From contig CANBRM010000009.1 of the NCBI GenBank assembly GCA_947371915.1, positions 1 through 51,869 on the forward strand: a DNA stretch of 51,869 nt, in the 5' to 3' direction. The translations under genes were made by a program, and so were the position numbers. Positions 1 through 51,869 of the stretch are shown one piece after another; within the stretch, counting starts at the first letter, position 1, and each line of letters starts with the position of its first letter. This stretch comes from Comamonadaceae bacterium. Lineage in GTDB: Bacteria; Pseudomonadota; Gammaproteobacteria; Burkholderiales; Burkholderiaceae_C. The notes below the pieces were generated by a model that was not told the DNA's origin, searched no databases, and saw nothing but the letters and a program-made list of their open reading frames with translations.

Positions 1-3000
1 GACATCACCGCTGGTAAAGCTTTGGTGGCTGTGCCTAAGTCTGTGTTGGACAGCGCCGGTGAAGGCGCTGCCAGCGTGACCGCCACCATCACCGACGTGG
101 CAGGCAACACCAGTTCACCGAGCCCCGCAACGGCTATCAACATCGACACCCAAGGTGGCGGCGCTAACGCCACCGTGACCTTCACAGGTTTGACCGTCGA
201 CGTGCCAACTTTGGCCGTGGGTGACTCCAAAGACACGGGCAGCAGCACGACTGACTTCATCACCAGCGACCGCACTTTGACCATTCAAGGCACTGCGTCT
301 GGTTTCAGCAATTTTGGCTTGGCAGTCAATGACAAAGTGTGGGTGCAAATCTTGGCACCCGATGGCGTGACGGTGGTGGCCGAAGGCGGCGTGGTGCCAG
401 ACGGTGCGGGCGTGTTCACGTTCAGCAATCAAAGCATCAGCTTGCCCGACGGCAAGTACACCATCAAGACCTCGGTGGTGGATGGTTTGGGTAACCTCGT
501 CAAAGCTGGCGACACCCAATTTTTGGTGATTGATGGCAGCGGCAACAGCAACCCTGGCAACGCACCAAGCACAGTCGACGGCAACACGGCTGTGACCTTC
601 AGCGGCTTGTCGATCCACGACACGGCCCTCGGCTCGATCGACTCAGGCAGCAGCACGACCGACTTCATCACCAGCGACAACACCTTGGTGATCGAAGGCA
701 ATGTGACGGGCTTCACCAATACCGGTGGCACTGCAGGCGACAAAGTGTTGGTGCAAATCTTGAACAGCAGCAGCGTGGTGGTGGCACAGAAATTCGTGAC
801 GCCAGATGTCAGCAACCACTTCGCGTTTGACAACAAAGCGATGTCGTTGGCTGACGGTCAGTACACGATCAAAACGTCCATCGTTGACGCCGCTGGCAAC
901 TTGGTGAAGGCGGGTGACTCACAAGCGTTGGTGATCGACACCAACGCCAACGGCACCAACCCTGGCAGCAACCCCGGCAACCCCAACCCTGTGGACCCGA
1001 ACGCAAGCGGCGTGACGTTCTCTGGCCTGACCATCAACGGTTTGGACAGCTACGACACCGGTTCGAGCAGCACCGATTTCGTGACCAGCGACAAAACGCT
1101 GCTCATAACCGGCAAAGTCACGGGTTACAGCGCAGCAGGTGGCGGCATTGGCGACAAAGTGTTGGTGCAAATCATGGCGGCCGATGGCGTGACCGTGGTG
1201 GCACAAAGCTTTGTGACACCCGATGTGTTCACCGGCCAATACACGTTTGACAACAAGGCCAACAACTTGGCCGATGGCAAATACACCATCAAGACCTCGA
1301 TCGTCGATGCGTCGGGTAACACCGTCAAACCCGGCGACAGTCAGCTTTTGGTGATTGACACCAACAACGGCGGTACCACCCCAGGTAGCAACCCCGGCAA
1401 CGAGAATGGCCAACCCAACTCAGCCGTGGACAGCAACACGGGGGTGACGTTCTCTGCGTTCTCGATCACCGACGCGACCAAGCAATCGGCAGACACCGGT
1501 TCGAGCAGCTCCGACTTCATCACTGGCGACGCCACCTTAGTGTTCAAAGGCACGGCCGCTGGCTTCACCACCGCAGGTGGCGCAGCAGGTGACCGCGTGC
1601 GTGTGCAAGTGTTGGCGGCCGACGGCGTGACCGTGGTGGCCGAGCAGTATGTGACGCCTGATGGCAGCGGCAACTTCGTGTTCGACAACACAGCCAACAC
1701 ATTGTTTGATGGCAACTACACCGTCAAAGTGGCGGTGGTCGATGCGGCAGGCAACGTGGTCAAAGCGGGCACAGCGCAGCCTTTGGTCATCGACACCAGC
1801 GCAACCATCAACCCTGGCAATGCCAACGGTGTGGACACCAACACCTCAGCCACGTTCAGCGGTCTGACCATCAACGACACAGCCAATGGTTCGAACGACG
1901 ATGGCACCAGCACAAGCGACTTCATCACGACAGACGCGACCTTGATCTTTGCAGGCAAAGTCACCGGCTTCACCGCCACAGGTGCCACAGCCGGCGACAA
2001 AGTGTTGGTGCAAATTGTGAACAGCAGCAACGTGGTGGTGGCGCAGCAGTTTGTCGCGCCAGACGTCAGTGGCAACTACGCGTTTGACAACAAGGCCAAT
2101 ACCTTGGCCGATGGCATCTACACCATCAAAACATCCATCGTGGACGTTGCAGGCAATACCGTCAAAACGGGCGACAGCCAAGCTTTGACCGTCAGTGCCA
2201 GCGCAGGCAATACCGTGAACATCACCGGCATCACCACCGACAGTGGCGCGAGCGGTACCGACTTCATCACCAACGACCAAACCTTGATCGTGTCAGGCAA
2301 CGTGACAGGCTATGTGCCCGCCTCGAACAACCAAGTGCACGTCACGGTGTTGGCCGCTAATGGCACCACAGTCATTACGGACCAATTTGTCACGCCTAAC
2401 GCCTCCGGTGTTTGGACGTTTGACAACACCCCCAACACCTTGGCCGCTGGCAACTACACCTTGCGTGCCGAGTTGGTCAGTGCTGCCCATGTATCTTTGG
2501 GTGTGGTGAAAAACCAGGCTTTGGTGATTGAAATCGCAGCAACGCCAGATGCCACGTTGACGTTCTCTGGCTTGACCATTCACGATGTGGCCAACGGTTC
2601 GACCGACACAGGTTCGAGCACCAGCGATTTCATCACCAGCGATAGAACGCTGATGGTGGAGGGCAAAGTGTCTAACTTCTCAGCGGCGCATGTGGCTGCG
2701 GGTGACAAGGTGTTGGTGCAAATCTTGAATAGCAGCAACGTGGTGGTGGCACAGCAATATGTGGCCCCAGACCTGAGCGGCAACTACACGCTGGACAACC
2801 GCACCAACAGCTTGGCCGATGGCAGCTACACCATCAAGACGTCCATCGTTTCAGCGGCGGGCAACTTGATCAAGGCGGGCGACACACAAGCCTTAACCAT
2901 CGACAACCTCGCCCCAACAACGCCAGCGACCGCGCCTACCAGCTACGTCGACAACGTGGGCAACATTCAAAGCACCACCAGCACGGCTGCGACGACCGAT

Positions 3001-6000
3001 GACACCACACCCGGTTTGAACATCGGCACCGTGCCAGCTGGCACAACGCCTAAGTTGTATGTGGATGGCGTGGCGGTGGCTGCGGTTTACGACCCAGTTG
3101 CAGGATCATTGACGCCTACGACGGCATTGAGCTTGGCCCCACATGCTTTGACCTACACCTTGACCGATACAGCAGGCATGGAAAGTTTGCCTAGCCCAGC
3201 GTTGAACGTGACCATCGTCGGCAACCCCGTGTTCTCCAGCGGTGCGACAGCATCGTTTGCTGAAAACACCGCGACGACCACGACCGTCTACGATGCGCAA
3301 GCCGACGCAGACACAGGCATCACCTACACCTTGACCGGTGCAGACGCCACCAAGTTCGCGATCAACAGCACCACCGGTTTGGTGACCTTTGTGACCTCGC
3401 CTGACTTTGAAGCGCCGACAGACGCGGGTGCCAACAACGTGTACGACATCACAGTGCGTGCGACCAATGCGGCCGGTGCTTTCACCGATAAAGCTGTGGC
3501 CGTGACCGTGACCAACGTGAACGACAAGCCTGTGTTGACCTTTGGTTCCACGACCAATTACTACGAAAACTCCGTTGCAACCGCCATCAACACCGCCATC
3601 ACGGTGGCCGACCAAGACAACACCACGCTGACCAGCGCCACGGTGTCGATCTCGGGGGGTTACGTGGCCGGCCAAGATGTGCTGAGCTTCACCAACGTGT
3701 CGGGCACGATGGGCAACATTGCTGCCACCGTATCGGCCGGTGTGATGACACTGACCTCTGCGGGTGGTACCGCAACGTTGGCGCAATGGCAGACGGCTTT
3801 GCGTGCTGTGTCCTACACCAACACCTCGGACATCCCAACCACAGCCGCCCGCACGGTGAGCTATGTCATCAACGACGGTGCTTTGAACTCCACCGCCATC
3901 ACGTCGACGTTGAACGTGGTTGCGTTGAACGATGCGCCTGTGGCTGCGTACTCCTACGTGGACAGCCATGCCCTCGTGACCCTGACTGTGCCCACGGTGA
4001 CGGTGACCGACAGCAGCACGGCTGCGACGGCGGTTGGCGCCAACGCCACCTTCACGTTGACCTTCAGCGAAGCCATCGATGCCAGTACGTTGACGGCTGC
4101 CGACATCGTGGTGACCAACGGTACTTTCCAGTCGTTGACGCAAGTCGATGCCACGCATTGGACCGTGGTGGCCAAGGCACCCGCTACAGGCGCGGGGGTG
4201 ATGGCCATCAGTTTGGCTGACGCTAGCTACAAGAGTTTGTTGGGTGTGGACGGCTCCAGCGGTTCAGCCACGCAGCCTTTCGGCACATCCAGCTTGCCGA
4301 TGGTTATCAACGGAACCACAGGTGCAGACACCTTGGTTGGCGGCGATGCGGCGGACACCATCACCCTCAACGGGGGTGTTGACAAAGTGTTTGCCGGTGC
4401 GGGTGACGACATCGTCTCCATCAACAGCAGCAGCTTGACCAGCATGGCTGTGGCCGCTAACGGCATGGAGATTGACGGCGGCGCAGGTATCAACACCTTG
4501 AAACTGGACATTGCGGGTGGCACGCTTGATTTGACCAATGCCGCAGTGGCGGCCAAATTGGGGCACTTCAACTCGATCGACATCAGCGGCACGGGCAGCA
4601 ACTTCATCACCTTGAGTGTTGATAACGTGCTCGCGTTGGCCAAGGGAACGGCTGATGACATCACAACAGCCGCCAACGAAGCCAAGATGTTGGTGATCAA
4701 CGGCGGCCAAGGTGACGGTGTTTATTTGTTGAACACAGCGGCTTGGACGCAGTCCCCTGATACGGTTTCTGGCTTTGACCTTGCCAATTTGTATGGGCCT
4801 GGTTATGGATTTAATATCGATTGGAACTACTACGAGCTGACGCTCAATGGCGCGACCATCTACATCATTGAACTCATGGCATCGCCAAGTGATCCTTTAT
4901 CGATTCCTGCAGCCAACGCCTACAACGGCGGCATGACGCAGGCGGTCACCATCGACAGCTTGTTTGCAGCAGGCTTTACCGATGTGGAAACAGCTTTGGC
5001 AACGCCTCAAACTTTCAAGGGTGTGGCGGTGACGTTTGCTGGCACTGCGGCGGACTTGACGACTTTGGGCAAGTACCAATACCTCAACGCCAGCAGCGTG
5101 TGGACGGACGTGGCCGCAGGCCTGACCGACGCCAATGCGCTGTACTTGGACCACGGCACACAAATCCGTTTCTTGGCCGCCACTGGCAACTCCGCCATGG
5201 CTAAGCCAGACATGCAAGTGCGCTTGGTCGACAGTTCGGTGGCGGTGCCTGCCAACGGCGCGTTCACCAACGCCAGCGTGAACGGTGGCACCTCGGCATT
5301 CAGTGGCCAAGAGATCACCTTGACGGACCATGTGGTGGCACGCATCACCGACAACGCTGCTGCTGTGGCTGCCAACGGTGGCACGGTGACTTACACCTTG
5401 TCATTCAGCGGCCTCGTGGATCCAGCGACTGTCACGATGGCTGACATTGGCGTGACGCACATGTCCAGCACAGGTTCAATGTCCGCCGGCGCCGTGGGCA
5501 ACTTTGTGTACAACTCAGGTGCTCAAAACTGGACGTTCAACGTGGTCGAACCTGCCACTGGCAGCGGCACCACCTTGATCACCTTGCACGATGGCAGCTA
5601 CAACAGCGCAACCGGCACAAGCGGCATGGGCGCAACGGTGGCGCAAACCTATGGCACGGCAGGTTCGACAGACCTGACCGTCAACAGCCTAACCCTGGCT
5701 GCAACGGCCTCGGGTGTGGAAGTCGACACCACCCAAGTGGCCACGTTTGAGGCGCTCCAAGGCGTCAATACCGTGGACCTGACAGGCGGTGGCAACAACA
5801 TCATCAAGCTCGATCTGCATGCGGTCATGCAAATGCCTTCGGCTATTGATAACGCGGCCACCACCAGCGTCAATGAAAGCCACACGGTGGTTGTCAATGG
5901 CAACGGTACAGGTGCGCTGGGTGCGTCGGATGTGTTGCAACTGGTAGACGGTACAAGCTGGACCACATCGGCGTCAGCAACACACCTCACTGCTGCAAGT

Positions 6001-6117
6001 CTGACCAGCGCGTATGGCAGCAACTTTGCCTTCACGTCCGGTCACCAGTACTCGCAGTACACCAACGGCGCGGCCACGCTGTTTGTGGACGAGCAGCTCT
6101 ACCTCCAGAAGCTGTAA
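1..6117 (+). CDS. Giant repeat adhesin, 5' end outside window
   Basis: The frame is open from base 1, so this is the C-terminal 2038 residues of a longer protein; the TTG at 22 is not a real start. Order seen: seven Ig-like repeats of about 115 aa (nt 175-2910), a cadherin-like domain (about 3220-3530, ending in a TVTNVNDKPV motif), a second cadherin/VCBS-like domain (about 3535-3930), a bacterial Ig-like domain (about 3950-4280), a hemolysin-type Ca-binding stretch (GADTLVGGDAADT and GAGDD, about 4310-4430), then repeated 'ITGxGxNxIxL' modules and another Ig-like domain to the end. Cysteine appears absent. This is the architecture of large surface or biofilm adhesins exported by type I secretion; the exporter genes at 11.7-16.4 kb are the likely partner. 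A terminator-like hairpin follows the stop. Ligand and exact family are unknown. Secretion route is inferred from context. Confidence 0.9.
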   Translation, partial: DITAGKALVAVPKSVLDSAGEGAASVTATITDVAGNTSSPSPATAINIDTQGGGANATVTFTGLTVDVPTLAVGDSKDTGSSTTDFITSDRTLTIQGTASGFSNFGLAVNDKVWVQILAPDGVTVVAEGGVVPDGAGVFTFSNQSISLPDGKYTIKTSVVDGLGNLVKAGDTQFLVIDGSGNSNPGNAPSTVDGNTAVTFSGLSIHDTALGSIDSGSSTTDFITSDNTLVIEGNVTGFTNTGGTAGDKVLVQILNSSSVVVAQKFVTPDVSNHFAFDNKAMSLADGQYTIKTSIVDAAGNLVKAGDSQALVIDTNANGTNPGSNPGNPNPVDPNASGVTFSGLTINGLDSYDTGSSSTDFVTSDKTLLITGKVTGYSAAGGGIGDKVLVQIMAADGVTVVAQSFVTPDVFTGQYTFDNKANNLADGKYTIKTSIVDASGNTVKPGDSQLLVIDTNNGGTTPGSNPGNENGQPNSAVDSNTGVTFSAFSITDATKQSADTGSSSSDFITGDATLVFKGTAAGFTTAGGAAGDRVRVQVLAADGVTVVAEQYVTPDGSGNFVFDNTANTLFDGNYTVKVAVVDAAGNVVKAGTAQPLVIDTSATINPGNANGVDTNTSATFSGLTINDTANGSNDDGTSTSDFITTDATLIFAGKVTGFTATGATAGDKVLVQIVNSSNVVVAQQFVAPDVSGNYAFDNKANTLADGIYTIKTSIVDVAGNTVKTGDSQALTVSASAGNTVNITGITTDSGASGTDFITNDQTLIVSGNVTGYVPASNNQVHVTVLAANGTTVITDQFVTPNASGVWTFDNTPNTLAAGNYTLRAELVSAAHVSLGVVKNQALVIEIAATPDATLTFSGLTIHDVANGSTDTGSSTSDFITSDRTLMVEGKVSNFSAAHVAAGDKVLVQILNSSNVVVAQQYVAPDLSGNYTLDNRTNSLADGSYTIKTSIVSAAGNLIKAGDTQALTIDNLAPTTPATAPTSYVDNVGNIQSTTSTAATTDDTTPGLNIGTVPAGTTPKLYVDGVAVAAVYDPVAGSLTPTTALSLAPHALTYTLTDTAGMESLPSPALNVTIVGNPVFSSGATASFAENTATTTTVYDAQADADTGITYTLTGADATKFAINSTTGLVTFVTSPDFEAPTDAGANNVYDITVRATNAAGAFTDKAVAVTVTNVNDKPVLTFGSTTNYYENSVATAINTAITVADQDNTTLTSATVSISGGYVAGQDVLSFTNVSGTMGNIAATVSAGVMTLTSAGGTATLAQWQTALRAVSYTNTSDIPTTAARTVSYVINDGALNSTAITSTLNVVALNDAPVAAYSYVDSHALVTLTVPTVTVTDSSTAATAVGANATFTLTFSEAIDASTLTAADIVVTNGTFQSLTQVDATHWTVVAKAPATGAGVMAISLADASYKSLLGVDGSSGSATQPFGTSSLPMVINGTTGADTLVGGDAADTITLNGGVDKVFAGAGDDIVSINSSSLTSMAVAANGMEIDGGAGINTLKLDIAGGTLDLTNAAVAAKLGHFNSIDISGTGSNFITLSVDNVLALAKGTADDITTAANEAKMLVINGGQGDGVYLLNTAAWTQSPDTVSGFDLANLYGPGYGFNIDWNYYELTLNGATIYIIELMASPSDPLSIPAANAYNGGMTQAVTIDSLFAAGFTDVETALATPQTFKGVAVTFAGTAADLTTLGKYQYLNASSVWTDVAAGLTDANALYLDHGTQIRFLAATGNSAMAKPDMQVRLVDSSVAVPANGAFTNASVNGGTSAFSGQEITLTDHVVARITDNAAAVAANGGTVTYTLSFSGLVDPATVTMADIGVTHMSSTGSMSAGAVGNFVYNSGAQNWTFNVVEPATGSGTTLITLHDGSYNSATGTSGMGATVAQTYGTAGSTDLTVNSLTLAATASGVEVDTTQVATFEALQGVNTVDLTGGGNNIIKLDLHAVMQMPSAIDNAATTSVNESHTVVVNGNGTGALGASDVLQLVDGTSWTTSASATHLTAASLTSAYGSNFAFTSGHQYSQYTNGAATLFVDEQLYLQKL
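175..2910 (+). repeat. Seven tandem Ig-like adhesin repeats
   Basis: Seven consecutive units of roughly 330-400 bp encode about 115 aa each. They share DTGSS-x-xDFITSD near the start, GDKVLVQIL in the middle, then FDNKANTLADG-YTIKTSIVDAAGN and a terminal LVID. Approximate starts are 175, 595, 1010, 1445, 1850, 2215 and 2560. Unit six is shorter and most diverged. Linkers are Gly/Asn/Pro-rich (NPGSNPGN). Near-identical DNA blocks in units two, five and seven suggest recombination between repeats. A single diverged copy occurs in the second adhesin at about 10018-10355. Confidence 0.9.
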
Positions 6118-6131
6118 TTAGATAGAGGTCC

Positions 6132-6158
6132 GTGGGCTTGGTGCAATGCCAAGCCCAC
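6132..6158 (+). terminator. Hairpin after giant adhesin gene
   Basis: A perfect 10-bp inverted repeat, GTGGGCTTGG (6132-6141) and CCAAGCCCAC (6149-6158), with a 7-nt loop lies 14 bases after the stop codon. Only a short T-poor sequence follows, so it may be a weak intrinsic terminator or an mRNA-stabilising end. Confidence 0.6.
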
Positions 6159-6501
6159 TTGGATGTACGCATCCATTCGGTTGTCACTGAATCATTCGCA
6201 TCAGTGAAGCCAGCGTTACAAAAAAATCCCCAAAACCAATGCCTACGTAATCTGAAGGTTTCAATTTGTGATCGTCACTCAAAAAATGAGTTCTTTCATG
6301 TCACTTATTTTGTTAAGCATCGTTAATACGAGCCATAAAGTTAACACTTTAAGAGTGTGAGAGGTTAAAGTACAGAAACCTGATAAGAAGAAGTAACTAC
6401 TTGTCAAACCGGTCTTAACAAGACTTAACTCATAAAAGCATGAATTGTGGAAAAAATCAATGCGTCTAAGTACGTGCTGATACACAAACTGGAGGCAGGT
6501 C
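6159..6501 (+). promoter_or_regulatory. AT-rich non-coding region upstream of vapB
   Basis: No convincing gene is seen in this roughly 340-base stretch; a 64-codon frame at 6132-6326 runs through the hairpin and has no ribosome site. The stretch is clearly more AT-rich than its neighbours. Two short inverted repeats, ACACT-N5-AGTGT (6344-6358) and GTCTT-AAC-AAGAC (6412-6424), are possible operator sites for VapBC autoregulation. I could not settle on a sigma-70 promoter; TTGTCA at 6401-6406 has no good -10 partner. Confidence 0.35.
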
Positions 6502-6792
6502 ATGAAAGAAGAAAAGTCTAGCAATTCGTTGTACTCGCAAGGGTACTGGTCGGGCTTGGCCCGTACACGAGCCACGCTGAAGGGCGCCACCAAGGCGTTC
6601 ACCAAGATTTTCAAGAATGGCAACTCCCAGGCCGTGCGCATTCCTGCTGAGTTGGGCTACAGCGCGTGGGACATCGACCTGGTCATCGAGCGCCATGGCG
6701 ACGAGTTGCATATCAAACCCGCCCAGCGCCGCATGGGCAACGTGCTGGAAAAGCTCACCAAGTTCTCACCCAATTTCATGTCGAACTTATGA
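6502..6792 (+). CDS. vapB: VapB-family antitoxin (AbrB/SpoVT fold)
   Basis: The 96-aa protein carries the VapB signature TKIFKNGNSQAVRIPAEL at residues 33-50, the swapped-hairpin DNA-binding fold of AbrB/MazE-type antitoxins. Its C-terminal part (about 60-96) would wrap the VapC toxin. The start is set by GGAGG at 6491-6495, seven bases before ATG 6502. This gives about 32 residues upstream of the position where most VapB proteins begin, an unusual Ser/Arg/Lys-rich extension. Its stop overlaps the vapC start in an ATGA, so the two are translationally coupled. Autorepression of the vapBC promoter is expected from the family and not shown here. Identification as an antitoxin is firm; the role of the N-terminal extension is unknown. 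Confidence 0.88.
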   Translation: MKEEKSSNSLYSQGYWSGLARTRATLKGATKAFTKIFKNGNSQAVRIPAELGYSAWDIDLVIERHGDELHIKPAQRRMGNVLEKLTKFSPNFMSNL

Positions 6793-7193
6793 AACCAAAG
6801 TACATGCTCGACACGCACATGTGTGTCTACCTCATGAAAGAACAGCCCATTGCTGTGGTCGAGCGTTTGGCCCCGTGCTACGTAGGCGATGTCGTTATTT
6901 CTGCACTCACCTTGGCTGAGTTAGAGCTGGGTGTGGCGAGTTCGGGCCGTGAGAGTGCGCAAAACCGTTTGGCACTCGACGGCTTCTTAGAAGACGTGTG
7001 GGTCGCCCCGTTTGGCGGCGAAGCAGCCCGAACGTATGGCGAGGTCAAAGGCCAAGCCACGGAGAGCAAGTTAGACCCAGTGGATCAACGCGTGGCTGCC
7101 CACGCGTTGTCGCTGGATGTGACGTTGGTCACCAACCACGATGCGGATTTCGCAATGTATCCGGGCCTGCGGGTCGAAAACTGGGTGAAATAA
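6789..7193 (+). CDS. vapC: VapC-family PIN-domain ribonuclease toxin
   Basis: A 134-aa PIN-domain protein. Acidic active-site residues expected for Mg-dependent RNase activity are visible: Asp in MLDTH (residue 8), Glu in TLAELELG (about 42), Asp in LDPVDQRVAAHA (about 99) and Asp in the TNHDADF segment (about 117). The C-terminal PGLRVENWV motif is the standard VapC ending. Known VapC toxins cleave tRNA or rRNA; the target here cannot be read from sequence. The start is the ATG inside the ATGA overlap with vapB. Only two bases separate its stop from the following OmpA-like gene, so this toxin pair and the surface-protein genes probably share a transcript, which is unusual for a toxin-antitoxin module. 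Confidence 0.9.
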   Translation: MKPKYMLDTHMCVYLMKEQPIAVVERLAPCYVGDVVISALTLAELELGVASSGRESAQNRLALDGFLEDVWVAPFGGEAARTYGEVKGQATESKLDPVDQRVAAHALSLDVTLVTNHDADFAMYPGLRVENWVK

Positions 7194-7195
7194 AC

Positions 7196-8380
7196 ATGAA
7201 AAAATTTTTGGGTCTCGCATGTTTGGTGTGGGCAGTCAGCGCAAGTGCGCAAAACGCCCAACCCGTACAGGCGTATCAACAAAGTTACGCGGACAACAAC
7301 ACCCCTGGGGTGACCAACCCACAGGGCGGCACCTTCAAAGTGCCCCGCATGGTCGTGCCCCAACAGGGGCGCGTTGTGTTTTATCGCAATGCCAACGTGA
7401 CCAGCAAAAAAGTGGCCAGCGTGTACATCAACGGCACTTACCACGCCTCTTTGCAGCGCGGTGGCTACAGCACCGTGTGCTTGCCCCCCGTTAAATTAGA
7501 CGTGGCTGCCCGCATGCAGCAAAACGGCATCGACGTGCGTGACGACTACGACATCGTCAACGCCCTTGTGCTGCAAGGCAGCCAAGACGTGTTTGTGCGC
7601 ATCTCCGAGCAAGGCAATGGCCGCGCTGTCATGGAAGCCGTCAAAGCCGACATGGCGCTGCCCGAGCTGGTCAAAACACGCGAGCAACAGCACACCATCT
7701 CGCGCGTCGCCGAAGCTGTGCCCTGCCAAGAAGACACCGCGCCTGTGGCCAAGCCGCAACCGCAAGAACCGGTCTTCTACACACAAAACATCACCTTGGG
7801 CGCTGACGCCTTGTTTGCCTTTGGCAAATCTGGCATCAACGACATCTCAGACAAAGGTCGCCGCACCTTGGACCACTTGATCGACCGCATCAAGACCGAG
7901 TTTGGCAGTGCCGACCGCGTGCACATGCACGTCGTGGGTCACGCCGATCCGTTTGGCAACCCCGAGAGCAACTTGGCTTTGTCCAAAGCCCGCTCCGCCA
8001 CCATCAAAGAGTACTTTGTGCGCGGCAACTTGCGTGCAGACCGCATCACCACAGATGGCAAAGGCTCGGCGGAACCCATCGTCACTTGCTCACGCGTTCA
8101 AAACGCGGCCAGCATTGATTGCAACAAGCCCAACCGCCGCGTCGTCATTAGCGTGAAAGTCGAACAAAAACTTGACGAAATGACGGAGCACAAAGGCGAA
8201 GTCGAAGAAGTCAAGCCGGCACCCAAGCCCGAGGCTAAGTTGGAGCCCAAGCTCCAACCCAAGTCTCGTGACGACGACGCCAACGACGGCCAAAAAATGC
8301 CCCAGCGTGGCAAGCCCGGCAAACCTGTTCGCGTCATCCGTGCCGCGAAAACCAGCAAAACACCAGCCCCCCTCAACTGA
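7196..8380 (+). CDS. OmpA-family outer-membrane/peptidoglycan-anchored protein
   Basis: A 394-aa protein with a Sec signal peptide (MKKFLGLACLVWAVSASAQ, cut after residue 19). Residues about 35-180 form an unassigned periplasmic domain. Residues about 198-322 form an OmpA C-terminal peptidoglycan-binding domain: the VVGHADPFG motif, the N-LSxxRA-like segment NLALSKARS, a short Cys-containing insert, and the closing NRRVVISV. A Lys/Pro-rich, probably disordered tail follows (about 325-394). The start at 7196 is chosen because the signal peptide begins there; GGGTGA lies just upstream. The gene follows vapC by two bases and precedes the second adhesin by 13 bases. OmpA-like proteins are found beside BapA-type adhesin operons, so a role in anchoring or assembling the adhesin at the outer membrane is a reasonable inference. 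Confidence 0.88.
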   Translation: MKKFLGLACLVWAVSASAQNAQPVQAYQQSYADNNTPGVTNPQGGTFKVPRMVVPQQGRVVFYRNANVTSKKVASVYINGTYHASLQRGGYSTVCLPPVKLDVAARMQQNGIDVRDDYDIVNALVLQGSQDVFVRISEQGNGRAVMEAVKADMALPELVKTREQQHTISRVAEAVPCQEDTAPVAKPQPQEPVFYTQNITLGADALFAFGKSGINDISDKGRRTLDHLIDRIKTEFGSADRVHMHVVGHADPFGNPESNLALSKARSATIKEYFVRGNLRADRITTDGKGSAEPIVTCSRVQNAASIDCNKPNRRVVISVKVEQKLDEMTEHKGEVEEVKPAPKPEAKLEPKLQPKSRDDDANDGQKMPQRGKPGKPVRVIRAAKTSKTPAPLN

Positions 8381-8393
8381 TTGAAAGAACACC

Positions 8394-11300
8394 ATGCTCA
8401 AACAGTACAAAATTTTGGTCAATGAAGGCAAGGGCTCGGAAAACGTGCTCGTCACTGTGCCCGCAGGCGCAGGCGCCCGTGGCAATCCCACGCGCATCAC
8501 CGCGAAGCCAGACACGCGCTACGAACTGCAAGACGACCTCAAAGGCAAAGGCTTAGGCCCCGACCAAGTGCGCGGCAAACGCGTGGGCAAAAACCTGTAC
8601 CTCATGTTTGAAGACAACGGCAAACCCGACGTCATCATTGAGGGCTATTACGAACCCATCAACCTGCAACAAGTGCCCACCATCGTGGGCAAAGCCGAAA
8701 ACGGCTCGGTCTACGAATACATCCCGCACGACCCCGAACTCAGCAGCATGAGCACCACGCTCAAAGACGGCTACACACCCGCCATGCTGTCGCTAGGCGG
8801 CGGCCCCATTGCGGGCGGCGCGTTTGAGTTGGCTGGCTTGCCCTTGGTTGCAGCGGCTGCTGGCGGCGGCTTGGGTGGATTGGGTTGGATCGCTGCTGGA
8901 TTGGGGGCTGCGGCTTTGGGGGGGGGCGGGGGTGGTGGTGGTGGTGGCACTGCCGGGCCTGTTGCGCCTAATGGCGGTGTTGCGCCAACGGTGACGATCA
9001 CAACAGATGCTGACAACAATGGCGTTGTGAATAAAACAGAACTCAACGGTGCGGTAACTTTTTCAGTAAGAGCAGACTTTGATAAGACCAAAACTGCAAT
9101 TGGTGACAAGGTTGTTCTCACAGATGGTGGATCACCAGCTGTTGTAAAAACAGTCGTACTTACTACGCAGGCTATGGTTGATGCGGGTTATGTCACCGCA
9201 GACTTTGCCAAGCCAGCCGAAGGTGCAACACTTAAAGTTAGTGCACTCTTACAACGTGACACATTATCTTCGGCAAGCGGAACTGACAGTGCTTTGTTGG
9301 ACACAGTTTCAAACGCAGATCCCAGCGATCCAACAGGCAGCACAAGCCTCAAGCCTGTTGTCGTAATCACGACTGACACCAATAACGATGGCTTTGTGAA
9401 TAGCACCGAAATTAATGGTGGCGCAAACTTTAATGTCAGTGTGGCGTTTACAGGCAAGGTTGTGGCTGGTGATACCGTCGTTGTGACTGCGTCTAATAAC
9501 GAGCCTAAATCTTTTGTGTTGACAGCTGACGATATCAAGGCTGGCAAGATCACTTCAACATTTACAAAGCTTGCCAATGGGGTGGCTTTGACTGTCACGG
9601 CTACAGTGAAAGATCAGAATGGAAATGAGAGCCCCGCTGGTAGTGACACTGCAATTTTGGACACAGTAGTCGATACGGCTACTGGCGAGTTGAAGCATGA
9701 CGCGGCAAATGACACAGGTATTTCATCGACAGACAACATCACAAACAATACATCCCCTGTCATCACTGGGATTGCAGAAAAGGGTGCAAAAGTTATCGTG
9801 ACTGTTGGTGCTTTAGTGTGCGCAGAGGTAACAGCAGATCCCTCGACAGGTGCATACAGCGCCAAAGTTCCAGGTACTTTGGCCTCGGCGAAATACACGC
9901 CCAAAATTCAAGTCACAGACCTTGCAGGCAATACGACTACAGTCGATGGCACGCCCTTCACTGTCGATACGCAAGATCAAGTTAACCCAAACAACAACAA
10001 AAATGATCCAAACGCGTCTGCCATTATCAGCGTCACGTCGATCACGGATGACACTGGTACCCCCAATGATTTCGTGACGGCCGACCAAAGCTTAAAAATC
10101 AATGGTTCTGTCAAAAACTTCACCACAGCCGCAGGCACCGGTGGTGAAGGTGATGTCGTGTATGTACAAGTCTTCAACAAGGCTGGCGTGGCAGTACAAG
10201 GCGCTGCAGCGTATGTCACGGTTGACAGCACAGGCGGCTGGACGCTTGACAACCAAGCCGTCACTTTGCCACAAGGCGAATACACCGTTTTTGCAACCAT
10301 TCAAGACGCGGCGGGTAACAAAGTTAAAGACACGACGCATAACTTTGTCGTGAGCACAGGAACCAATGTGGGCGACCTGAAAGCGGTTGCGGACACAAAC
10401 AGCGTCTCGGAAGACGGCGCAACGTTTACCGTGACCGGTAACGTACTGACTGGCGATGCTGCGACGGGGAATGGCGCTGACATTGATGTGTTGTATACCT
10501 ACAAAGACTTGGTCATTTCAAAAGCATTTTTTGGTACAACAGTTCCACCTTCAGCGATCTGGCCAGTTACTCTAAACGGTAACTACGGCAAATTGGATTT
10601 AAATGCTGATGGTTCTTATCAGTACACCTTGGACAACCTCAAAGCCCAAGCCTTAAAAGGTGGCGAGATTAAGCAAGAGGTGTTTGCCTATGAGGTGAAG
10701 GAGACGCAGGGCAACAAGCTGTCAAGCCAATCTACGCTCACAATTGATGTTGTTGGTGTGGAAGATCTGGCAACAACATCAACAACATTAAACGGTGTAG
10801 CAAATACCCACTATCCCCTAAATATGACGGGTTCAGTTCAGGGCTTCAGTTTGCCGAGCGCTTTGCAATTGAACATTACAGATGCGGACTCGGGTCAAAG
10901 TTATTTCAAAAATTTATCTAGCAATACGCTGATCACAAGTTCTGCAGTTGGTGGACAAACATTCGCAGGCGGTTATGGTGGTGAATACCACATCACCATG
11001 AATGCGGAAACTACGCAGACTGACCACAGCTACGCGTGGAGCTATGACTCTATTAAGCAAGTCACTCCAGGCAGTAAGGTAGTGCATGACTTGTTAACAC
11101 TGACATCCGTGGACGGAAGTTCCAGCCAAACGATAGAAACAATGATTGGTGATTCAAGCACTGGTGTAGTTCAACAAGATTACTATTCCTCAACGGCTGC
11201 TGGTTTAAAAGTGACCGGTAGTGGTTTTTCTACGACTGATACGCTTTACTTAACAGGTGCGAATTTAACTTTAGATTTAACAGCTACGACCACCAATGTC

Positions 11301-11582
11301 ACCTTGATGGATAAATTTGACATTACAGGAGCAGGTTCGAACACCATCAAGCTGAACGTAAGTTCTTTGTTGACAGCAGACATCGTAAACGGCCATCACA
11401 CGCTCTACATAATTGGTGACAGCGGCGATAAAGTGGTGATCGCTGGTGCTGGATTGGCGAGTGCTTGGACTCATGCAAACAACCAAGCCGGAGATTCGGT
11501 TTATACAAATGCAGGTACAAACGACCAACTCGTGATCGACGCCCACATCACAGCGGCCAACATTTCATTCGTAACCACCTAA
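8394..11582 (+). CDS. BapA/Lap-like type I secreted adhesin
   Basis: A 1062-aa protein. Residues 1-120 resemble the BapA-prefix N-terminal domain. Residues about 125-185 are a hydrophobic Gly/Ala-rich segment ending in ten consecutive glycines. EF-hand-like DxDNNGVVNKTE (about 203) and DTNNDGFVNSTE (about 327) motifs sit in two related Ig-like domains. Another Ig domain, one copy of the 115-aa repeat of the giant adhesin (about 543-655), a VCBS-like domain with LDLNADGSYQYTLDNL (about 740), and a C-terminal ITGAGSNTIKLNV module follow. No Sec signal is present, as expected for type I export. From about nt 8990 onward base composition becomes more AT-rich than the N-terminal coding part, a sign of separate origin of the repeats. 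A strong terminator follows at 11635. Adhesion or biofilm function is inferred. Confidence 0.85.
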   Translation: MLKQYKILVNEGKGSENVLVTVPAGAGARGNPTRITAKPDTRYELQDDLKGKGLGPDQVRGKRVGKNLYLMFEDNGKPDVIIEGYYEPINLQQVPTIVGKAENGSVYEYIPHDPELSSMSTTLKDGYTPAMLSLGGGPIAGGAFELAGLPLVAAAAGGGLGGLGWIAAGLGAAALGGGGGGGGGGTAGPVAPNGGVAPTVTITTDADNNGVVNKTELNGAVTFSVRADFDKTKTAIGDKVVLTDGGSPAVVKTVVLTTQAMVDAGYVTADFAKPAEGATLKVSALLQRDTLSSASGTDSALLDTVSNADPSDPTGSTSLKPVVVITTDTNNDGFVNSTEINGGANFNVSVAFTGKVVAGDTVVVTASNNEPKSFVLTADDIKAGKITSTFTKLANGVALTVTATVKDQNGNESPAGSDTAILDTVVDTATGELKHDAANDTGISSTDNITNNTSPVITGIAEKGAKVIVTVGALVCAEVTADPSTGAYSAKVPGTLASAKYTPKIQVTDLAGNTTTVDGTPFTVDTQDQVNPNNNKNDPNASAIISVTSITDDTGTPNDFVTADQSLKINGSVKNFTTAAGTGGEGDVVYVQVFNKAGVAVQGAAAYVTVDSTGGWTLDNQAVTLPQGEYTVFATIQDAAGNKVKDTTHNFVVSTGTNVGDLKAVADTNSVSEDGATFTVTGNVLTGDAATGNGADIDVLYTYKDLVISKAFFGTTVPPSAIWPVTLNGNYGKLDLNADGSYQYTLDNLKAQALKGGEIKQEVFAYEVKETQGNKLSSQSTLTIDVVGVEDLATTSTTLNGVANTHYPLNMTGSVQGFSLPSALQLNITDADSGQSYFKNLSSNTLITSSAVGGQTFAGGYGGEYHITMNAETTQTDHSYAWSYDSIKQVTPGSKVVHDLLTLTSVDGSSSQTIETMIGDSSTGVVQQDYYSSTAAGLKVTGSGFSTTDTLYLTGANLTLDLTATTTNVTLMDKFDITGAGSNTIKLNVSSLLTADIVNGHHTLYIIGDSGDKVVIAGAGLASAWTHANNQAGDSVYTNAGTNDQLVIDAHITAANISFVTT
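8918..8932 (+). repeat. Poly-G tract in adhesin gene
   Basis: Nine consecutive G (8918-8926), one C, then five G (8928-8932), followed by a GGT-type glycine run. The tract encodes the glycine linker (residues about 176-185). A one-base slippage would shift the frame and stop the adhesin early, so the tract could act as a phase-variation switch. Confidence 0.85.
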
Positions 11583-11634
11583 CGATTTTGCAAAATCTGA
11601 GTGCCCAACCCACTCAAAACTAACAAAATCAATA

Positions 11635-11676
11635 AAAATGCCTTTTCTGTTCACAGAAAAGGCATTTTGCTTTTTT
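11635..11676 (+). terminator. Strong intrinsic terminator after adhesin
   Basis: A perfect 15-bp stem (11635-11649 with 11654-11668) with a TTCA loop is followed by GCTTTTTT. It closes the vapBC-ompA-adhesin unit and separates it from the secretion operon starting at 11730, which must have its own promoter in the AT-rich 11669-11729 gap. Confidence 0.92.
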
Positions 11677-11729
11677 AGGTTAAAATTTTTTAGTAAATAA
11701 GTAACAAAAACAACTCTACCTATCAAATC

Positions 11730-13034
11730 ATGAACACCAAACGTATCTATTTGAACCGTACGGCTGTGGCGTTGGCATTGTGTGTCTTGGGCGCTGGCGC
11801 GCAAGCGCAGTCGTTCACCGACGTTGTGCAGAACGCGCTCACCATCTATCCAAGCCTCATCGCGGCCAAGGCCAAGACCGATGCGACGCGGTCCGACATT
11901 GACCGTGCTCGCGCTGCGCACTATCCACAGGTGAGCGCAGGGCTGGCGCACAACAGTTACGCCTCTGGCAATTTGCCTGCAACGAGCAGCGTCAAAAGCA
12001 ACACGGCGAGTCCTTCTGTGCGGTTGAATTTATGGTCCGGTGGCCGCATTGAGGCAGATGCCCGCCGCGCCGAAGCGTTGACCGAAGGCAGCGAGTTTCA
12101 AGAGGCGGTCACACGCGACGATGTGGCGCAGTTGGCCGCCGAGGCTTATATCAATTGGGCACGCTCCTTAGAGATGGCCAGCTTGGCCAATAAAAACCTA
12201 GAGTCGCACCAAATCACGCTCAACGACATTCGCAAAATCGTCGATGTCGACTCAGGCCGGCGCATCGACTTAGAGCAAGCCCAAGTGCGTATGGACAACG
12301 CCAAGCTGATCAAGCTGCAGCGTGACACCGAACTGGCCCAATCCCGTCAGCGTTTGAACCGTTTTTGGACCGACCGCTTGCCCACTGCACCTTCGGGTTT
12401 GACCGAGTCGGTCCGCAATGGCGGGCGTTTGTACCAAGTGCCTAGCAGCGTGGAAGAGTTGCAGGGCGGCGTGTTGGAAGACTTACCTGCCATTGCTCAG
12501 CAACGCGCACAGGTGCAAGCTGCCGAGGCGGCGGTTGATATGGCCAAGGGCCTGTATTGGCCTACGGTCGATTTGAGCGTGACGCGCCAAGTGAACCCCT
12601 ACAAACTTAACTCAAAGCTTGAGCCACAAATCGACAACTTCACCCAGCTGCAGCTCAACATGCCGCTGTACAACGGTGGATCCACATCGGCACAAATTCA
12701 AACGTCGGTGAGCCAGTTGCAAGCGGCACAGTTCGCGTTAGAAGAAACCCGTTTGCTGGCCCGCGAAAAAGCTAGTTTGGCGTGGCACGAGTGGGCCTCG
12801 GCCCGCGAGCGCGCCACACAAGGTGCCGAACAAGCCCGCGTGGGCGACAAAGTGGTGGAAGGCTACCGCCAGCAGTTCCGTTTGGCCCGCCGCCAATTGT
12901 TGGATTTGTTGAACATTCAAGCCGAAGCCTTTGGCTACCAAAGCGCCGCCACGTCGGCCTATTACGACGAGCAGATTGCACGCACCCGTTTGTTGGCGTC
13001 CATGGGCGATTTGGCCCGACGCTTCGCCCCTTAA
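11730..13034 (+). CDS. TolC-family outer-membrane channel of type I system
   Basis: A 434-aa outer-membrane efflux protein. It has a signal peptide (about 1-27, ALCVLGAGAQAQ) and two related helical halves typical of the TolC fold, with long Ala/Gln/Arg-rich helices and conserved SLNLWSGG-like (here RLNLWSGGR, about 105) and LNMPLYNGG (about 308) turns that open each beta-strand pair. It would form the trimeric tunnel through which adhesins leave the cell. It is the first gene of a three-gene operon; the ABC exporter starts 20 bases after its stop. A clear Shine-Dalgarno is not visible before ATG 11730, but the signal peptide fixes the start. LapE and AggA-like proteins are the closest functional analogues by context. 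Confidence 0.9.
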   Translation: MNTKRIYLNRTAVALALCVLGAGAQAQSFTDVVQNALTIYPSLIAAKAKTDATRSDIDRARAAHYPQVSAGLAHNSYASGNLPATSSVKSNTASPSVRLNLWSGGRIEADARRAEALTEGSEFQEAVTRDDVAQLAAEAYINWARSLEMASLANKNLESHQITLNDIRKIVDVDSGRRIDLEQAQVRMDNAKLIKLQRDTELAQSRQRLNRFWTDRLPTAPSGLTESVRNGGRLYQVPSSVEELQGGVLEDLPAIAQQRAQVQAAEAAVDMAKGLYWPTVDLSVTRQVNPYKLNSKLEPQIDNFTQLQLNMPLYNGGSTSAQIQTSVSQLQAAQFALEETRLLAREKASLAWHEWASARERATQGAEQARVGDKVVEGYRQQFRLARRQLLDLLNIQAEAFGYQSAATSAYYDEQIARTRLLASMGDLARRFAP

Positions 13035-13054
13035 TTTCTTTTTAGACAGCAGCT

Positions 13055-15208
13055 ATGCGTACTCCCGAAAAATCAGACGGTTCATCCGACACCTTGTTGG
13101 TGTGTTTGGCCATGGTGGCCAAGCATTTGGGCCATCCCGTGCATGTGCCCGCCATGCGCCAAGGTTTTGCCTTGGACGACCAAGGCCGCATCCCTCTTGA
13201 GGCTTACCCCGACCTAGCGCACCAGCACGGCCTGATCGCCGGTTGGAGCCGCAAGCCCTTGGCCGACATTCCGAGCTACGTGCTGCCCGTGGTGGTGTCG
13301 TTGGTGGATGGCCGCTCGTGTGTGCTGCGCTCACACGACGGCAAGATGGCCACGGTGTGGTGGGCCGAAGGCGGCATGCAAGATGAGCAAGTGCACTTGC
13401 AGCAGTTGCAAGGCTTGGCCCGAGAAGAGGTGCTGGTGGTCAAGTTGCAGCCCAAGCGCAGCGACCAAACCTTGGCGCCCATGCAGGGCGCAGCGTTCAG
13501 CTGGTTCTGGGGCACGCTGTGGCGCTTCCGTCATTTTTATGTGGAGTCGATGGTGGCCACCGTGGTGGCCAACGTGCTGACCTTGGCCAGTGTGTTTTTC
13601 ACGATGAACGTGTACGACCGCGTGGTGCCCACACAGGCCTATGCCTCGCTGTGGACGCTGGCCATCGGCACCGCCATTGCCATCGTGCTCGAGTTCATCA
13701 TGCGTTGGCTCAAAGCGCGCTTGGTGGACTTGGGTGGCAAGAAGGCCGACTTGGCCATCAACGCCACGCTGCTACGTGAGGTGATGGGCATTCGCTTAGA
13801 GAACCGTCCGCAGTCGGTTGGTATTTTTGCCAGTTCCATGCGCGATTTTGAATCGCTGCGCGACTTCTTCTCATCGGCCTCACTGGTCGTGTTGGCAGAC
13901 ATGCCATTTGTGTTGCTGTTCTTGGTAATGATCGCCATGGTGGGCGGCAACTTGGTGTGGATTCCTGCGCTGTCCATGCCCGTGCTGATTGCTCAAGGCT
14001 TGTGGGCGCAAAAGCCGCTCATGAAGGCCATGCGCGCCAACATGAAAGAGGCGGGCGACAAGCAAAGCGTGCTGGTCGAGTCGGTGCTGAACTTGGAGTT
14101 GCTCAAGGCGCACAACGCCGAGAGCTACTTGCAACGCCGCTGGGAAACGTCCAACAAAGCGGGTTCAGATTCGTACAAAGAAATTCGCTCACTCACCAAC
14201 TGGATCATGGGCTTTACCACCGCTGTTTCGCAACTGGTGACCGTGGCCATGGTGGTGGTGGGTGTGTACATGATTCACGCCAACCAGCTGACGCTGGGCG
14301 GTTTGATCGCCTCGGTCATCTTGGCCGGTCGCGCCATTTCGCCGCTGAGCAGTGTGATGTCGTTGGCAGCCCGTTACCAGCAAGCGGTGTCGTCGTTAGA
14401 AACGTTAGACGGTTTGATGAAGCGTCCTCGCGACCGCGACATCAAACGCACCTATGTCACGCCCGAGCACATCGCCGGTGGCTTGGAAGCGCAAGCTTTG
14501 GAGTTTGGTTACCCCGGTGAGCACAACATCCCCGTCATCAAGCGTTTGTCGCTCAAGGTGGAGCCCGGTCAGCGCTTGGCGCTGTTGGGCCGCGTGGGCA
14601 GCGGCAAGAGCACCTTGCTGCGCTTGATGGCGGGCCTGTACACACCACTCGCTGGCAGCGTGCGCTTGGACGGTGTGGAGATGCAGCAGATCGAGCCCGC
14701 CGAAGTGCGCAGCTGCATGGGCTACGTGGGCCAAGACCCGCAATTGTTCATGGGCACCTTGCGCGAAAACATGGTGCTGTCGGAAGCGTGGATTTCAGAC
14801 GCCAAGATCATCGACACCTTGAAAGCTTTGAACCTGTACGACTTGGTGGCTTCGCACCCACGCGGTCTGGACATGCCCATCACCGAAGCCGGTGGCGGCT
14901 TGTCGGGTGGTCAGCGTCAGTTGCTGTCCATCGCCCGCATGATGCTGCGCGATCCGCAGTTGGTGTTCATGGACGAGCCGACGGCCAACATGGACCAAAA
15001 CACAGAAGCCCACGTCATCGCCGTGTTGGGCGAATGGCTGAAGGGCCGCACCTTGATGATGTCCACCCACCGTCCACAGTTGCTGGAATGGGCTGACCTG
15101 ATTGGTGTGATCGAGGCGGGCCAATGCGTGGCCATGGGACCAAAACAAGAAATGATTGACAAGTTGTCGCGGGGCATTGACGTGAAAACGGCAGCCGCGC
15201 AACGCTAA
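13055..15208 (+). CDS. Type I secretion ABC transporter, LapB-like
   Basis: A 717-aa inner-membrane exporter: an N-terminal C39-peptidase-like domain (about 1-130), a six-helix transmembrane domain (about 160-440) and an ATPase domain (about 470-710). The ATPase has Walker A GRVGSGKST (about 512-520), signature LSGGQRQ (about 616), and Walker B LVFMDEPT with catalytic Glu. In the C39-like domain the catalytic cysteine is not at its expected place (DTLLVCLAM replaces D-C-G-x-x-C-L-x-M), so this is a non-proteolytic CLD that docks unfolded RTX/adhesin substrates, as known for HlyB and LapB. It lies between the TolC-like and HlyD-like genes and most likely exports the two adhesins encoded just upstream. 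Confidence 0.92.
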   Translation: MRTPEKSDGSSDTLLVCLAMVAKHLGHPVHVPAMRQGFALDDQGRIPLEAYPDLAHQHGLIAGWSRKPLADIPSYVLPVVVSLVDGRSCVLRSHDGKMATVWWAEGGMQDEQVHLQQLQGLAREEVLVVKLQPKRSDQTLAPMQGAAFSWFWGTLWRFRHFYVESMVATVVANVLTLASVFFTMNVYDRVVPTQAYASLWTLAIGTAIAIVLEFIMRWLKARLVDLGGKKADLAINATLLREVMGIRLENRPQSVGIFASSMRDFESLRDFFSSASLVVLADMPFVLLFLVMIAMVGGNLVWIPALSMPVLIAQGLWAQKPLMKAMRANMKEAGDKQSVLVESVLNLELLKAHNAESYLQRRWETSNKAGSDSYKEIRSLTNWIMGFTTAVSQLVTVAMVVVGVYMIHANQLTLGGLIASVILAGRAISPLSSVMSLAARYQQAVSSLETLDGLMKRPRDRDIKRTYVTPEHIAGGLEAQALEFGYPGEHNIPVIKRLSLKVEPGQRLALLGRVGSGKSTLLRLMAGLYTPLAGSVRLDGVEMQQIEPAEVRSCMGYVGQDPQLFMGTLRENMVLSEAWISDAKIIDTLKALNLYDLVASHPRGLDMPITEAGGGLSGGQRQLLSIARMMLRDPQLVFMDEPTANMDQNTEAHVIAVLGEWLKGRTLMMSTHRPQLLEWADLIGVIEAGQCVAMGPKQEMIDKLSRGIDVKTAAAQR

Positions 15209-15219
15209 GGAGTTTGAAG

Positions 15220-16422
15220 ATGAGAAGTAAACAATTCGGGATCAGCACCGTCGAAGACGACGAGCGGGAAGCCAGCCGCATCTTGGTCTGGGCCACGGGT
15301 GCCACCTTGGTGGTGGCCTTGGCTTGGGCTGGGTTTTTCAGTTTGGATGAAATCACACGCGGCCAAGGCAAGGTCATTCCTTCGAGCCGCGAGCAAGTGA
15401 TTCAAAGTTTGGACTCCGGCGTGCTGCGCGAGATGCTGGTGCGCGAGGGCGATGTGGTCGAGAAAGACCAAGTGCTTTTGCAAATGGACGATGCGCGTTC
15501 TGGTGCGGGCTTCCGTGAAGCGAACGAAAAGTACTTGTCGCTGTTGGCCATCGCGGCGCGCTTGCGTGCTGAATCCAACAACACGCCACTGACATTCCCG
15601 CCGCAGCTGCAATCGGAAAAGCAATTGGTGCTGCAAGAAACCCAAGCCTACGAGGCGCGCAAGTTGGCGCTGGCTGAGTCCTTGGTGGCCTTGGACGCGT
15701 CGTTGTCAGCCATCACCCGCGAAATCACCATGACTGCGCCTTTGGTGCAAGGCGGCGTGATGTCTGAGGTGGAGCTGTTGCGCTTGAAGCGCCAACAAGC
15801 CGAACTGTTGGGCCAACGTGCCGAACGCAAAAACCGCTACCTGACCGACGCCAACAACGAGTTGACACGCGTGTCCTCTGAGTTGTCGCAGACCAAAGAA
15901 AACGCATCGGCGCGTCAAGACGCGTTTTTGCACACCACCGTCAAGTCGCCCATGAAGGGCGTGGTCAAAAACGTGCAAGTCACCACCGTGGGCGGCGTGA
16001 TTCAAGCGGGTCAGCCCATCTTGGAGATCGTGCCTACCGAAGACGAAATGTTGGTCGAGGCCTACGTCAAACCCTCCGAAGTGGCGTTCTTGAAAGTGGG
16101 CCAAAAAGCGGTGGTCAAGTTGACAGCATATGACTTCAACAAATACGGCGGCCTAGACGGCGAGTTGGAGCACTTGAGCCCCGACACCCTCAAAGACGAT
16201 CGCCAACAACGCAAACCCGGCGCCAACCCCGCCGACATGGAAGAAGGCTTCTACCGCATCTTGGTGCGCATCAAAGACCCCAACCGCGTGCGCAAAGGCT
16301 TGAAACTCGAACCCACCCCCGGCATGACCGCCACCGTGGAAATCCGAACCGGCCAAAAAACCGTGTTGGAGTACCTGTTCCGTCCGCTGCAAAACGTGTC
16401 GCAGGCGTTGCGCGAGCGTTGA
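15220..16422 (+). CDS. HlyD-family membrane-fusion protein, LapC-like
   Basis: A 400-aa adaptor of the type I system. One transmembrane helix (about residues 23-43) is followed by a lipoyl/biotin-like half motif (VIPSSREQVIQSLDSG, then VREGDVVEKDQ), a coiled-coil hairpin (about 100-230), the second lipoyl half (VKSPMKGVVKNVQ, about 245) and a beta-barrel domain ending in PGMTATVEIRTG. It bridges the ABC exporter and the TolC-like channel in the periplasm. ATG 15220 is chosen over an in-frame TTG six bases upstream because AAGGAG (15207-15212) lies seven bases before it. Gap to the ABC gene is 11 bases. The family assignment is firm; the substrate is inferred from the neighbouring adhesin genes. 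Confidence 0.92.
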   Translation: MRSKQFGISTVEDDEREASRILVWATGATLVVALAWAGFFSLDEITRGQGKVIPSSREQVIQSLDSGVLREMLVREGDVVEKDQVLLQMDDARSGAGFREANEKYLSLLAIAARLRAESNNTPLTFPPQLQSEKQLVLQETQAYEARKLALAESLVALDASLSAITREITMTAPLVQGGVMSEVELLRLKRQQAELLGQRAERKNRYLTDANNELTRVSSELSQTKENASARQDAFLHTTVKSPMKGVVKNVQVTTVGGVIQAGQPILEIVPTEDEMLVEAYVKPSEVAFLKVGQKAVVKLTAYDFNKYGGLDGELEHLSPDTLKDDRQQRKPGANPADMEEGFYRILVRIKDPNRVRKGLKLEPTPGMTATVEIRTGQKTVLEYLFRPLQNVSQALRER

Positions 16423-16445
16423 TGCTGGCGCATTAACATTCGCAC

Positions 16446-16913
16446 ATGACCCTACCCGCTCCTACCCTCGAACACCTGTGTGACCTCGCCGTCACGATTG
16501 ATGCGCCCGTTGAAGTCGGCCAAACCGCGATGGGCATGCGCCGCATGATTCCCATCACGGGTGGCACGGTGACGGGGTCGCAGATGCAGGGCTGCATCGT
16601 GCCGGGCGGGGCGGATTTTCAGTTGATTGTGGGCGACGGCACGCAGGCGCATTTAGATGCACGCTACGTGTTGGAGTTGCAAGATGGCAGCCGCGTGTTT
16701 GTGCAAAACACTGCGTTGCGCGTGGCGTCTGCCGAAGACTCCGCCAAGATTCGGCGTGGCGAACCCGTGGACCCCGCGCGCGTTTACTTTCGCTGCCAGC
16801 CCAAATTTGAAGCCACCAGCTCGCAATGGGCTTGGCTGGCCGAGCACCAGTTTATTGGCGTGGGTTTGCGCTTACCCGACGCGGTGCATTTGAGTTTTTA
16901 CAAAGTTTGTTAA
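16446..16913 (+). CDS. DUF3237 family protein
   Basis: A 155-aa cytosolic protein that matches my recollection of the DUF3237 family (UPF0311): an N-terminal LEHLCDLAVTID strand, an RMIPITGGTVTG segment, GCIVPGGADFQ, a YVLELQDGSRVFVQN block, PVDPARVYFRC and a terminal HLSFYKV. The fold is a small beta barrel of unknown biochemical role; no catalytic residues can be named. It starts 23 bases after the HlyD-like gene and could be read through from that operon, though it has no evident connection to secretion. No signal peptide or membrane segment is present. Confidence 0.8.
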   Translation: MTLPAPTLEHLCDLAVTIDAPVEVGQTAMGMRRMIPITGGTVTGSQMQGCIVPGGADFQLIVGDGTQAHLDARYVLELQDGSRVFVQNTALRVASAEDSAKIRRGEPVDPARVYFRCQPKFEATSSQWAWLAEHQFIGVGLRLPDAVHLSFYKVC

Positions 16914-16949
16914 GCCCACTGCGGCTCAACTTGCCCAATACAGCCCACT

Positions 16950-16980
16950 AAAAAAAGAGGCCTTGGAAAACCAAGGCCTC
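16950..16980 (-). terminator. Intrinsic terminator for the TRAP operon
   Basis: A perfect 10-bp stem GAGGCCTTGG/CCAAGGCCTC (16957-16966 and 16971-16980) with a four-base loop. On the minus strand it is followed by seven T, so it ends transcription coming from dctM. On the plus strand the downstream T-run is missing, though the hairpin may still help end the adhesin-secretion transcript. Confidence 0.88.
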
Positions 16981-17002
16981 ATTCACATGCGTCACCGCTT
17001 CA

Positions 17003-18307
17003 TCACAAGCGGTTAGGCAACCACAGCGCAATGATCGGGAAAGCGATCAAGATGATGAGGCGCAAGATGTCGGTGATGACGAACGGAATCACGCCTTTGA
17101 AGATCGTCATGAAGCTCACGTCTTTCACCACGCTCTTGATGACGAAGACGTTCATCCCCACCGGCGGGTGAATCAGCCCCAGCTCCACCGTCATCACAAT
17201 GATGATGCCGAACCAAATCGGGTCGAAGCCCAGTTGCAAGATGACGGGGTAGATGATGGGCACGGTCAAGATGATCATGGCCATGGCGTCCATCAGGCAG
17301 CCCAGCACCAAGTACATCAGCATGATCATGGCCAGCACGCCGTAGCGGCCTACGCCCAAACTGGTCAAGAACTCGGTGAGTTTTTGCGGCGTTTGGGTGA
17401 TGGTCAAGAAGTAACCAAACAGCAATGCACCAATCAGCACGGTGAACACCGCTGCCGAAGTGCGCGTGGCCGACAGGAGCGCTTCGCGAATGCCAGCACG
17501 GTCCAGCTTGCCGCGCAGCACGCCCAGCAAGAATGCACCGCTGGCACCCACACCGCCCGCTTCCGTGGGCGTGAAGAAGCCGCCGTATAAACCGCCGATG
17601 ACGAACAAGAACAACACCAAGGGCGCCCACACGTCTTTCAAGCCACTCACGCGTTCGCGGAATGACTTGCGCTCACCTGCTGGCAGCCAATCGGGGCGGA
17701 AGTACACGATCAGCATGATGGTGATGACGTACATGCTCATCGCCAGCAAGCCTGGCACGATGCCCGCCATGAACAGCTTGCCAATGTCTTGTTGCGTCAA
17801 GATGGCATAGACCGCCAACACGGTGGACGGTGGCAGCATGGCACCCAAGGTGCCGCCCGCCGCAATCACGCCGGTAGCGAACGATTGGGGGTAGCCAAAA
17901 CGGCGCATCTCAGGGTAAGCCACGGCCGAGAAGGTGGCCGCTGTTGCGACAGACGAGCCGCAAATGGCCGCAAAGCCACCGCAGGCCAGCACGGTCGCCA
18001 CACCCAAGCCGCCGCGCAAGTGGCCGATGAAGGCATTGGCCGCACGGAACAGTTCACGGCTCACGCCCGAGACCGACACAAACGCGCCCATCAGCATGAA
18101 CATCGGGATCACCCCAAAGGTGTAGTCCGTCACGGTGCGCATGGAGGTTTGGCCGATCAGCTTGAGCGCGGGGCCGGTGCCCGCGATGTAGCTGTAGCCC
18201 ACCACGCCCACCAAGCCCATTGCCATGCCCACGGGCACGCGCAAGAGCATTAGCACGAACAACACGACAAAGCCAATGATGGCGACGGCATCGGTACTTA
18301 GTTCCAT
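17003..18307 (-). CDS. dctM: TRAP transporter large permease (DctM)
   Basis: A 434-aa, highly hydrophobic protein with about 12-13 membrane segments and DctM family hallmarks: the LRVPVGMAMGLVG opening, the IPMFMLMGAFVSVSGVSRELF block, AICGSSVATAATFSAVAYPEM (scaffold region with small residues), and GVIAAGGTLGAMLPPST. It is the Na+-driven transport subunit of a tripartite ATP-independent periplasmic transporter. It follows dctQ by three bases and is last in the dctPQM operon, which ends at the terminator near 16957. The substrate cannot be derived from this subunit; TRAP systems of this class carry organic anions such as dicarboxylates, keto acids or aromatic acids. Confidence 0.93.
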   Translation of the reverse strand: MELSTDAVAIIGFVVLFVLMLLRVPVGMAMGLVGVVGYSYIAGTGPALKLIGQTSMRTVTDYTFGVIPMFMLMGAFVSVSGVSRELFRAANAFIGHLRGGLGVATVLACGGFAAICGSSVATAATFSAVAYPEMRRFGYPQSFATGVIAAGGTLGAMLPPSTVLAVYAILTQQDIGKLFMAGIVPGLLAMSMYVITIMLIVYFRPDWLPAGERKSFRERVSGLKDVWAPLVLFLFVIGGLYGGFFTPTEAGGVGASGAFLLGVLRGKLDRAGIREALLSATRTSAAVFTVLIGALLFGYFLTITQTPQKLTEFLTSLGVGRYGVLAMIMLMYLVLGCLMDAMAMIILTVPIIYPVILQLGFDPIWFGIIIVMTVELGLIHPPVGMNVFVIKSVVKDVSFMTIFKGVIPFVITDILRLIILIAFPIIALWLPNRL

Positions 18308-18310
18308 TTT

Positions 18311-18841
18311 TTATTCACTTGTTTTCATTTCAGGGTGGTCTTCCAAAGCCTCGGGCTGGAAGATCAGTCGCCAAGTGCGGATGCCAATCAACAACACCGC
18401 GCACACATCACCCATCCACGCCACGGCGAAGAAGGGCCACGTGGGCAAGTTCAGGTCGTAGGTCAATACGTTGTCGATGTAAGTCATGCTGACCTTGTCG
18501 AACAGCATGATGGTTTGCACCGTCACCACAAAGAGCAACACCAGCGTGGCGAACACGTCGATGAATCGGCGCATGCGCGGGCTGGCACCGGTCCACAGCA
18601 AATCCACGGTGATGTGGCTGCCCCGATAACTGGTGGCCGCGATGCCCCAGAAAATCAAAATACCCAGCAGCAAACGACCGAAGTCGTAGCTGTCGGGAAT
18701 CGAGGTGTCGAAGAACTTGCGCAGCACCACCGAGATGAAGATGTTGGCTGCGACGATGCCGACAAAAAGCGCAGCCATCCATTCGATGCCATCGATGATG
18801 CGATCGAATGGATTTTTGCGGGGCGCAGATTCAGTGCTCAT
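18311..18841 (-). CDS. dctQ: TRAP transporter small permease (DctQ)
   Basis: A 176-aa membrane protein with four predicted helices (about residues 16-36, 55-72, 92-115 and 136-158), the size and topology of DctQ. Motifs include the N-terminal FDRIIDGIEWMAALFVGIVAANIF and GRLLLGILIFWGIAATSYRGSHI with the conserved Arg-Gly-x-His typical of the family. It forms a complex with DctM. It sits seven bases downstream of dctP and three upstream of dctM, so all three are co-transcribed on the minus strand. Confidence 0.9.
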   Translation of the reverse strand: MSTESAPRKNPFDRIIDGIEWMAALFVGIVAANIFISVVLRKFFDTSIPDSYDFGRLLLGILIFWGIAATSYRGSHITVDLLWTGASPRMRRFIDVFATLVLLFVVTVQTIMLFDKVSMTYIDNVLTYDLNLPTWPFFAVAWMGDVCAVLLIGIRTWRLIFQPEALEDHPEMKTSE

Positions 18842-18848
18842 GCCGCCC

Positions 18849-19874
18849 TCACATGCCCGACTTGTACTTGGCCAGCGATTGCTTGAAACCGTTCATGACG
18901 GCCACAGGGTCTTCGCCTTTTTTCTTCACGTCAGCGGCCCATTGCACTTCGGCAGGTGCCACGGCTTGCTTCCACGCGTTGAGTTGGTCGGGCGTGAGTT
19001 TGTAGACCTCACGGTTGGGGTCAGCCAACAGTTTGGTGTGGCCAGAGATTTCAAAGTCTGCCCAAGCGCTACCGACTTTTTCAGCCCACTCGCTGGTGCA
19101 ATGGCTGTCGACGGCTTTCTTTTGGTTGGCGGACAGGGCGTTGTATTTGTCGTTGTTCATCACCCACACAAACGGGGTCACATAAAAGGGCACATCCATG
19201 TGGTACTTCACCACTTTGTCGATGCCAAACAAGGTCAACGAGCCCCATGGGAAGGTGATGGCCTCGGCCACGCCACGCTCCAGCATGTCGCGCGATTCGG
19301 GTGCGGACGCTTGCACGTTGGTGCCACCCAGCAGGGTGATCACTTGGCCCACGGTCGACGTGGCGGGACGCACTTTCATGCCCTTGATGTCGGTGGGCAA
19401 GACAATTTTCTTGCGCGAGTGGAAGGCACCGGGGTCGTGGGCGAAGGCGAAGCAGAAATGCACGTCCTTCATTTCTTTGGCGGCGTAGTTGCGGTACCAC
19501 GCGTCAATGGCGGCAGAACCGGCTTTGGCGTTGTTCACCATGAAAGGCAGCGAAGCGGCTGCAAAGATGGGGAAGCGGCCTGGCTGGTAGCCGGGGTTGA
19601 CGTACGAGAAGTCAGAAATGCCGTCGCGGGCCATGTCGTAATGGTCAAACGCTTTGCCCAGCTGCTCCGAGGGGAACAGGGTGGCGCTGATCGTGCCGCC
19701 AGAAGCTGCTTTCAAGCTTTCGCCCCAAGCCTGCAAAGCTGGGTTGAGGGCATGCTGTGCAGGCACCCAGCTGGCCATCTTGACCATGACGGGTTTGTCT
19801 TGCGCGTGGGCTGCACCGAAAGTGAGTGCGGCGATGGCTGTGGCGACCAGTGTGCGTGAGAGTTTGACTTGCAT
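18849..19874 (-). CDS. dctP: TRAP transporter substrate-binding protein (DctP)
   Basis: A 341-aa periplasmic protein with a signal peptide ending GAAHAQ (about residue 25). DctP-family features: the early MASWVPAQHALNP region, LFPSEQLGK (about 75), the ligand-contacting Arg in GMKVRPATS (about 165-173), where an R is conserved for carboxylate binding, and the DMLERGVAEAITFPWGS block. The conserved Arg suggests a carboxylate ligand. It is the first gene of the dctPQM operon, 130 bases downstream of iorB on the same strand. Co-location with an arylpyruvate oxidoreductase allows the guess that the ligand is an aromatic or branched keto acid; this is untested. Confidence 0.9.
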   Translation of the reverse strand: MQVKLSRTLVATAIAALTFGAAHAQDKPVMVKMASWVPAQHALNPALQAWGESLKAASGGTISATLFPSEQLGKAFDHYDMARDGISDFSYVNPGYQPGRFPIFAAASLPFMVNNAKAGSAAIDAWYRNYAAKEMKDVHFCFAFAHDPGAFHSRKKIVLPTDIKGMKVRPATSTVGQVITLLGGTNVQASAPESRDMLERGVAEAITFPWGSLTLFGIDKVVKYHMDVPFYVTPFVWVMNNDKYNALSANQKKAVDSHCTSEWAEKVGSAWADFEISGHTKLLADPNREVYKLTPDQLNAWKQAVAPAEVQWAADVKKKGEDPVAVMNGFKQSLAKYKSGM

Positions 19875-19997
19875 GGGTTCCTCGCAAAAAAGAGTGGACG
19901 AAAAATTGAATCAATACCAAGCGCGATACAGGGTGAGTGGGGCGGCTTGAACGTTATAAGTTGTAATCGTTTTGAGTGGCGCTTGCTACAGGTGTTT

Positions 19998-20023
19998 CCC
20001 CGTGTCACCGAGGTGGCACGGGG
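19998..20023 (-). terminator. Hairpin at the end of iorB
   Basis: A near-perfect 12-bp inverted repeat (CCCCGTGTCACC and GGTGGCACGGGG, one T-G wobble) overlaps the iorB stop codon at 20005-20007. There is no T-run on either strand, so it may be an mRNA 3' stabiliser or weak terminator and not a classical one. Confidence 0.4.
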
Positions 20024-21624
20024 CGTGATGCGTTGCTCACTTTGTCGCGTGGCATCCAGCGGATGGGTTGCGCTTTGACTTCGCGGGCTGGCGCACCGTG
20101 GGCGCGCAGCGTTTGGTCTAACGCGATGCCGGCTTCGTCGCGCAAGGCGGCTTCGCGGGCTTGGTCAATCGCGTGGGCGCGCTCGGCAGGGCTGTCAAAC
20201 GCAGCGCCTTGGGCTAAGTGACGCAAGATGTGCAGCAGGTTGTCGCGCCCGCGGTCGTGGGTGCCGCCGTAGCCTTTGATCAGTCGGCCACATTGGGCCA
20301 GTGACAGGCCCAATGCCGAGCTTTGCGCGCTGGCGTGGGTCACGGCGTTCAGCCATTCGTCGATCAAGGCTTGTTCTTCGGCGTAGCGGTGGCCCCGCAC
20401 GCGCAACCAAGTCAGGCTGGCCAGCAAGCGCAGCATCACCATGCCAAACACGCTGTGTGTGCCCACTTTGATGGGAAATGCCAAGGGCTGCTTGCCGCGC
20501 ATCACGCGGGCGTTGTCCCAGCGCGTGAGCGTTAAGGCCAAGGGCTTGGGCAGCAGGGCGGCAAATTCGGGAATGCCGGGTTTGAAGTGGTCAAACAGCT
20601 TCACCACATCGTCGTCTTTGGCTTTGACCTCGCCGCGCACACGGGCCCAGCGGCTAGCGCGGCTTTTGAGATCGGCGACGCGCACGATGTCGTCAAACGC
20701 CATCCACAAGGCCAGCCAGCGGGCGGTTTCTTGGGTGACGGCCGATTGGCCTGTGGGCTCGGTGGCCAGCACGGTGCGCAGGCGCTGCACGTACAGGTCC
20801 ACATAAGCAGCGCCTTGGTAGTCCATGAGCCGGTCCACACCCAAGGCCAGCATCTCGTGGGTGGCGGCGGGGAACTGACTGGCCAGGCTGCTCGGCAATT
20901 CGGGGGCTGCGTTGGCGAGCGATGCGTTTGCGGCGGCTTTTGGGGCCAACACCGCATCGACATAACGCGATTGCGTTTTTTGGTTTTCTACCGCGTCCCA
21001 TGCCAAAGCAAAGCCGCGCAAGCTGGCGCGTTGGCTGGCGTTGAGTTGGTCGGTGGGGTTGCCGTTGGCAACGGCGGCTTCGTAGTCGGCGCGTTGCAGC
21101 GGCAGCACACCGCAGGCTGCGATGCTGCCCAGCATCACGGCGCTGACCACCGTGCCTGCGTCGCGGGTGAGGCTGGCCATGTCCAGCACATGGCTGGCGC
21201 GGCTGTGCTGTTGCAGCAGTTGCACCAGAGCGGCGTCGTCCAAGCGACCGTCGCCCATTTGCATTTTTTCTTGTGTGGTCAAGGCGCGGTTGCCTGCGCT
21301 GATGAGCAAGGTGCGGTCGGCCGAACTCAAGCCGTTGCTGATTTGCCGTGCGGTTTCGAGCAGCTCGGACGACACCAGCAAATCAAGGCGACCTGGCAAG
21401 GGATTGAGGCCAAACACGGGTTTGCGCCCGCCCAGCTCACGGCTATGGGTGGGGAACACTTCGAGGTAATAGGTGGTGGCCCCTGTGCGCTGTGCCACGC
21501 CGGGGATGGAGGTGGCTTGCGCGGGGTAGCCCGCGTGACGCGCTGCGTCGATCAGCCAATCGGCCAACACGCCGCCGCCCTCGCCGCCTAAGGCGCACAA
21601 CAAAATAGAAATGGGTTGGGTCAT
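20005..21624 (-). CDS. iorB: Indolepyruvate oxidoreductase beta-type subunit, long form
   Basis: A 539-aa protein. Residues 1-200 are the gamma/beta domain of 2-oxoacid:ferredoxin oxidoreductases (LLCALGGEGGGVLADWL, GVAQRTGATTYYLEVFP, and FGLNPLPGRLDLLVSSELLE). The following 330 residues are an extension not found in archaeal IorB of about 200 aa; I associate it with the DUF6537-type C-terminal domain of proteobacterial homologues, unknown in detail. With IorA it would decarboxylate indolepyruvate and other arylpyruvates to the acyl-CoA, passing electrons to a low-potential acceptor. The ATG at 21624 is chosen over an upstream in-frame start because homology begins there; it lies 19 bases after the iorA stop, so the two form one operon. 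Confidence 0.88.
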   Translation of the reverse strand: MTQPISILLCALGGEGGGVLADWLIDAARHAGYPAQATSIPGVAQRTGATTYYLEVFPTHSRELGGRKPVFGLNPLPGRLDLLVSSELLETARQISNGLSSADRTLLISAGNRALTTQEKMQMGDGRLDDAALVQLLQQHSRASHVLDMASLTRDAGTVVSAVMLGSIAACGVLPLQRADYEAAVANGNPTDQLNASQRASLRGFALAWDAVENQKTQSRYVDAVLAPKAAANASLANAAPELPSSLASQFPAATHEMLALGVDRLMDYQGAAYVDLYVQRLRTVLATEPTGQSAVTQETARWLALWMAFDDIVRVADLKSRASRWARVRGEVKAKDDDVVKLFDHFKPGIPEFAALLPKPLALTLTRWDNARVMRGKQPLAFPIKVGTHSVFGMVMLRLLASLTWLRVRGHRYAEEQALIDEWLNAVTHASAQSSALGLSLAQCGRLIKGYGGTHDRGRDNLLHILRHLAQGAAFDSPAERAHAIDQAREAALRDEAGIALDQTLRAHGAPAREVKAQPIRWMPRDKVSNASRPVPPR

Positions 21625-21643
21625 AGCAAGTCTTGAAGGGTCT

Positions 21644-23860
21644 TTAAGCCGGTTGAAGCACGCGCACCACTTGGCCGCGCACCGAGGCGATGAAGCGCTC
21701 CCACAGCGACGCGTTTTGCACCACTTCTGCGCGGTAGAACGAGGGGCACAGCGTGGCCGCATGGGCGTTTTCGCCGCACAAGCCGCAGCCCACGCAGCCG
21801 TCGATCACGGTGGCCACGGGGTCGACCTTCAGCGGGTCGGGGTTGTCTTTGAGGGTCAACGTGGGGCAGCCCGACAAGCGGATGCAGGCGTGGTCGCCGT
21901 TGCACACGTCTTCGTCTACACCGTATTTCACGCGTTGCACGCGCTCGCCTTTTTTGAGCAAGCTTGCAATCCACGGCTTGATGCGACGCTGGCGTTCCAA
22001 CTGACATTCGCCCTCGGCGATGATGACTTTGAGGCCTTGAAAATCAGAGGTGAAGGCGTCTACCAAGGTCTCGCGCACTTTGGCCACTTCGTAGGTGTGC
22101 ACGGTGCGCATCCACTTCACGCCCAAGCCTTGCAGCGTGCGCTCGATGGTTTGGTTGGTGTGGGCCAAGCTTTGCCATTTGTCGGCGGCGGCGAGTTTGG
22201 CCGCGTCATCGGGGGTGGAGATGATGTCTTGGGTGCCCGTGGCTGAGGTGTAGCCGTTTTTGAAAATCAGCAGCACCGCGTCGTCACCGTTGAACAGTGC
22301 GCTTTGCACGCCGGTCAGCAAACCGTTGTGCCAAAACCCGCCGTCGCCCATGATGGACAACACCCGCCGTTGCATGGCGGGTGAGACACCTGCGCGGCTG
22401 GCCAAGCTCATGCCGTAGCCCAAGATCGTGTGGCCGGTGGAAAAGGGCTCAAACGTGCCCAGCGCGTGGCAGCCAATGTCGGCGGCCACATGCACCGCGC
22501 CAATGTCTTGCTGTGTGAGTTTGATGGCCGAGAACACAGGCCGCTCGGGGCAGCCCACGCAAAAACCGGGCGGGCGCGCAGGCAGGGTTTGGCCCTTGTC
22601 GCTCAAGGTTTGAGTCACAGCGGCGCGGCGCTCGCGGTTGCCTTGCAGCCATTGCTGCACGCCGGAGGTGGCCGTGGTGTTTGCTGCGCTGGCTACCGAG
22701 GCATTGGGCGCCGAGCCATCACTTGCCGCTGCTGCCAAATACCGGTTCACAAACTGCAACAAGCCCTGCGCCATCACCTCGGCGGTGTACTCGCCGCCTT
22801 GGGGCAACCAGTCTTTGCCGTGCAGGGGGGTGGGCACTTCGCGGCGGCGCAGCAGGGTGGCAATTTCTTGCTCGATGTACTCGGGTTGGCCTTCTTCCAT
22901 CACCAACACGCCACGTTTTCCAATGCAGAAGTTGGCAATCTGGTCGGGCACCAAGGGGCAGGTGACGTTGAGCACCAGCAGCGGAATTTTCGATTCGCCA
23001 AACGCGTCGGCCAAGCCGAACTGTTGCAGCGCGCGAATCAGCGTGTTGTACAGACCGCCTTGCACGATGATGCCGAGATCCGCATGCTCACCGTCAAAGT
23101 GCTCGTTCAGCCCGTGCGCTTCGATGTAGGCGCGTGCGGCGGGAATGCGTTCTTGGTGCTTGAGCTTTTCGTGGCCAAAGGTGACGGGCGGGTGAGCGAG
23201 ACGGCTGTAATCAAACTTGGCCGGCTCGTTCATCAGATGCAAGGCAGAAATGGCGGGCGCTTGGTTGTCCTTGGCCACAAAGCTGCCACGCACATGGCAG
23301 GCGCGGATGCGCAGCTCCATCAACGCGGGCATGTTGGACGCTTCGGACAGGCGAAACCCGTGCTCCACCATGTCCACCATGCGGCTCAAATCGGGGCGGG
23401 GGTCTAGCAGCAGCATGCCCGACTTCAGCGCATAAGCATGGGTGCGCTCTTGGATGACCGAGGCGCCTTCGCCGTAGTCTTCACCCACCACCACCAGCAC
23501 GCCGCCTTTGACGCCGGGTGACGACAAGTTGCTCAGCGCATCGGCAGCCACGTTGGTGCCCACGATGGACTTCCACGTCACCGCGCCGCGCAAGGGGTAA
23601 TGGATGGAGGCGCCCAGCATGGCTGCCGCCGAGGCTTCGTTGGCGCAGGCTTCGACGTGCACGCCCAGCTCTTGCATGTAGTCTTTGCCTTGCACCATCA
23701 CGTCGAGCAAGTGCGACACCGGCGCGCCTTGGTAGCCGCCCACGTAGGCCACGCCCGACTGCAGCAAGGCCTTGGTGATGGCCAAGATGCCCTCGCCGTG
23801 AAACGTTTCGCCCGCGCCCATGCGCAGCATTTCCACTTCTTGGCTGAATGAAACTTCCAC
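21644..23860 (-). CDS. iorA: Indolepyruvate oxidoreductase alpha subunit
   Basis: A 738-aa thiamine-diphosphate enzyme subunit. An N-terminal pyrimidine-binding domain (MGAGETFHGEGILAITKALLQSG region) is followed by a C-terminal ThDP domain with GDGGFWHNG (about residue 504) and NGYTSATG, the Mg/ThDP pocket. A ferredoxin-type tail has Cys clusters CNGDHAC/GCP (about 653) and CVGCGLC...CP (about 692) for two iron-sulfur clusters. The start is GTG 23860: AGGAGA lies seven bases upstream, while longer reading to 23905 has no ribosome site. It is the first gene of iorAB. A LysR gene is divergent across an 83-base intergenic region and is the obvious candidate regulator. Confidence 0.93.
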   Translation of the reverse strand: MEVSFSQEVEMLRMGAGETFHGEGILAITKALLQSGVAYVGGYQGAPVSHLLDVMVQGKDYMQELGVHVEACANEASAAAMLGASIHYPLRGAVTWKSIVGTNVAADALSNLSSPGVKGGVLVVVGEDYGEGASVIQERTHAYALKSGMLLLDPRPDLSRMVDMVEHGFRLSEASNMPALMELRIRACHVRGSFVAKDNQAPAISALHLMNEPAKFDYSRLAHPPVTFGHEKLKHQERIPAARAYIEAHGLNEHFDGEHADLGIIVQGGLYNTLIRALQQFGLADAFGESKIPLLVLNVTCPLVPDQIANFCIGKRGVLVMEEGQPEYIEQEIATLLRRREVPTPLHGKDWLPQGGEYTAEVMAQGLLQFVNRYLAAAASDGSAPNASVASAANTTATSGVQQWLQGNRERRAAVTQTLSDKGQTLPARPPGFCVGCPERPVFSAIKLTQQDIGAVHVAADIGCHALGTFEPFSTGHTILGYGMSLASRAGVSPAMQRRVLSIMGDGGFWHNGLLTGVQSALFNGDDAVLLIFKNGYTSATGTQDIISTPDDAAKLAAADKWQSLAHTNQTIERTLQGLGVKWMRTVHTYEVAKVRETLVDAFTSDFQGLKVIIAEGECQLERQRRIKPWIASLLKKGERVQRVKYGVDEDVCNGDHACIRLSGCPTLTLKDNPDPLKVDPVATVIDGCVGCGLCGENAHAATLCPSFYRAEVVQNASLWERFIASVRGQVVRVLQPA

Positions 23861-23904
23861 GGTGTGTCTCCTGTTATGGCGGCAGTGTGCGTGGGCTTGG
23901 CTCA

Positions 23905-23921
23905 TTCATCCATACAATGAA
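23905..23921. promoter_or_regulatory. Possible LysR operator between iorA and LysR gene
   Basis: TTCAT-N7-ATGAA forms a 5-bp inverted repeat and fits the T-N11-A pattern of LysR-type binding sites. It lies midway in the 83-base divergent intergenic region, where such a regulator would control both itself and iorAB. Binding is inferred only. Confidence 0.4.
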
Positions 23922-23943
23922 GTGACTAAGCATTATTAGTTTT

Positions 23944-24870
23944 ATGCATATTAAAGACGTCGACCTCAACTTGCTGCGCCTCTTCGATGCGGTCTACCGC
24001 ACCCGCAGCGTGAGCCGTGCCGCGCAAACCTTGGGCCTGACGCAACCCGCCGCCAGCCAAGGGTTGACGCGCTTACGCCTGCTCATCCAAGACCCGCTGT
24101 TCACCCGCGCCCCGGGCGGCGTGCAGCCCACGGCCAAGGCAGATCGCTTGTCGGCGGCGGTGGCCTCGGCCTTGACCACCTTGGAGCTGGCGCTCAACGA
24201 GTCGTCCTCGTTTGAGCCCGCCGTGTCAGCGCAAACCTTTCGGCTGCATCTGAGCGACATTGGCGAAGCGCGGTTTTTGCCCGCCTTGATTTCGGCTGTC
24301 CGTCGCCAAGCGCCCAGCATTCGGGTGGAGTCAGCGCCGCTGCCGCATGACGACATCGCTGCTGCCCTCAACAGCGGTCGTTTGGACGTGGCGATTGGCT
24401 TTTTGCCCACCGTCCAAGGCACACGCCAACACGCCTTGCTGCAAGACCGTTACATCGTGTTGCTGCGCCAAGACCACCCGTGGCTGAGCGCAGCAGACGC
24501 CTCAGCCACCACGCCCCTCTCACGTTTGCGCCAACTCGACTACGCCGCTGTGCGTTCGCACGCCGAAACCCTGCACATCTTGCAATTGCTGCAACTCGAA
24601 GACCGCCTGCGCCTCACCGCGGCCCACTTTTTGGCGCTGCCCGACATCGTGCGCGACACCGACTTGGCCGTGCTCATGCCCCGCAACATCGCCCAAGGCT
24701 TTGCGCAAAGTGGTGACTATGTGCTGGTTGAGCCCACGTTGCCGCTGCGCGACTTCACCGTCTCACTGCATTGGAGCGCACGGTTTGAAAACGACCCCGC
24801 CAACCGCTGGCTGCGCGAACTCGTCACCACCTTGTTTGAGGCGATGCCACCTGCACAAACAGGGCTGTAG
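23944..24870 (+). CDS. LysR-family transcriptional regulator
   Basis: A 308-aa regulator. Residues 1-65 are the winged helix-turn-helix (DLNLLRLFDAVYRTRSVSRA, AQTLGLTQPAASQGLTRLR), typical of the NodD/PcpR-like LysR subgroup. Residues about 95-300 are the periplasmic-binding-like effector domain. It is divergent from iorAB and also lies upstream of and parallel to gcdH, 95 bases away, so it may control either. LysR genes beside gcdH (GcdR) are known in other proteobacteria, while divergent placement favours iorAB. The effector is likely an organic acid or CoA-ester-related metabolite by family habit. Confidence 0.92.
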   Translation: MHIKDVDLNLLRLFDAVYRTRSVSRAAQTLGLTQPAASQGLTRLRLLIQDPLFTRAPGGVQPTAKADRLSAAVASALTTLELALNESSSFEPAVSAQTFRLHLSDIGEARFLPALISAVRRQAPSIRVESAPLPHDDIAAALNSGRLDVAIGFLPTVQGTRQHALLQDRYIVLLRQDHPWLSAADASATTPLSRLRQLDYAAVRSHAETLHILQLLQLEDRLRLTAAHFLALPDIVRDTDLAVLMPRNIAQGFAQSGDYVLVEPTLPLRDFTVSLHWSARFENDPANRWLRELVTTLFEAMPPAQTGL

Positions 24871-24965
24871 CCTTGGCGACGGTGGGGTGTTTCCCTAGCA
24901 AGGCAAGGACGTTGGGGCCGCATTAACATGCATACCAACTGCAATTGACCTTTAGGAGTTCTCTC

Positions 24966-26162
24966 ATGGCCCACGCCGCATTCAACTGGCAAGACCCGTT
25001 TTTGCTCGATCAGCAACTGACCGACGAAGAGCGCATGATCCGCGAAGCCGCGGCCGCTTATTGCCAAGACAAGCTGCAACCCCGTGTGCTGAACGCGTTT
25101 CGCAACGAAAAAACCGACATCGAAATCTTTCGCGAGATGGGTGAGTTGGGCTTGTTGGGCCCCACCATTCCCACCGAGTACGGCGGCCCAGGCCTGAACT
25201 ATGTGGCTTACGGCCTGATTGCCCGCGAAGTCGAGCGCGTCGATTCGGGCTACCGCTCGATGATGAGCGTGCAGTCGTCACTGGTGATGGTGCCGATCAA
25301 CGACTTTGGCACCGAAGAACAAAAACACCGCTTTTTGCCCAAGCTCGCCACCGGCGAGTGGATCGGCTGCTTCGGCTTGACCGAACCCGACCACGGTTCT
25401 GACCCCGCCAGCATGGCCACACGCGCCCAAAAGGTGGCGGGCGGCTACATGCTCAAGGGCAACAAAATGTGGATTTCCAACAGCCCCATCGCCGACGTGT
25501 TTGTGGTGTGGGCCAAAGAGGTCAGCGAAGGCGGCCAAGTGGGCCCCATCCGCGGCTTCATTTTGGAAAAAGGCATGAAGGGTCTGAGCGCCCCTGCCAT
25601 CCACGGCAAAGTGGGCTTGCGTGCTTCGATCACCGGCGAAATCGTGATGGACGGCGTGTTTGTGCCCGAAGACAACGCCTTCCCCGAAGTGCAAGGCTTG
25701 AAAGGCCCGTTCACCTGTTTGAACAGCGCCCGCTACGGCATTGCTTGGGGTGCTTTGGGTGCCGCCGAAGACTGCTGGCACCGCGCCCGCCAGTACACGC
25801 TGGACCGCCAACAATTCGGCCGCCCTCTCGCTGCCAACCAACTCATTCAAAAGAAGTTGGCCGACATGCAAACCGAAATTTCACTGGGCCTGCAAGGCTG
25901 CTTGCGCTTGGGTCGCATGAAAGACGAAGGCACAGCCAGCGTGGAGATCACCTCCATCTTGAAGCGCAATTCGTGCGGCAAGGCGCTGGACATTGCCCGT
26001 ATGGCCCGCGACATGATGGGCGGCAACGGCATCAGCGATGAGTTTGGCGTGGCGCGTCATTTGGTCAACCTCGAAGTGGTCAACACCTACGAAGGCACAC
26101 ACGACATTCACGCCCTCATTTTGGGCCGTGCACAAACCGGCATTGCCGCTTTTTCTAACTGA
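24966..26162 (+). CDS. gcdH: Glutaryl-CoA dehydrogenase
   Basis: A 398-aa flavin acyl-CoA dehydrogenase. It matches the glutaryl-CoA group and not generic acyl-CoA dehydrogenases: [15 protein letters not shown] with the substrate-carboxylate-binding Arg (about 97), [14 protein letters not shown], the [16 protein letters not shown] stretch, and [17 protein letters not shown] carrying the catalytic base Glu (about 376). It oxidises and decarboxylates glutaryl-CoA to crotonyl-CoA in lysine, tryptophan and some aromatic degradation routes, giving electrons to ETF. ATG 24966 has TAGGAG (24953-24958) at good spacing; an in-frame TTG at 24945 is ignored. The partner CoA-transferase gene is not next to it; instead a Bug-type binding protein follows 19 bases later. 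Confidence 0.93.
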
Positions 26163-26181
26163 GTTTTTTCAGGAGCTCGCC

Positions 26182-27201
26182 ATGACTGACACCTTGCAAC
26201 CCAAAGCCTCTCTCGATCTGACACGTCGCCAAACGCTGCAGGGCCTCGCCGGTTCGTTGGCCAGCTTCGCAGCGCCTGCGCTCATCAGCAGCGCGGCGCT
26301 GGCACAAGACAAGTTCCCCAACAAACCCATTACCCTCATCGTGCCTTGGACGCCTGCGGGCCCCAGCGATGCGGTGTTGCGTGCGTTTGCCGAAAGCGCC
26401 AGTCGCATCTTGGGCGTGTCGGTGATTTGCGAAAACAAACCCGGCGCGGGGGGGGCTTTGGGCGCAGCCGCCATGATGAGTGCGCGCCCCGATGGCTACA
26501 CGCTGACGCAATTGCCCTTGGGCATTTACCGCCAGCCGCACATGCAAAAAACCAGTTATGACCCGATCAAAGACATCACGCACATCGCGTGTTTGACGGG
26601 CTACACCTTCTGCATCGCTGCGTCGCTGGACGCACCGTTCAAGACGCTCAAAGAAATGGTGGCCTACGCCAAAGCCAACCCCGGCAAACTGGAATACGGC
26701 CACACCGGCACTGGCACCACACCGCATTTGGCGATTGAAGACTTCAGCCAAAAAGCCGGCATCGAGCTCAACCCGATTGCCTACAAAGGCGCGTCTGAAA
26801 TCGTTCAGTCTATTTTGGGTGGCCACATTCGCATGGCCAGCAGCACGACAGAAATCATTCCCTTGGTCAAAGAAGGCCGCCTGCGTTTGCTGGCTACGTT
26901 GGGCAGTAAGCGCACCAAAGCGTTTCCCGATGTGGCCACCGTCAAAGAAAGCGGTTGGGACACCATTTCTGAATCGCCCTTTGGCATCGGTGGCCCCAAG
27001 GGCATGGACCCTGCCGTGGTGCGCGTACTCAACGAAGCGTTCAAGAAAACCTTGGAAGACCCCAAAGTCATCGAAACCTTGGACAAGTTCTACCAGCCCG
27101 TGATTTACATGAACAGCGAGGAGTACACCAAGTACGCCATTCGCACGTTCGAAGCCGAAAAGGCCACGGTGGAGCGTTTGGGCTTGGCGAAAAAAGCGTG
27201 A
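26182..27201 (+). CDS. Bug-family (TctC-like) solute-binding protein
   Basis: A 339-aa periplasmic binding protein of the tripartite tricarboxylate receptor (Bug) family, strongly expanded in Burkholderiales. A twin-arginine-like signal (LTRRQTLQGLAGS, residues 13-25) ends near SSAALAQDKFP. Then come family motifs PNKPITLIVPWTPAGPSD, ENKPGAGGALGA, the PLGIYRQPHM ligand loop and KGASEIVQSILGG. It starts 19 bases after gcdH with AGGAG upstream, so it is probably co-transcribed. No TctA/TctB membrane genes are nearby, as is usual for orphan Bug proteins, so it either borrows a permease or works as a sensor. A dicarboxylate such as glutarate would suit the gcdH context; this is a guess. Confidence 0.92.
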   Translation: MTDTLQPKASLDLTRRQTLQGLAGSLASFAAPALISSAALAQDKFPNKPITLIVPWTPAGPSDAVLRAFAESASRILGVSVICENKPGAGGALGAAAMMSARPDGYTLTQLPLGIYRQPHMQKTSYDPIKDITHIACLTGYTFCIAASLDAPFKTLKEMVAYAKANPGKLEYGHTGTGTTPHLAIEDFSQKAGIELNPIAYKGASEIVQSILGGHIRMASSTTEIIPLVKEGRLRLLATLGSKRTKAFPDVATVKESGWDTISESPFGIGGPKGMDPAVVRVLNEAFKKTLEDPKVIETLDKFYQPVIYMNSEEYTKYAIRTFEAEKATVERLGLAKKA

Positions 27202-27248
27202 TCTAAACCCCAGCCTGGCCGTTGACCGCTGTGTGGCTGTCGATCGCG

Positions 27249-28178
27249 TCAGGCCTTTTTGTTCACCAACACAATGCCCGCCGCCACAGCCACCAGCGCG
27301 GCAAGGGTGAGGGTGGACACCGTTTCGCCCAACCACAGCGCGCCAAACACCATGGCAAACACGGGTGTCAAAAACACGAACGAGCCCAAGCGCGTGGCGG
27401 GGTAGTGGCGCAGCAGCCACATCCAGACCAAGTAGCTGGCAAACGCGCCAGCCACGGTTTGAATGGCCAGCGAGCCCCATGCAAACGCGCTCACGTTGCA
27501 TTGCCACACCTCGCCCATTGCTGCAGACACAAAGGGCAGCAGCACCGCACTCATGGTCACTTGGTAATACAACAGTTTTTCAGGGCTGATGCTGGCCAGT
27601 CGCGTGGCGCGAATGACCACCGTGGTCAAGGCCCACAGTACGCCTGAGGCCAAAGCCAGCCCATCGCCCAACAGAACACCGACCGGTAAACCTTGCCATG
27701 TTGGCGCATCGCTGCTGCTGTCGTTGTGGCCGCGCAGGCCATCTTGTAACGCAAACGCCACCGCTGCAAATGCCAGCCCTAAGCCCAGCCATTGCACGGC
27801 ACGCAGGCGCTCGGTGGGCACAAACAGGGGCAACAACACCGCCACCCAAAACGGCGAGGTGTACAAAAACAGCGTCAAGCGCGAGGCGGTGGTGTGCTGC
27901 AATCCCACGTAGATGCACACAAACTCCCCGCAAAACAACACCCCCGCCAACAGGCCCGCACGCAACGTGCCATCGCGTTCAAACAACGCCACCCCTCGGT
28001 GGTGGCACCACGCCCACAGCAATGCCGTGGCACCCATGAACCGAATGGCGGCTTGCAGCACGGGCGGCACTTCGGGCAGCGTGGCCTTGACCAGCACTTG
28101 CTGAAAGCCCCAAAACAGGCAGCAGGCCACCAGCAGCGCAATGGCCAGGGCATCCAAATGGTCGCGACGTTGGGTCAT
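27249..28178 (-). CDS. EamA/DMT-superfamily transporter
   Basis: A 309-aa protein with ten predicted helices in two EamA repeats (about 10-140 and 165-305). Motifs: LLVACCLFWGFQQVLVK, AAIRFMGATALLWAW, LALASGVLWALTTVVIR and the closing FLTPVFAMVFGALWLGE. DMT exporters move amino acids and related metabolites; the substrate here is unknown. The start at 28178 is preferred over the longer frame because AAGGA precedes it and homology begins at the first helix. It is divergent from the PhoD-like gene at 28251, sharing a 72-base promoter region, and converges with the Bug-protein gene. Confidence 0.9.
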   Translation of the reverse strand: MTQRRDHLDALAIALLVACCLFWGFQQVLVKATLPEVPPVLQAAIRFMGATALLWAWCHHRGVALFERDGTLRAGLLAGVLFCGEFVCIYVGLQHTTASRLTLFLYTSPFWVAVLLPLFVPTERLRAVQWLGLGLAFAAVAFALQDGLRGHNDSSSDAPTWQGLPVGVLLGDGLALASGVLWALTTVVIRATRLASISPEKLLYYQVTMSAVLLPFVSAAMGEVWQCNVSAFAWGSLAIQTVAGAFASYLVWMWLLRHYPATRLGSFVFLTPVFAMVFGALWLGETVSTLTLAALVAVAAGIVLVNKKA

Positions 28179-28250
28179 GGGGGTCCTTCGAGGTTCAGCT
28201 TTGAACTTAACATGCCGCATCTGTTTCAACGCTGACAAGCCCCCATTTTC

Positions 28251-29816
28251 ATGAACCGTCGCGACTTTACCCTTCAACTGCAACGCAGCGCCCTCGTGTT
28301 GGCCATGGCCCCTTGGCTCACGGCGACGGCCCAGCCGAGTGAGCAGGTGCGTCGCTGGCGCAGCAACCCATTTGCCCTAGGCGTGGCCAGTGGCCGCCCC
28401 CGCCCCGACAGCGTGGTGCTGTGGACGCGCTTGCTGATTGCCGAGGAAGACCGCGCATCCGCTGGCCCCGATGCCTTGCGCGTGCAAGTGACGGTGTATG
28501 CCGACGCCGCCCTCAAACGCCGCGTGCAAAAAACAGACGTGGTGACCGACGCCAGCCGAGGCCACAGCGTGCATGTGCACCTGCAAAACCTGCAACCAGC
28601 CACCGACTATTGGTACCGCTTCAGCCAAGGGGATGCTTTCAGCACCGTAGGCCACACTCGCACCGCGCCCGCCGCCAACGCGGACGTGCAACAGCTGCGC
28701 ATCGCTTTGGCGTCGTGCCAGCATTACGAGCACGGCCAATACATCGCGCATCAAGAAATTGCCCAGCAGTCGCTGGACTTCGTGCTGTTTGTAGGCGACT
28801 ACATCTACGAAAGCACCAACCCTCAATTAATGGTGCGCCAACACAGCGGCGGTGAGCCCAAAACTTTGGCGCAATACCGCGAGCGCTACGCCCAATACAA
28901 ACGCGATCCGCACCTGCAAGCCGCGCACGCCGCTCACCCATGGGTGTTGATGTGGGACGACCATGAAGTGGTGAACGACTACGCCAACGACCAAGACCGC
29001 AACTACACCGACCCGCAGCAGTTTTTGTTACGCCGCGCCGCCGCCTACCAAGCCTACTTTGAGCACCAACCCGTGTTGATCGGACCCGATCCGCAAAGCC
29101 CGCAACAAGCCTCGATGCGTTTGTACGAGCAATTCAACTGGGGCAAGTTGGCTGACATTTGGACCCTCGATTGCCGCCAATACCGCAGCCCCCAAGCCTG
29201 CCGCGACCCTGTGCGCGGCGGTGGTCGCATGGTGACGCAGTGCGACGAGCTCGACGACCCCAAGCGCAGCATGTTGGGCGTTGAGCAAGAACGGTGGTTG
29301 GACCTTGGCCTGGCCAACTCGAAACGCACCTGGCGTTTGCTGGCGCAGGCCACCTTGATTGCGCCCACCAGCATTCCCGCGCCCGTGGGTCGGGCCACCT
29401 ACAACGACGCGTGGGACGGCTACGGCCCCGCGCGCCAACGCCTCTTGCAAAGTGTGGTCGACCACAAGTTGGACAACGTGGTCACCTTGGGCGGCGACGT
29501 GCACATGAACGTGGCGTCGAACCTGCGCTTGGTGCCCAACGATCCGCAATCGCCCATCGTGGCCAGCGAGTTTGTAACGACCTCCATCACCTCACGCGGC
29601 ATGGGCGACAACGTGCTCAGCGTCATCAAAGCCAACAACCCCGATTTGCTGCACGCCCGCGCCGATGAGCGGGGCTACAGCCTGATCACCGTCACGCCAA
29701 GCAGCGTGCGTTGTGATTTCAGAAGCACCGCGTTTCCTGCCGGCAAAGAGGCGGGCCTGAAGACGCAGGCGAGCTATGTGGTGCGCAGTGGCAAGGCGGG
29801 GCCCACGCCGGTCTGA
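28251..29816 (+). CDS. phoD: PhoD-like alkaline phosphatase/phosphodiesterase
   Basis: A 521-aa protein. The N-terminus begins MNRRDFTLQLQRSALVLAMA, a twin-arginine export signal. Residues about 35-140 form the PhoD N-terminal Ig-like domain (FALGVASGRPRPDSVVLWTRL). The metallophosphoesterase core carries metal ligands: VGDYIYES (about 183-190), WDDHEVVNDYA (about 235-245), and GGDVHMNVAS (about 412-420). PhoD enzymes release phosphate from phosphoesters in the periplasm using Ca/Fe. No pho-box was identified upstream. Divergent from the EamA gene; its stop is 60 bases from purT, which converges on it. Confidence 0.92.
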   Translation: MNRRDFTLQLQRSALVLAMAPWLTATAQPSEQVRRWRSNPFALGVASGRPRPDSVVLWTRLLIAEEDRASAGPDALRVQVTVYADAALKRRVQKTDVVTDASRGHSVHVHLQNLQPATDYWYRFSQGDAFSTVGHTRTAPAANADVQQLRIALASCQHYEHGQYIAHQEIAQQSLDFVLFVGDYIYESTNPQLMVRQHSGGEPKTLAQYRERYAQYKRDPHLQAAHAAHPWVLMWDDHEVVNDYANDQDRNYTDPQQFLLRRAAAYQAYFEHQPVLIGPDPQSPQQASMRLYEQFNWGKLADIWTLDCRQYRSPQACRDPVRGGGRMVTQCDELDDPKRSMLGVEQERWLDLGLANSKRTWRLLAQATLIAPTSIPAPVGRATYNDAWDGYGPARQRLLQSVVDHKLDNVVTLGGDVHMNVASNLRLVPNDPQSPIVASEFVTTSITSRGMGDNVLSVIKANNPDLLHARADERGYSLITVTPSSVRCDFRSTAFPAGKEAGLKTQASYVVRSGKAGPTPV

Positions 29817-29876
29817 TGCCGCTGGCTTCTCGCCTCTCGTAAGTTGTCAGTGGCGACGGCGAGCCCCGTTTAAGCG

Positions 29877-31013
29877 TTAAACCACCACCGAAATTTTGGC
29901 TGCCGCTGCCCGTGCGCGCGCCAAGGCGTTGGCATTTTTAGCCAGCGCCACGGCCATGCGGCGGTAAGGGCGTGTGGTGGGTTTGCCGAAGATGCGCACG
30001 TCCACATCGGGCTCGCTCAAGGCCTCGGCCACACCGGTGTACGTGGGGTTGCTGCCATCTTGTGTGGCCAGCACCACGGCGCTGGCGCCTTCGGTGCACA
30101 CGATGTTGGCAATTGGCAAGCCCAAAATGGCGCGGGCATGCAAATCAAACTCGCTCAGGTTTTGGCTGATCATCGTGACCATGCCGGTGTCGTGTGGACG
30201 CGGGCTGAGCTCGCTGAAGATCACTTCGTCTTTCGTCACGAAAAACTCCACACCAAACAAGCCTGCGCCGCCTAAGTCGGCCGTCACTTTTTCAGCCATG
30301 TCTTGCGCGGCTTTGAGGTAGTTGGGCAGCATGGGCTGCGGCTGCCAGCTGTATTGGTAATCGCCGCGTTCTTGCACATGGCCGATGGGTTCGCAAAACA
30401 AGGTCGGGCCCTTGCGTTGGCGGATGGTGAGCAGGGTGATTTCAAACTCGAAGTTGATGAACTCTTCGACGATCACTTTCTTGCGATCGCCGCGCATGCC
30501 TGCGCACGCGTAGTCCCAGCTGGCTTGAATGTCGGCGGCAGTTTTGGCCACGCTCTGGCCTTTGCCCGACGAACTCATCACGGGTTTGATCACCACCGGG
30601 AAACCAATCGCGTTGGCCTGTGCCAACAGTTCGTCTGCCGACTCGGCGTAGTTGAACTTGGCGGTGCGCACGCCCAAACCCACCGCCACATCGCGGATGC
30701 GGTCGCGGTTCATGGTGAGGTTGGCCGCCTTCGCACTGGGGATGACCTCAAAGCCTTCTTGCTCCACCTCTAACAACACCTCGGTGCGGATGGCCTCGAT
30801 CTCGGGCACGATCAAATCGGGTTGGTGCTGTGCGATGGCCGCACGCAAAGGCGCTTCATCCAGCATGCTGAACACACACGATTCGTCGGCCACTTGCATG
30901 GCGGGTGCGCCCGCATAGCTGTCGCAGGCGACGACGTAGCAGCCCAAGCGCTTGGCGCTGATGACGAATTCTTTGCCCAGTTCACCTGAGCCCAAAAGTA
31001 AGATTTTTTTCAT
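29877..31013 (-). CDS. purT: Formate-dependent phosphoribosylglycinamide formyltransferase (PurT)
   Basis: A 378-aa ATP-grasp enzyme that makes formyl-glycinamide ribonucleotide from GAR, formate and ATP in purine synthesis. Motifs: [12 protein letters not shown] at the start (Rossmann-like), the ATP-grasp [17 protein letters not shown] (about 148-164), [14 protein letters not shown], and [25 protein letters not shown] (about 260) with Mg ligands. E. coli PurT has about 12 more N-terminal residues; here an upstream extension is not available because the frame contains no usable start. It is monocistronic between convergent phoD and the toxin-antitoxin pair. Confidence 0.95.
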
Positions 31014-31112
31014 GCGTGACCCCGTGTGTGTCTAAATTTGGCGTGCTCGAATTGTCCCTGTTCGGGCACGGGTGGCGTATACAAACCTCGCACATCACGG
31101 CTTTATAGATTG

Positions 31113-31141
31113 ATGACAAAAGGCACACGTATGCATACAAT
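31113..31141 (+). promoter_or_regulatory. Possible promoter of the BrnT-like toxin gene
   Basis: ATGACA (31113-31118), a 17-bp spacer, then TACAAT (31136-31141). If used, transcription would start around 31148, almost at the ATG at 31149, giving a leaderless or near-leaderless mRNA. A weak -35 keeps confidence low. Confidence 0.35.
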
Positions 31142-31148
31142 CGCTGAC

Positions 31149-31442
31149 ATGAAGCCATTTCGCTGGAACGCAGACAAAAACGAAACGCTCTTAAAAGAGC
31201 GGCATGTCTCTTTTGAAGCGATGGTGGTGGCGATAGATGCGAACGGATTGTTGGACGTGCTGGCGCATCCAAATCCAAAGAAATATCCGAACCAACAAAT
31301 ACTGGTGATTGCGCGAGATGGTTATGTGTATCTGGTTCCGATGGTTGAAGAGCAAGACTATTTCTTTCTCAAAACCATCATTCCCAGTCGCAAAGCAACG
31401 CGCGATTATTTAAACCCTGGAGTGCTTGATGAAAAAACTTGA
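31149..31442 (+). CDS. BrnT-family (DUF497) toxin
   Basis: A 97-aa protein of the BrnT/RelE-like ribonuclease fold: FRWNADKNETLLKERHVSFEAM at the start (the 'W-xx-K-x-xxN-x-xKH' hallmark in diverged form), a central VIARDGYVYLVPMVEEQDYFFLKTI, and a terminal IIPSRKATRDYLN, which corresponds to the Arg/Lys-rich catalytic strand. Known BrnT toxins cleave RNA and stop translation. The start at 31149 is chosen because homology begins there; an ATG at 31131 would add six residues. The gene overlaps the downstream antitoxin by 14 bases, toxin first, the usual order of brnTA. Lower GC than its neighbours fits transfer. Confidence 0.8.
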   Translation: MKPFRWNADKNETLLKERHVSFEAMVVAIDANGLLDVLAHPNPKKYPNQQILVIARDGYVYLVPMVEEQDYFFLKTIIPSRKATRDYLNPGVLDEKT

Positions 31443-31701
31443 TGCTGACGAAGATGAAATTCTGAGTGCCTATGAAGCAGGCAAGTTGAAATCTGTTGCC
31501 AGTAAGTCGGAGCTTGCTAAGTTCAAGGCAGCAGCGCGAAGCACAGCGGTGAAGGACAAACGCGTCAACATTCGTTTGTCGTCGGTGGACTTGAGCGACA
31601 TTCAAATTAAAGCGCTGGAAGAAGGCGTGCCCTATCAGACGCTGATCGCCAGCGTGCTTCACAAATACGTCACAGGTCGCTTGTCAGACAAGCGAACCTG
31701 A
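31429..31701 (+). CDS. CopG/ribbon-helix-helix antitoxin of the BrnT-like toxin
   Basis: A 90-aa protein. The C-terminal half contains a ribbon-helix-helix: KRVNIRLSSVDLSDIQIKA as the beta strand and first helix, then EEGVPYQTLIASVLHKYV as the second. The N-terminal LDADEDEILSAYEAGKLKSV segment likely binds the toxin. ATG 31429 has CTGGAG at 31418-31423. The 14-base overlap with the toxin gene implies coupling. RHH antitoxins repress their own promoter; the palindrome was not located. It is followed seven bases later by the converging liv operon. Confidence 0.82.
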   Translation: MKKLDADEDEILSAYEAGKLKSVASKSELAKFKAAARSTAVKDKRVNIRLSSVDLSDIQIKALEEGVPYQTLIASVLHKYVTGRLSDKRT

Positions 31702-31707
31702 TTCAAA

Positions 31708-32400
31708 TCACACCGGCGCGATCACACCGCGATTCAGCGCATAGCGGCGGTCGCTCACCCAGTCGGCGAAGTGGGTGTTTTGCTCGGACAGCAGCACGCT
31801 CACGCCTTGGGCTTTGAGCGCCAAAATCATCTCGCCCATTTGCTCCACGATCACGGGGGCCACGCCCTCAGACGGTTCGTCGAGCAGCACCATGAGCGGG
31901 TTGCCCATCAGCGTGCGTGCGACGGTGAGCATTTGCTGCTCGCCGCCACTCATGTGGCTGGCGGGGCGTTGTTGCATGTCCGCGAGATTGGGGAAGAGGG
32001 CAAACACTTGGTCGAGTGACCACTGTGGCGCGGGGCTGCCATCGGCAAAGCGGCGGGCGGCTTGTTGGCCGATAGTGAGGTTTTCCAGCACCGTCAAGTC
32101 GGTGAAGATGCGGCGGTCTTCGGGCACATAGCCCAGCCCCAAGCGTGCGGCCTGGTAAGGCTCAGCATTCGAGATGTCGTGCCCCGCAAACACCACGCGA
32201 CCCGTGCGGCGCTGCATGAGCCCCATGATGGCTTTGACCGTGCTGGACTTGCCCGCACCGTTACGCCCAACGAGGGCCACCACTTCGCCACGTTGGACGT
32301 GCAGCTGCGCGTCGAACACGACTTGCGCCGCGCCATACCAAGCGTTGAGGCCTTGCACATCGAGCAGGGGGGCCATAGTGTGAATGGGGTGTTGCTTCAT
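31708..32400 (-). CDS. livF: Branched-chain-type ABC transporter ATPase LivF
   Basis: A 230-aa ABC ATPase of the LivF/UrtE group: Walker A GRNGAGKSS (about 45-53), Q-loop region with GYVPEDRRIF, signature MSGGEQQML (about 149), Walker B LMVLLDEPSEG with Glu, and H-loop region LSEQNTHFA where Gln-Asn-Thr-His closes. It pairs with LivG to energise import. Its start overlaps the livG stop by four bases. It is last in the liv operon and no clear terminator was seen before the converging antitoxin stop. Confidence 0.93.
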   Translation of the reverse strand: MKQHPIHTMAPLLDVQGLNAWYGAAQVVFDAQLHVQRGEVVALVGRNGAGKSSTVKAIMGLMQRRTGRVVFAGHDISNAEPYQAARLGLGYVPEDRRIFTDLTVLENLTIGQQAARRFADGSPAPQWSLDQVFALFPNLADMQQRPASHMSGGEQQMLTVARTLMGNPLMVLLDEPSEGVAPVIVEQMGEMILALKAQGVSVLLSEQNTHFADWVSDRRYALNRGVIAPV

Positions 32401-33275
32401 GCCTTTTCGCCTGTCTTAGAAGCTGCGGGCATTGCAAAAGAAGACCGCTGTGATGAGGCCACGCCAAAGGTCTTGCCGCTGCCAAAGTACACGGCTTGCA
32501 CCTGCGGGTCGTCTTGGATTTGTGCGGGCGTGCCTTCAGCGATGAGTGCGCCACGCGCCATCACCAGCACGCGGTCGGCATGCTCAAACACCACGTCCAT
32601 GCTGTGCTCTGTGAAGAGCACGGCTACGCCGCGTTGGTTCACCAAGTGGCGGGTGAGGTCCATCAGCGCGTGCCGTTCGTCGGGGGCCATGCCTGCGGTG
32701 GGCTCGTCCATCAGCAACAGGCGGGGTTGGTTGGCCAGTGCCATCGCCAGCTCTAAGCGTTTCACATCGCCGTAGGCGAGGGCGTTGCAAGGGCGCGATG
32801 CTTGGTCGTGCAAATGCACTTGGGCGAGCAAGGCCAAGGCGTCGTCGCGCCGATAGCGCGTGGCGCGTTGCCAAGGCGAAAGCGATTCGCCGTCCGCTGA
32901 CAGCAACGCCATTTGCACGTTCTCAGCCACGGTGAGCGAGCCAAACGTTTGTGCGATTTGAAAGGTGCGACTCACGCCCATGCGCCACAAGTCATGCGGT
33001 TGGCGCCCCAGCAGCGACACGCCGTCCAAGGTGATGCTGCCGCTGTCGGGCGCGAGTTGGCCGTTGACCAAATTGAAGGTAGTGGACTTGCCTGCGCCAT
33101 TGGGGCCGATGACCGCAAGCAGTTCGCCCGCTTGCAAATTGAACGACACATCGTTGACTGCTTGGTTGCCGCCAAAGGCTTTGTGCAGGTGCTGCACCGA
33201 TAACAAAGCGCCACTATTTTGTGTGTGGGAGTGTGAGGCTGCCTGTGCTGTTGGCTGAGATGTGCGCGTGGTCAT
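32397..33275 (-). CDS. livG: Branched-chain-type ABC transporter ATPase LivG
   Basis: A 292-aa ABC ATPase of the LivG group: Walker A GPNGAGKST (about 57-65), LGRQPHDLWRMGVSRTFQIAQ where the Q-loop lies, a LAYGDVKRLELAMAL signature (about 174, slightly changed from the usual LSYGxQRRLEIA), Walker B LLLMDEPTAGM, and H-loop LFTEHSMD. The first 25 residues (Thr/Ser/Gln-rich) are an extension beyond the common family start. Overlaps both neighbours by four bases. Confidence 0.92.
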   Translation of the reverse strand: MTTRTSQPTAQAASHSHTQNSGALLSVQHLHKAFGGNQAVNDVSFNLQAGELLAVIGPNGAGKSTTFNLVNGQLAPDSGSITLDGVSLLGRQPHDLWRMGVSRTFQIAQTFGSLTVAENVQMALLSADGESLSPWQRATRYRRDDALALLAQVHLHDQASRPCNALAYGDVKRLELAMALANQPRLLLMDEPTAGMAPDERHALMDLTRHLVNQRGVAVLFTEHSMDVVFEHADRVLVMARGALIAEGTPAQIQDDPQVQAVYFGSGKTFGVASSQRSSFAMPAASKTGEKA

Positions 33276-35230
33276 GCCACTCCTCGCTCGTCAGAAGCGT
33301 GCTCATCGCGCACCCGATGCCATAGAGACTGCACCGACCCCGCAATGCCTTGCGGAAACACCAGCACCATCAACAACATGCTGCCGCCCAACACGGCGCG
33401 CCAATAGTCGGTGCTGCGGGCCAAGCTGTCTTGCAGTGCGGTGAAGGTCACCGCGCCGACCAAGGGGCCGATCAGCGTGTGCACGCCGCCCAACAGCACC
33501 ATGACCAAACCATCGACCGATTTGCTCACGCCCAGCACATCAGGCGAGATGCTGCCTTTCGAGAACACAAACAACGCCCCCGCCAGCCCTGCAAAACCGG
33601 CGGCCACCACAAAGCCCAGCCACTGCACACGCGCCACGTTCAAACCCATGGCTTCTGCGCGGCCCACCGAGTCGCGGCTGGCGCGCAGCGCGAAGCCTAG
33701 CGGCGACATCAACACGCGACGCAAGGCATACACGCTGGCGCTCACCAGCACGAGGGTGAGCCAGTAATAAGAGGATTTGTCTTGCAACCATGCACTGGGC
33801 CACACGCCGGTGATGCCGTTGCTGCCGCCCGTGAAGTCGTCCCACTGAAAACAGATGGACCACACGATTTGTGCAAACGCCAAGGTGAGCATGGCCAAGT
33901 ACACGCCCGACAAGCGCACCGCAAACCACGCGATGGGCGCTGCCACCAAGGCGCTGACGAAAGGTGCCAACAACAACGCCGCTTCGCTAGACACACCCGC
34001 ACGCAACACCAGCAGCGCCGCCGCATAAGCGCCCACGCCAAAGTAAGCCGCGTGGCCAAACGAGTGCATGCCCGCTGGCCCCATGATGAAGTGCAAGCTG
34101 GCGGCGAACAAAGCGGCAATGAGAAGATCAATACCCAGCACCAAGGTGTAGGGCGACTCCGTGGTGAACAGCGGCAACGCCAACAATGCCGCACCGAGCA
34201 GCAGCCACACGCGTTGCGTGCGAGCGCCGCCCAAAGCAAATGGCGCTTCTTGTTCGGTGCTGGCGCGTGGCGCACTTTGTGGTTTGCCCAACAAGCCCCA
34301 AGGCCGCACCATCAGCACCGCAGCCATCACCAAAAACTCAGCAACCAGCGTGAGTTTTGAAAATGCAAACGACACGCCGAACACGTCCACCGTGCCCACC
34401 GCAATGCACAGCGCCTTGATTTCGGCAATCAACAGCGCCGCCACAAACGCCCCAGGGATGGAGCCCATACCGCCCACCACGACCACTACAAACGCATCGC
34501 CAATCGTGGCCATGTCCAACCCCAAGTGCGCGGGCTCACGGGGCAGTTGCAGCGCGCCGCCCAAGCCCGCCAACGCGCAGCCCAGTGCAAACACGGCGGT
34601 GAACAAGTGACGCGGATTCACCCCCAGTGCGCCCAACATCTCGCGGTCTTGCGTGGCGGCGCGGACCAGCACGCCAAAGCGTGTGCGCTGCAAGCACCAC
34701 CACAATGCAGCCAACACCAGCGGGCCGGTGGCGATCAACAACAAGTCGTAGGTGGGAAAGCGTCGACCCAAAATATCCACAGCGCCGCTCAGGCCCGGAG
34801 CACGCGGCCCCAGCAAATCTTCCGCACCCCACAGCCACAGCGTGCCGTCTTGGATGACCAGCGCTAATGCAAACGTGGCGAGCAATTGAAACAACTCCGG
34901 CGCTTGGTAAATGCGGCGCAGCACCATCACTTCGACCAGCGCACCCAATGCGCCTGTGACGAGCGCTGCACACAGCAAGAGTAAAAAGTAAGCGGCGGTT
35001 TGGCTGGCCGCATCGCCAAGAACAAGGCTCAATGCTGAAGACACAGCAGGCGTCGCGTGTGACACGAGCGAGTAAGCCACATAAACACCCAGCATAAAGA
35101 ACGAGCCGTGCGCAAAGTTGACGATGCGCGTCACCCCAAAGATCAGCGACAAGCCCGCGGCCACCAAAAACAAAGACGACGCGCTCGCCAGCCCGTTGAG
35201 GGCCTGCACAAAAAAGCTAGCGATGTCCAT
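33272..35230 (-). CDS. LivH-LivM fused permease
   Basis: A 652-aa fusion. Residues about 1-310 are LivH (AGLSLIFGVTRIVNFAHGSFF near the start; VGGMGSIPGAFVAALLIAEIK near the end). Residues about 345-640 are LivM (GPAGMHSFGHAAYFGVGAYAA, the SGVYLAMLTLAFAQIVWS loop, GLNVARVQWLGFVVAAGFAGLAGAL with the EAA-like ATPase contact). Around 18 helices are expected. The joined permease would itself form the heterodimer normally made of two genes. A 67-base gap with a hairpin separates it from the binding-protein gene. Fused LivHM permeases are known but less common than separate genes. Confidence 0.92.
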   Translation of the reverse strand: MDIASFFVQALNGLASASSLFLVAAGLSLIFGVTRIVNFAHGSFFMLGVYVAYSLVSHATPAVSSALSLVLGDAASQTAAYFLLLLCAALVTGALGALVEVMVLRRIYQAPELFQLLATFALALVIQDGTLWLWGAEDLLGPRAPGLSGAVDILGRRFPTYDLLLIATGPLVLAALWWCLQRTRFGVLVRAATQDREMLGALGVNPRHLFTAVFALGCALAGLGGALQLPREPAHLGLDMATIGDAFVVVVVGGMGSIPGAFVAALLIAEIKALCIAVGTVDVFGVSFAFSKLTLVAEFLVMAAVLMVRPWGLLGKPQSAPRASTEQEAPFALGGARTQRVWLLLGAALLALPLFTTESPYTLVLGIDLLIAALFAASLHFIMGPAGMHSFGHAAYFGVGAYAAALLVLRAGVSSEAALLLAPFVSALVAAPIAWFAVRLSGVYLAMLTLAFAQIVWSICFQWDDFTGGSNGITGVWPSAWLQDKSSYYWLTLVLVSASVYALRRVLMSPLGFALRASRDSVGRAEAMGLNVARVQWLGFVVAAGFAGLAGALFVFSKGSISPDVLGVSKSVDGLVMVLLGGVHTLIGPLVGAVTFTALQDSLARSTDYWRAVLGGSMLLMVLVFPQGIAGSVQSLWHRVRDEHASDERGVA

Positions 35231-35252
35231 GGGGCGTTCGAGGGCTCAAATT

Positions 35253-35277
35253 AAAACGCCCGCAAGAGGCGGGCGTT
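35253..35277 (-). terminator. Intercistronic terminator after the liv binding-protein gene
   Basis: A 9-bp perfect stem AACGCCCGC/GCGGGCGTT (35255-35263 and 35269-35277) with a 5-nt loop, followed on the minus strand by TTTT. It sits between the binding-protein stop and the livHM start, so it can let part of the transcripts end after the binding protein and give more of that subunit than of permease. Confidence 0.7.
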
Positions 35278-35297
35278 GTGTGGGAATTGACAGGCGT

Positions 35298-36512
35298 TTA
35301 ATGGCTCGGTCGGAGTTTTTTCACAACGTCATCGCTGGGCTGCACGGTCGCGCCGTCGATGTAACGGTAGTCTACCAACACCCCTTTGCCGCCGTCGTTT
35401 TTGGTGCGACCCAAGAACGCACCCATGGTGGATTGGTTGTCTTGTTTGCGGAACATCACTTTGCCGTAGGGCGTGCTAAAGCTCATGCCGCTGAAGGCCG
35501 TGACCAGCTTTTCGCTGTCGGTGCTCTTGGCTCGTGCGATGCCTGCGGCCAAGGCTTGAATCATGCTGTAGCCCACGACCGAGCCCAAGCGGGGGTGGTC
35601 GTTGTACTTGCGGTGGTAGGCCAAGAAGAAGGCTTTGTGCTCAGGCGTTTGCACGCCGTACCACGGGTAGCCGGTGACGATCCAGCCGTTGGGCGTTTCG
35701 TCTTTGAGGGGCTCCAAATACTCGGGCTCGCCGGTCAACAGGCTTACCACTTCGCGGCCTTGGAACAAACCGCGTGTGTTGCCTTCGCGCACAAACTTGG
35801 CGAGGTCAGTGGCAAACAGCACGTTGAAGATGGCGTCGGGTTTGGCATCGGCCAGAGCCTGCGTCACCGAGCCTGCATCGATCTTGCCGAGTGCTGGCGC
35901 TTGCTCGCCCACAAACTCCACATCAGGTTGCGCGGCTTTCAGCAGTTGCTTGAAGGTCGCGGCAGCCGATTGGCCGTATTCGTAGTTGGGGTACACCACA
36001 GCCCAGCGTTTTTTCTTGAGCTTGGCGGCTTCTGGCACCAACATGGCCACTTGCATGTAGGTGCTGGCGCGCAGGCGGTAGGTGTAGCGGTTGCCGTTTT
36101 GCCACACCATTTTGTCGGTCAGCGGTTCGCCCGCCAGAAAGAACACCTTGCGTTGTTTGGCAAAGTCGCCCAGCGCCAAACCAATGTGCGAGAGGAAGGC
36201 ACCTGAGAGCACATCCACTTTTTCGCGGCTCAGCAGTTCTTCGGCGGCGCGGACAGCGTCGCCGGGTGAGGCGTTGTCGTCACGCGTGATGAGTTGCAGC
36301 GGCTTGCCGTTCACGCCACCCGCGGCGTTGATTTCTTCCACGGCCAACTCCATGCCCTTTTTGTACGGGTCGAGGAAAGCCGGTTGGGCTTTGTAGCTGT
36401 TGATCTCGCCAATTTTGATGACGTTTTGGGCCATGACGGGTAAGACGGGCAGGACTGCCACGCTCAAAGCGAGGGCGGCGGTGCGCAGGGCGGAGAGGAG
36501 TGTGGTGTTCAC
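35298..36512 (-). CDS. Branched-chain-type ABC transporter substrate-binding protein
   Basis: A 404-aa periplasmic protein (peripla_BP_6/LivJ-like). Signal peptide LALSVAVLPVLPVMAQ ends near residue 29. Features include IKIGEINSYKAQPAFLDPYKKG, VEEINAAGGVNGKPLQLITRDD (the beta-strand and ligand-binding edge), and DYRYIDGATVQPSDDVVKKL at the end. GTG 36512 is chosen as start: AAAGG lies eight bases upstream and the signal peptide follows; a longer start at 36587 lacks support. Ligand could be branched-chain amino acids, amides or aromatic acids; the family is too broad to choose. First gene of the liv operon, with a divergent promoter region of 136 bases shared with the kdpD-like gene. Confidence 0.9.
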   Translation of the reverse strand: MNTTLLSALRTAALALSVAVLPVLPVMAQNVIKIGEINSYKAQPAFLDPYKKGMELAVEEINAAGGVNGKPLQLITRDDNASPGDAVRAAEELLSREKVDVLSGAFLSHIGLALGDFAKQRKVFFLAGEPLTDKMVWQNGNRYTYRLRASTYMQVAMLVPEAAKLKKKRWAVVYPNYEYGQSAAATFKQLLKAAQPDVEFVGEQAPALGKIDAGSVTQALADAKPDAIFNVLFATDLAKFVREGNTRGLFQGREVVSLLTGEPEYLEPLKDETPNGWIVTGYPWYGVQTPEHKAFFLAYHRKYNDHPRLGSVVGYSMIQALAAGIARAKSTDSEKLVTAFSGMSFSTPYGKVMFRKQDNQSTMGAFLGRTKNDGGKGVLVDYRYIDGATVQPSDDVVKKLRPSH

Positions 36513-36648
36513 GAGTGTGGCCTTTGAAAGCGGGTGTTGGCTGTGCCACCAACACCGTAAAAATGTGAAGCTTAGATTGTCTTGCAAACCTTGCGCCGCA
36601 TTGCATACGCTTTAAAAGCCATAGAAACAGCTGTGCTAGCCTTCGATC

Positions 36649-38208
36649 ATGTCCATCCCGCGCCGTGTATCGACCCCTAAGTTTGAAGCCCGTTGGCCTG
36701 CCACGGCGATTTGGCTTTGTGCATGGGCGTTGTTGTGGCGTTTGGACGGTGTGCTCAATTTGGGGAATTTGGCGCTCTTGCTCGTGTTGGCCAGTGCCAT
36801 CGCCAGCGTGTGGTTGTCGGCGTTGGTGTCGGTGGGGTGCAGTGCGTTGTCGGTGCTGATGTTCAATTGGTTTTTTGTCGAACCGCGCATGACCTTCAGC
36901 GTGCATTTGCACCAAGACATGCTGCTGCTCGTCACCATGATGGCGGTGAGTTCGGTTGTCAGTTATTTGATGGCACGCTTGCGCATGGCGGCTGCCTTAG
37001 AAAGTCAACACGCCCAAGCTTCCGAACAATTGCGTGTGTTGGGCGAAATGCTGCGCGAGACACGCGACGCTCACACCCAAGGCGAGGTGTTGCAGGCCTT
37101 GTTGATTCAAAATACGGGCTGCGAGGTGTCTGTGTTGCTCCTTCAAGATACCGCGTCTGAGCAGGCCACGGCAGACAGCCAGTGGGTGGGCGAGCCGCAG
37201 CCGCAAGACGTGCAAGGCTTGTGGGCGTGCGTGCAACAGATGGGGGCCATGGGGCCGGGCACGGGGCGTCATGAAAATCAGTCGACCGTGTTTTTGCCCT
37301 TGCGCGGCCATGTGCGTGCGTTGGGTGCGGTGGCCTTGCATGGCGGCGCAGGGCTCAAGTCATTGACGGCGGTGCAGCGCGACCTGCTGCAACAGGCGTG
37401 TGATGTGTTGGGCCTAGAACTGGAACGCGCCCAAACGCTGCGACTTGCCCAGCAAGCCAAAGACGACGCGCAAAGCCAAAGCCTGCGCAACACCTTGCTC
37501 ACCTCTATTTCGCACGACTACCGCACGCCGCTGGCGAACCTCATGGGGGCGGCTTCTGTGATTCAAGCGCAAGCCCCACGCTTGAGCACTGACAAAGTGG
37601 CTGGCTTGGCCCAAACCATCTTGGATGAAGCGCAGCACCTCAACCGCATGACCACCAACACCTTGCAGTTGGCACGCTTAGATTCGGCACCTTTGCAGAT
37701 TCAAAAAGACTGGGAGTCGTTGCAAGAGATTTTGGGTTCTGTGCTGGCCAAGGCCCGTCAACGTCACCCACAGCGGCAGATATTGGTGACGGTTCCAGAT
37801 GCCTTGCCCCTCATTCACTGCGATGCCATTTTGTTGGTGCAACTGTTTGATAACTTGATGGAAAACGCCATCAAGTACAGCCCAAGCCACACGCCGATTG
37901 AGATTCGAGTGCTGGCCACAGCCCTCGCCCTTGAGGTGCGGATGATCGACCAAGGCACAGGCATTGTGGATGCGTGGAAAGACAAAGTGTTTCAAGCCTT
38001 TGAGCGCGTGCACGCTGACACCGCCCAGGCGGATGCGACAGACGACACACAGCTGCGCCGTGGCATGGGCGTGGGCTTGGCCGTGTGTAAGGCGATTGCT
38101 AAAGTGCATGGCGCCACGATTTGGGTGGAAGACCACCAGCCGCAAGGTGCGGTGATGTGCCTGTCCTTGCCCGTGGTGCAGCAGCCCGACGTGCGCGTGG
38201 AGGCCTGA
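36649..38208 (+). CDS. KdpD-like sensor histidine kinase lacking the N-terminal KdpD/Usp domains
   Basis: A 519-aa kinase. Four membrane helices (about residues 15-110) form a DUF4118-type KdpD transmembrane domain with the NWFFVEPRMTFSV loop. A GAF-like region (about 130-275) follows, then HisKA with phospho-His in SISHDYRTPL (about 290) and HATPase with NLMENAIKYSP, DQGTGI and GMGVGLAVC. KdpD of E. coli is about 895 aa with a cytoplasmic KdpD and Usp domain before the helices, both absent here. No Shine-Dalgarno is evident before ATG 36649. It is followed five bases later by its response regulator and then by kup, which points to K+ sensing; sensing mode is unknown without the N-terminal domains. 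Confidence 0.88.
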   Translation: MSIPRRVSTPKFEARWPATAIWLCAWALLWRLDGVLNLGNLALLLVLASAIASVWLSALVSVGCSALSVLMFNWFFVEPRMTFSVHLHQDMLLLVTMMAVSSVVSYLMARLRMAAALESQHAQASEQLRVLGEMLRETRDAHTQGEVLQALLIQNTGCEVSVLLLQDTASEQATADSQWVGEPQPQDVQGLWACVQQMGAMGPGTGRHENQSTVFLPLRGHVRALGAVALHGGAGLKSLTAVQRDLLQQACDVLGLELERAQTLRLAQQAKDDAQSQSLRNTLLTSISHDYRTPLANLMGAASVIQAQAPRLSTDKVAGLAQTILDEAQHLNRMTTNTLQLARLDSAPLQIQKDWESLQEILGSVLAKARQRHPQRQILVTVPDALPLIHCDAILLVQLFDNLMENAIKYSPSHTPIEIRVLATALALEVRMIDQGTGIVDAWKDKVFQAFERVHADTAQADATDDTQLRRGMGVGLAVCKAIAKVHGATIWVEDHQPQGAVMCLSLPVVQQPDVRVEA

Positions 38209-38213
38209 AGCGC

Positions 38214-38912
38214 ATGGCCCTCAAAGTTTTGTTGGTCGAGGACGACCGTGAATTGCGCCAAACCTTGCGCGATGCCTTGAGCGTGGAGGGTTACGAGGTG
38301 GTGGCCAGCGGCAGCGCCGCCGATGCCAGTGCGGTGCTGCGTCACAGCATGGCCTCAGACCGCCCCTTGGACGTGTTGCTCTTGGACTTGGGCTTGCCCG
38401 ATGGCGACGGTGGCGATTTGTTGCGCACCGTGCGCGCGCAGTACGCCTTGCCCGTGCTGATCATCTCAGCGCGTCATGACGACGCCAACAAAGTCACCTT
38501 GCTCGACGCAGGTGCTGACGATTACTTGGTCAAACCCTTCAGCATCAGCGAGTTGCTGGCGCGCATGCGTGTCACGTTGCGACACCGGGGCACGGTGGTG
38601 CTAGCGCCGCAAACGCATTACCGCGCTGGGGCGTTAGAGATCGATTTGGCCAAACACGCCGTGCGCCTAGCCGGTGAGCCCGTGCATCTGACGCCCACCG
38701 AGTTCAAGTTGCTGGCGCGCTTGGTGCGTCAAGCGGGTCAGGTGGTGACGCACCGCCAATTGCTGGTCGATGTGTGGGGCGCTGAGCATGTGGACCAAAC
38801 CCACTATTTGCGTCTGTACATGGGCCAGTTGCGCGCCAAGCTCGAAGCCAACCCGACCGAGCCCGTCTTGCTGTTGACCGAGCCGGGTGTGGGCTATCGC
38901 TTGGCTGAATAG
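38214..38912 (+). CDS. KdpE-like OmpR-family response regulator
   Basis: A 232-aa regulator. The receiver (1-120) has the acidic pair in LLVEDDR, phospho-acceptor Asp58 in [12 protein letters not shown], and Lys107 in LVKPFS. A winged-helix domain (about 130-232) shows [43 protein letters not shown] and PGVGYRL, the KdpE pattern. ATG 38214 starts five bases after the kinase stop with a GGAGG site. The kinase gene, this gene and kup are on one strand, so kup is the probable target. A GCGTT-CCT-AACGC palindrome at 38957-38969 just upstream of kup is one candidate site. Confidence 0.92.
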
Positions 38913-39007
38913 GCGCACAACGCCTTGCAGATGCAGACACGGATGCTGACACTTATGCGTTCCTAACGCCCTTGCAGGCAAGCTCAGGGCACTTACTAGG
39001 AGTGCTC

Positions 39008-40909
39008 ATGTCAGCCATAGATTCAGACAACCCATCCGCGCACATCAAGCGCCAGTCCACCGCCGCCTTGACCTTGGGGGCCATCGGCGTGGTGTACGGC
39101 GACATTGGCACCAGCCCGCTGTACACGGTGAAAGAGGTGTTCTTGCCCGCCACAGGCATTGCTTTGACGCCCGAGAACTTGATTGGTGCGGTGTCCACCA
39201 TCTTCTGGGCCCTGATGCTCATCGTCACCCTCAAGTACGTGATTTTGATTTTGCGTGCGGACAACCGCGGCGAAGGCGGTGCTTTGGCGCTGACCGCGCT
39301 GGCGGCGAATGCCGTGAAGCACAAGCCGAAGTTGCGTCACTTTTTGCTGTTACTGGGCTTATTTGGGGCCACCTTGTTTTACGGTGACAGCGTGATCACA
39401 CCGGCCATTTCGGTGCTCGGTGCGGTGGAAGGTTTGGAGATGGTCACGCCGGTGTTGCAGCCTTATGTGGTGCCCATTGCTTTGACCGTGTTGGTGATGT
39501 TGTTTGTCATGCAACGTTGGGGCACCAGCTTTGTGGGCAAGTTTTTTGGCCCCATCATCGTGGTCTGGTTTGTGATCTTGGGCGCGACAGGCGTGGCGCA
39601 AATTGTGCAAACACCCGCCATCTTGGCCGCATTCAACCCGCTGCATAGCCTTCAGTTTCTGTATGACCGTGGGCCCTTTGTGCTCGCTGCGGTGGGCGCG
39701 ATTGTGTTGGCGCTCACGGGTGCTGAGGCCTTGTACGCCGACATGGGCCACTTTGGTCGCAAGCCCATTCAAATCGCGTGGATGGGCTTGATCATGCCGA
39801 GCTTGGTGCTGCATTACATGGGCCAAGGTGCGTTGCTGATGCGCGACCCTTCGGCCATTGAAAACCCCTTCTTTCGCATGTTCTCGCAAGACTGGTTGGT
39901 CGCGGCGGTGGTGTTGGCCACGGTGGCCGCCATCATCGCGTCGCAAGCGGTCATTTCGGGCGCTTACTCCATGACCAAGCAGGCCATTTTGTTGGGCTTC
40001 TTGCCACGCATGGACATCAAATACACCTCGGAGCAAGAGGTCGGACAAATCTACATGCCCAGCGTGAATTGGATTTTGTTGGCCGGTGTGTTGATCGCCG
40101 TCATGACCTTCAAGAGTTCGTCGGCCTTGGCTGGCGCGTATGGCATTGCGGTGACCTTGACCATGGTGATCACCACCGTGATGACCTTCTTTGTCGTGCA
40201 CGACGCTTGGAAAGTTCGTACCCCTTTGGCTATTGCCGCTACGCTGTTCTTTTTGACCATCGACGCCTTTTTGTTTGCCGGCTGCATCATCAAATTCTTT
40301 GATGGCGGTTGGTTGCCGCTGGCCATGGGTTTGACGCTTTACATGGTCATGACCACCTGGTCGCGTGGCCGTGAGTTGGTGGTGGACACCATCCGTCGCG
40401 ATGGCTTGGACTTGGGCACCTTCATTCAGCACATTGACTCGGGCAGTCCACACTTGGCCAAACGCACCGCTATTTATGCCGTGGCCAATCCCGAAACTGT
40501 GCCCCAAGCCTTGCTGCACAACATGAAGCACAACCAAGTGCTGCACGAGAAAAACATCATCTTGACGGTGGAGTTCGAGAACGTGCCTTGGGTGTCCGAT
40601 AAACAACGTGTTCGTGTGGAACGTCTGAGCGAGCACTTCTGGCAAGTGTGGGTCAAGTATGGCTTCATGAACACGCCCGATGTGCCCAAAGCCTTGACCC
40701 AGTGCCAAGCGCATGCCCTTGAAATTCCCGTGTTTGAAACGTCTTACTTTTTGAGCCGAGAAACAGTGGTTTCCACACCCGGTGGTGGCATGGCCCAATG
40801 GCGCGAAAAGCTGTTCGCCGCCATGACGCGCAACTCAGGTGGCGTGGTGGAGTTCTTCCACCTCCCCGATAACTCCGTAGTTGAACTGGGAACGAGGGTA
40901 CAAATATGA
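39008..40909 (+). CDS. kup: Potassium uptake protein Kup
   Basis: A 633-aa, 12-helix K+/H+ symporter. Hallmarks: [21 protein letters not shown] (residues about 18-38), [41 protein letters not shown], and [16 protein letters not shown]. The hydrophilic C-terminal third (about 460-633) is normal for Kup. ATG 39008 has AGGAG seven bases upstream; an in-frame ATG at 38972 is ignored. It lies 95 bases downstream of the kdpE-like gene and overlaps the next ORF by four bases. K+ accumulation under low pH or low K+ is the family role. Confidence 0.95.
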
Positions 40910-41172
40910 TCGAACACACCTTACCTGTCACGCTCAAACTTACAGGCAAAGCGGGGCTGGAGCCGCGTATGGCGGCGCAATTCGCCATGGTGGCTTCACC
41001 CTTTGAGGGCGAGGTCACCGTGGCGTGTCACGGTCGAACGGTCAATGCCAAGTCGGTGGCCGAGGTGATGTCGCTGGGCGCGGTGCACGATGACTTGGTG
41101 GAGCTTCATGCCGAGGGCGAGGATGCGCAGCAAGCGGTGAATGCCTTGATTGCGGTGATTCAAAAGGGCTAG
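40906..41172 (+). CDS. HPr-like protein with Glu at the phospho-His position
   Basis: An 88-aa protein of the HPr fold. The usual GLHARPAA active-site loop reads GLEPRMAA (residues 17-24): His to Glu19, Arg21 kept. [14 protein letters not shown] (residues 46-59) keeps the regulatory-Ser segment (Ser50), and a closing '[11 protein letters not shown]' matches the HPr C-terminus. It cannot accept phosphate on His, and Glu may mimic the charged phospho-form. The start codon overlaps the kup stop as ATGA, so production is coupled to the K+ transporter. In enteric bacteria, the nitrogen PTS controls K+ transport (EIIA-Ntr acts on TrkA and KdpD); a link of this degenerate HPr to Kup or KdpD is inferred from that and from the operon. 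Confidence 0.85.
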
Positions 41173-41192
41173 TCCGCTTCTCCACGCGCATC

Positions 41193-41233
41193 AAAAAAAG
41201 TCCCGCAAGCTTTGCAGCTTGCGGGACTTTCTT
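41193..41233. terminator. Bidirectional terminator between the kup operon and pckG
   Basis: A 14-bp stem AAAGTCCCGCAAGC/GCTTGCGGGACTTT (41197-41210 and 41217-41230) with a 6-nt loop. On the minus strand it is followed by a run of seven T (beginning inside the stem). On the plus strand TTTC ends it. It serves the kup operon and the converging pckG. Confidence 0.9.
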
Positions 41234-41280
41234 ATCGTCGCGTTCAGCACCCAGCGCGGGCCAAGTGCTGCTGGGGCCGA

Positions 41281-43143
41281 TTACGCTTCCAGGCGCGCTG
41301 CCAAAGCAACTTTGGTCGCTGTCATCTCAACGGGCAAGTGGTAGGCCAGTTGGGTGAACAACTCTTCGTGCAGCTTCAACTCGTCGACCCAAGCCGCTTT
41401 GTCGATGCTGGTGACGGTCTTGAATTGGTCGGCGGTGAAGTTCAAGCCAGTCCAGTTGATTTCGTCATACGTGGGGCTCACGCCAAACACGTTTTCAGCG
41501 CCTTGGGCTTGGCCCTCGATGCGGTCAATCATCCACTTCAAGACGCGCATGTTTTCGCCGTAGCCAGGCCACACAAACTTGCCGTCTTCGCCTTTGCGGA
41601 ACCAGTTCACGCAGTAGATCGATGGCAGCTTGGCGCCCGCGGTTGCCAGCTTGTCGCCCATGTCCAGCCAGTGCTGGAAGTAGTCGCTCATGTTGTAGCC
41701 CATGAACGGCAACATGGCGAATGGGTCGCGGCGCACCACGCCTTGTTGGCCAGCGGCCGCAGCGGTGGTCTCAGAGCCCATGGTCGCGGCCATGTAAACG
41801 CCTTCGGTCCAGCTGCGTGCTTCGGTCACCAAAGGCACGGTGGTGGAGCGGCGGCCGCCGAAGATGAACGCGTCAATGGCCACGCCGTTGGCGTCGTCCC
41901 ACTGGCTGTCCAGCGCGGGGTTGTTGGTGGCAGCCACGGTGAAGCGGGCGTTGGGGTGAGCGGCTTTGGCACCGGTTTCTTTGGCGATGGCTGGGGTCCA
42001 GTCTTTGCCTTGCCAGTCGATCAAGTGGTCTGGCAGTTTGCCGGTGTCTTTTTCCATGCCTTCCCACCACACGTCGCCGTCGTCGGTCAGCGCGACGTTG
42101 GTGAAGATCACGTCTTTGTCCAAGCTGGCCATGCAGTTGGGGTTGGTGTGGAAGTTGGTGCCGGGGGCCACGCCAAAGTAACCCGCTTCTGGGTTGATGG
42201 CGTACAACTTGCCGTCTGCGTTGGGCTTGATCCAAGCAATGTCGTCACCGATGGTGGTGACTTTCCAGCCGTCGAAACCTTCTGGGGGCACCAACATCGA
42301 GAAGTTGGTTTTGCCGCAAGCGCTGGGGAACGCGGCTGCCACGTGGTACTTCTTGCCTTGGGGGTTGGTCACGCCCAAGATGAGCATGTGCTCGGCCAGC
42401 CAGCCTGGGTTACCGGAGGGCCCCTCCGAGGCCGCACGGCCCATGTTCGAGGCAATGCGCAAGGCAAAGCACTTCTTGCCCAGCAACGCGTTGCCGCCGT
42501 AGCCGGAGCCGTAAGACCAGATTTCGCGGGTCTCTGGGAAGTGCACGATGTATTTGGTTTTGCTGCAAGGCCACTTCACGTCGGCTTGACCGGCTGCCAA
42601 AGGTGCGCCCACGGTGTGCACGCAGGGCACAAACGCGCCGTCGGTGCCGATCACGTCAAACACAGCTTTGCCCATGCGGGTCATGATGCGTTGGTTCACC
42701 GCCACGTAAGCGCTGTCAGACAACTCAATGCCCACGTGCGCAATGTGCGAACCCATGGGGCCCATGCTGAACGGCACCACATACATGGTGCGGCCTTTCA
42801 TGCAGCCGTCGAACAAAGGGTTCAGGGTGGCGCGCATCTCTGCGGGAGCCATCCAGTTGTTGGTGGGGCCAGCGTTTTCTTTTTTCTCTGAACAGATGTA
42901 AGTGCGGTCTTCCACACGGGCCACGTCTGAGGGGTCAGAGCAGGCCAAGAAAGAGTTGGGGCGCTTGGCCGCGTTCAGTTTGGTGAAGGTGCCGGCGTCT
43001 ACCAATTGCTGGCAGAGGCGGTCGTACTCTTCTTGGCTGCCGTCACACCAGTAAACGGTGTCTGGTTTGCACAGGGCAGCCATCTCGGCCACCCAAGCGA
43101 CCAGCTTGGGGTTCTTCACATATGCGGGTGCATTCACGTTCAT
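41281..43143 (-). CDS. pckG: Phosphoenolpyruvate carboxykinase (GTP)
   Basis: A 620-aa gluconeogenic enzyme converting oxaloacetate and GTP to PEP, GDP and CO2. GTP-class features: the [24 protein letters not shown] block, kinase-1 loop [14 protein letters not shown] (about 283-296) with its active-site Cys, GDDIAWI with metal-binding Asp, and [13 protein letters not shown]. Length matches the GTP family and not the 540-aa ATP family. ATG 43143 has AGGAG about seven bases upstream. The 5' leader contains a terminator-like hairpin (see 43160-43210), so expression may be attenuated. It is convergent with the kup operon. Confidence 0.96.
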
Positions 43144-43159
43144 CTAAAGCTCCTAAGTC

Positions 43160-43210
43160 AAAAAATTGAGATCAGAGCCCAGCTGCGTTAGCGCGAGACT
43201 CTGACCTCAA
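43160..43210 (-). promoter_or_regulatory. Terminator-like hairpin in the pckG leader
   Basis: On the minus strand TTGAGGTCAGAG (43210-43199) pairs with CTCTGATCTCAA (43177-43166), 12 bp with one G-U pair and a 21-nt loop. It is followed directly by six T (43165-43160), then AGGAG and ATG of pckG at 43143. A terminator placed between promoter and start can act as an attenuator. A second, 6-bp palindrome CCGTGT-TGTG-ACACGG at 43218-43233 lies just upstream. Confidence 0.55.
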
Positions 43211-43312
43211 TCCATTGCCGTGTTGTGACACGGGTCGGGTATTTTAAGAATCTAACCCCTTACACAGCCTTTCAAAGGGGCATAAAAATCTGGAATGAAA
43301 CAAAAAGGCAAC

Positions 43313-43340
43313 AAAAAAGCGCCTTGATAGGCGCTTTTTC
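43313..43340. terminator. Bidirectional terminator after the small membrane ORF
   Basis: AAAAAGCGCC/GGCGCTTTTT (43314-43323 and 43330-43339), a 10-bp stem with a 6-nt loop and A/T runs on both sides. It lies 39 bases after the stop of the 46-aa ORF on the minus strand and ends that transcript. It isolates pckG's own leader. Confidence 0.88.
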
Positions 43341-43378
43341 GGGGCAATGCGTCACAAACCAGTGCGCATCACAGAGGC

Positions 43379-43519
43379 TTAAGCCATGAACACGGCGATG
43401 AACGCCAATAAGAAAATCAGCACCGCGCCAGCCGCTGGCAACACGATGGGCATGAGTGGCACGATGGCTTCCACCACGTCTTGTTCGCCGGTGTGGGGGG
43501 TGTTGTGCGGGTTGGACAT
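43379..43519 (-). CDS. 46-aa putative single-pass membrane protein
   Basis: A short ORF reading MSNPHNTPHTGEQDVVEAIV, then a hydrophobic stretch (residues about 19-45: PLMPIVLPAAGAVLIFLLAF and IAVFMA). The first 18 residues are polar and would lie on one side of the membrane. A strong GAGGAG site six bases before ATG 43519 and its own terminator 39 bases downstream argue that it is expressed. No known family is recognised. It might be a small regulator of a membrane complex or a stress-induced peptide; this is open. Confidence 0.65.
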   Translation of the reverse strand: MSNPHNTPHTGEQDVVEAIVPLMPIVLPAAGAVLIFLLAFIAVFMA

Positions 43520-43556
43520 GATCAGCTCCTCTATAAGTAATAGATGAAATTTTATG

Positions 43557-44042
43557 CTAATCCACGATCGCCACTGTCGTGGTCGAGACCGTCAGGGCTG
43601 GATTGAGCGAAACGCCTTGGCGCGCCAGCTGATTTTTCAGCAAACCTTGGTAGCGCGTGTTGTGCACAGGTGTCACCGAGTGGTAGGCCGCTGCACCAAA
43701 CCAGGTGTAGCCGTGGCGCTCGAGCCCACGTTTCAAAAACCAAGCCGACACGTAAGCGCCTTTGCACGCGTCTAACAAATGCTTTTCGGTCACGCCGTAG
43801 CGTTGCAACTCGGGCAAATGCATGGAGTTGATCTGACCAATGCCAAGGTCCACCGTGCCATTCGTGTTTTTGCCCACGGCGCGTGGGTTGAGCCCCGACT
43901 CCACCTGCAGTACCGCCAAGAGCAAATGCGGGTTCACGCTGTGAAATTCGGCGGCTGATTGCACACACGACGTGGGATTTGTTGCCCAGGCGAACTTGGC
44001 AAAAATGAGAACGGCGCAAGCCAATAGTAGTTTAATTTTCAT
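43557..44042 (-). CDS. Lytic transglycosylase, VirB1/IagB/PilT(R64)-like
   Basis: A 161-aa secreted enzyme. The signal peptide ends AKFAWA (about residue 20). The SLT fold follows: catalytic Glu in VLQVESGLNP (about 48), GTVDLGIGQINSMH (about 62-75), and a second AAAYHSVTPVHNTRYQ (about 117) completing the goose-lysozyme-type pattern. A Cys pair (about 26 and 92) matches VirB1/IagB proteins that form a disulfide. It cuts peptidoglycan to let a pilus or secretion machine through. It is divergent from the PilQ-like ATPase gene, which supports a pilus- or conjugation-related origin of the pair. Confidence 0.85.
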   Translation of the reverse strand: MKIKLLLACAVLIFAKFAWATNPTSCVQSAAEFHSVNPHLLLAVLQVESGLNPRAVGKNTNGTVDLGIGQINSMHLPELQRYGVTEKHLLDACKGAYVSAWFLKRGLERHGYTWFGAAAYHSVTPVHNTRYQGLLKNQLARQGVSLNPALTVSTTTVAIVD

Positions 44043-44064
44043 ACTTCAACCGATTTAATGGATT

Positions 44065-44121
44065 AAAGTAGTACTTTATCACGACTATGTAGATTTGAGT
44101 GTTAAAATTAACGAAAGTACT
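44065..44121. promoter_or_regulatory. AT-rich divergent control region with repeated AAAGTACT sites
   Basis: AAAGTA-G-TACTTT (44065-44077) is a perfect palindrome, and AAAGTACT recurs at 44114-44121. They lie in the 101-base divergent region between the lytic transglycosylase and the small ORF. This is suited to a shared repressor or activator site, but no regulator is encoded nearby. Confidence 0.35.
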
Positions 44122-44143
44122 AAATATTTGGTTTGATGATTTT

Positions 44144-44272
44144 ATGAATGATTTCTTTAACTTCGTGAAGGCCGTGATGGGCCATCACTTCAAGCCATGT
44201 GAGCTGCAAGTGCGTGTGAACGGCTTAGCCCATATTGAGTTGTTGGCAATACGTTTCGGGACAAGGTCATGA
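44144..44272 (+). CDS. 42-aa ORF coupled to the PilQ-like ATPase
   Basis: A 42-codon frame beginning MNDFFNFVKAVMGHHFKPCE and ending AIRFGTRS. Its stop overlaps the ATPase start as ATGA, so the short product is likely translated and couples translation of the ATPase. No family recognised, no membrane segment, one Cys. It could be a leader peptide or the remnant of a longer pilus gene cut by deletion. An alternative start at 44148 is out of frame. Confidence 0.5.
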   Translation: MNDFFNFVKAVMGHHFKPCELQVRVNGLAHIELLAIRFGTRS

Positions 44273-45957
44273 GCGTGGAAACCCTCACCCCTCCCAGCAG
44301 TAAGGCTGGGCAACACATCAGCAACATTGAAGATGTTCCTACTTTCAGCAGCCTCTTGACGCATGGGGCAGAAGCAATCACCACGGTTCCTAAAGACAAA
44401 GAGCGCACATTGGTGGCGCTTGGGTTGAATGGCAATGGTTACTTTTTGCTGTGCATGCCTGAAGAGCAACACAAGTTGGCCTGGTTGGCGTTGCGCGAGC
44501 GCCTAAAAGCACGTGGTTACACGCCGGGAGGTCATGCGACTTGTAGCGAAGAGGTGATGAATGTGTTGCTCCAGGACGTGACTCGTGCGAGCAAAGACGC
44601 GACATTTCAAATCGAATCGGATGTCAATGCGGTCAATGAAGTCGTGAACGAGCCTCAGCCGATAGGTTGGTTTCGTGATGTGTTGGCCAGTTGTATCAAT
44701 TTAGACGCTACCCATTTGCACTTTGAGTTACGCGGTAACTGCGCTTTGGTCCGCGTACGTTTGCATGGATTGATGCATGAATTGACGTCAGTGCCGAAGC
44801 AAACTGCCTTAGACGGTATTTCGGCGGTCTACAACGCCGTTGCGCAAGAACGATCATGTGCAGGTGGTGTCTTCAACCCAGCGCTGGCTCAGCAGGCCAT
44901 GATTCCATTTGCGTTGGGGTCTGAGACCGTGAACTTGCGCATTCAAAGCCATCCCGCCATGTCTGGCTTTGATGTGACTATGCGGATCGTGCGCGCAAAA
45001 AAAGTCGGTCGCGAGAAGCTGCGCCTAGACACTTTGGGGTACACCCCATCGCAAATCGACGACTTACACATGGCGTCGCGCCGCTCATTGGGCGGAATAT
45101 TTATTGCTGGTGTTGGCGGCTCAGGTAAAACCACCACGTTAAACACTTTGCTTGCTCAATTGGCGCAAGAGCGCTATCGAAAGATAGTGTCAATTGAAGA
45201 CCCTGTGGAGTGCTATGCCAATGGCGTGTCTCATTTCTCGATTCAGCACCATGTGGACGGTCATCAAGCATCTCAACGCCTGAAAAGCGCATGGATGGCA
45301 TTCTTACGTATGGACCCCGACGTGGGCGTATTTGGTGAGGTTCGAGACGAATTTTCAGCGGAGTTGGCGTTGAACGCGATTCATAACGGACACAAAATTT
45401 TGACTACGGTGCATGCCCTCTCAGCGTTGGGCGTGGTCGAACGTTTGTCGTCAACAGCGTTTGGCCTTCGACGGGATCTCGTGTGTCAACCCGATTTTTT
45501 TGCGGCTTTGGTCTACCAAGTCTTGACACCTGTGAATTGTCTTTCGTGCAAAGTACGGGCGCTAGACGTCATGTCATCTGAGGCACTGGCTCCCTATCAA
45601 ACCATCTTTGGTTTGGATGTAGGGGACATCTATTGCGCCAGTGAACACGGTTGTGACGAATGCCTCAAGCCCAATATTGACTACTCAGAGCTTAAGCATG
45701 TGGGCGTGAAGGGCGTGAAGGTCAATGCTGAAGTGATCTTGCCTGACGAAGACATGCTCTTGTTACTCAAAGACGGAAAAGACATAGAAGCTCGCCAAGC
45801 ATGGCGCGCTAAACGTATCGCCAAATTCGACGAGTCCCACATGATAGGCAAGGAAGCGTGGGGGCATGCGCTGTACGACATGTCGCGTGGCTTGATAGAT
45901 CCGTATTACTTTGAGATGAACTTTGGGTCGCCCAAGTTGTTGGCCGCCAAGGTCTAA
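44269..45957 (+). CDS. PilQ(R64)/GspE-family secretion ATPase
   Basis: A 562-aa hexameric-ATPase-family protein. An N-terminal domain of about 130 residues is unassigned. The core has Walker A GVGGSGKTT (about 281-289), Asp box IEDPVE (about 309), Walker B-type DPDVGVFGEVRD (about 350) and His box ILTTVHA. CLSC (about 424) and CDEC (about 465) could form a zinc site as in GspE. The LTTVHA and SSxxGLRRDL blocks resemble the PilQ/DotB/TraJ-type ATPases of IncI type IVB pili and Dot/Icm systems more than PilB or PilT of housekeeping pili. No other pilus gene is in the window, except the divergent lytic transglycosylase, so this looks like a remnant or minimal module. The C-terminal 70 residues are unusual. 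Confidence 0.82.
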   Translation: MSVETLTPPSSKAGQHISNIEDVPTFSSLLTHGAEAITTVPKDKERTLVALGLNGNGYFLLCMPEEQHKLAWLALRERLKARGYTPGGHATCSEEVMNVLLQDVTRASKDATFQIESDVNAVNEVVNEPQPIGWFRDVLASCINLDATHLHFELRGNCALVRVRLHGLMHELTSVPKQTALDGISAVYNAVAQERSCAGGVFNPALAQQAMIPFALGSETVNLRIQSHPAMSGFDVTMRIVRAKKVGREKLRLDTLGYTPSQIDDLHMASRRSLGGIFIAGVGGSGKTTTLNTLLAQLAQERYRKIVSIEDPVECYANGVSHFSIQHHVDGHQASQRLKSAWMAFLRMDPDVGVFGEVRDEFSAELALNAIHNGHKILTTVHALSALGVVERLSSTAFGLRRDLVCQPDFFAALVYQVLTPVNCLSCKVRALDVMSSEALAPYQTIFGLDVGDIYCASEHGCDECLKPNIDYSELKHVGVKGVKVNAEVILPDEDMLLLLKDGKDIEARQAWRAKRIAKFDESHMIGKEAWGHALYDMSRGLIDPYYFEMNFGSPKLLAAKV

Positions 45958-45994
45958 CGACTCGGGTGGTGGATAGTGCGGATGTGGCGAAGCT

Positions 45995-47884
45995 TTAAGC
46001 CACCACGCGCAGCACTTCTTCCCCATAGGCTTCGAGTTTTTTAGCGCCAATGCCGGCAATGCCTTGCAGGCTTTCCAAGTCGTGCGGTGCGGCTTGGGCA
46101 ATGGCGGCCAAGGTGGCATCGTGAAAAATCACATAAGCGGGCAGGTTGTGTGCGCGCGCCACTTCGCTGCGCCAATCCTTGAGGGCCTCGTAGCGTTGTT
46201 GGCCGTCGTCGTCCAACGCAATCGGCGCAACCTTGGTGGTGCCCTTTGCTTTACGGTCAGCTTTGCGGTCGGCGGGGGTGGACACCGAAGCGCGCAAGCG
46301 CACCGTGACTTCCCCCTTGAGCACGCCGCGCGAGGCCTCGGTCAAATACAAGGTGTTGAAGGCCTGCGCGTCTACGCCTAATGCGCCAATGGCGATCAAT
46401 TGGCGCAGCACGCCGCGCAACTGCAGCTCGCTGAAATGCGCACCGATGCCAAAGGTGCTGAGCTGGTTGTGGCTGTATTGGGTGACTTTTTCGGTGACCT
46501 TGCCGCGCAAGATATCCATCGCGTGACCCGCGCCAAACGACATGCCACTTTGCTGCTTGATGCGGTAGATGGTGGACAGCAGCATGCGAGCGGCTTCGGT
46601 GCCGTCCCAAATGTCGGGCGGGTTGAGGCAGTTGTCGCAGTTGCCACAGGTGTAGCGTGGTGCACCGTTTTCGGGTGATTGGTAGGTCTCGTCAAAGTAG
46701 CCGAGCAAACGAACACGTCGGCAATCGGTGGCTTCGGCCAAGGCCAGCAGCGCGTCGAGTTTGCCGCGCATGGCTTGTTTGAATTCTTCGCTCGCAGGGC
46801 TTTCATCGATCATGCGGCGCTGGTTTACCACGTCGTTCAGGCCGTAGGCCATCCACGCATGGGCGGCTTGGCCGTCGCGGCCGCCACGGCCGGTTTCTTG
46901 GTAATAGCCCTCGATGTTTTTGGGCATGTCCAAGTGCGCCACAAAGCGCACGTCGGGCTTGTCGATGCCCATGCCAAACGCCACGGTGGCAACCATCACC
47001 AAACCGTCTTCACGCAAGAAACGGTTTTGGTGCATTTGGCGAATGGCACCGTCTAAGCCCGCGTGGTAGGGCAGTGCGGCAATGCCTGCGTCGCACAAAT
47101 TTTGAGCCACTTCTTCCACCCGCTTGCGCGATTGGCAGTACACGATGCCGCTGTCTTGCCAGTCTGGTCCGGTGTGCTCGCGCTGGATGAAGCGCAGCAG
47201 TTGGGTGGACGCGTCTTTCTTTTCAACGATGGTGTAGCGGATGTTGGGGCGGTCAAAGCTGCTGACGAATTGCTGCGCGTCTTCGAGCTGCAACCGCTCC
47301 ACGATGTCGGCCCGCGTCAGCGCATCGGCGGTGGCAGTGAGCGCCATGCGCGGCACGCCGGCATAGCGCTCGTGCAGCACGGTGAGCGCGCGGTATTCGG
47401 GGCGGAAGTCGTGGCCCCATTGGCTCACGCAATGGGCTTCGTCAATCGCAAACAGGCTGAGCTGGCCTTGCTCGTGCAGGGCATCGAGCTGCGCCAAAAA
47501 CCGTGGCGTGGTGATGCGCTCGGGCGCGGCGTACAGCAGGGTGATCTCGCCACGGCGCAGGCGTTGCTCCACCGCGTTGGCTTCTTCGCCGCTGAGGCTG
47601 GAATTTAAAAACGCGGCTTCAACACCGGCTTCGTACAGTGCGCCCACTTGGTCGTGCATGAGCGCGATGAGCGGCGACACCACGATGGTGATGCCGTGTC
47701 CCGCCCGCTGGCGGGCAATGGCCGGAATTTGGTAACACAGCGATTTGCCGCCGCCCGTGGGCATGAGCACCAGCGCATCGCCTCCGCCGCACACGTGGTT
47801 GACGATGGCTTCTTGGGGGCCGCGAAACGCGCCATAGCCAAACACTTCGCGCAGGATGTCTTGCGGATTCACGGGTGTGGACAC
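45995..47884 (-). CDS. recQ: ATP-dependent DNA helicase RecQ
   Basis: A 629-aa superfamily-2 helicase. Motifs: Walker [27 protein letters not shown] (DEAH plus the aromatic-rich loop), motif [15 protein letters not shown], a Zn-binding RQC knuckle [12 protein letters not shown], and a C-terminal HRDC domain (about 545-629). It unwinds recombination and stalled-fork intermediates from 3' to 5'. GTG 47884 is chosen as start (GAAAG five bases upstream); a TTG at 47905 would add seven residues. Linker between RQC and HRDC contains a Lys-rich stretch. Converges with the ATPase gene; divergent from metH part 1. Confidence 0.95.
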
Positions 47885-47982
47885 GGCAGCTTTCGGCGCG
47901 CGCAATCGACGCTGGCGTGTAAATAAGTGGGGATGAACGAAGGCATGAGCCAGCTATTGTCCCTGCTTCTTACAATAGACAC

Positions 47983-49026
47983 ATGACCCAAGCCTACACA
48001 CGCGCAAAAGAATTACCTGCCATTTTGGCCAAACGCATCGCCATCCTCGATGGCGCGATGGGCACCATGATTCAGCGCTTTAAGCTGAACGAAGCGCAAT
48101 ACCGTGGCGAACGTTTCAAGGACTTCCACAAAGACGTGAAAGGCAACAACGAGTTGCTCAGCCTCACGCGCCCCGACGTGATTCGTGACATCCACGAGGC
48201 TTATTTGGCCGCTGGCGCTGACTTGATCGAGACCAACACCTTTGGTGCCACCACTATCGCCCAAGCCGATTACGACATGGCCGATTTGGCCTACGAGATG
48301 AACCTGGCCTCGGCCCGCATCGCCCGCGAAGCCTGCGACAAATACAGCACGCCTGACAAACCCCGCTTCGTGGCGGGCGCGGTCGGCCCGACGCCCAAAA
48401 CCGCCAGCATCAGCCCCGATGTGAACGACGCGGGTGCACGCAATGTGAACTTTGAAGAACTGCGTGCAGCCTATTACGACCAAGTCAAAGCCTTGGTCGA
48501 AGGCGGCTCGGATGTGTTGTTGGTCGAAACCATTTTTGACACACTTAACGCCAAAGCCGCCTTGTTTGCGATTGAAGAATTCTTTGAAGCCTCGGGCGAG
48601 CGCCTGCCCCTCATCATCAGCGGCACGGTGACCGACGCCTCGGGCCGCATCTTGAGTGGCCAAACCGTGACCGCGTTTTGGCACAGCGTGCGCCACGCCA
48701 AGCCGCTGGCCATTGGCCTGAACTGCGCCTTGGGTGCCACCCTGATGCGCCCCTACATTCAAGAGCTCAACAAGGTCGCGGGCGACACCTTCATCAGCTG
48801 CTACCCCAACGCGGGCCTGCCCAACCCCATGAGCGACACCGGCTTTGATGAAACGCCCGATGTCACCAGCCGTTTGCTGCACGAGTTCGCGGCTGAAGGC
48901 TTGGTCAACATCGTGGGTGGCTGCTGCGGCACCACGCCCGAACACATCGCGGCCATTGGCAGTGCAGTAGGCCCGCTGGCGCCGCGCAATGTGCACGGTG
49001 GTTTTTTCTACAAAGAAGAGGTCTGA
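47983..49026 (+). CDS. metH: Methionine synthase, homocysteine-binding half
   Basis: A 347-aa protein covering only the N-terminal betaine-homocysteine-methyltransferase-like barrel of cobalamin-dependent methionine synthase (E. coli MetH is about 1227 aa). Motifs: [45 protein letters not shown], and Zn-binding Cys in GLNCALG and [10 protein letters not shown]. The pterin and B12 domains are encoded separately by metH part 2 at 51758. A split of MetH in two genes is known in Comamonadaceae relatives. TACAAT at 47971-47976 lies six bases before the ATG, which suggests a leaderless transcript. The two halves here are separated by 2.7 kb holding three unrelated genes. Confidence 0.93.
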
Positions 49027-49035
49027 GTCCGGACT

Positions 49036-49056
49036 GACCCGAGTATCGGGTCTTCC
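49036..49056 (+). terminator. Weak terminator after metH part 1
   Basis: GACCCGA/TCGGGTC (49036-49042 and 49046-49052), a 7-bp stem with a GTA loop, ten bases after the stop, followed by TTCCCTTA. T-content is modest, so it may be only partly effective. Confidence 0.5.
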
Positions 49057-49160
49057 CTTAGGCCAAAGGTGACTGAGTCAGGCTCAAGGTTTGCACAATT
49101 GAGGTTAATCTTTACTTCGATCTGAAAGTTCGAAGCGCCCAAGCTAACAAGGAGACCTCA

Positions 49161-50414
49161 ATGACCAGAACCTGCAAGATTCCTTCATGGATCAAAGCAT
49201 CACTATGTGCCATCGCGTTGACCACCAGCGTCAGCAGCCAAGCGGTAGAAACCGTCAAGGTTGGATTCATCGATTTGTTATCGGGACCGTTTGCCTTGAC
49301 GGGACAGAACTCGCTCAAGCAATTGCGCGAGGTGGTGATTCAGCTCAATGCCAAAGCTGGCCCCAAAGCCCCGTTGCTGGAGATTGTCGAGTTTGACAAC
49401 AAGGGCTCGCCACAAGAAAGCCTGAGTGCCTTGAAAGCCGCGAACGACCGCAACATCCGATTCATCACACAAGGCGGTGGATCAGGCGTCGCATTGGCCC
49501 TGGTGGATGCGTTGAACAAACTCGCGGAGCGTGAGCCTGAGCGTGCGACCGTTTACCTCAACTACTCGGCCATGGACCCCCTACTGACCAACGAGCGCTG
49601 CAGCTTCTGGCATTTCCGTTTTTATCCGTCGAGTGAGATGAAGATGGAGGCCTTGTCGACCTACATGCAAGGGCGTAAGGACATCAAGAAGGTGTACCTG
49701 ATCAATCAGGATTACACCCACGGCCGCCAAGTGTCAAAGGCGGCGAAAGAGTACTTGGCGCGCAAACGTCCGGATATTCAGATCGTGGGCGATGATTTCA
49801 TTCCGATTGCTCAAACCCGTGACTTTGCGCCCTATGTGTCCAAAATCGCGGCGACGGGTGCGGACACCGTCATCACCTCGAACTGGGGCAGTGACTTGAC
49901 GCTCATGTTCAAGTCGGCGCGCGATTTCGGGCTGAACATCAACTACTTCACACTGAATGCGAACAACCCTGGAACCCCTGCTCAGCTGGGCCCGTGGGGT
50001 GAAGGCAAGGTGGGTGTGATCTGGAATTGGGTGCACAACGCGCCAACGCCTGAGCTTGAAAAAATCTATGTGGACTACAAGAAGAAATACAACGACGATT
50101 TCATCTTTGCAGCGCACTGGAACACCATGAATATGCTGCGTGAAGCCATGCGCAAAGCTCAATCGACAGACCCGAAAAAAGTGGCCTTTGCGCTGGAGGG
50201 TATGACCTACAAGAGCCCCATGGGCGACGTCAAAATGCGCCAAACTGACCACCAGCTTGAAGCACCTTTGTACTTGGGTATTTGGGCCAAAAAAGGCAGC
50301 AAAGGCGTCAAGTACGACGCTGAAAACACGGGTTACGGTTTCCGTACTGAAGTGGTTTGGGACTCCTACATCAGTGCCCAACCCACGTCATGCCAGATGA
50401 AGCGACCCAGCTAA
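49161..50414 (+). CDS. Orphan branched-chain-type periplasmic binding protein
   Basis: A 417-aa peripla_BP_6 protein. Signal peptide ends VSSQAVE (about residue 29). Motifs: VKVGFIDLLSGPFALTGQN, EFDNKGSPQESLSALKAA, FRFYPSSEMKMEALSTYM, and the KKVYLINQDYTHGRQVS loop. Three Cys, two after the signal (the pair Cys-SFWHFRF region and the near-C-terminal one), may pair. AAGGAG precedes ATG 49161 by several bases. No permease or ATPase genes adjoin it, so it may share another ABC transporter. It interrupts the metH pair and converges with a phosphatase gene. Confidence 0.9.
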   Translation: MTRTCKIPSWIKASLCAIALTTSVSSQAVETVKVGFIDLLSGPFALTGQNSLKQLREVVIQLNAKAGPKAPLLEIVEFDNKGSPQESLSALKAANDRNIRFITQGGGSGVALALVDALNKLAEREPERATVYLNYSAMDPLLTNERCSFWHFRFYPSSEMKMEALSTYMQGRKDIKKVYLINQDYTHGRQVSKAAKEYLARKRPDIQIVGDDFIPIAQTRDFAPYVSKIAATGADTVITSNWGSDLTLMFKSARDFGLNINYFTLNANNPGTPAQLGPWGEGKVGVIWNWVHNAPTPELEKIYVDYKKKYNDDFIFAAHWNTMNMLREAMRKAQSTDPKKVAFALEGMTYKSPMGDVKMRQTDHQLEAPLYLGIWAKKGSKGVKYDAENTGYGFRTEVVWDSYISAQPTSCQMKRPS

Positions 50415-50425
50415 GCCATCCACCC

Positions 50426-51163
50426 TCAGGCTTGCAGCAGCCAGTCGCGCAAGCCTTGCACCTCGTGGGCGTCCAAACCAATGGGGCCATGCAAGTACGC
50501 TTGCATGCCGCCTTGTTGGTCCACGGCTTCAAATGCCGCGTGTAAAAAGGCTGGCTGCACCTGCCAAAGCACTTTCATGACATGTGCAGGGCCTTTGCCT
50601 TCCATGTGCGGGTCGCGGCGATACAGCTGGTTGGTGAGCAGGTAGTCGTGCTCGATGGTGGCACGGTCTACGCCAAGCGCTGACAGCAGCAGCGCTGCGG
50701 CAAATCCTGTGCGGTCTTTGCCTGCGGTGCAATGGAACACCTGGGGGGTGTCATGCGCCAACAAGTGTTTCAGGAAGCGACCAAAAGTGGCCGCGTTTTG
50801 GTTCACAAAATCACGGTAAGTTTCGCGCATTAAGTCCACCGTTTCTTCGGTGGTGGGCTCAATGCCTTGGGCCACCAGCGCCTGCATGCGTGCAATCACC
50901 GTGGGCTCGATCGCCAAAGGCACGCGCTCGACACCGGGAATGTCGTAGGGCGTCGCTGTGGATTCGGTGATACCTCGAAAATCTAGGCTGTGCCGCACGC
51001 CCAGCGCTTGCAACGATGCCAAATCGGTTGGTGTCAGCGCGGCCAAATGGTCTGAGCGAAACACCTGTCCACGCTTGATGCGGTGGCCGCTTTGCGTGGC
51101 GTAGCCGCCTATGTCTCGGAAATTGGAAGCGCCTTGCAGCAGTGAGGGTGTGACCAGAGACAT
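50426..51163 (-). CDS. Tyrosine phosphatase (Y_phosphatase3 type)
   Basis: A 245-aa protein. The P-loop HCTAGKDRTG (about residues 143-152) is the C(x5)R active site of protein tyrosine phosphatases of the bacterial/mycobacterial PtpB-like group. The NFRDIGGY start motif, RGQVFRSDHLA and SLDFRG are shared by this family. Substrates may be phosphotyrosine or phosphoinositides. Start 51163 is preferred, with GGA upstream and homology starting with the LLQGASNFRD segment; a start at 51208 would add 15 residues. Function in the cell is unknown. Confidence 0.88.
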   Translation of the reverse strand: MSLVTPSLLQGASNFRDIGGYATQSGHRIKRGQVFRSDHLAALTPTDLASLQALGVRHSLDFRGITESTATPYDIPGVERVPLAIEPTVIARMQALVAQGIEPTTEETVDLMRETYRDFVNQNAATFGRFLKHLLAHDTPQVFHCTAGKDRTGFAAALLLSALGVDRATIEHDYLLTNQLYRRDPHMEGKGPAHVMKVLWQVQPAFLHAAFEAVDQQGGMQAYLHGPIGLDAHEVQGLRDWLLQA

Positions 51164-51231
51164 AGAGTTCCAATGATTGATCGATGTTGGTATTGTCGAT
51201 GGCTTCATTCAGCTCAGCCAACCTAGCCCGC

Positions 51232-51468
51232 TTACTCCGCGGGCTTTGTGCTTTTGGGTGCTGGTGCCTGTGGGCAGGCCCCGTTTGAAATCCAAGTGCC
51301 ACCTTGGCTGAGCATCACGCAACGGGTGGGGAATGTTTTGATTTCTTGCCCTAACTGACCGCAAACAGGCGCGTATTCGCGGGTGCAGATTGGGGTGGGC
51401 GTTTGGGTTTGGGTCTGTGCTTGCGCCGAAACGCCGAGAAGCGAGGTCAATAGAAAGCGAATGAACAT
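51232..51468 (-). CDS. Small secreted protein with a Kazal-like domain
   Basis: A 78-aa protein. Signal peptide MFIRFLLTSLLGVSAQAQ (about 18 residues) and a short Thr/Gln/Pro linker, then CTREYAPVCGQ with later TFPTRC and NGAC. The spacing and the PVCG motif are those of Kazal-type serine protease inhibitors, though only four Cys are present where six are standard, so it is a reduced domain. It lies downstream (on the minus strand) of the riboswitch region and next to the tyrosine phosphatase gene. Expected location is the periplasm or outside; protease inhibition is untested. Confidence 0.75.
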   Translation of the reverse strand: MFIRFLLTSLLGVSAQAQTQTQTPTPICTREYAPVCGQLGQEIKTFPTRCVMLSQGGTWISNGACPQAPAPKSTKPAE

Positions 51469-51635
51469 GGTGTGCGTTCTTTGGGGGATTGGGTTTGATT
51501 AACGTTTGGGCTTGAAGAAAGGTGCACAAAATAATTAAATACAGAACGTCCTACTCTTTGTGCCTCAAAGTTAGCGAGAAAAGTTCACCTGCCTGAAGAT
51601 GGCGCATTCGGCTTGCGCTACCCGTTAAAATAAGG

Positions 51636-51757
51636 CCTTCCCCAAGGAGCGTTGCAGCTTCACCCTTCCTTTTTAGGTTTGCGCGTGAAGTCAGGCTTGG
51701 GGCCGAATCTTTTGCAACGACGCTCACCTGACAATTTGCACCCAGGTGAGTACCCCC
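51636..51757 (+). promoter_or_regulatory. S-adenosylhomocysteine (SAH) riboswitch
   Basis: The region folds as an SAH aptamer. P1: GAGCG-TTGCA (51647-51656) with TGCAA-CGA-CGCTC (51713-51725). P2: CTTCAC (51658-51663) with GTGAAG (51685-51690). Pseudoknot: CCCCAAG (51640-51646) with CTTGGGG (51696-51702). Expression platform: CTCACCTG (51723-51730) can pair with CAGGTGAG (51743-51750), which contains the Shine-Dalgarno of the ATG at 51758. CTC at 51723-51725 is shared with P1, so forming the aptamer frees the Shine-Dalgarno. SAH riboswitches are ON-switches that raise methionine-cycle genes when SAH accumulates; control here would be translational. Confidence 0.92.
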
Positions 51758-51869
51758 ATGAATTCCACTGCAGTTCCCCCCATGAAGCTGTCTGGCCTTG
51801 AGCCAGTGTCAATTGGCGAGGGCAGTTTGTTTGTCAACGTTGGCGAGCGCACCAACGTCACTGGCTCCA
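51758..51869 (+). CDS. metH: Methionine synthase, second half (3' end outside window)
   Basis: Only the first 37 residues are seen: MNSTAVPPMKLSGLEP, then SLFVNVGERTNVTGS. That is the start of the pterin-binding (DHPS-like) domain of MetH, which comes after the homocysteine domain in the single-chain enzyme. The cobalamin and SAM domains would follow beyond the window. ATG 51758 is chosen because AGGTGAG (51744-51750) lies seven bases before it; an alternative ATG at 51782 would still include the domain. It is preceded by the SAH riboswitch, which is not present before part 1. Confidence 0.93.
   Translation, partial: MNSTAVPPMKLSGLEPVSIGEGSLFVNVGERTNVTGS

Follow-up and report, generated by a model that had tools for sequence, protein, structure and literature searches.

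A KdpDE-like pair predicted to control a second Kup transporter, and an HPr-like gene overlapping it, in Limnohabitans

The locus described here raises the questions of what a KdpDE-like two-component pair may control where KdpFABC is not found, and of what an HPr-like protein encoded directly behind a potassium transporter may do. It lies in a window of 51,869 nucleotides (the whole stretch of DNA analysed) from a Comamonadaceae bacterium and comprises four genes on the forward strand, namely those for a KdpD-like sensor kinase (36649-38208, 519 aa) and a KdpE-like response regulator of the OmpR/PhoB family (38214-38912, 232 aa), kup2 (39008-40909, 633 aa), which encodes the second K+ uptake protein Kup of the genome, and hprL (40906-41172, 88 aa), which encodes an HPr-like protein without the phospho-histidine. 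The gene order, the shared direction, the gaps of 5 bases (38209-38213) and 95 bases (38913-39007) and the 4-base overlap of kup2 and hprL (ATGA, 40906-40909) agree with a preliminary description of this DNA, and the arrangement recurs in other species and is therefore not a product of chance; Limnohabitans sp. Jir61 is one carrier of the locus (L033). A hairpin at 41197-41230, to which no strand is assigned, is located between hprL and a convergent PEPCK gene (folding energy of 41185-41245, -31.1 kcal/mol; z -6.19); it is probably a terminator, and it is also present directly after kup in G011, a genome without hprL. Generic promoter and terminator scans were set aside, as their counts were near those of shuffled sequences (2 versus 1.4 and 9 versus 6.8, respectively). 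The hairpin, the operator and -10-like hexamer described below, and the second kup gene of the genome are additions to the preliminary description.

The kinase possesses DUF4118 (71.9 bits), HisKA (42.9 bits) and HATPase_c (72.5 bits) domains above the Pfam cut-offs, and its HPF-type H-box (ISHDYRTPL) and N and G boxes are invariant across four species. The best solved structure for it is the catalytic part of KdpD (6lgq_C). Against the NCBIfam KdpD model it scores 225 bits, below the equivalog cut-off of 1123, over positions 405-888 of 895, and the N-terminal KdpD domain PF02702 is not among its Pfam matches; the kinase is thus truncated, as had been proposed, in that the N-terminal serine-kinase region is missing. 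A search of the window's own genome for PF02702 gave 0 matches, with 6 of 14 control genomes positive. The assignment of a GAF domain relies on a Pfam match (GAF_3) below its cut-off, because the AlphaFold model of the kinase (4 sequences, mean pLDDT 51.6) was set aside. The regulator has the OmpR/PhoB architecture (Response_reg and Trans_reg_C), and KdpE is its best relative, both among NCBIfam models (228.7 bits, below the equivalog cut-off of 325) and among solved structures (4kny, 203 bits). The three DNA-contact residues R193, R200 and T215 of KdpE are all kept when the regulator is aligned to 4kny (numbering taken as shifted by 2). Kup2 contains both Pfam domains of the transporter above their cut-offs (K_trans, PF02705, 589 bits; K_trans_C, PF22776, 161 bits) and falls below the NCBIfam Kup cut-offs (NF008015, 702 of 883 bits; TIGR00794, 538.6 of 539.6). 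It is 52% identical to the product of the other kup gene (G000:C3).

Control of kdpFABC, a trait of KdpE, does not apply here: KdpA was found in 0 of the 16 genus genomes carrying Kup2, with 5 of 14 control genomes positive, which agrees with the earlier claim that KdpFABC is absent; the window's own genome is 83.5% complete and eight of the others are 96-100% complete. The kinase-regulator-kup2 order, whose restriction to this genome would have counted against the preliminary description, recurs beyond it and is widespread in the family. Together with a conserved operator, this shared order supports the proposal that a KdpDE-like pair is wired to Kup in genomes in which KdpFABC was not found. 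In a literature search with poor coverage of subscription journals, no description of a KdpDE-Kup pair or of a kup-HPr operon was found.

The predicted operator (CTTATGC-GTTC-CTAACGC, 38952-38969) lies in the 95-base gap on the forward strand and is a direct repeat whose half-sites have an 11-base pitch, in the layout of KdpE-type sites; the accessible text of one study describes the same layout for the E. coli KdpE site (PMC3264566). It is the sole match without mismatches in the window, and a predicted -10 hexamer (CAAGCT, 38979-38984, forward strand) follows 9 bases past it. The block is conserved at 15 of 16 Kup2 loci of the genus, and together with a similarly spaced -10-like hexamer it is conserved far beyond the genus. 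Its core, with at most one mismatch, occurs at 53 of 81 family loci, as against a mean of 0.05 in shuffled sequences, and all 65 aligned kup2 promoters have A at position 2 of the hexamer, while 63 of these 65 have T at position 6. Across 60 chosen genomes, 68 matches were counted, 50 of them at kup2 promoters and 11 farther upstream, whereas the reversed pattern gave 0 matches in the same genomes; five congeners without Kup2 also gave 0.

These data bear on whether the regulator targets the box or whether, alternatively, the box serves some other factor or belongs to the kup2 promoter in general. This alternative, in either form, is quite improbable. Seven of the 68 matches are located elsewhere, as single copies in some genomes, and three family loci carry the motif where no such regulator was seen (L156, at a contig end; L166, within 3 kb; L205, within 10 kb), as the alternative would allow. 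On the other hand, 10 of the 11 distal sites, and all ten of those read, lie 35-156 bases before the kinase match, each of the ten with TAnnnT at the same spacing; the half-site pitch is also KdpE-like. Moreover, no box was detected before kup2 in G018 or G174, whose adjacent pair is distant (regulators 42% and 49% identical, respectively), and G250 and G375 have neither box nor regulator, although members of their genera have both. When the regulator was sought within 3 kb, 47 of the 81 family loci had both features, 6 the motif only, 4 the regulator only (L151, L173, L192 and L195) and 24 neither; these counts are uncorrected for ancestry, and both features may merely mark the orthologous locus. 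In the window itself, no operator copy was found before the kinase gene with up to 3 mismatches (3 matches versus a chance mean of 2.4).

A possible first half of the mechanism was proposed on this basis. The membrane kinase may respond to a shortage of K+, the presumed signal, or to a related ionic cue, as the protein families would suggest, and phosphorylate the regulator. The regulator could then bind the direct repeat at 38952-38969 and activate the promoter, giving a kup-hprL message, and we consider this binding and activation very likely from the comparison of sequences. The accessible text of a study of S. fredii reports that its KdpE does not bind the kup promoter (PMC9239096), which counts against this wiring. 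The preliminary description had envisaged separate promoters as an argument against a common circuit. This argument applies by half: kup-hprL does seem to have a promoter of its own, yet one in which the presumed target box of the regulator is located. At the level of transcription, from regulator to kup2 via the box, the circuit is thus well supported by comparative evidence.

The second half concerns HPrL. Its gene product exceeds the family thresholds for HPr (PF00381, 74 bits over 23; TIGR01003, 66.5 over 47.9), and its predicted model has the HPr fold and matches HPr structures, with Crh among the matches. The gene was found in the genus only, in 9 of 84 genomes; in all nine it overlaps the kup2 stop codon (ATGA), and no copy away from kup2 was found in the 84 genomes. 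Profile searches of genome samples from the family (399), the order (399) and the phylum (349) gave none outside the genus, in a screen in which the first-look candidates were not all scored and a very diverged copy could escape. A contig scan for relatives returned an ordinary HPr from Firmicutes and four relatives whose coordinates identify them with the records of G009, G101, G033 and G096. A plasmid search returned 27 records, all below 60% identity; of the 15 listed, 13 carry an HPr or PTS annotation. A tree of 74 HPr rows, built on few columns and with an unsure root, places the nine HPrL sequences in one group (100/94) and 63 of the remaining 65 rows in a second (98/88); an origin of hprL as a recent copy of the genome's own ptsH was not supported.

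Because hprL was found in this genus only and was probably lost again at least once (in G011), the circuit can evidently do without it. The circuit of the preliminary description is supported by comparison in its transcriptional half, whereas K+ as the signal and a part of the HPr-like protein in the sensing would be presumed additions. It could further be supposed that hprL is a decaying remnant or a mere passenger, descended from an old copy of HPr that became stranded behind kup2. Of the 14 genus loci at which the stretch after kup2 is visible, 5 lack the gene (G011, G015, G018, G023 and G106, the last with kup2 in two pieces), and the G084 copy diverges fast, being 40% identical to the window copy with dN/dS up to 0.53 and Ala at the Ser46 position. 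A relic is nevertheless improbable, given that the open frame of 87-89 codons, the overlap and the HPr family score are kept in nine species, that Pro20 and residues 82-86 are invariant in 9 of 9, and that dN/dS among the eight closer members is 0.06-0.23 (3 of 28 pairs undefined), with dS near saturation in many pairs. From these ratios, hprL looks to be under purifying selection.

The protein had been called a degenerate HPr, and the alignment bears this out. The residue at position 15 is His in 65 of 65 other HPr rows compared (one gene twice) and in 0 of 9 HPrL proteins (Asp in 7, Glu in 1, Gly in 1), with Glu19 (codon 40960-40962) in the window copy. Without His15, HPrL is no normal PTS relay protein. 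The equivalent of Ser46 is kept in 8 of 9 (Ser50, codon 41053-41055, in the window), and HprK is encoded in 16 of 16 genus genomes with Kup2. Since the hprL start codon lies in the ATGA overlap, HPrL is probably made together with Kup. It may then regulate Kup as a small partner protein without a His15 relay, its likely input being phosphorylation of the Ser46 equivalent by HprK, contact with PTS proteins, or both; we hold this role with such an input to be plausible, at slightly below even confidence.

A different role would be that of a decoy in the nitrogen-type PTS, in which HPrL binds EIIA-Ntr or enzyme I as HPr does but passes no phosphate. Synthesis of Kup would then also increase the unphosphorylated form of EIIA-Ntr, with feedback on the kinase or on K+ transport. 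The components would be available, as a PTS_EIIA_2 protein is encoded in 15 of the 16 genomes and enzyme I and a normal HPr in the window's own genome; furthermore, according to the accessible text of PMC9239096, EIIA-Ntr acts on KdpD via HisKA in E. coli or GAF in S. fredii, parts that the kinase keeps (GAF below the cut-off). This role is, however, unlikely: a Kup partner accounts better for the constant company of kup2 (9 of 9), a general decoy needs no place behind Kup, and at the position of HPr Arg17 two of the nine proteins have a residue other than Arg. In our reading, HPrL is probably a phosphotransfer-dead regulator dedicated to Kup. The scheme as a whole, in which the KdpDE-like pair controls the second Kup and HPrL regulates Kup or K+ uptake by whatever input, appears somewhat more probable than not.

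A more speculative and unlikely extension is that the two layers of control known for KdpFABC were re-established in Limnohabitans for an unrelated transporter, with the KdpDE-like pair acting on the transcript and HPrL, gated by HprK at the Ser46 equivalent, acting post-translationally in place of the N-terminal serine kinase of KdpD. If this were so, a K+ transporter would have in HPrL a subunit of its own with the HPr fold, which couples K+ uptake to the carbon or PTS state. Kup is mostly treated as constitutive, and KdpFABC is the known target of the KdpDE switch; with a conserved KdpE-type box ahead of kup2 in dozens of species of a single family, Kup would be expected to be inducible there. 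The locus is also a test bed for a two-component system changing its target where the old pump is absent, and in this freshwater genus a co-translated pseudo-HPr would open a possible link of K+ uptake to the carbon or PTS state to direct study.

The pair resembles KdpD/KdpE of E. coli and others in regulator family, DNA-contact residues, operator half-site layout, the membrane and catalytic parts of the kinase, and a K+ transporter as the presumed target. In contrast, the presumed target here is Kup, no KdpA was found, and the kinase lacks the N-terminal KdpD domain. Kup2 has the domains of the KUP family, but it is one of two Kups and has a dedicated two-component system and a box in front and hprL overlapping its stop. 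The PTS-Ntr control of K+ uptake, exerted by EIIA-Ntr on TrkA and KdpD, similarly involves a PTS-family protein with a KdpD-like kinase and a K+ transporter; the protein here is HPr-like rather than EIIA-Ntr and is incapable of carrying phosphate on His15. The HPr fold serves as a binding module, so far as the accessible accounts describe, in complexes of E. coli HPr with Rsd or glycogen phosphorylase and of V. cholerae HPr with a fructose regulator, but those are normal HPr proteins, whereas HPrL is a dedicated paralogue encoded beside its presumed partner. Crh of Bacillus, which has Gln at position 15 and is phosphorylated at Ser46 by HprK, shares with HPrL an HPr fold without the active His, the Ser46 equivalent and an HprK in the same genomes; HPrL differs in having Asp, Glu or Gly at that position and in being tied to a K+ transporter gene.

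Four genes run in one direction on the forward strand of the window, and coordinates together with domain searches bear out the arrangement of the preliminary description: a KdpD-like kinase gene (36649–38208), a KdpE-like regulator gene (38214–38912), kup (39008–40909; kup2, the second Kup of the genome) and an HPr-like gene, hprL (40906–41172). The gaps are 5 bases between kinase and regulator and 95 bases between regulator and kup2, and kup2 and hprL overlap by 4 bases. The kinase is truncated, as had been proposed, its alignment to the 895-position KdpD model covering positions 405–888 only, and domain searches found no N-terminal KdpD domain in it. KdpE is both the best family and the best solved structure for the regulator, which scores below the NCBIfam KdpE cut-off. 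The HPr-like protein (HPrL) has a good HPr score, keeps Ser at the HprK site and was aptly called degenerate, Glu replacing His15 of HPr. Elsewhere in the window, two long ORFs (22–6117, 2031 aa, and 8394–11582, 1062 aa) contain bacterial Ig-like repeats (Big_13) and probably encode surface proteins; a lytic transglycosylase gene (SLT, 43557–44042) adjoins the PEPCK gene region, and a T2SSE-type secretion ATPase gene (44269–45957) lies divergent from it by the PEPCK gene.

The genus of the window appears to be Limnohabitans, because its close relatives include Limnohabitans sp. Jir61, together with Comamonadaceae MAGs. Among 84 genomes of this genus, a Kup match at E 1e-60 occurs in 75 and Kup2 (≥69% identical) in 16, all of which were examined and carry a further Kup match. 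A response regulator matching that of the window stands upstream of kup2 in 16/16 (81–98% identical in most, 64–79% in three and 42% in genome G018, whose kinase is 26% identical to the window kinase), and the kinase is visible in 14, being cut off by the contig end in G101 and G008; the kinase–regulator–kup order thus extends beyond one genome. KdpA was found in none of the 16, in agreement with the claimed absence of KdpFABC. In the 5' half of kup2 (39000–40000, compared with locus L044), the window and genome G011 are 76–86% identical in most 200-base steps, and their regulator genes just upstream differ less, at 92–96% identity (dS 0.21, against 0.62 for kup2), a contrast that looks like the exchange of a patch.

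Alignment of the regulator–kup spacer from 12 congeners revealed a single conserved block amid otherwise unlike sequence, a predicted KdpE-type direct repeat (window 38952–38969) hereafter called the operator. The block is present in 15 of the 16 genus loci (the 12 aligned plus G084, G008 and G101); in G018, no operator core was found within 3 mismatches in the 400 bases upstream of kup2. Across the family, the operator mostly reads CTTATGCGTTCCTGATGC, with two half-sites at an 11-base pitch. At a threshold of E 1e-225, Kup2-like genes were found at 85 places in 82 of 399 family genomes and 48 of 141 genera, and 81 loci were examined, leaving out G000 (the window's own genome), G011 and G033 (in the genus set) and G400, where kup starts at the contig end. 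A core of 13 bases (11 of them fixed; at most one mismatch, within 400 bases upstream) was found at 53 of these 81 loci, compared with a mean of 0.05 and a maximum of 1 in shuffled sequences. When regulators at least 50% identical, upstream and on the same strand were counted within 1.2 kb, 40 loci had both features, 13 the motif only, 4 the regulator only and 24 neither (Fisher 1e-7); the corresponding numbers were 47, 6, 4 and 24 within 3 kb (3e-11) and 50, 3, 4 and 24 within 6 kb (2e-13), all three tests ignoring ancestry. The 6 kb count is tilted towards the regulator–motif reading by uneven coverage, about 10 kb having been viewed at 13 loci and at most 3 kb at the rest; the 24 loci with neither feature were seen over 3 kb (18), less (4) or 10 kb (2). 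Distinct states taken once per genus at 6 kb gave 32, 3, 4 and 14 (6e-7, likewise ignoring ancestry). Motif and regulator could both merely mark an orthologous locus, but the motif stayed with kup2 at 10 loci where the regulator lies 1.8–5.2 kb off, with other genes between where examined; two genera with both features have one member each without both (G250 and G375), and in G018 and G174, where a distant pair stands beside kup2 (regulator 42% and 49%), the motif is missing. At these last two loci (L051 and L210, respectively), at which Kup2 follows a kinase–regulator pair only distantly like that of the window and without the operator, the two-component system was perhaps exchanged.

The regulon of the regulator was scanned with an 18-base pattern, allowing one mismatch, in 60 chosen whole genomes, of which 55 have Kup2 (most already known motif carriers) and 5 are congeners without it. 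The 68 matches obtained come from 50 genomes: 50 lie at kup2 promoters, 11 are distal and 7 are elsewhere. The reversed pattern gave none in the same 60. No match came from ten genomes, namely the five without Kup2 and G101, G084, G270, G018 and G110; G101, G084 and G270 do carry the operator, with two mismatches to the pattern. All 11 distal sites lie on the same strand, 2.3–5.1 kb upstream of kup2, and the ten that were read sit 35–156 bases upstream of where the kinase match begins, which suggests autoregulation of the kinase gene in those genomes, not in the window, where no operator copy was found before the kinase gene. A further copy, CATATGCGTTCCTGATGC, is common to two members of one genus at an unrelated site (L243, G135:C90:76704; L244, G341:C1:1187448) and may mark a third target of the regulator. 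When 65 kup2 promoters (53 from the family set and 12 from the genus) are aligned on the motif, a hexamer starts 9 bases after it, with A at position 2 in 65/65 and T at position 6 in 63/65, the two positions at which −10 elements are most conserved. TAnnnT occurs at the same spacing at 10/10 kinase-gene sites. In the window, the predicted −10 hexamer is CAAGCT (38979–38984), from which transcription would begin at about 38991 and leave a short leader ahead of kup2. OmpR/PhoB-family activators are usually so placed at promoters without a good −35 element.

The gene order that includes the HPr-like gene is conserved only in part. In nine of the 16 genus loci (G000, G009, G101, G033, G096, G103, G104, G063 and G084), hprL lies behind kup2 with an ATG that overlaps the kup stop; it is absent after kup2 in five (G011, G015, G018, G023 and G106) and unreadable in G008 and G105, whose contigs end inside kup. 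A profile search of the 84 genus genomes returned the nine HPrL at 134–170 bits, all other hits scoring 72.5 bits or less. Outside the genus, no HPrL was found in samples of 399 family, 399 order and 349 phylum genomes, where the best other matches scored 75, 73 and 69 bits, respectively. The active-site residue is His in 65/65 other HPr rows read (L022 and L128, one gene, both being counted), and this position in HPrL holds Asp in seven, Glu in the window and Gly in G103. Pro directly follows it in 9/9, and the Ser46 equivalent is kept in 8/9, with Ala in G084. Pairwise dN/dS is 0.06–0.23 in 25 of 28 pairs of the eight closer HPrL (3 undefined) and 0.15–0.53 in seven of the eight pairs with G084 (1 undefined); for many pairs, dS is close to saturation. 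Structure prediction from 5 sequences (pLDDT 78) gives an HPr fold with 3lfg as best match, and its matches include Crh and His15Asp HPr structures. Among the 74 HPr rows of a tree, the nine HPrL group together, and on the Kup2 tree the presence of hprL requires at least two changes. One gain followed by loss in G011 is the simplest reading, because G011, which groups as sister to the window (99/96), cleanly lacks hprL between the final kup codons and a hairpin common to both. At L054 (G106:C6), kup2 is in two pieces in different frames, for which an assembly error may also be responsible; hprL is absent, and the start of the ATGA overlap is still there.

The window's genome also carries an EIIA-man, HPr (with His) and EI set, HprK, and a PTS_EIIA_2 protein near HprK that is taken as EIIA-Ntr. 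Its further Kup is 52% identical to Kup2, and no operator was found within 400 bases of that gene. This other kup (G000:C3:54702–56555, outside the window) shares its contig and strand with the hprK (66660–67169) and PTS_EIIA_2 (67601–68023) genes, which are some 10 kb away, and the spacing is similar by coordinates in G011:C2, G033:C3 and G103:C21.

In the most likely mechanism, the kinase–regulator pair activates kup2, and hprL with it, from the operator promoter. K+ may be the signal of the kinase, because its membrane part is KdpD-like and the target is Kup. The simplest guess is that HPrL could serve as a regulatory partner of Kup, with input from HprK at the Ser46 equivalent or from contact with PTS proteins, because it is without the His15 phosphate relay, overlaps kup and is found only there. 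A decoy role of HPrL is a fair rival, because action of EIIA-Ntr on KdpD is described from other proteobacteria (PMC9239096 and PMC13104625). As far as the available portions of the literature searched go, no description was found of a KdpE-type box on kup where no Kdp pump is found, or of an overlapping pseudo-HPr. In KdpD, the N-terminal domain acts as a serine kinase and inhibits KdpFABC when K+ is high (PMC11018627); this domain is missing from the window kinase, and its substrate KdpFABC was not found. The KdpE of S. fredii did not bind the kup promoter (PMC9239096), and therefore a Kup target is not the rule. The kinase, regulator, Kup and HPr-like parts are of known families. The operator has the same layout as the E. 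coli KdpE site, in which two 6-bp direct repeats, TTTATA and TTTACA, are separated by 5 bp (PMC3264566), and the window regulator keeps the residues aligned to three KdpE DNA contacts named there.
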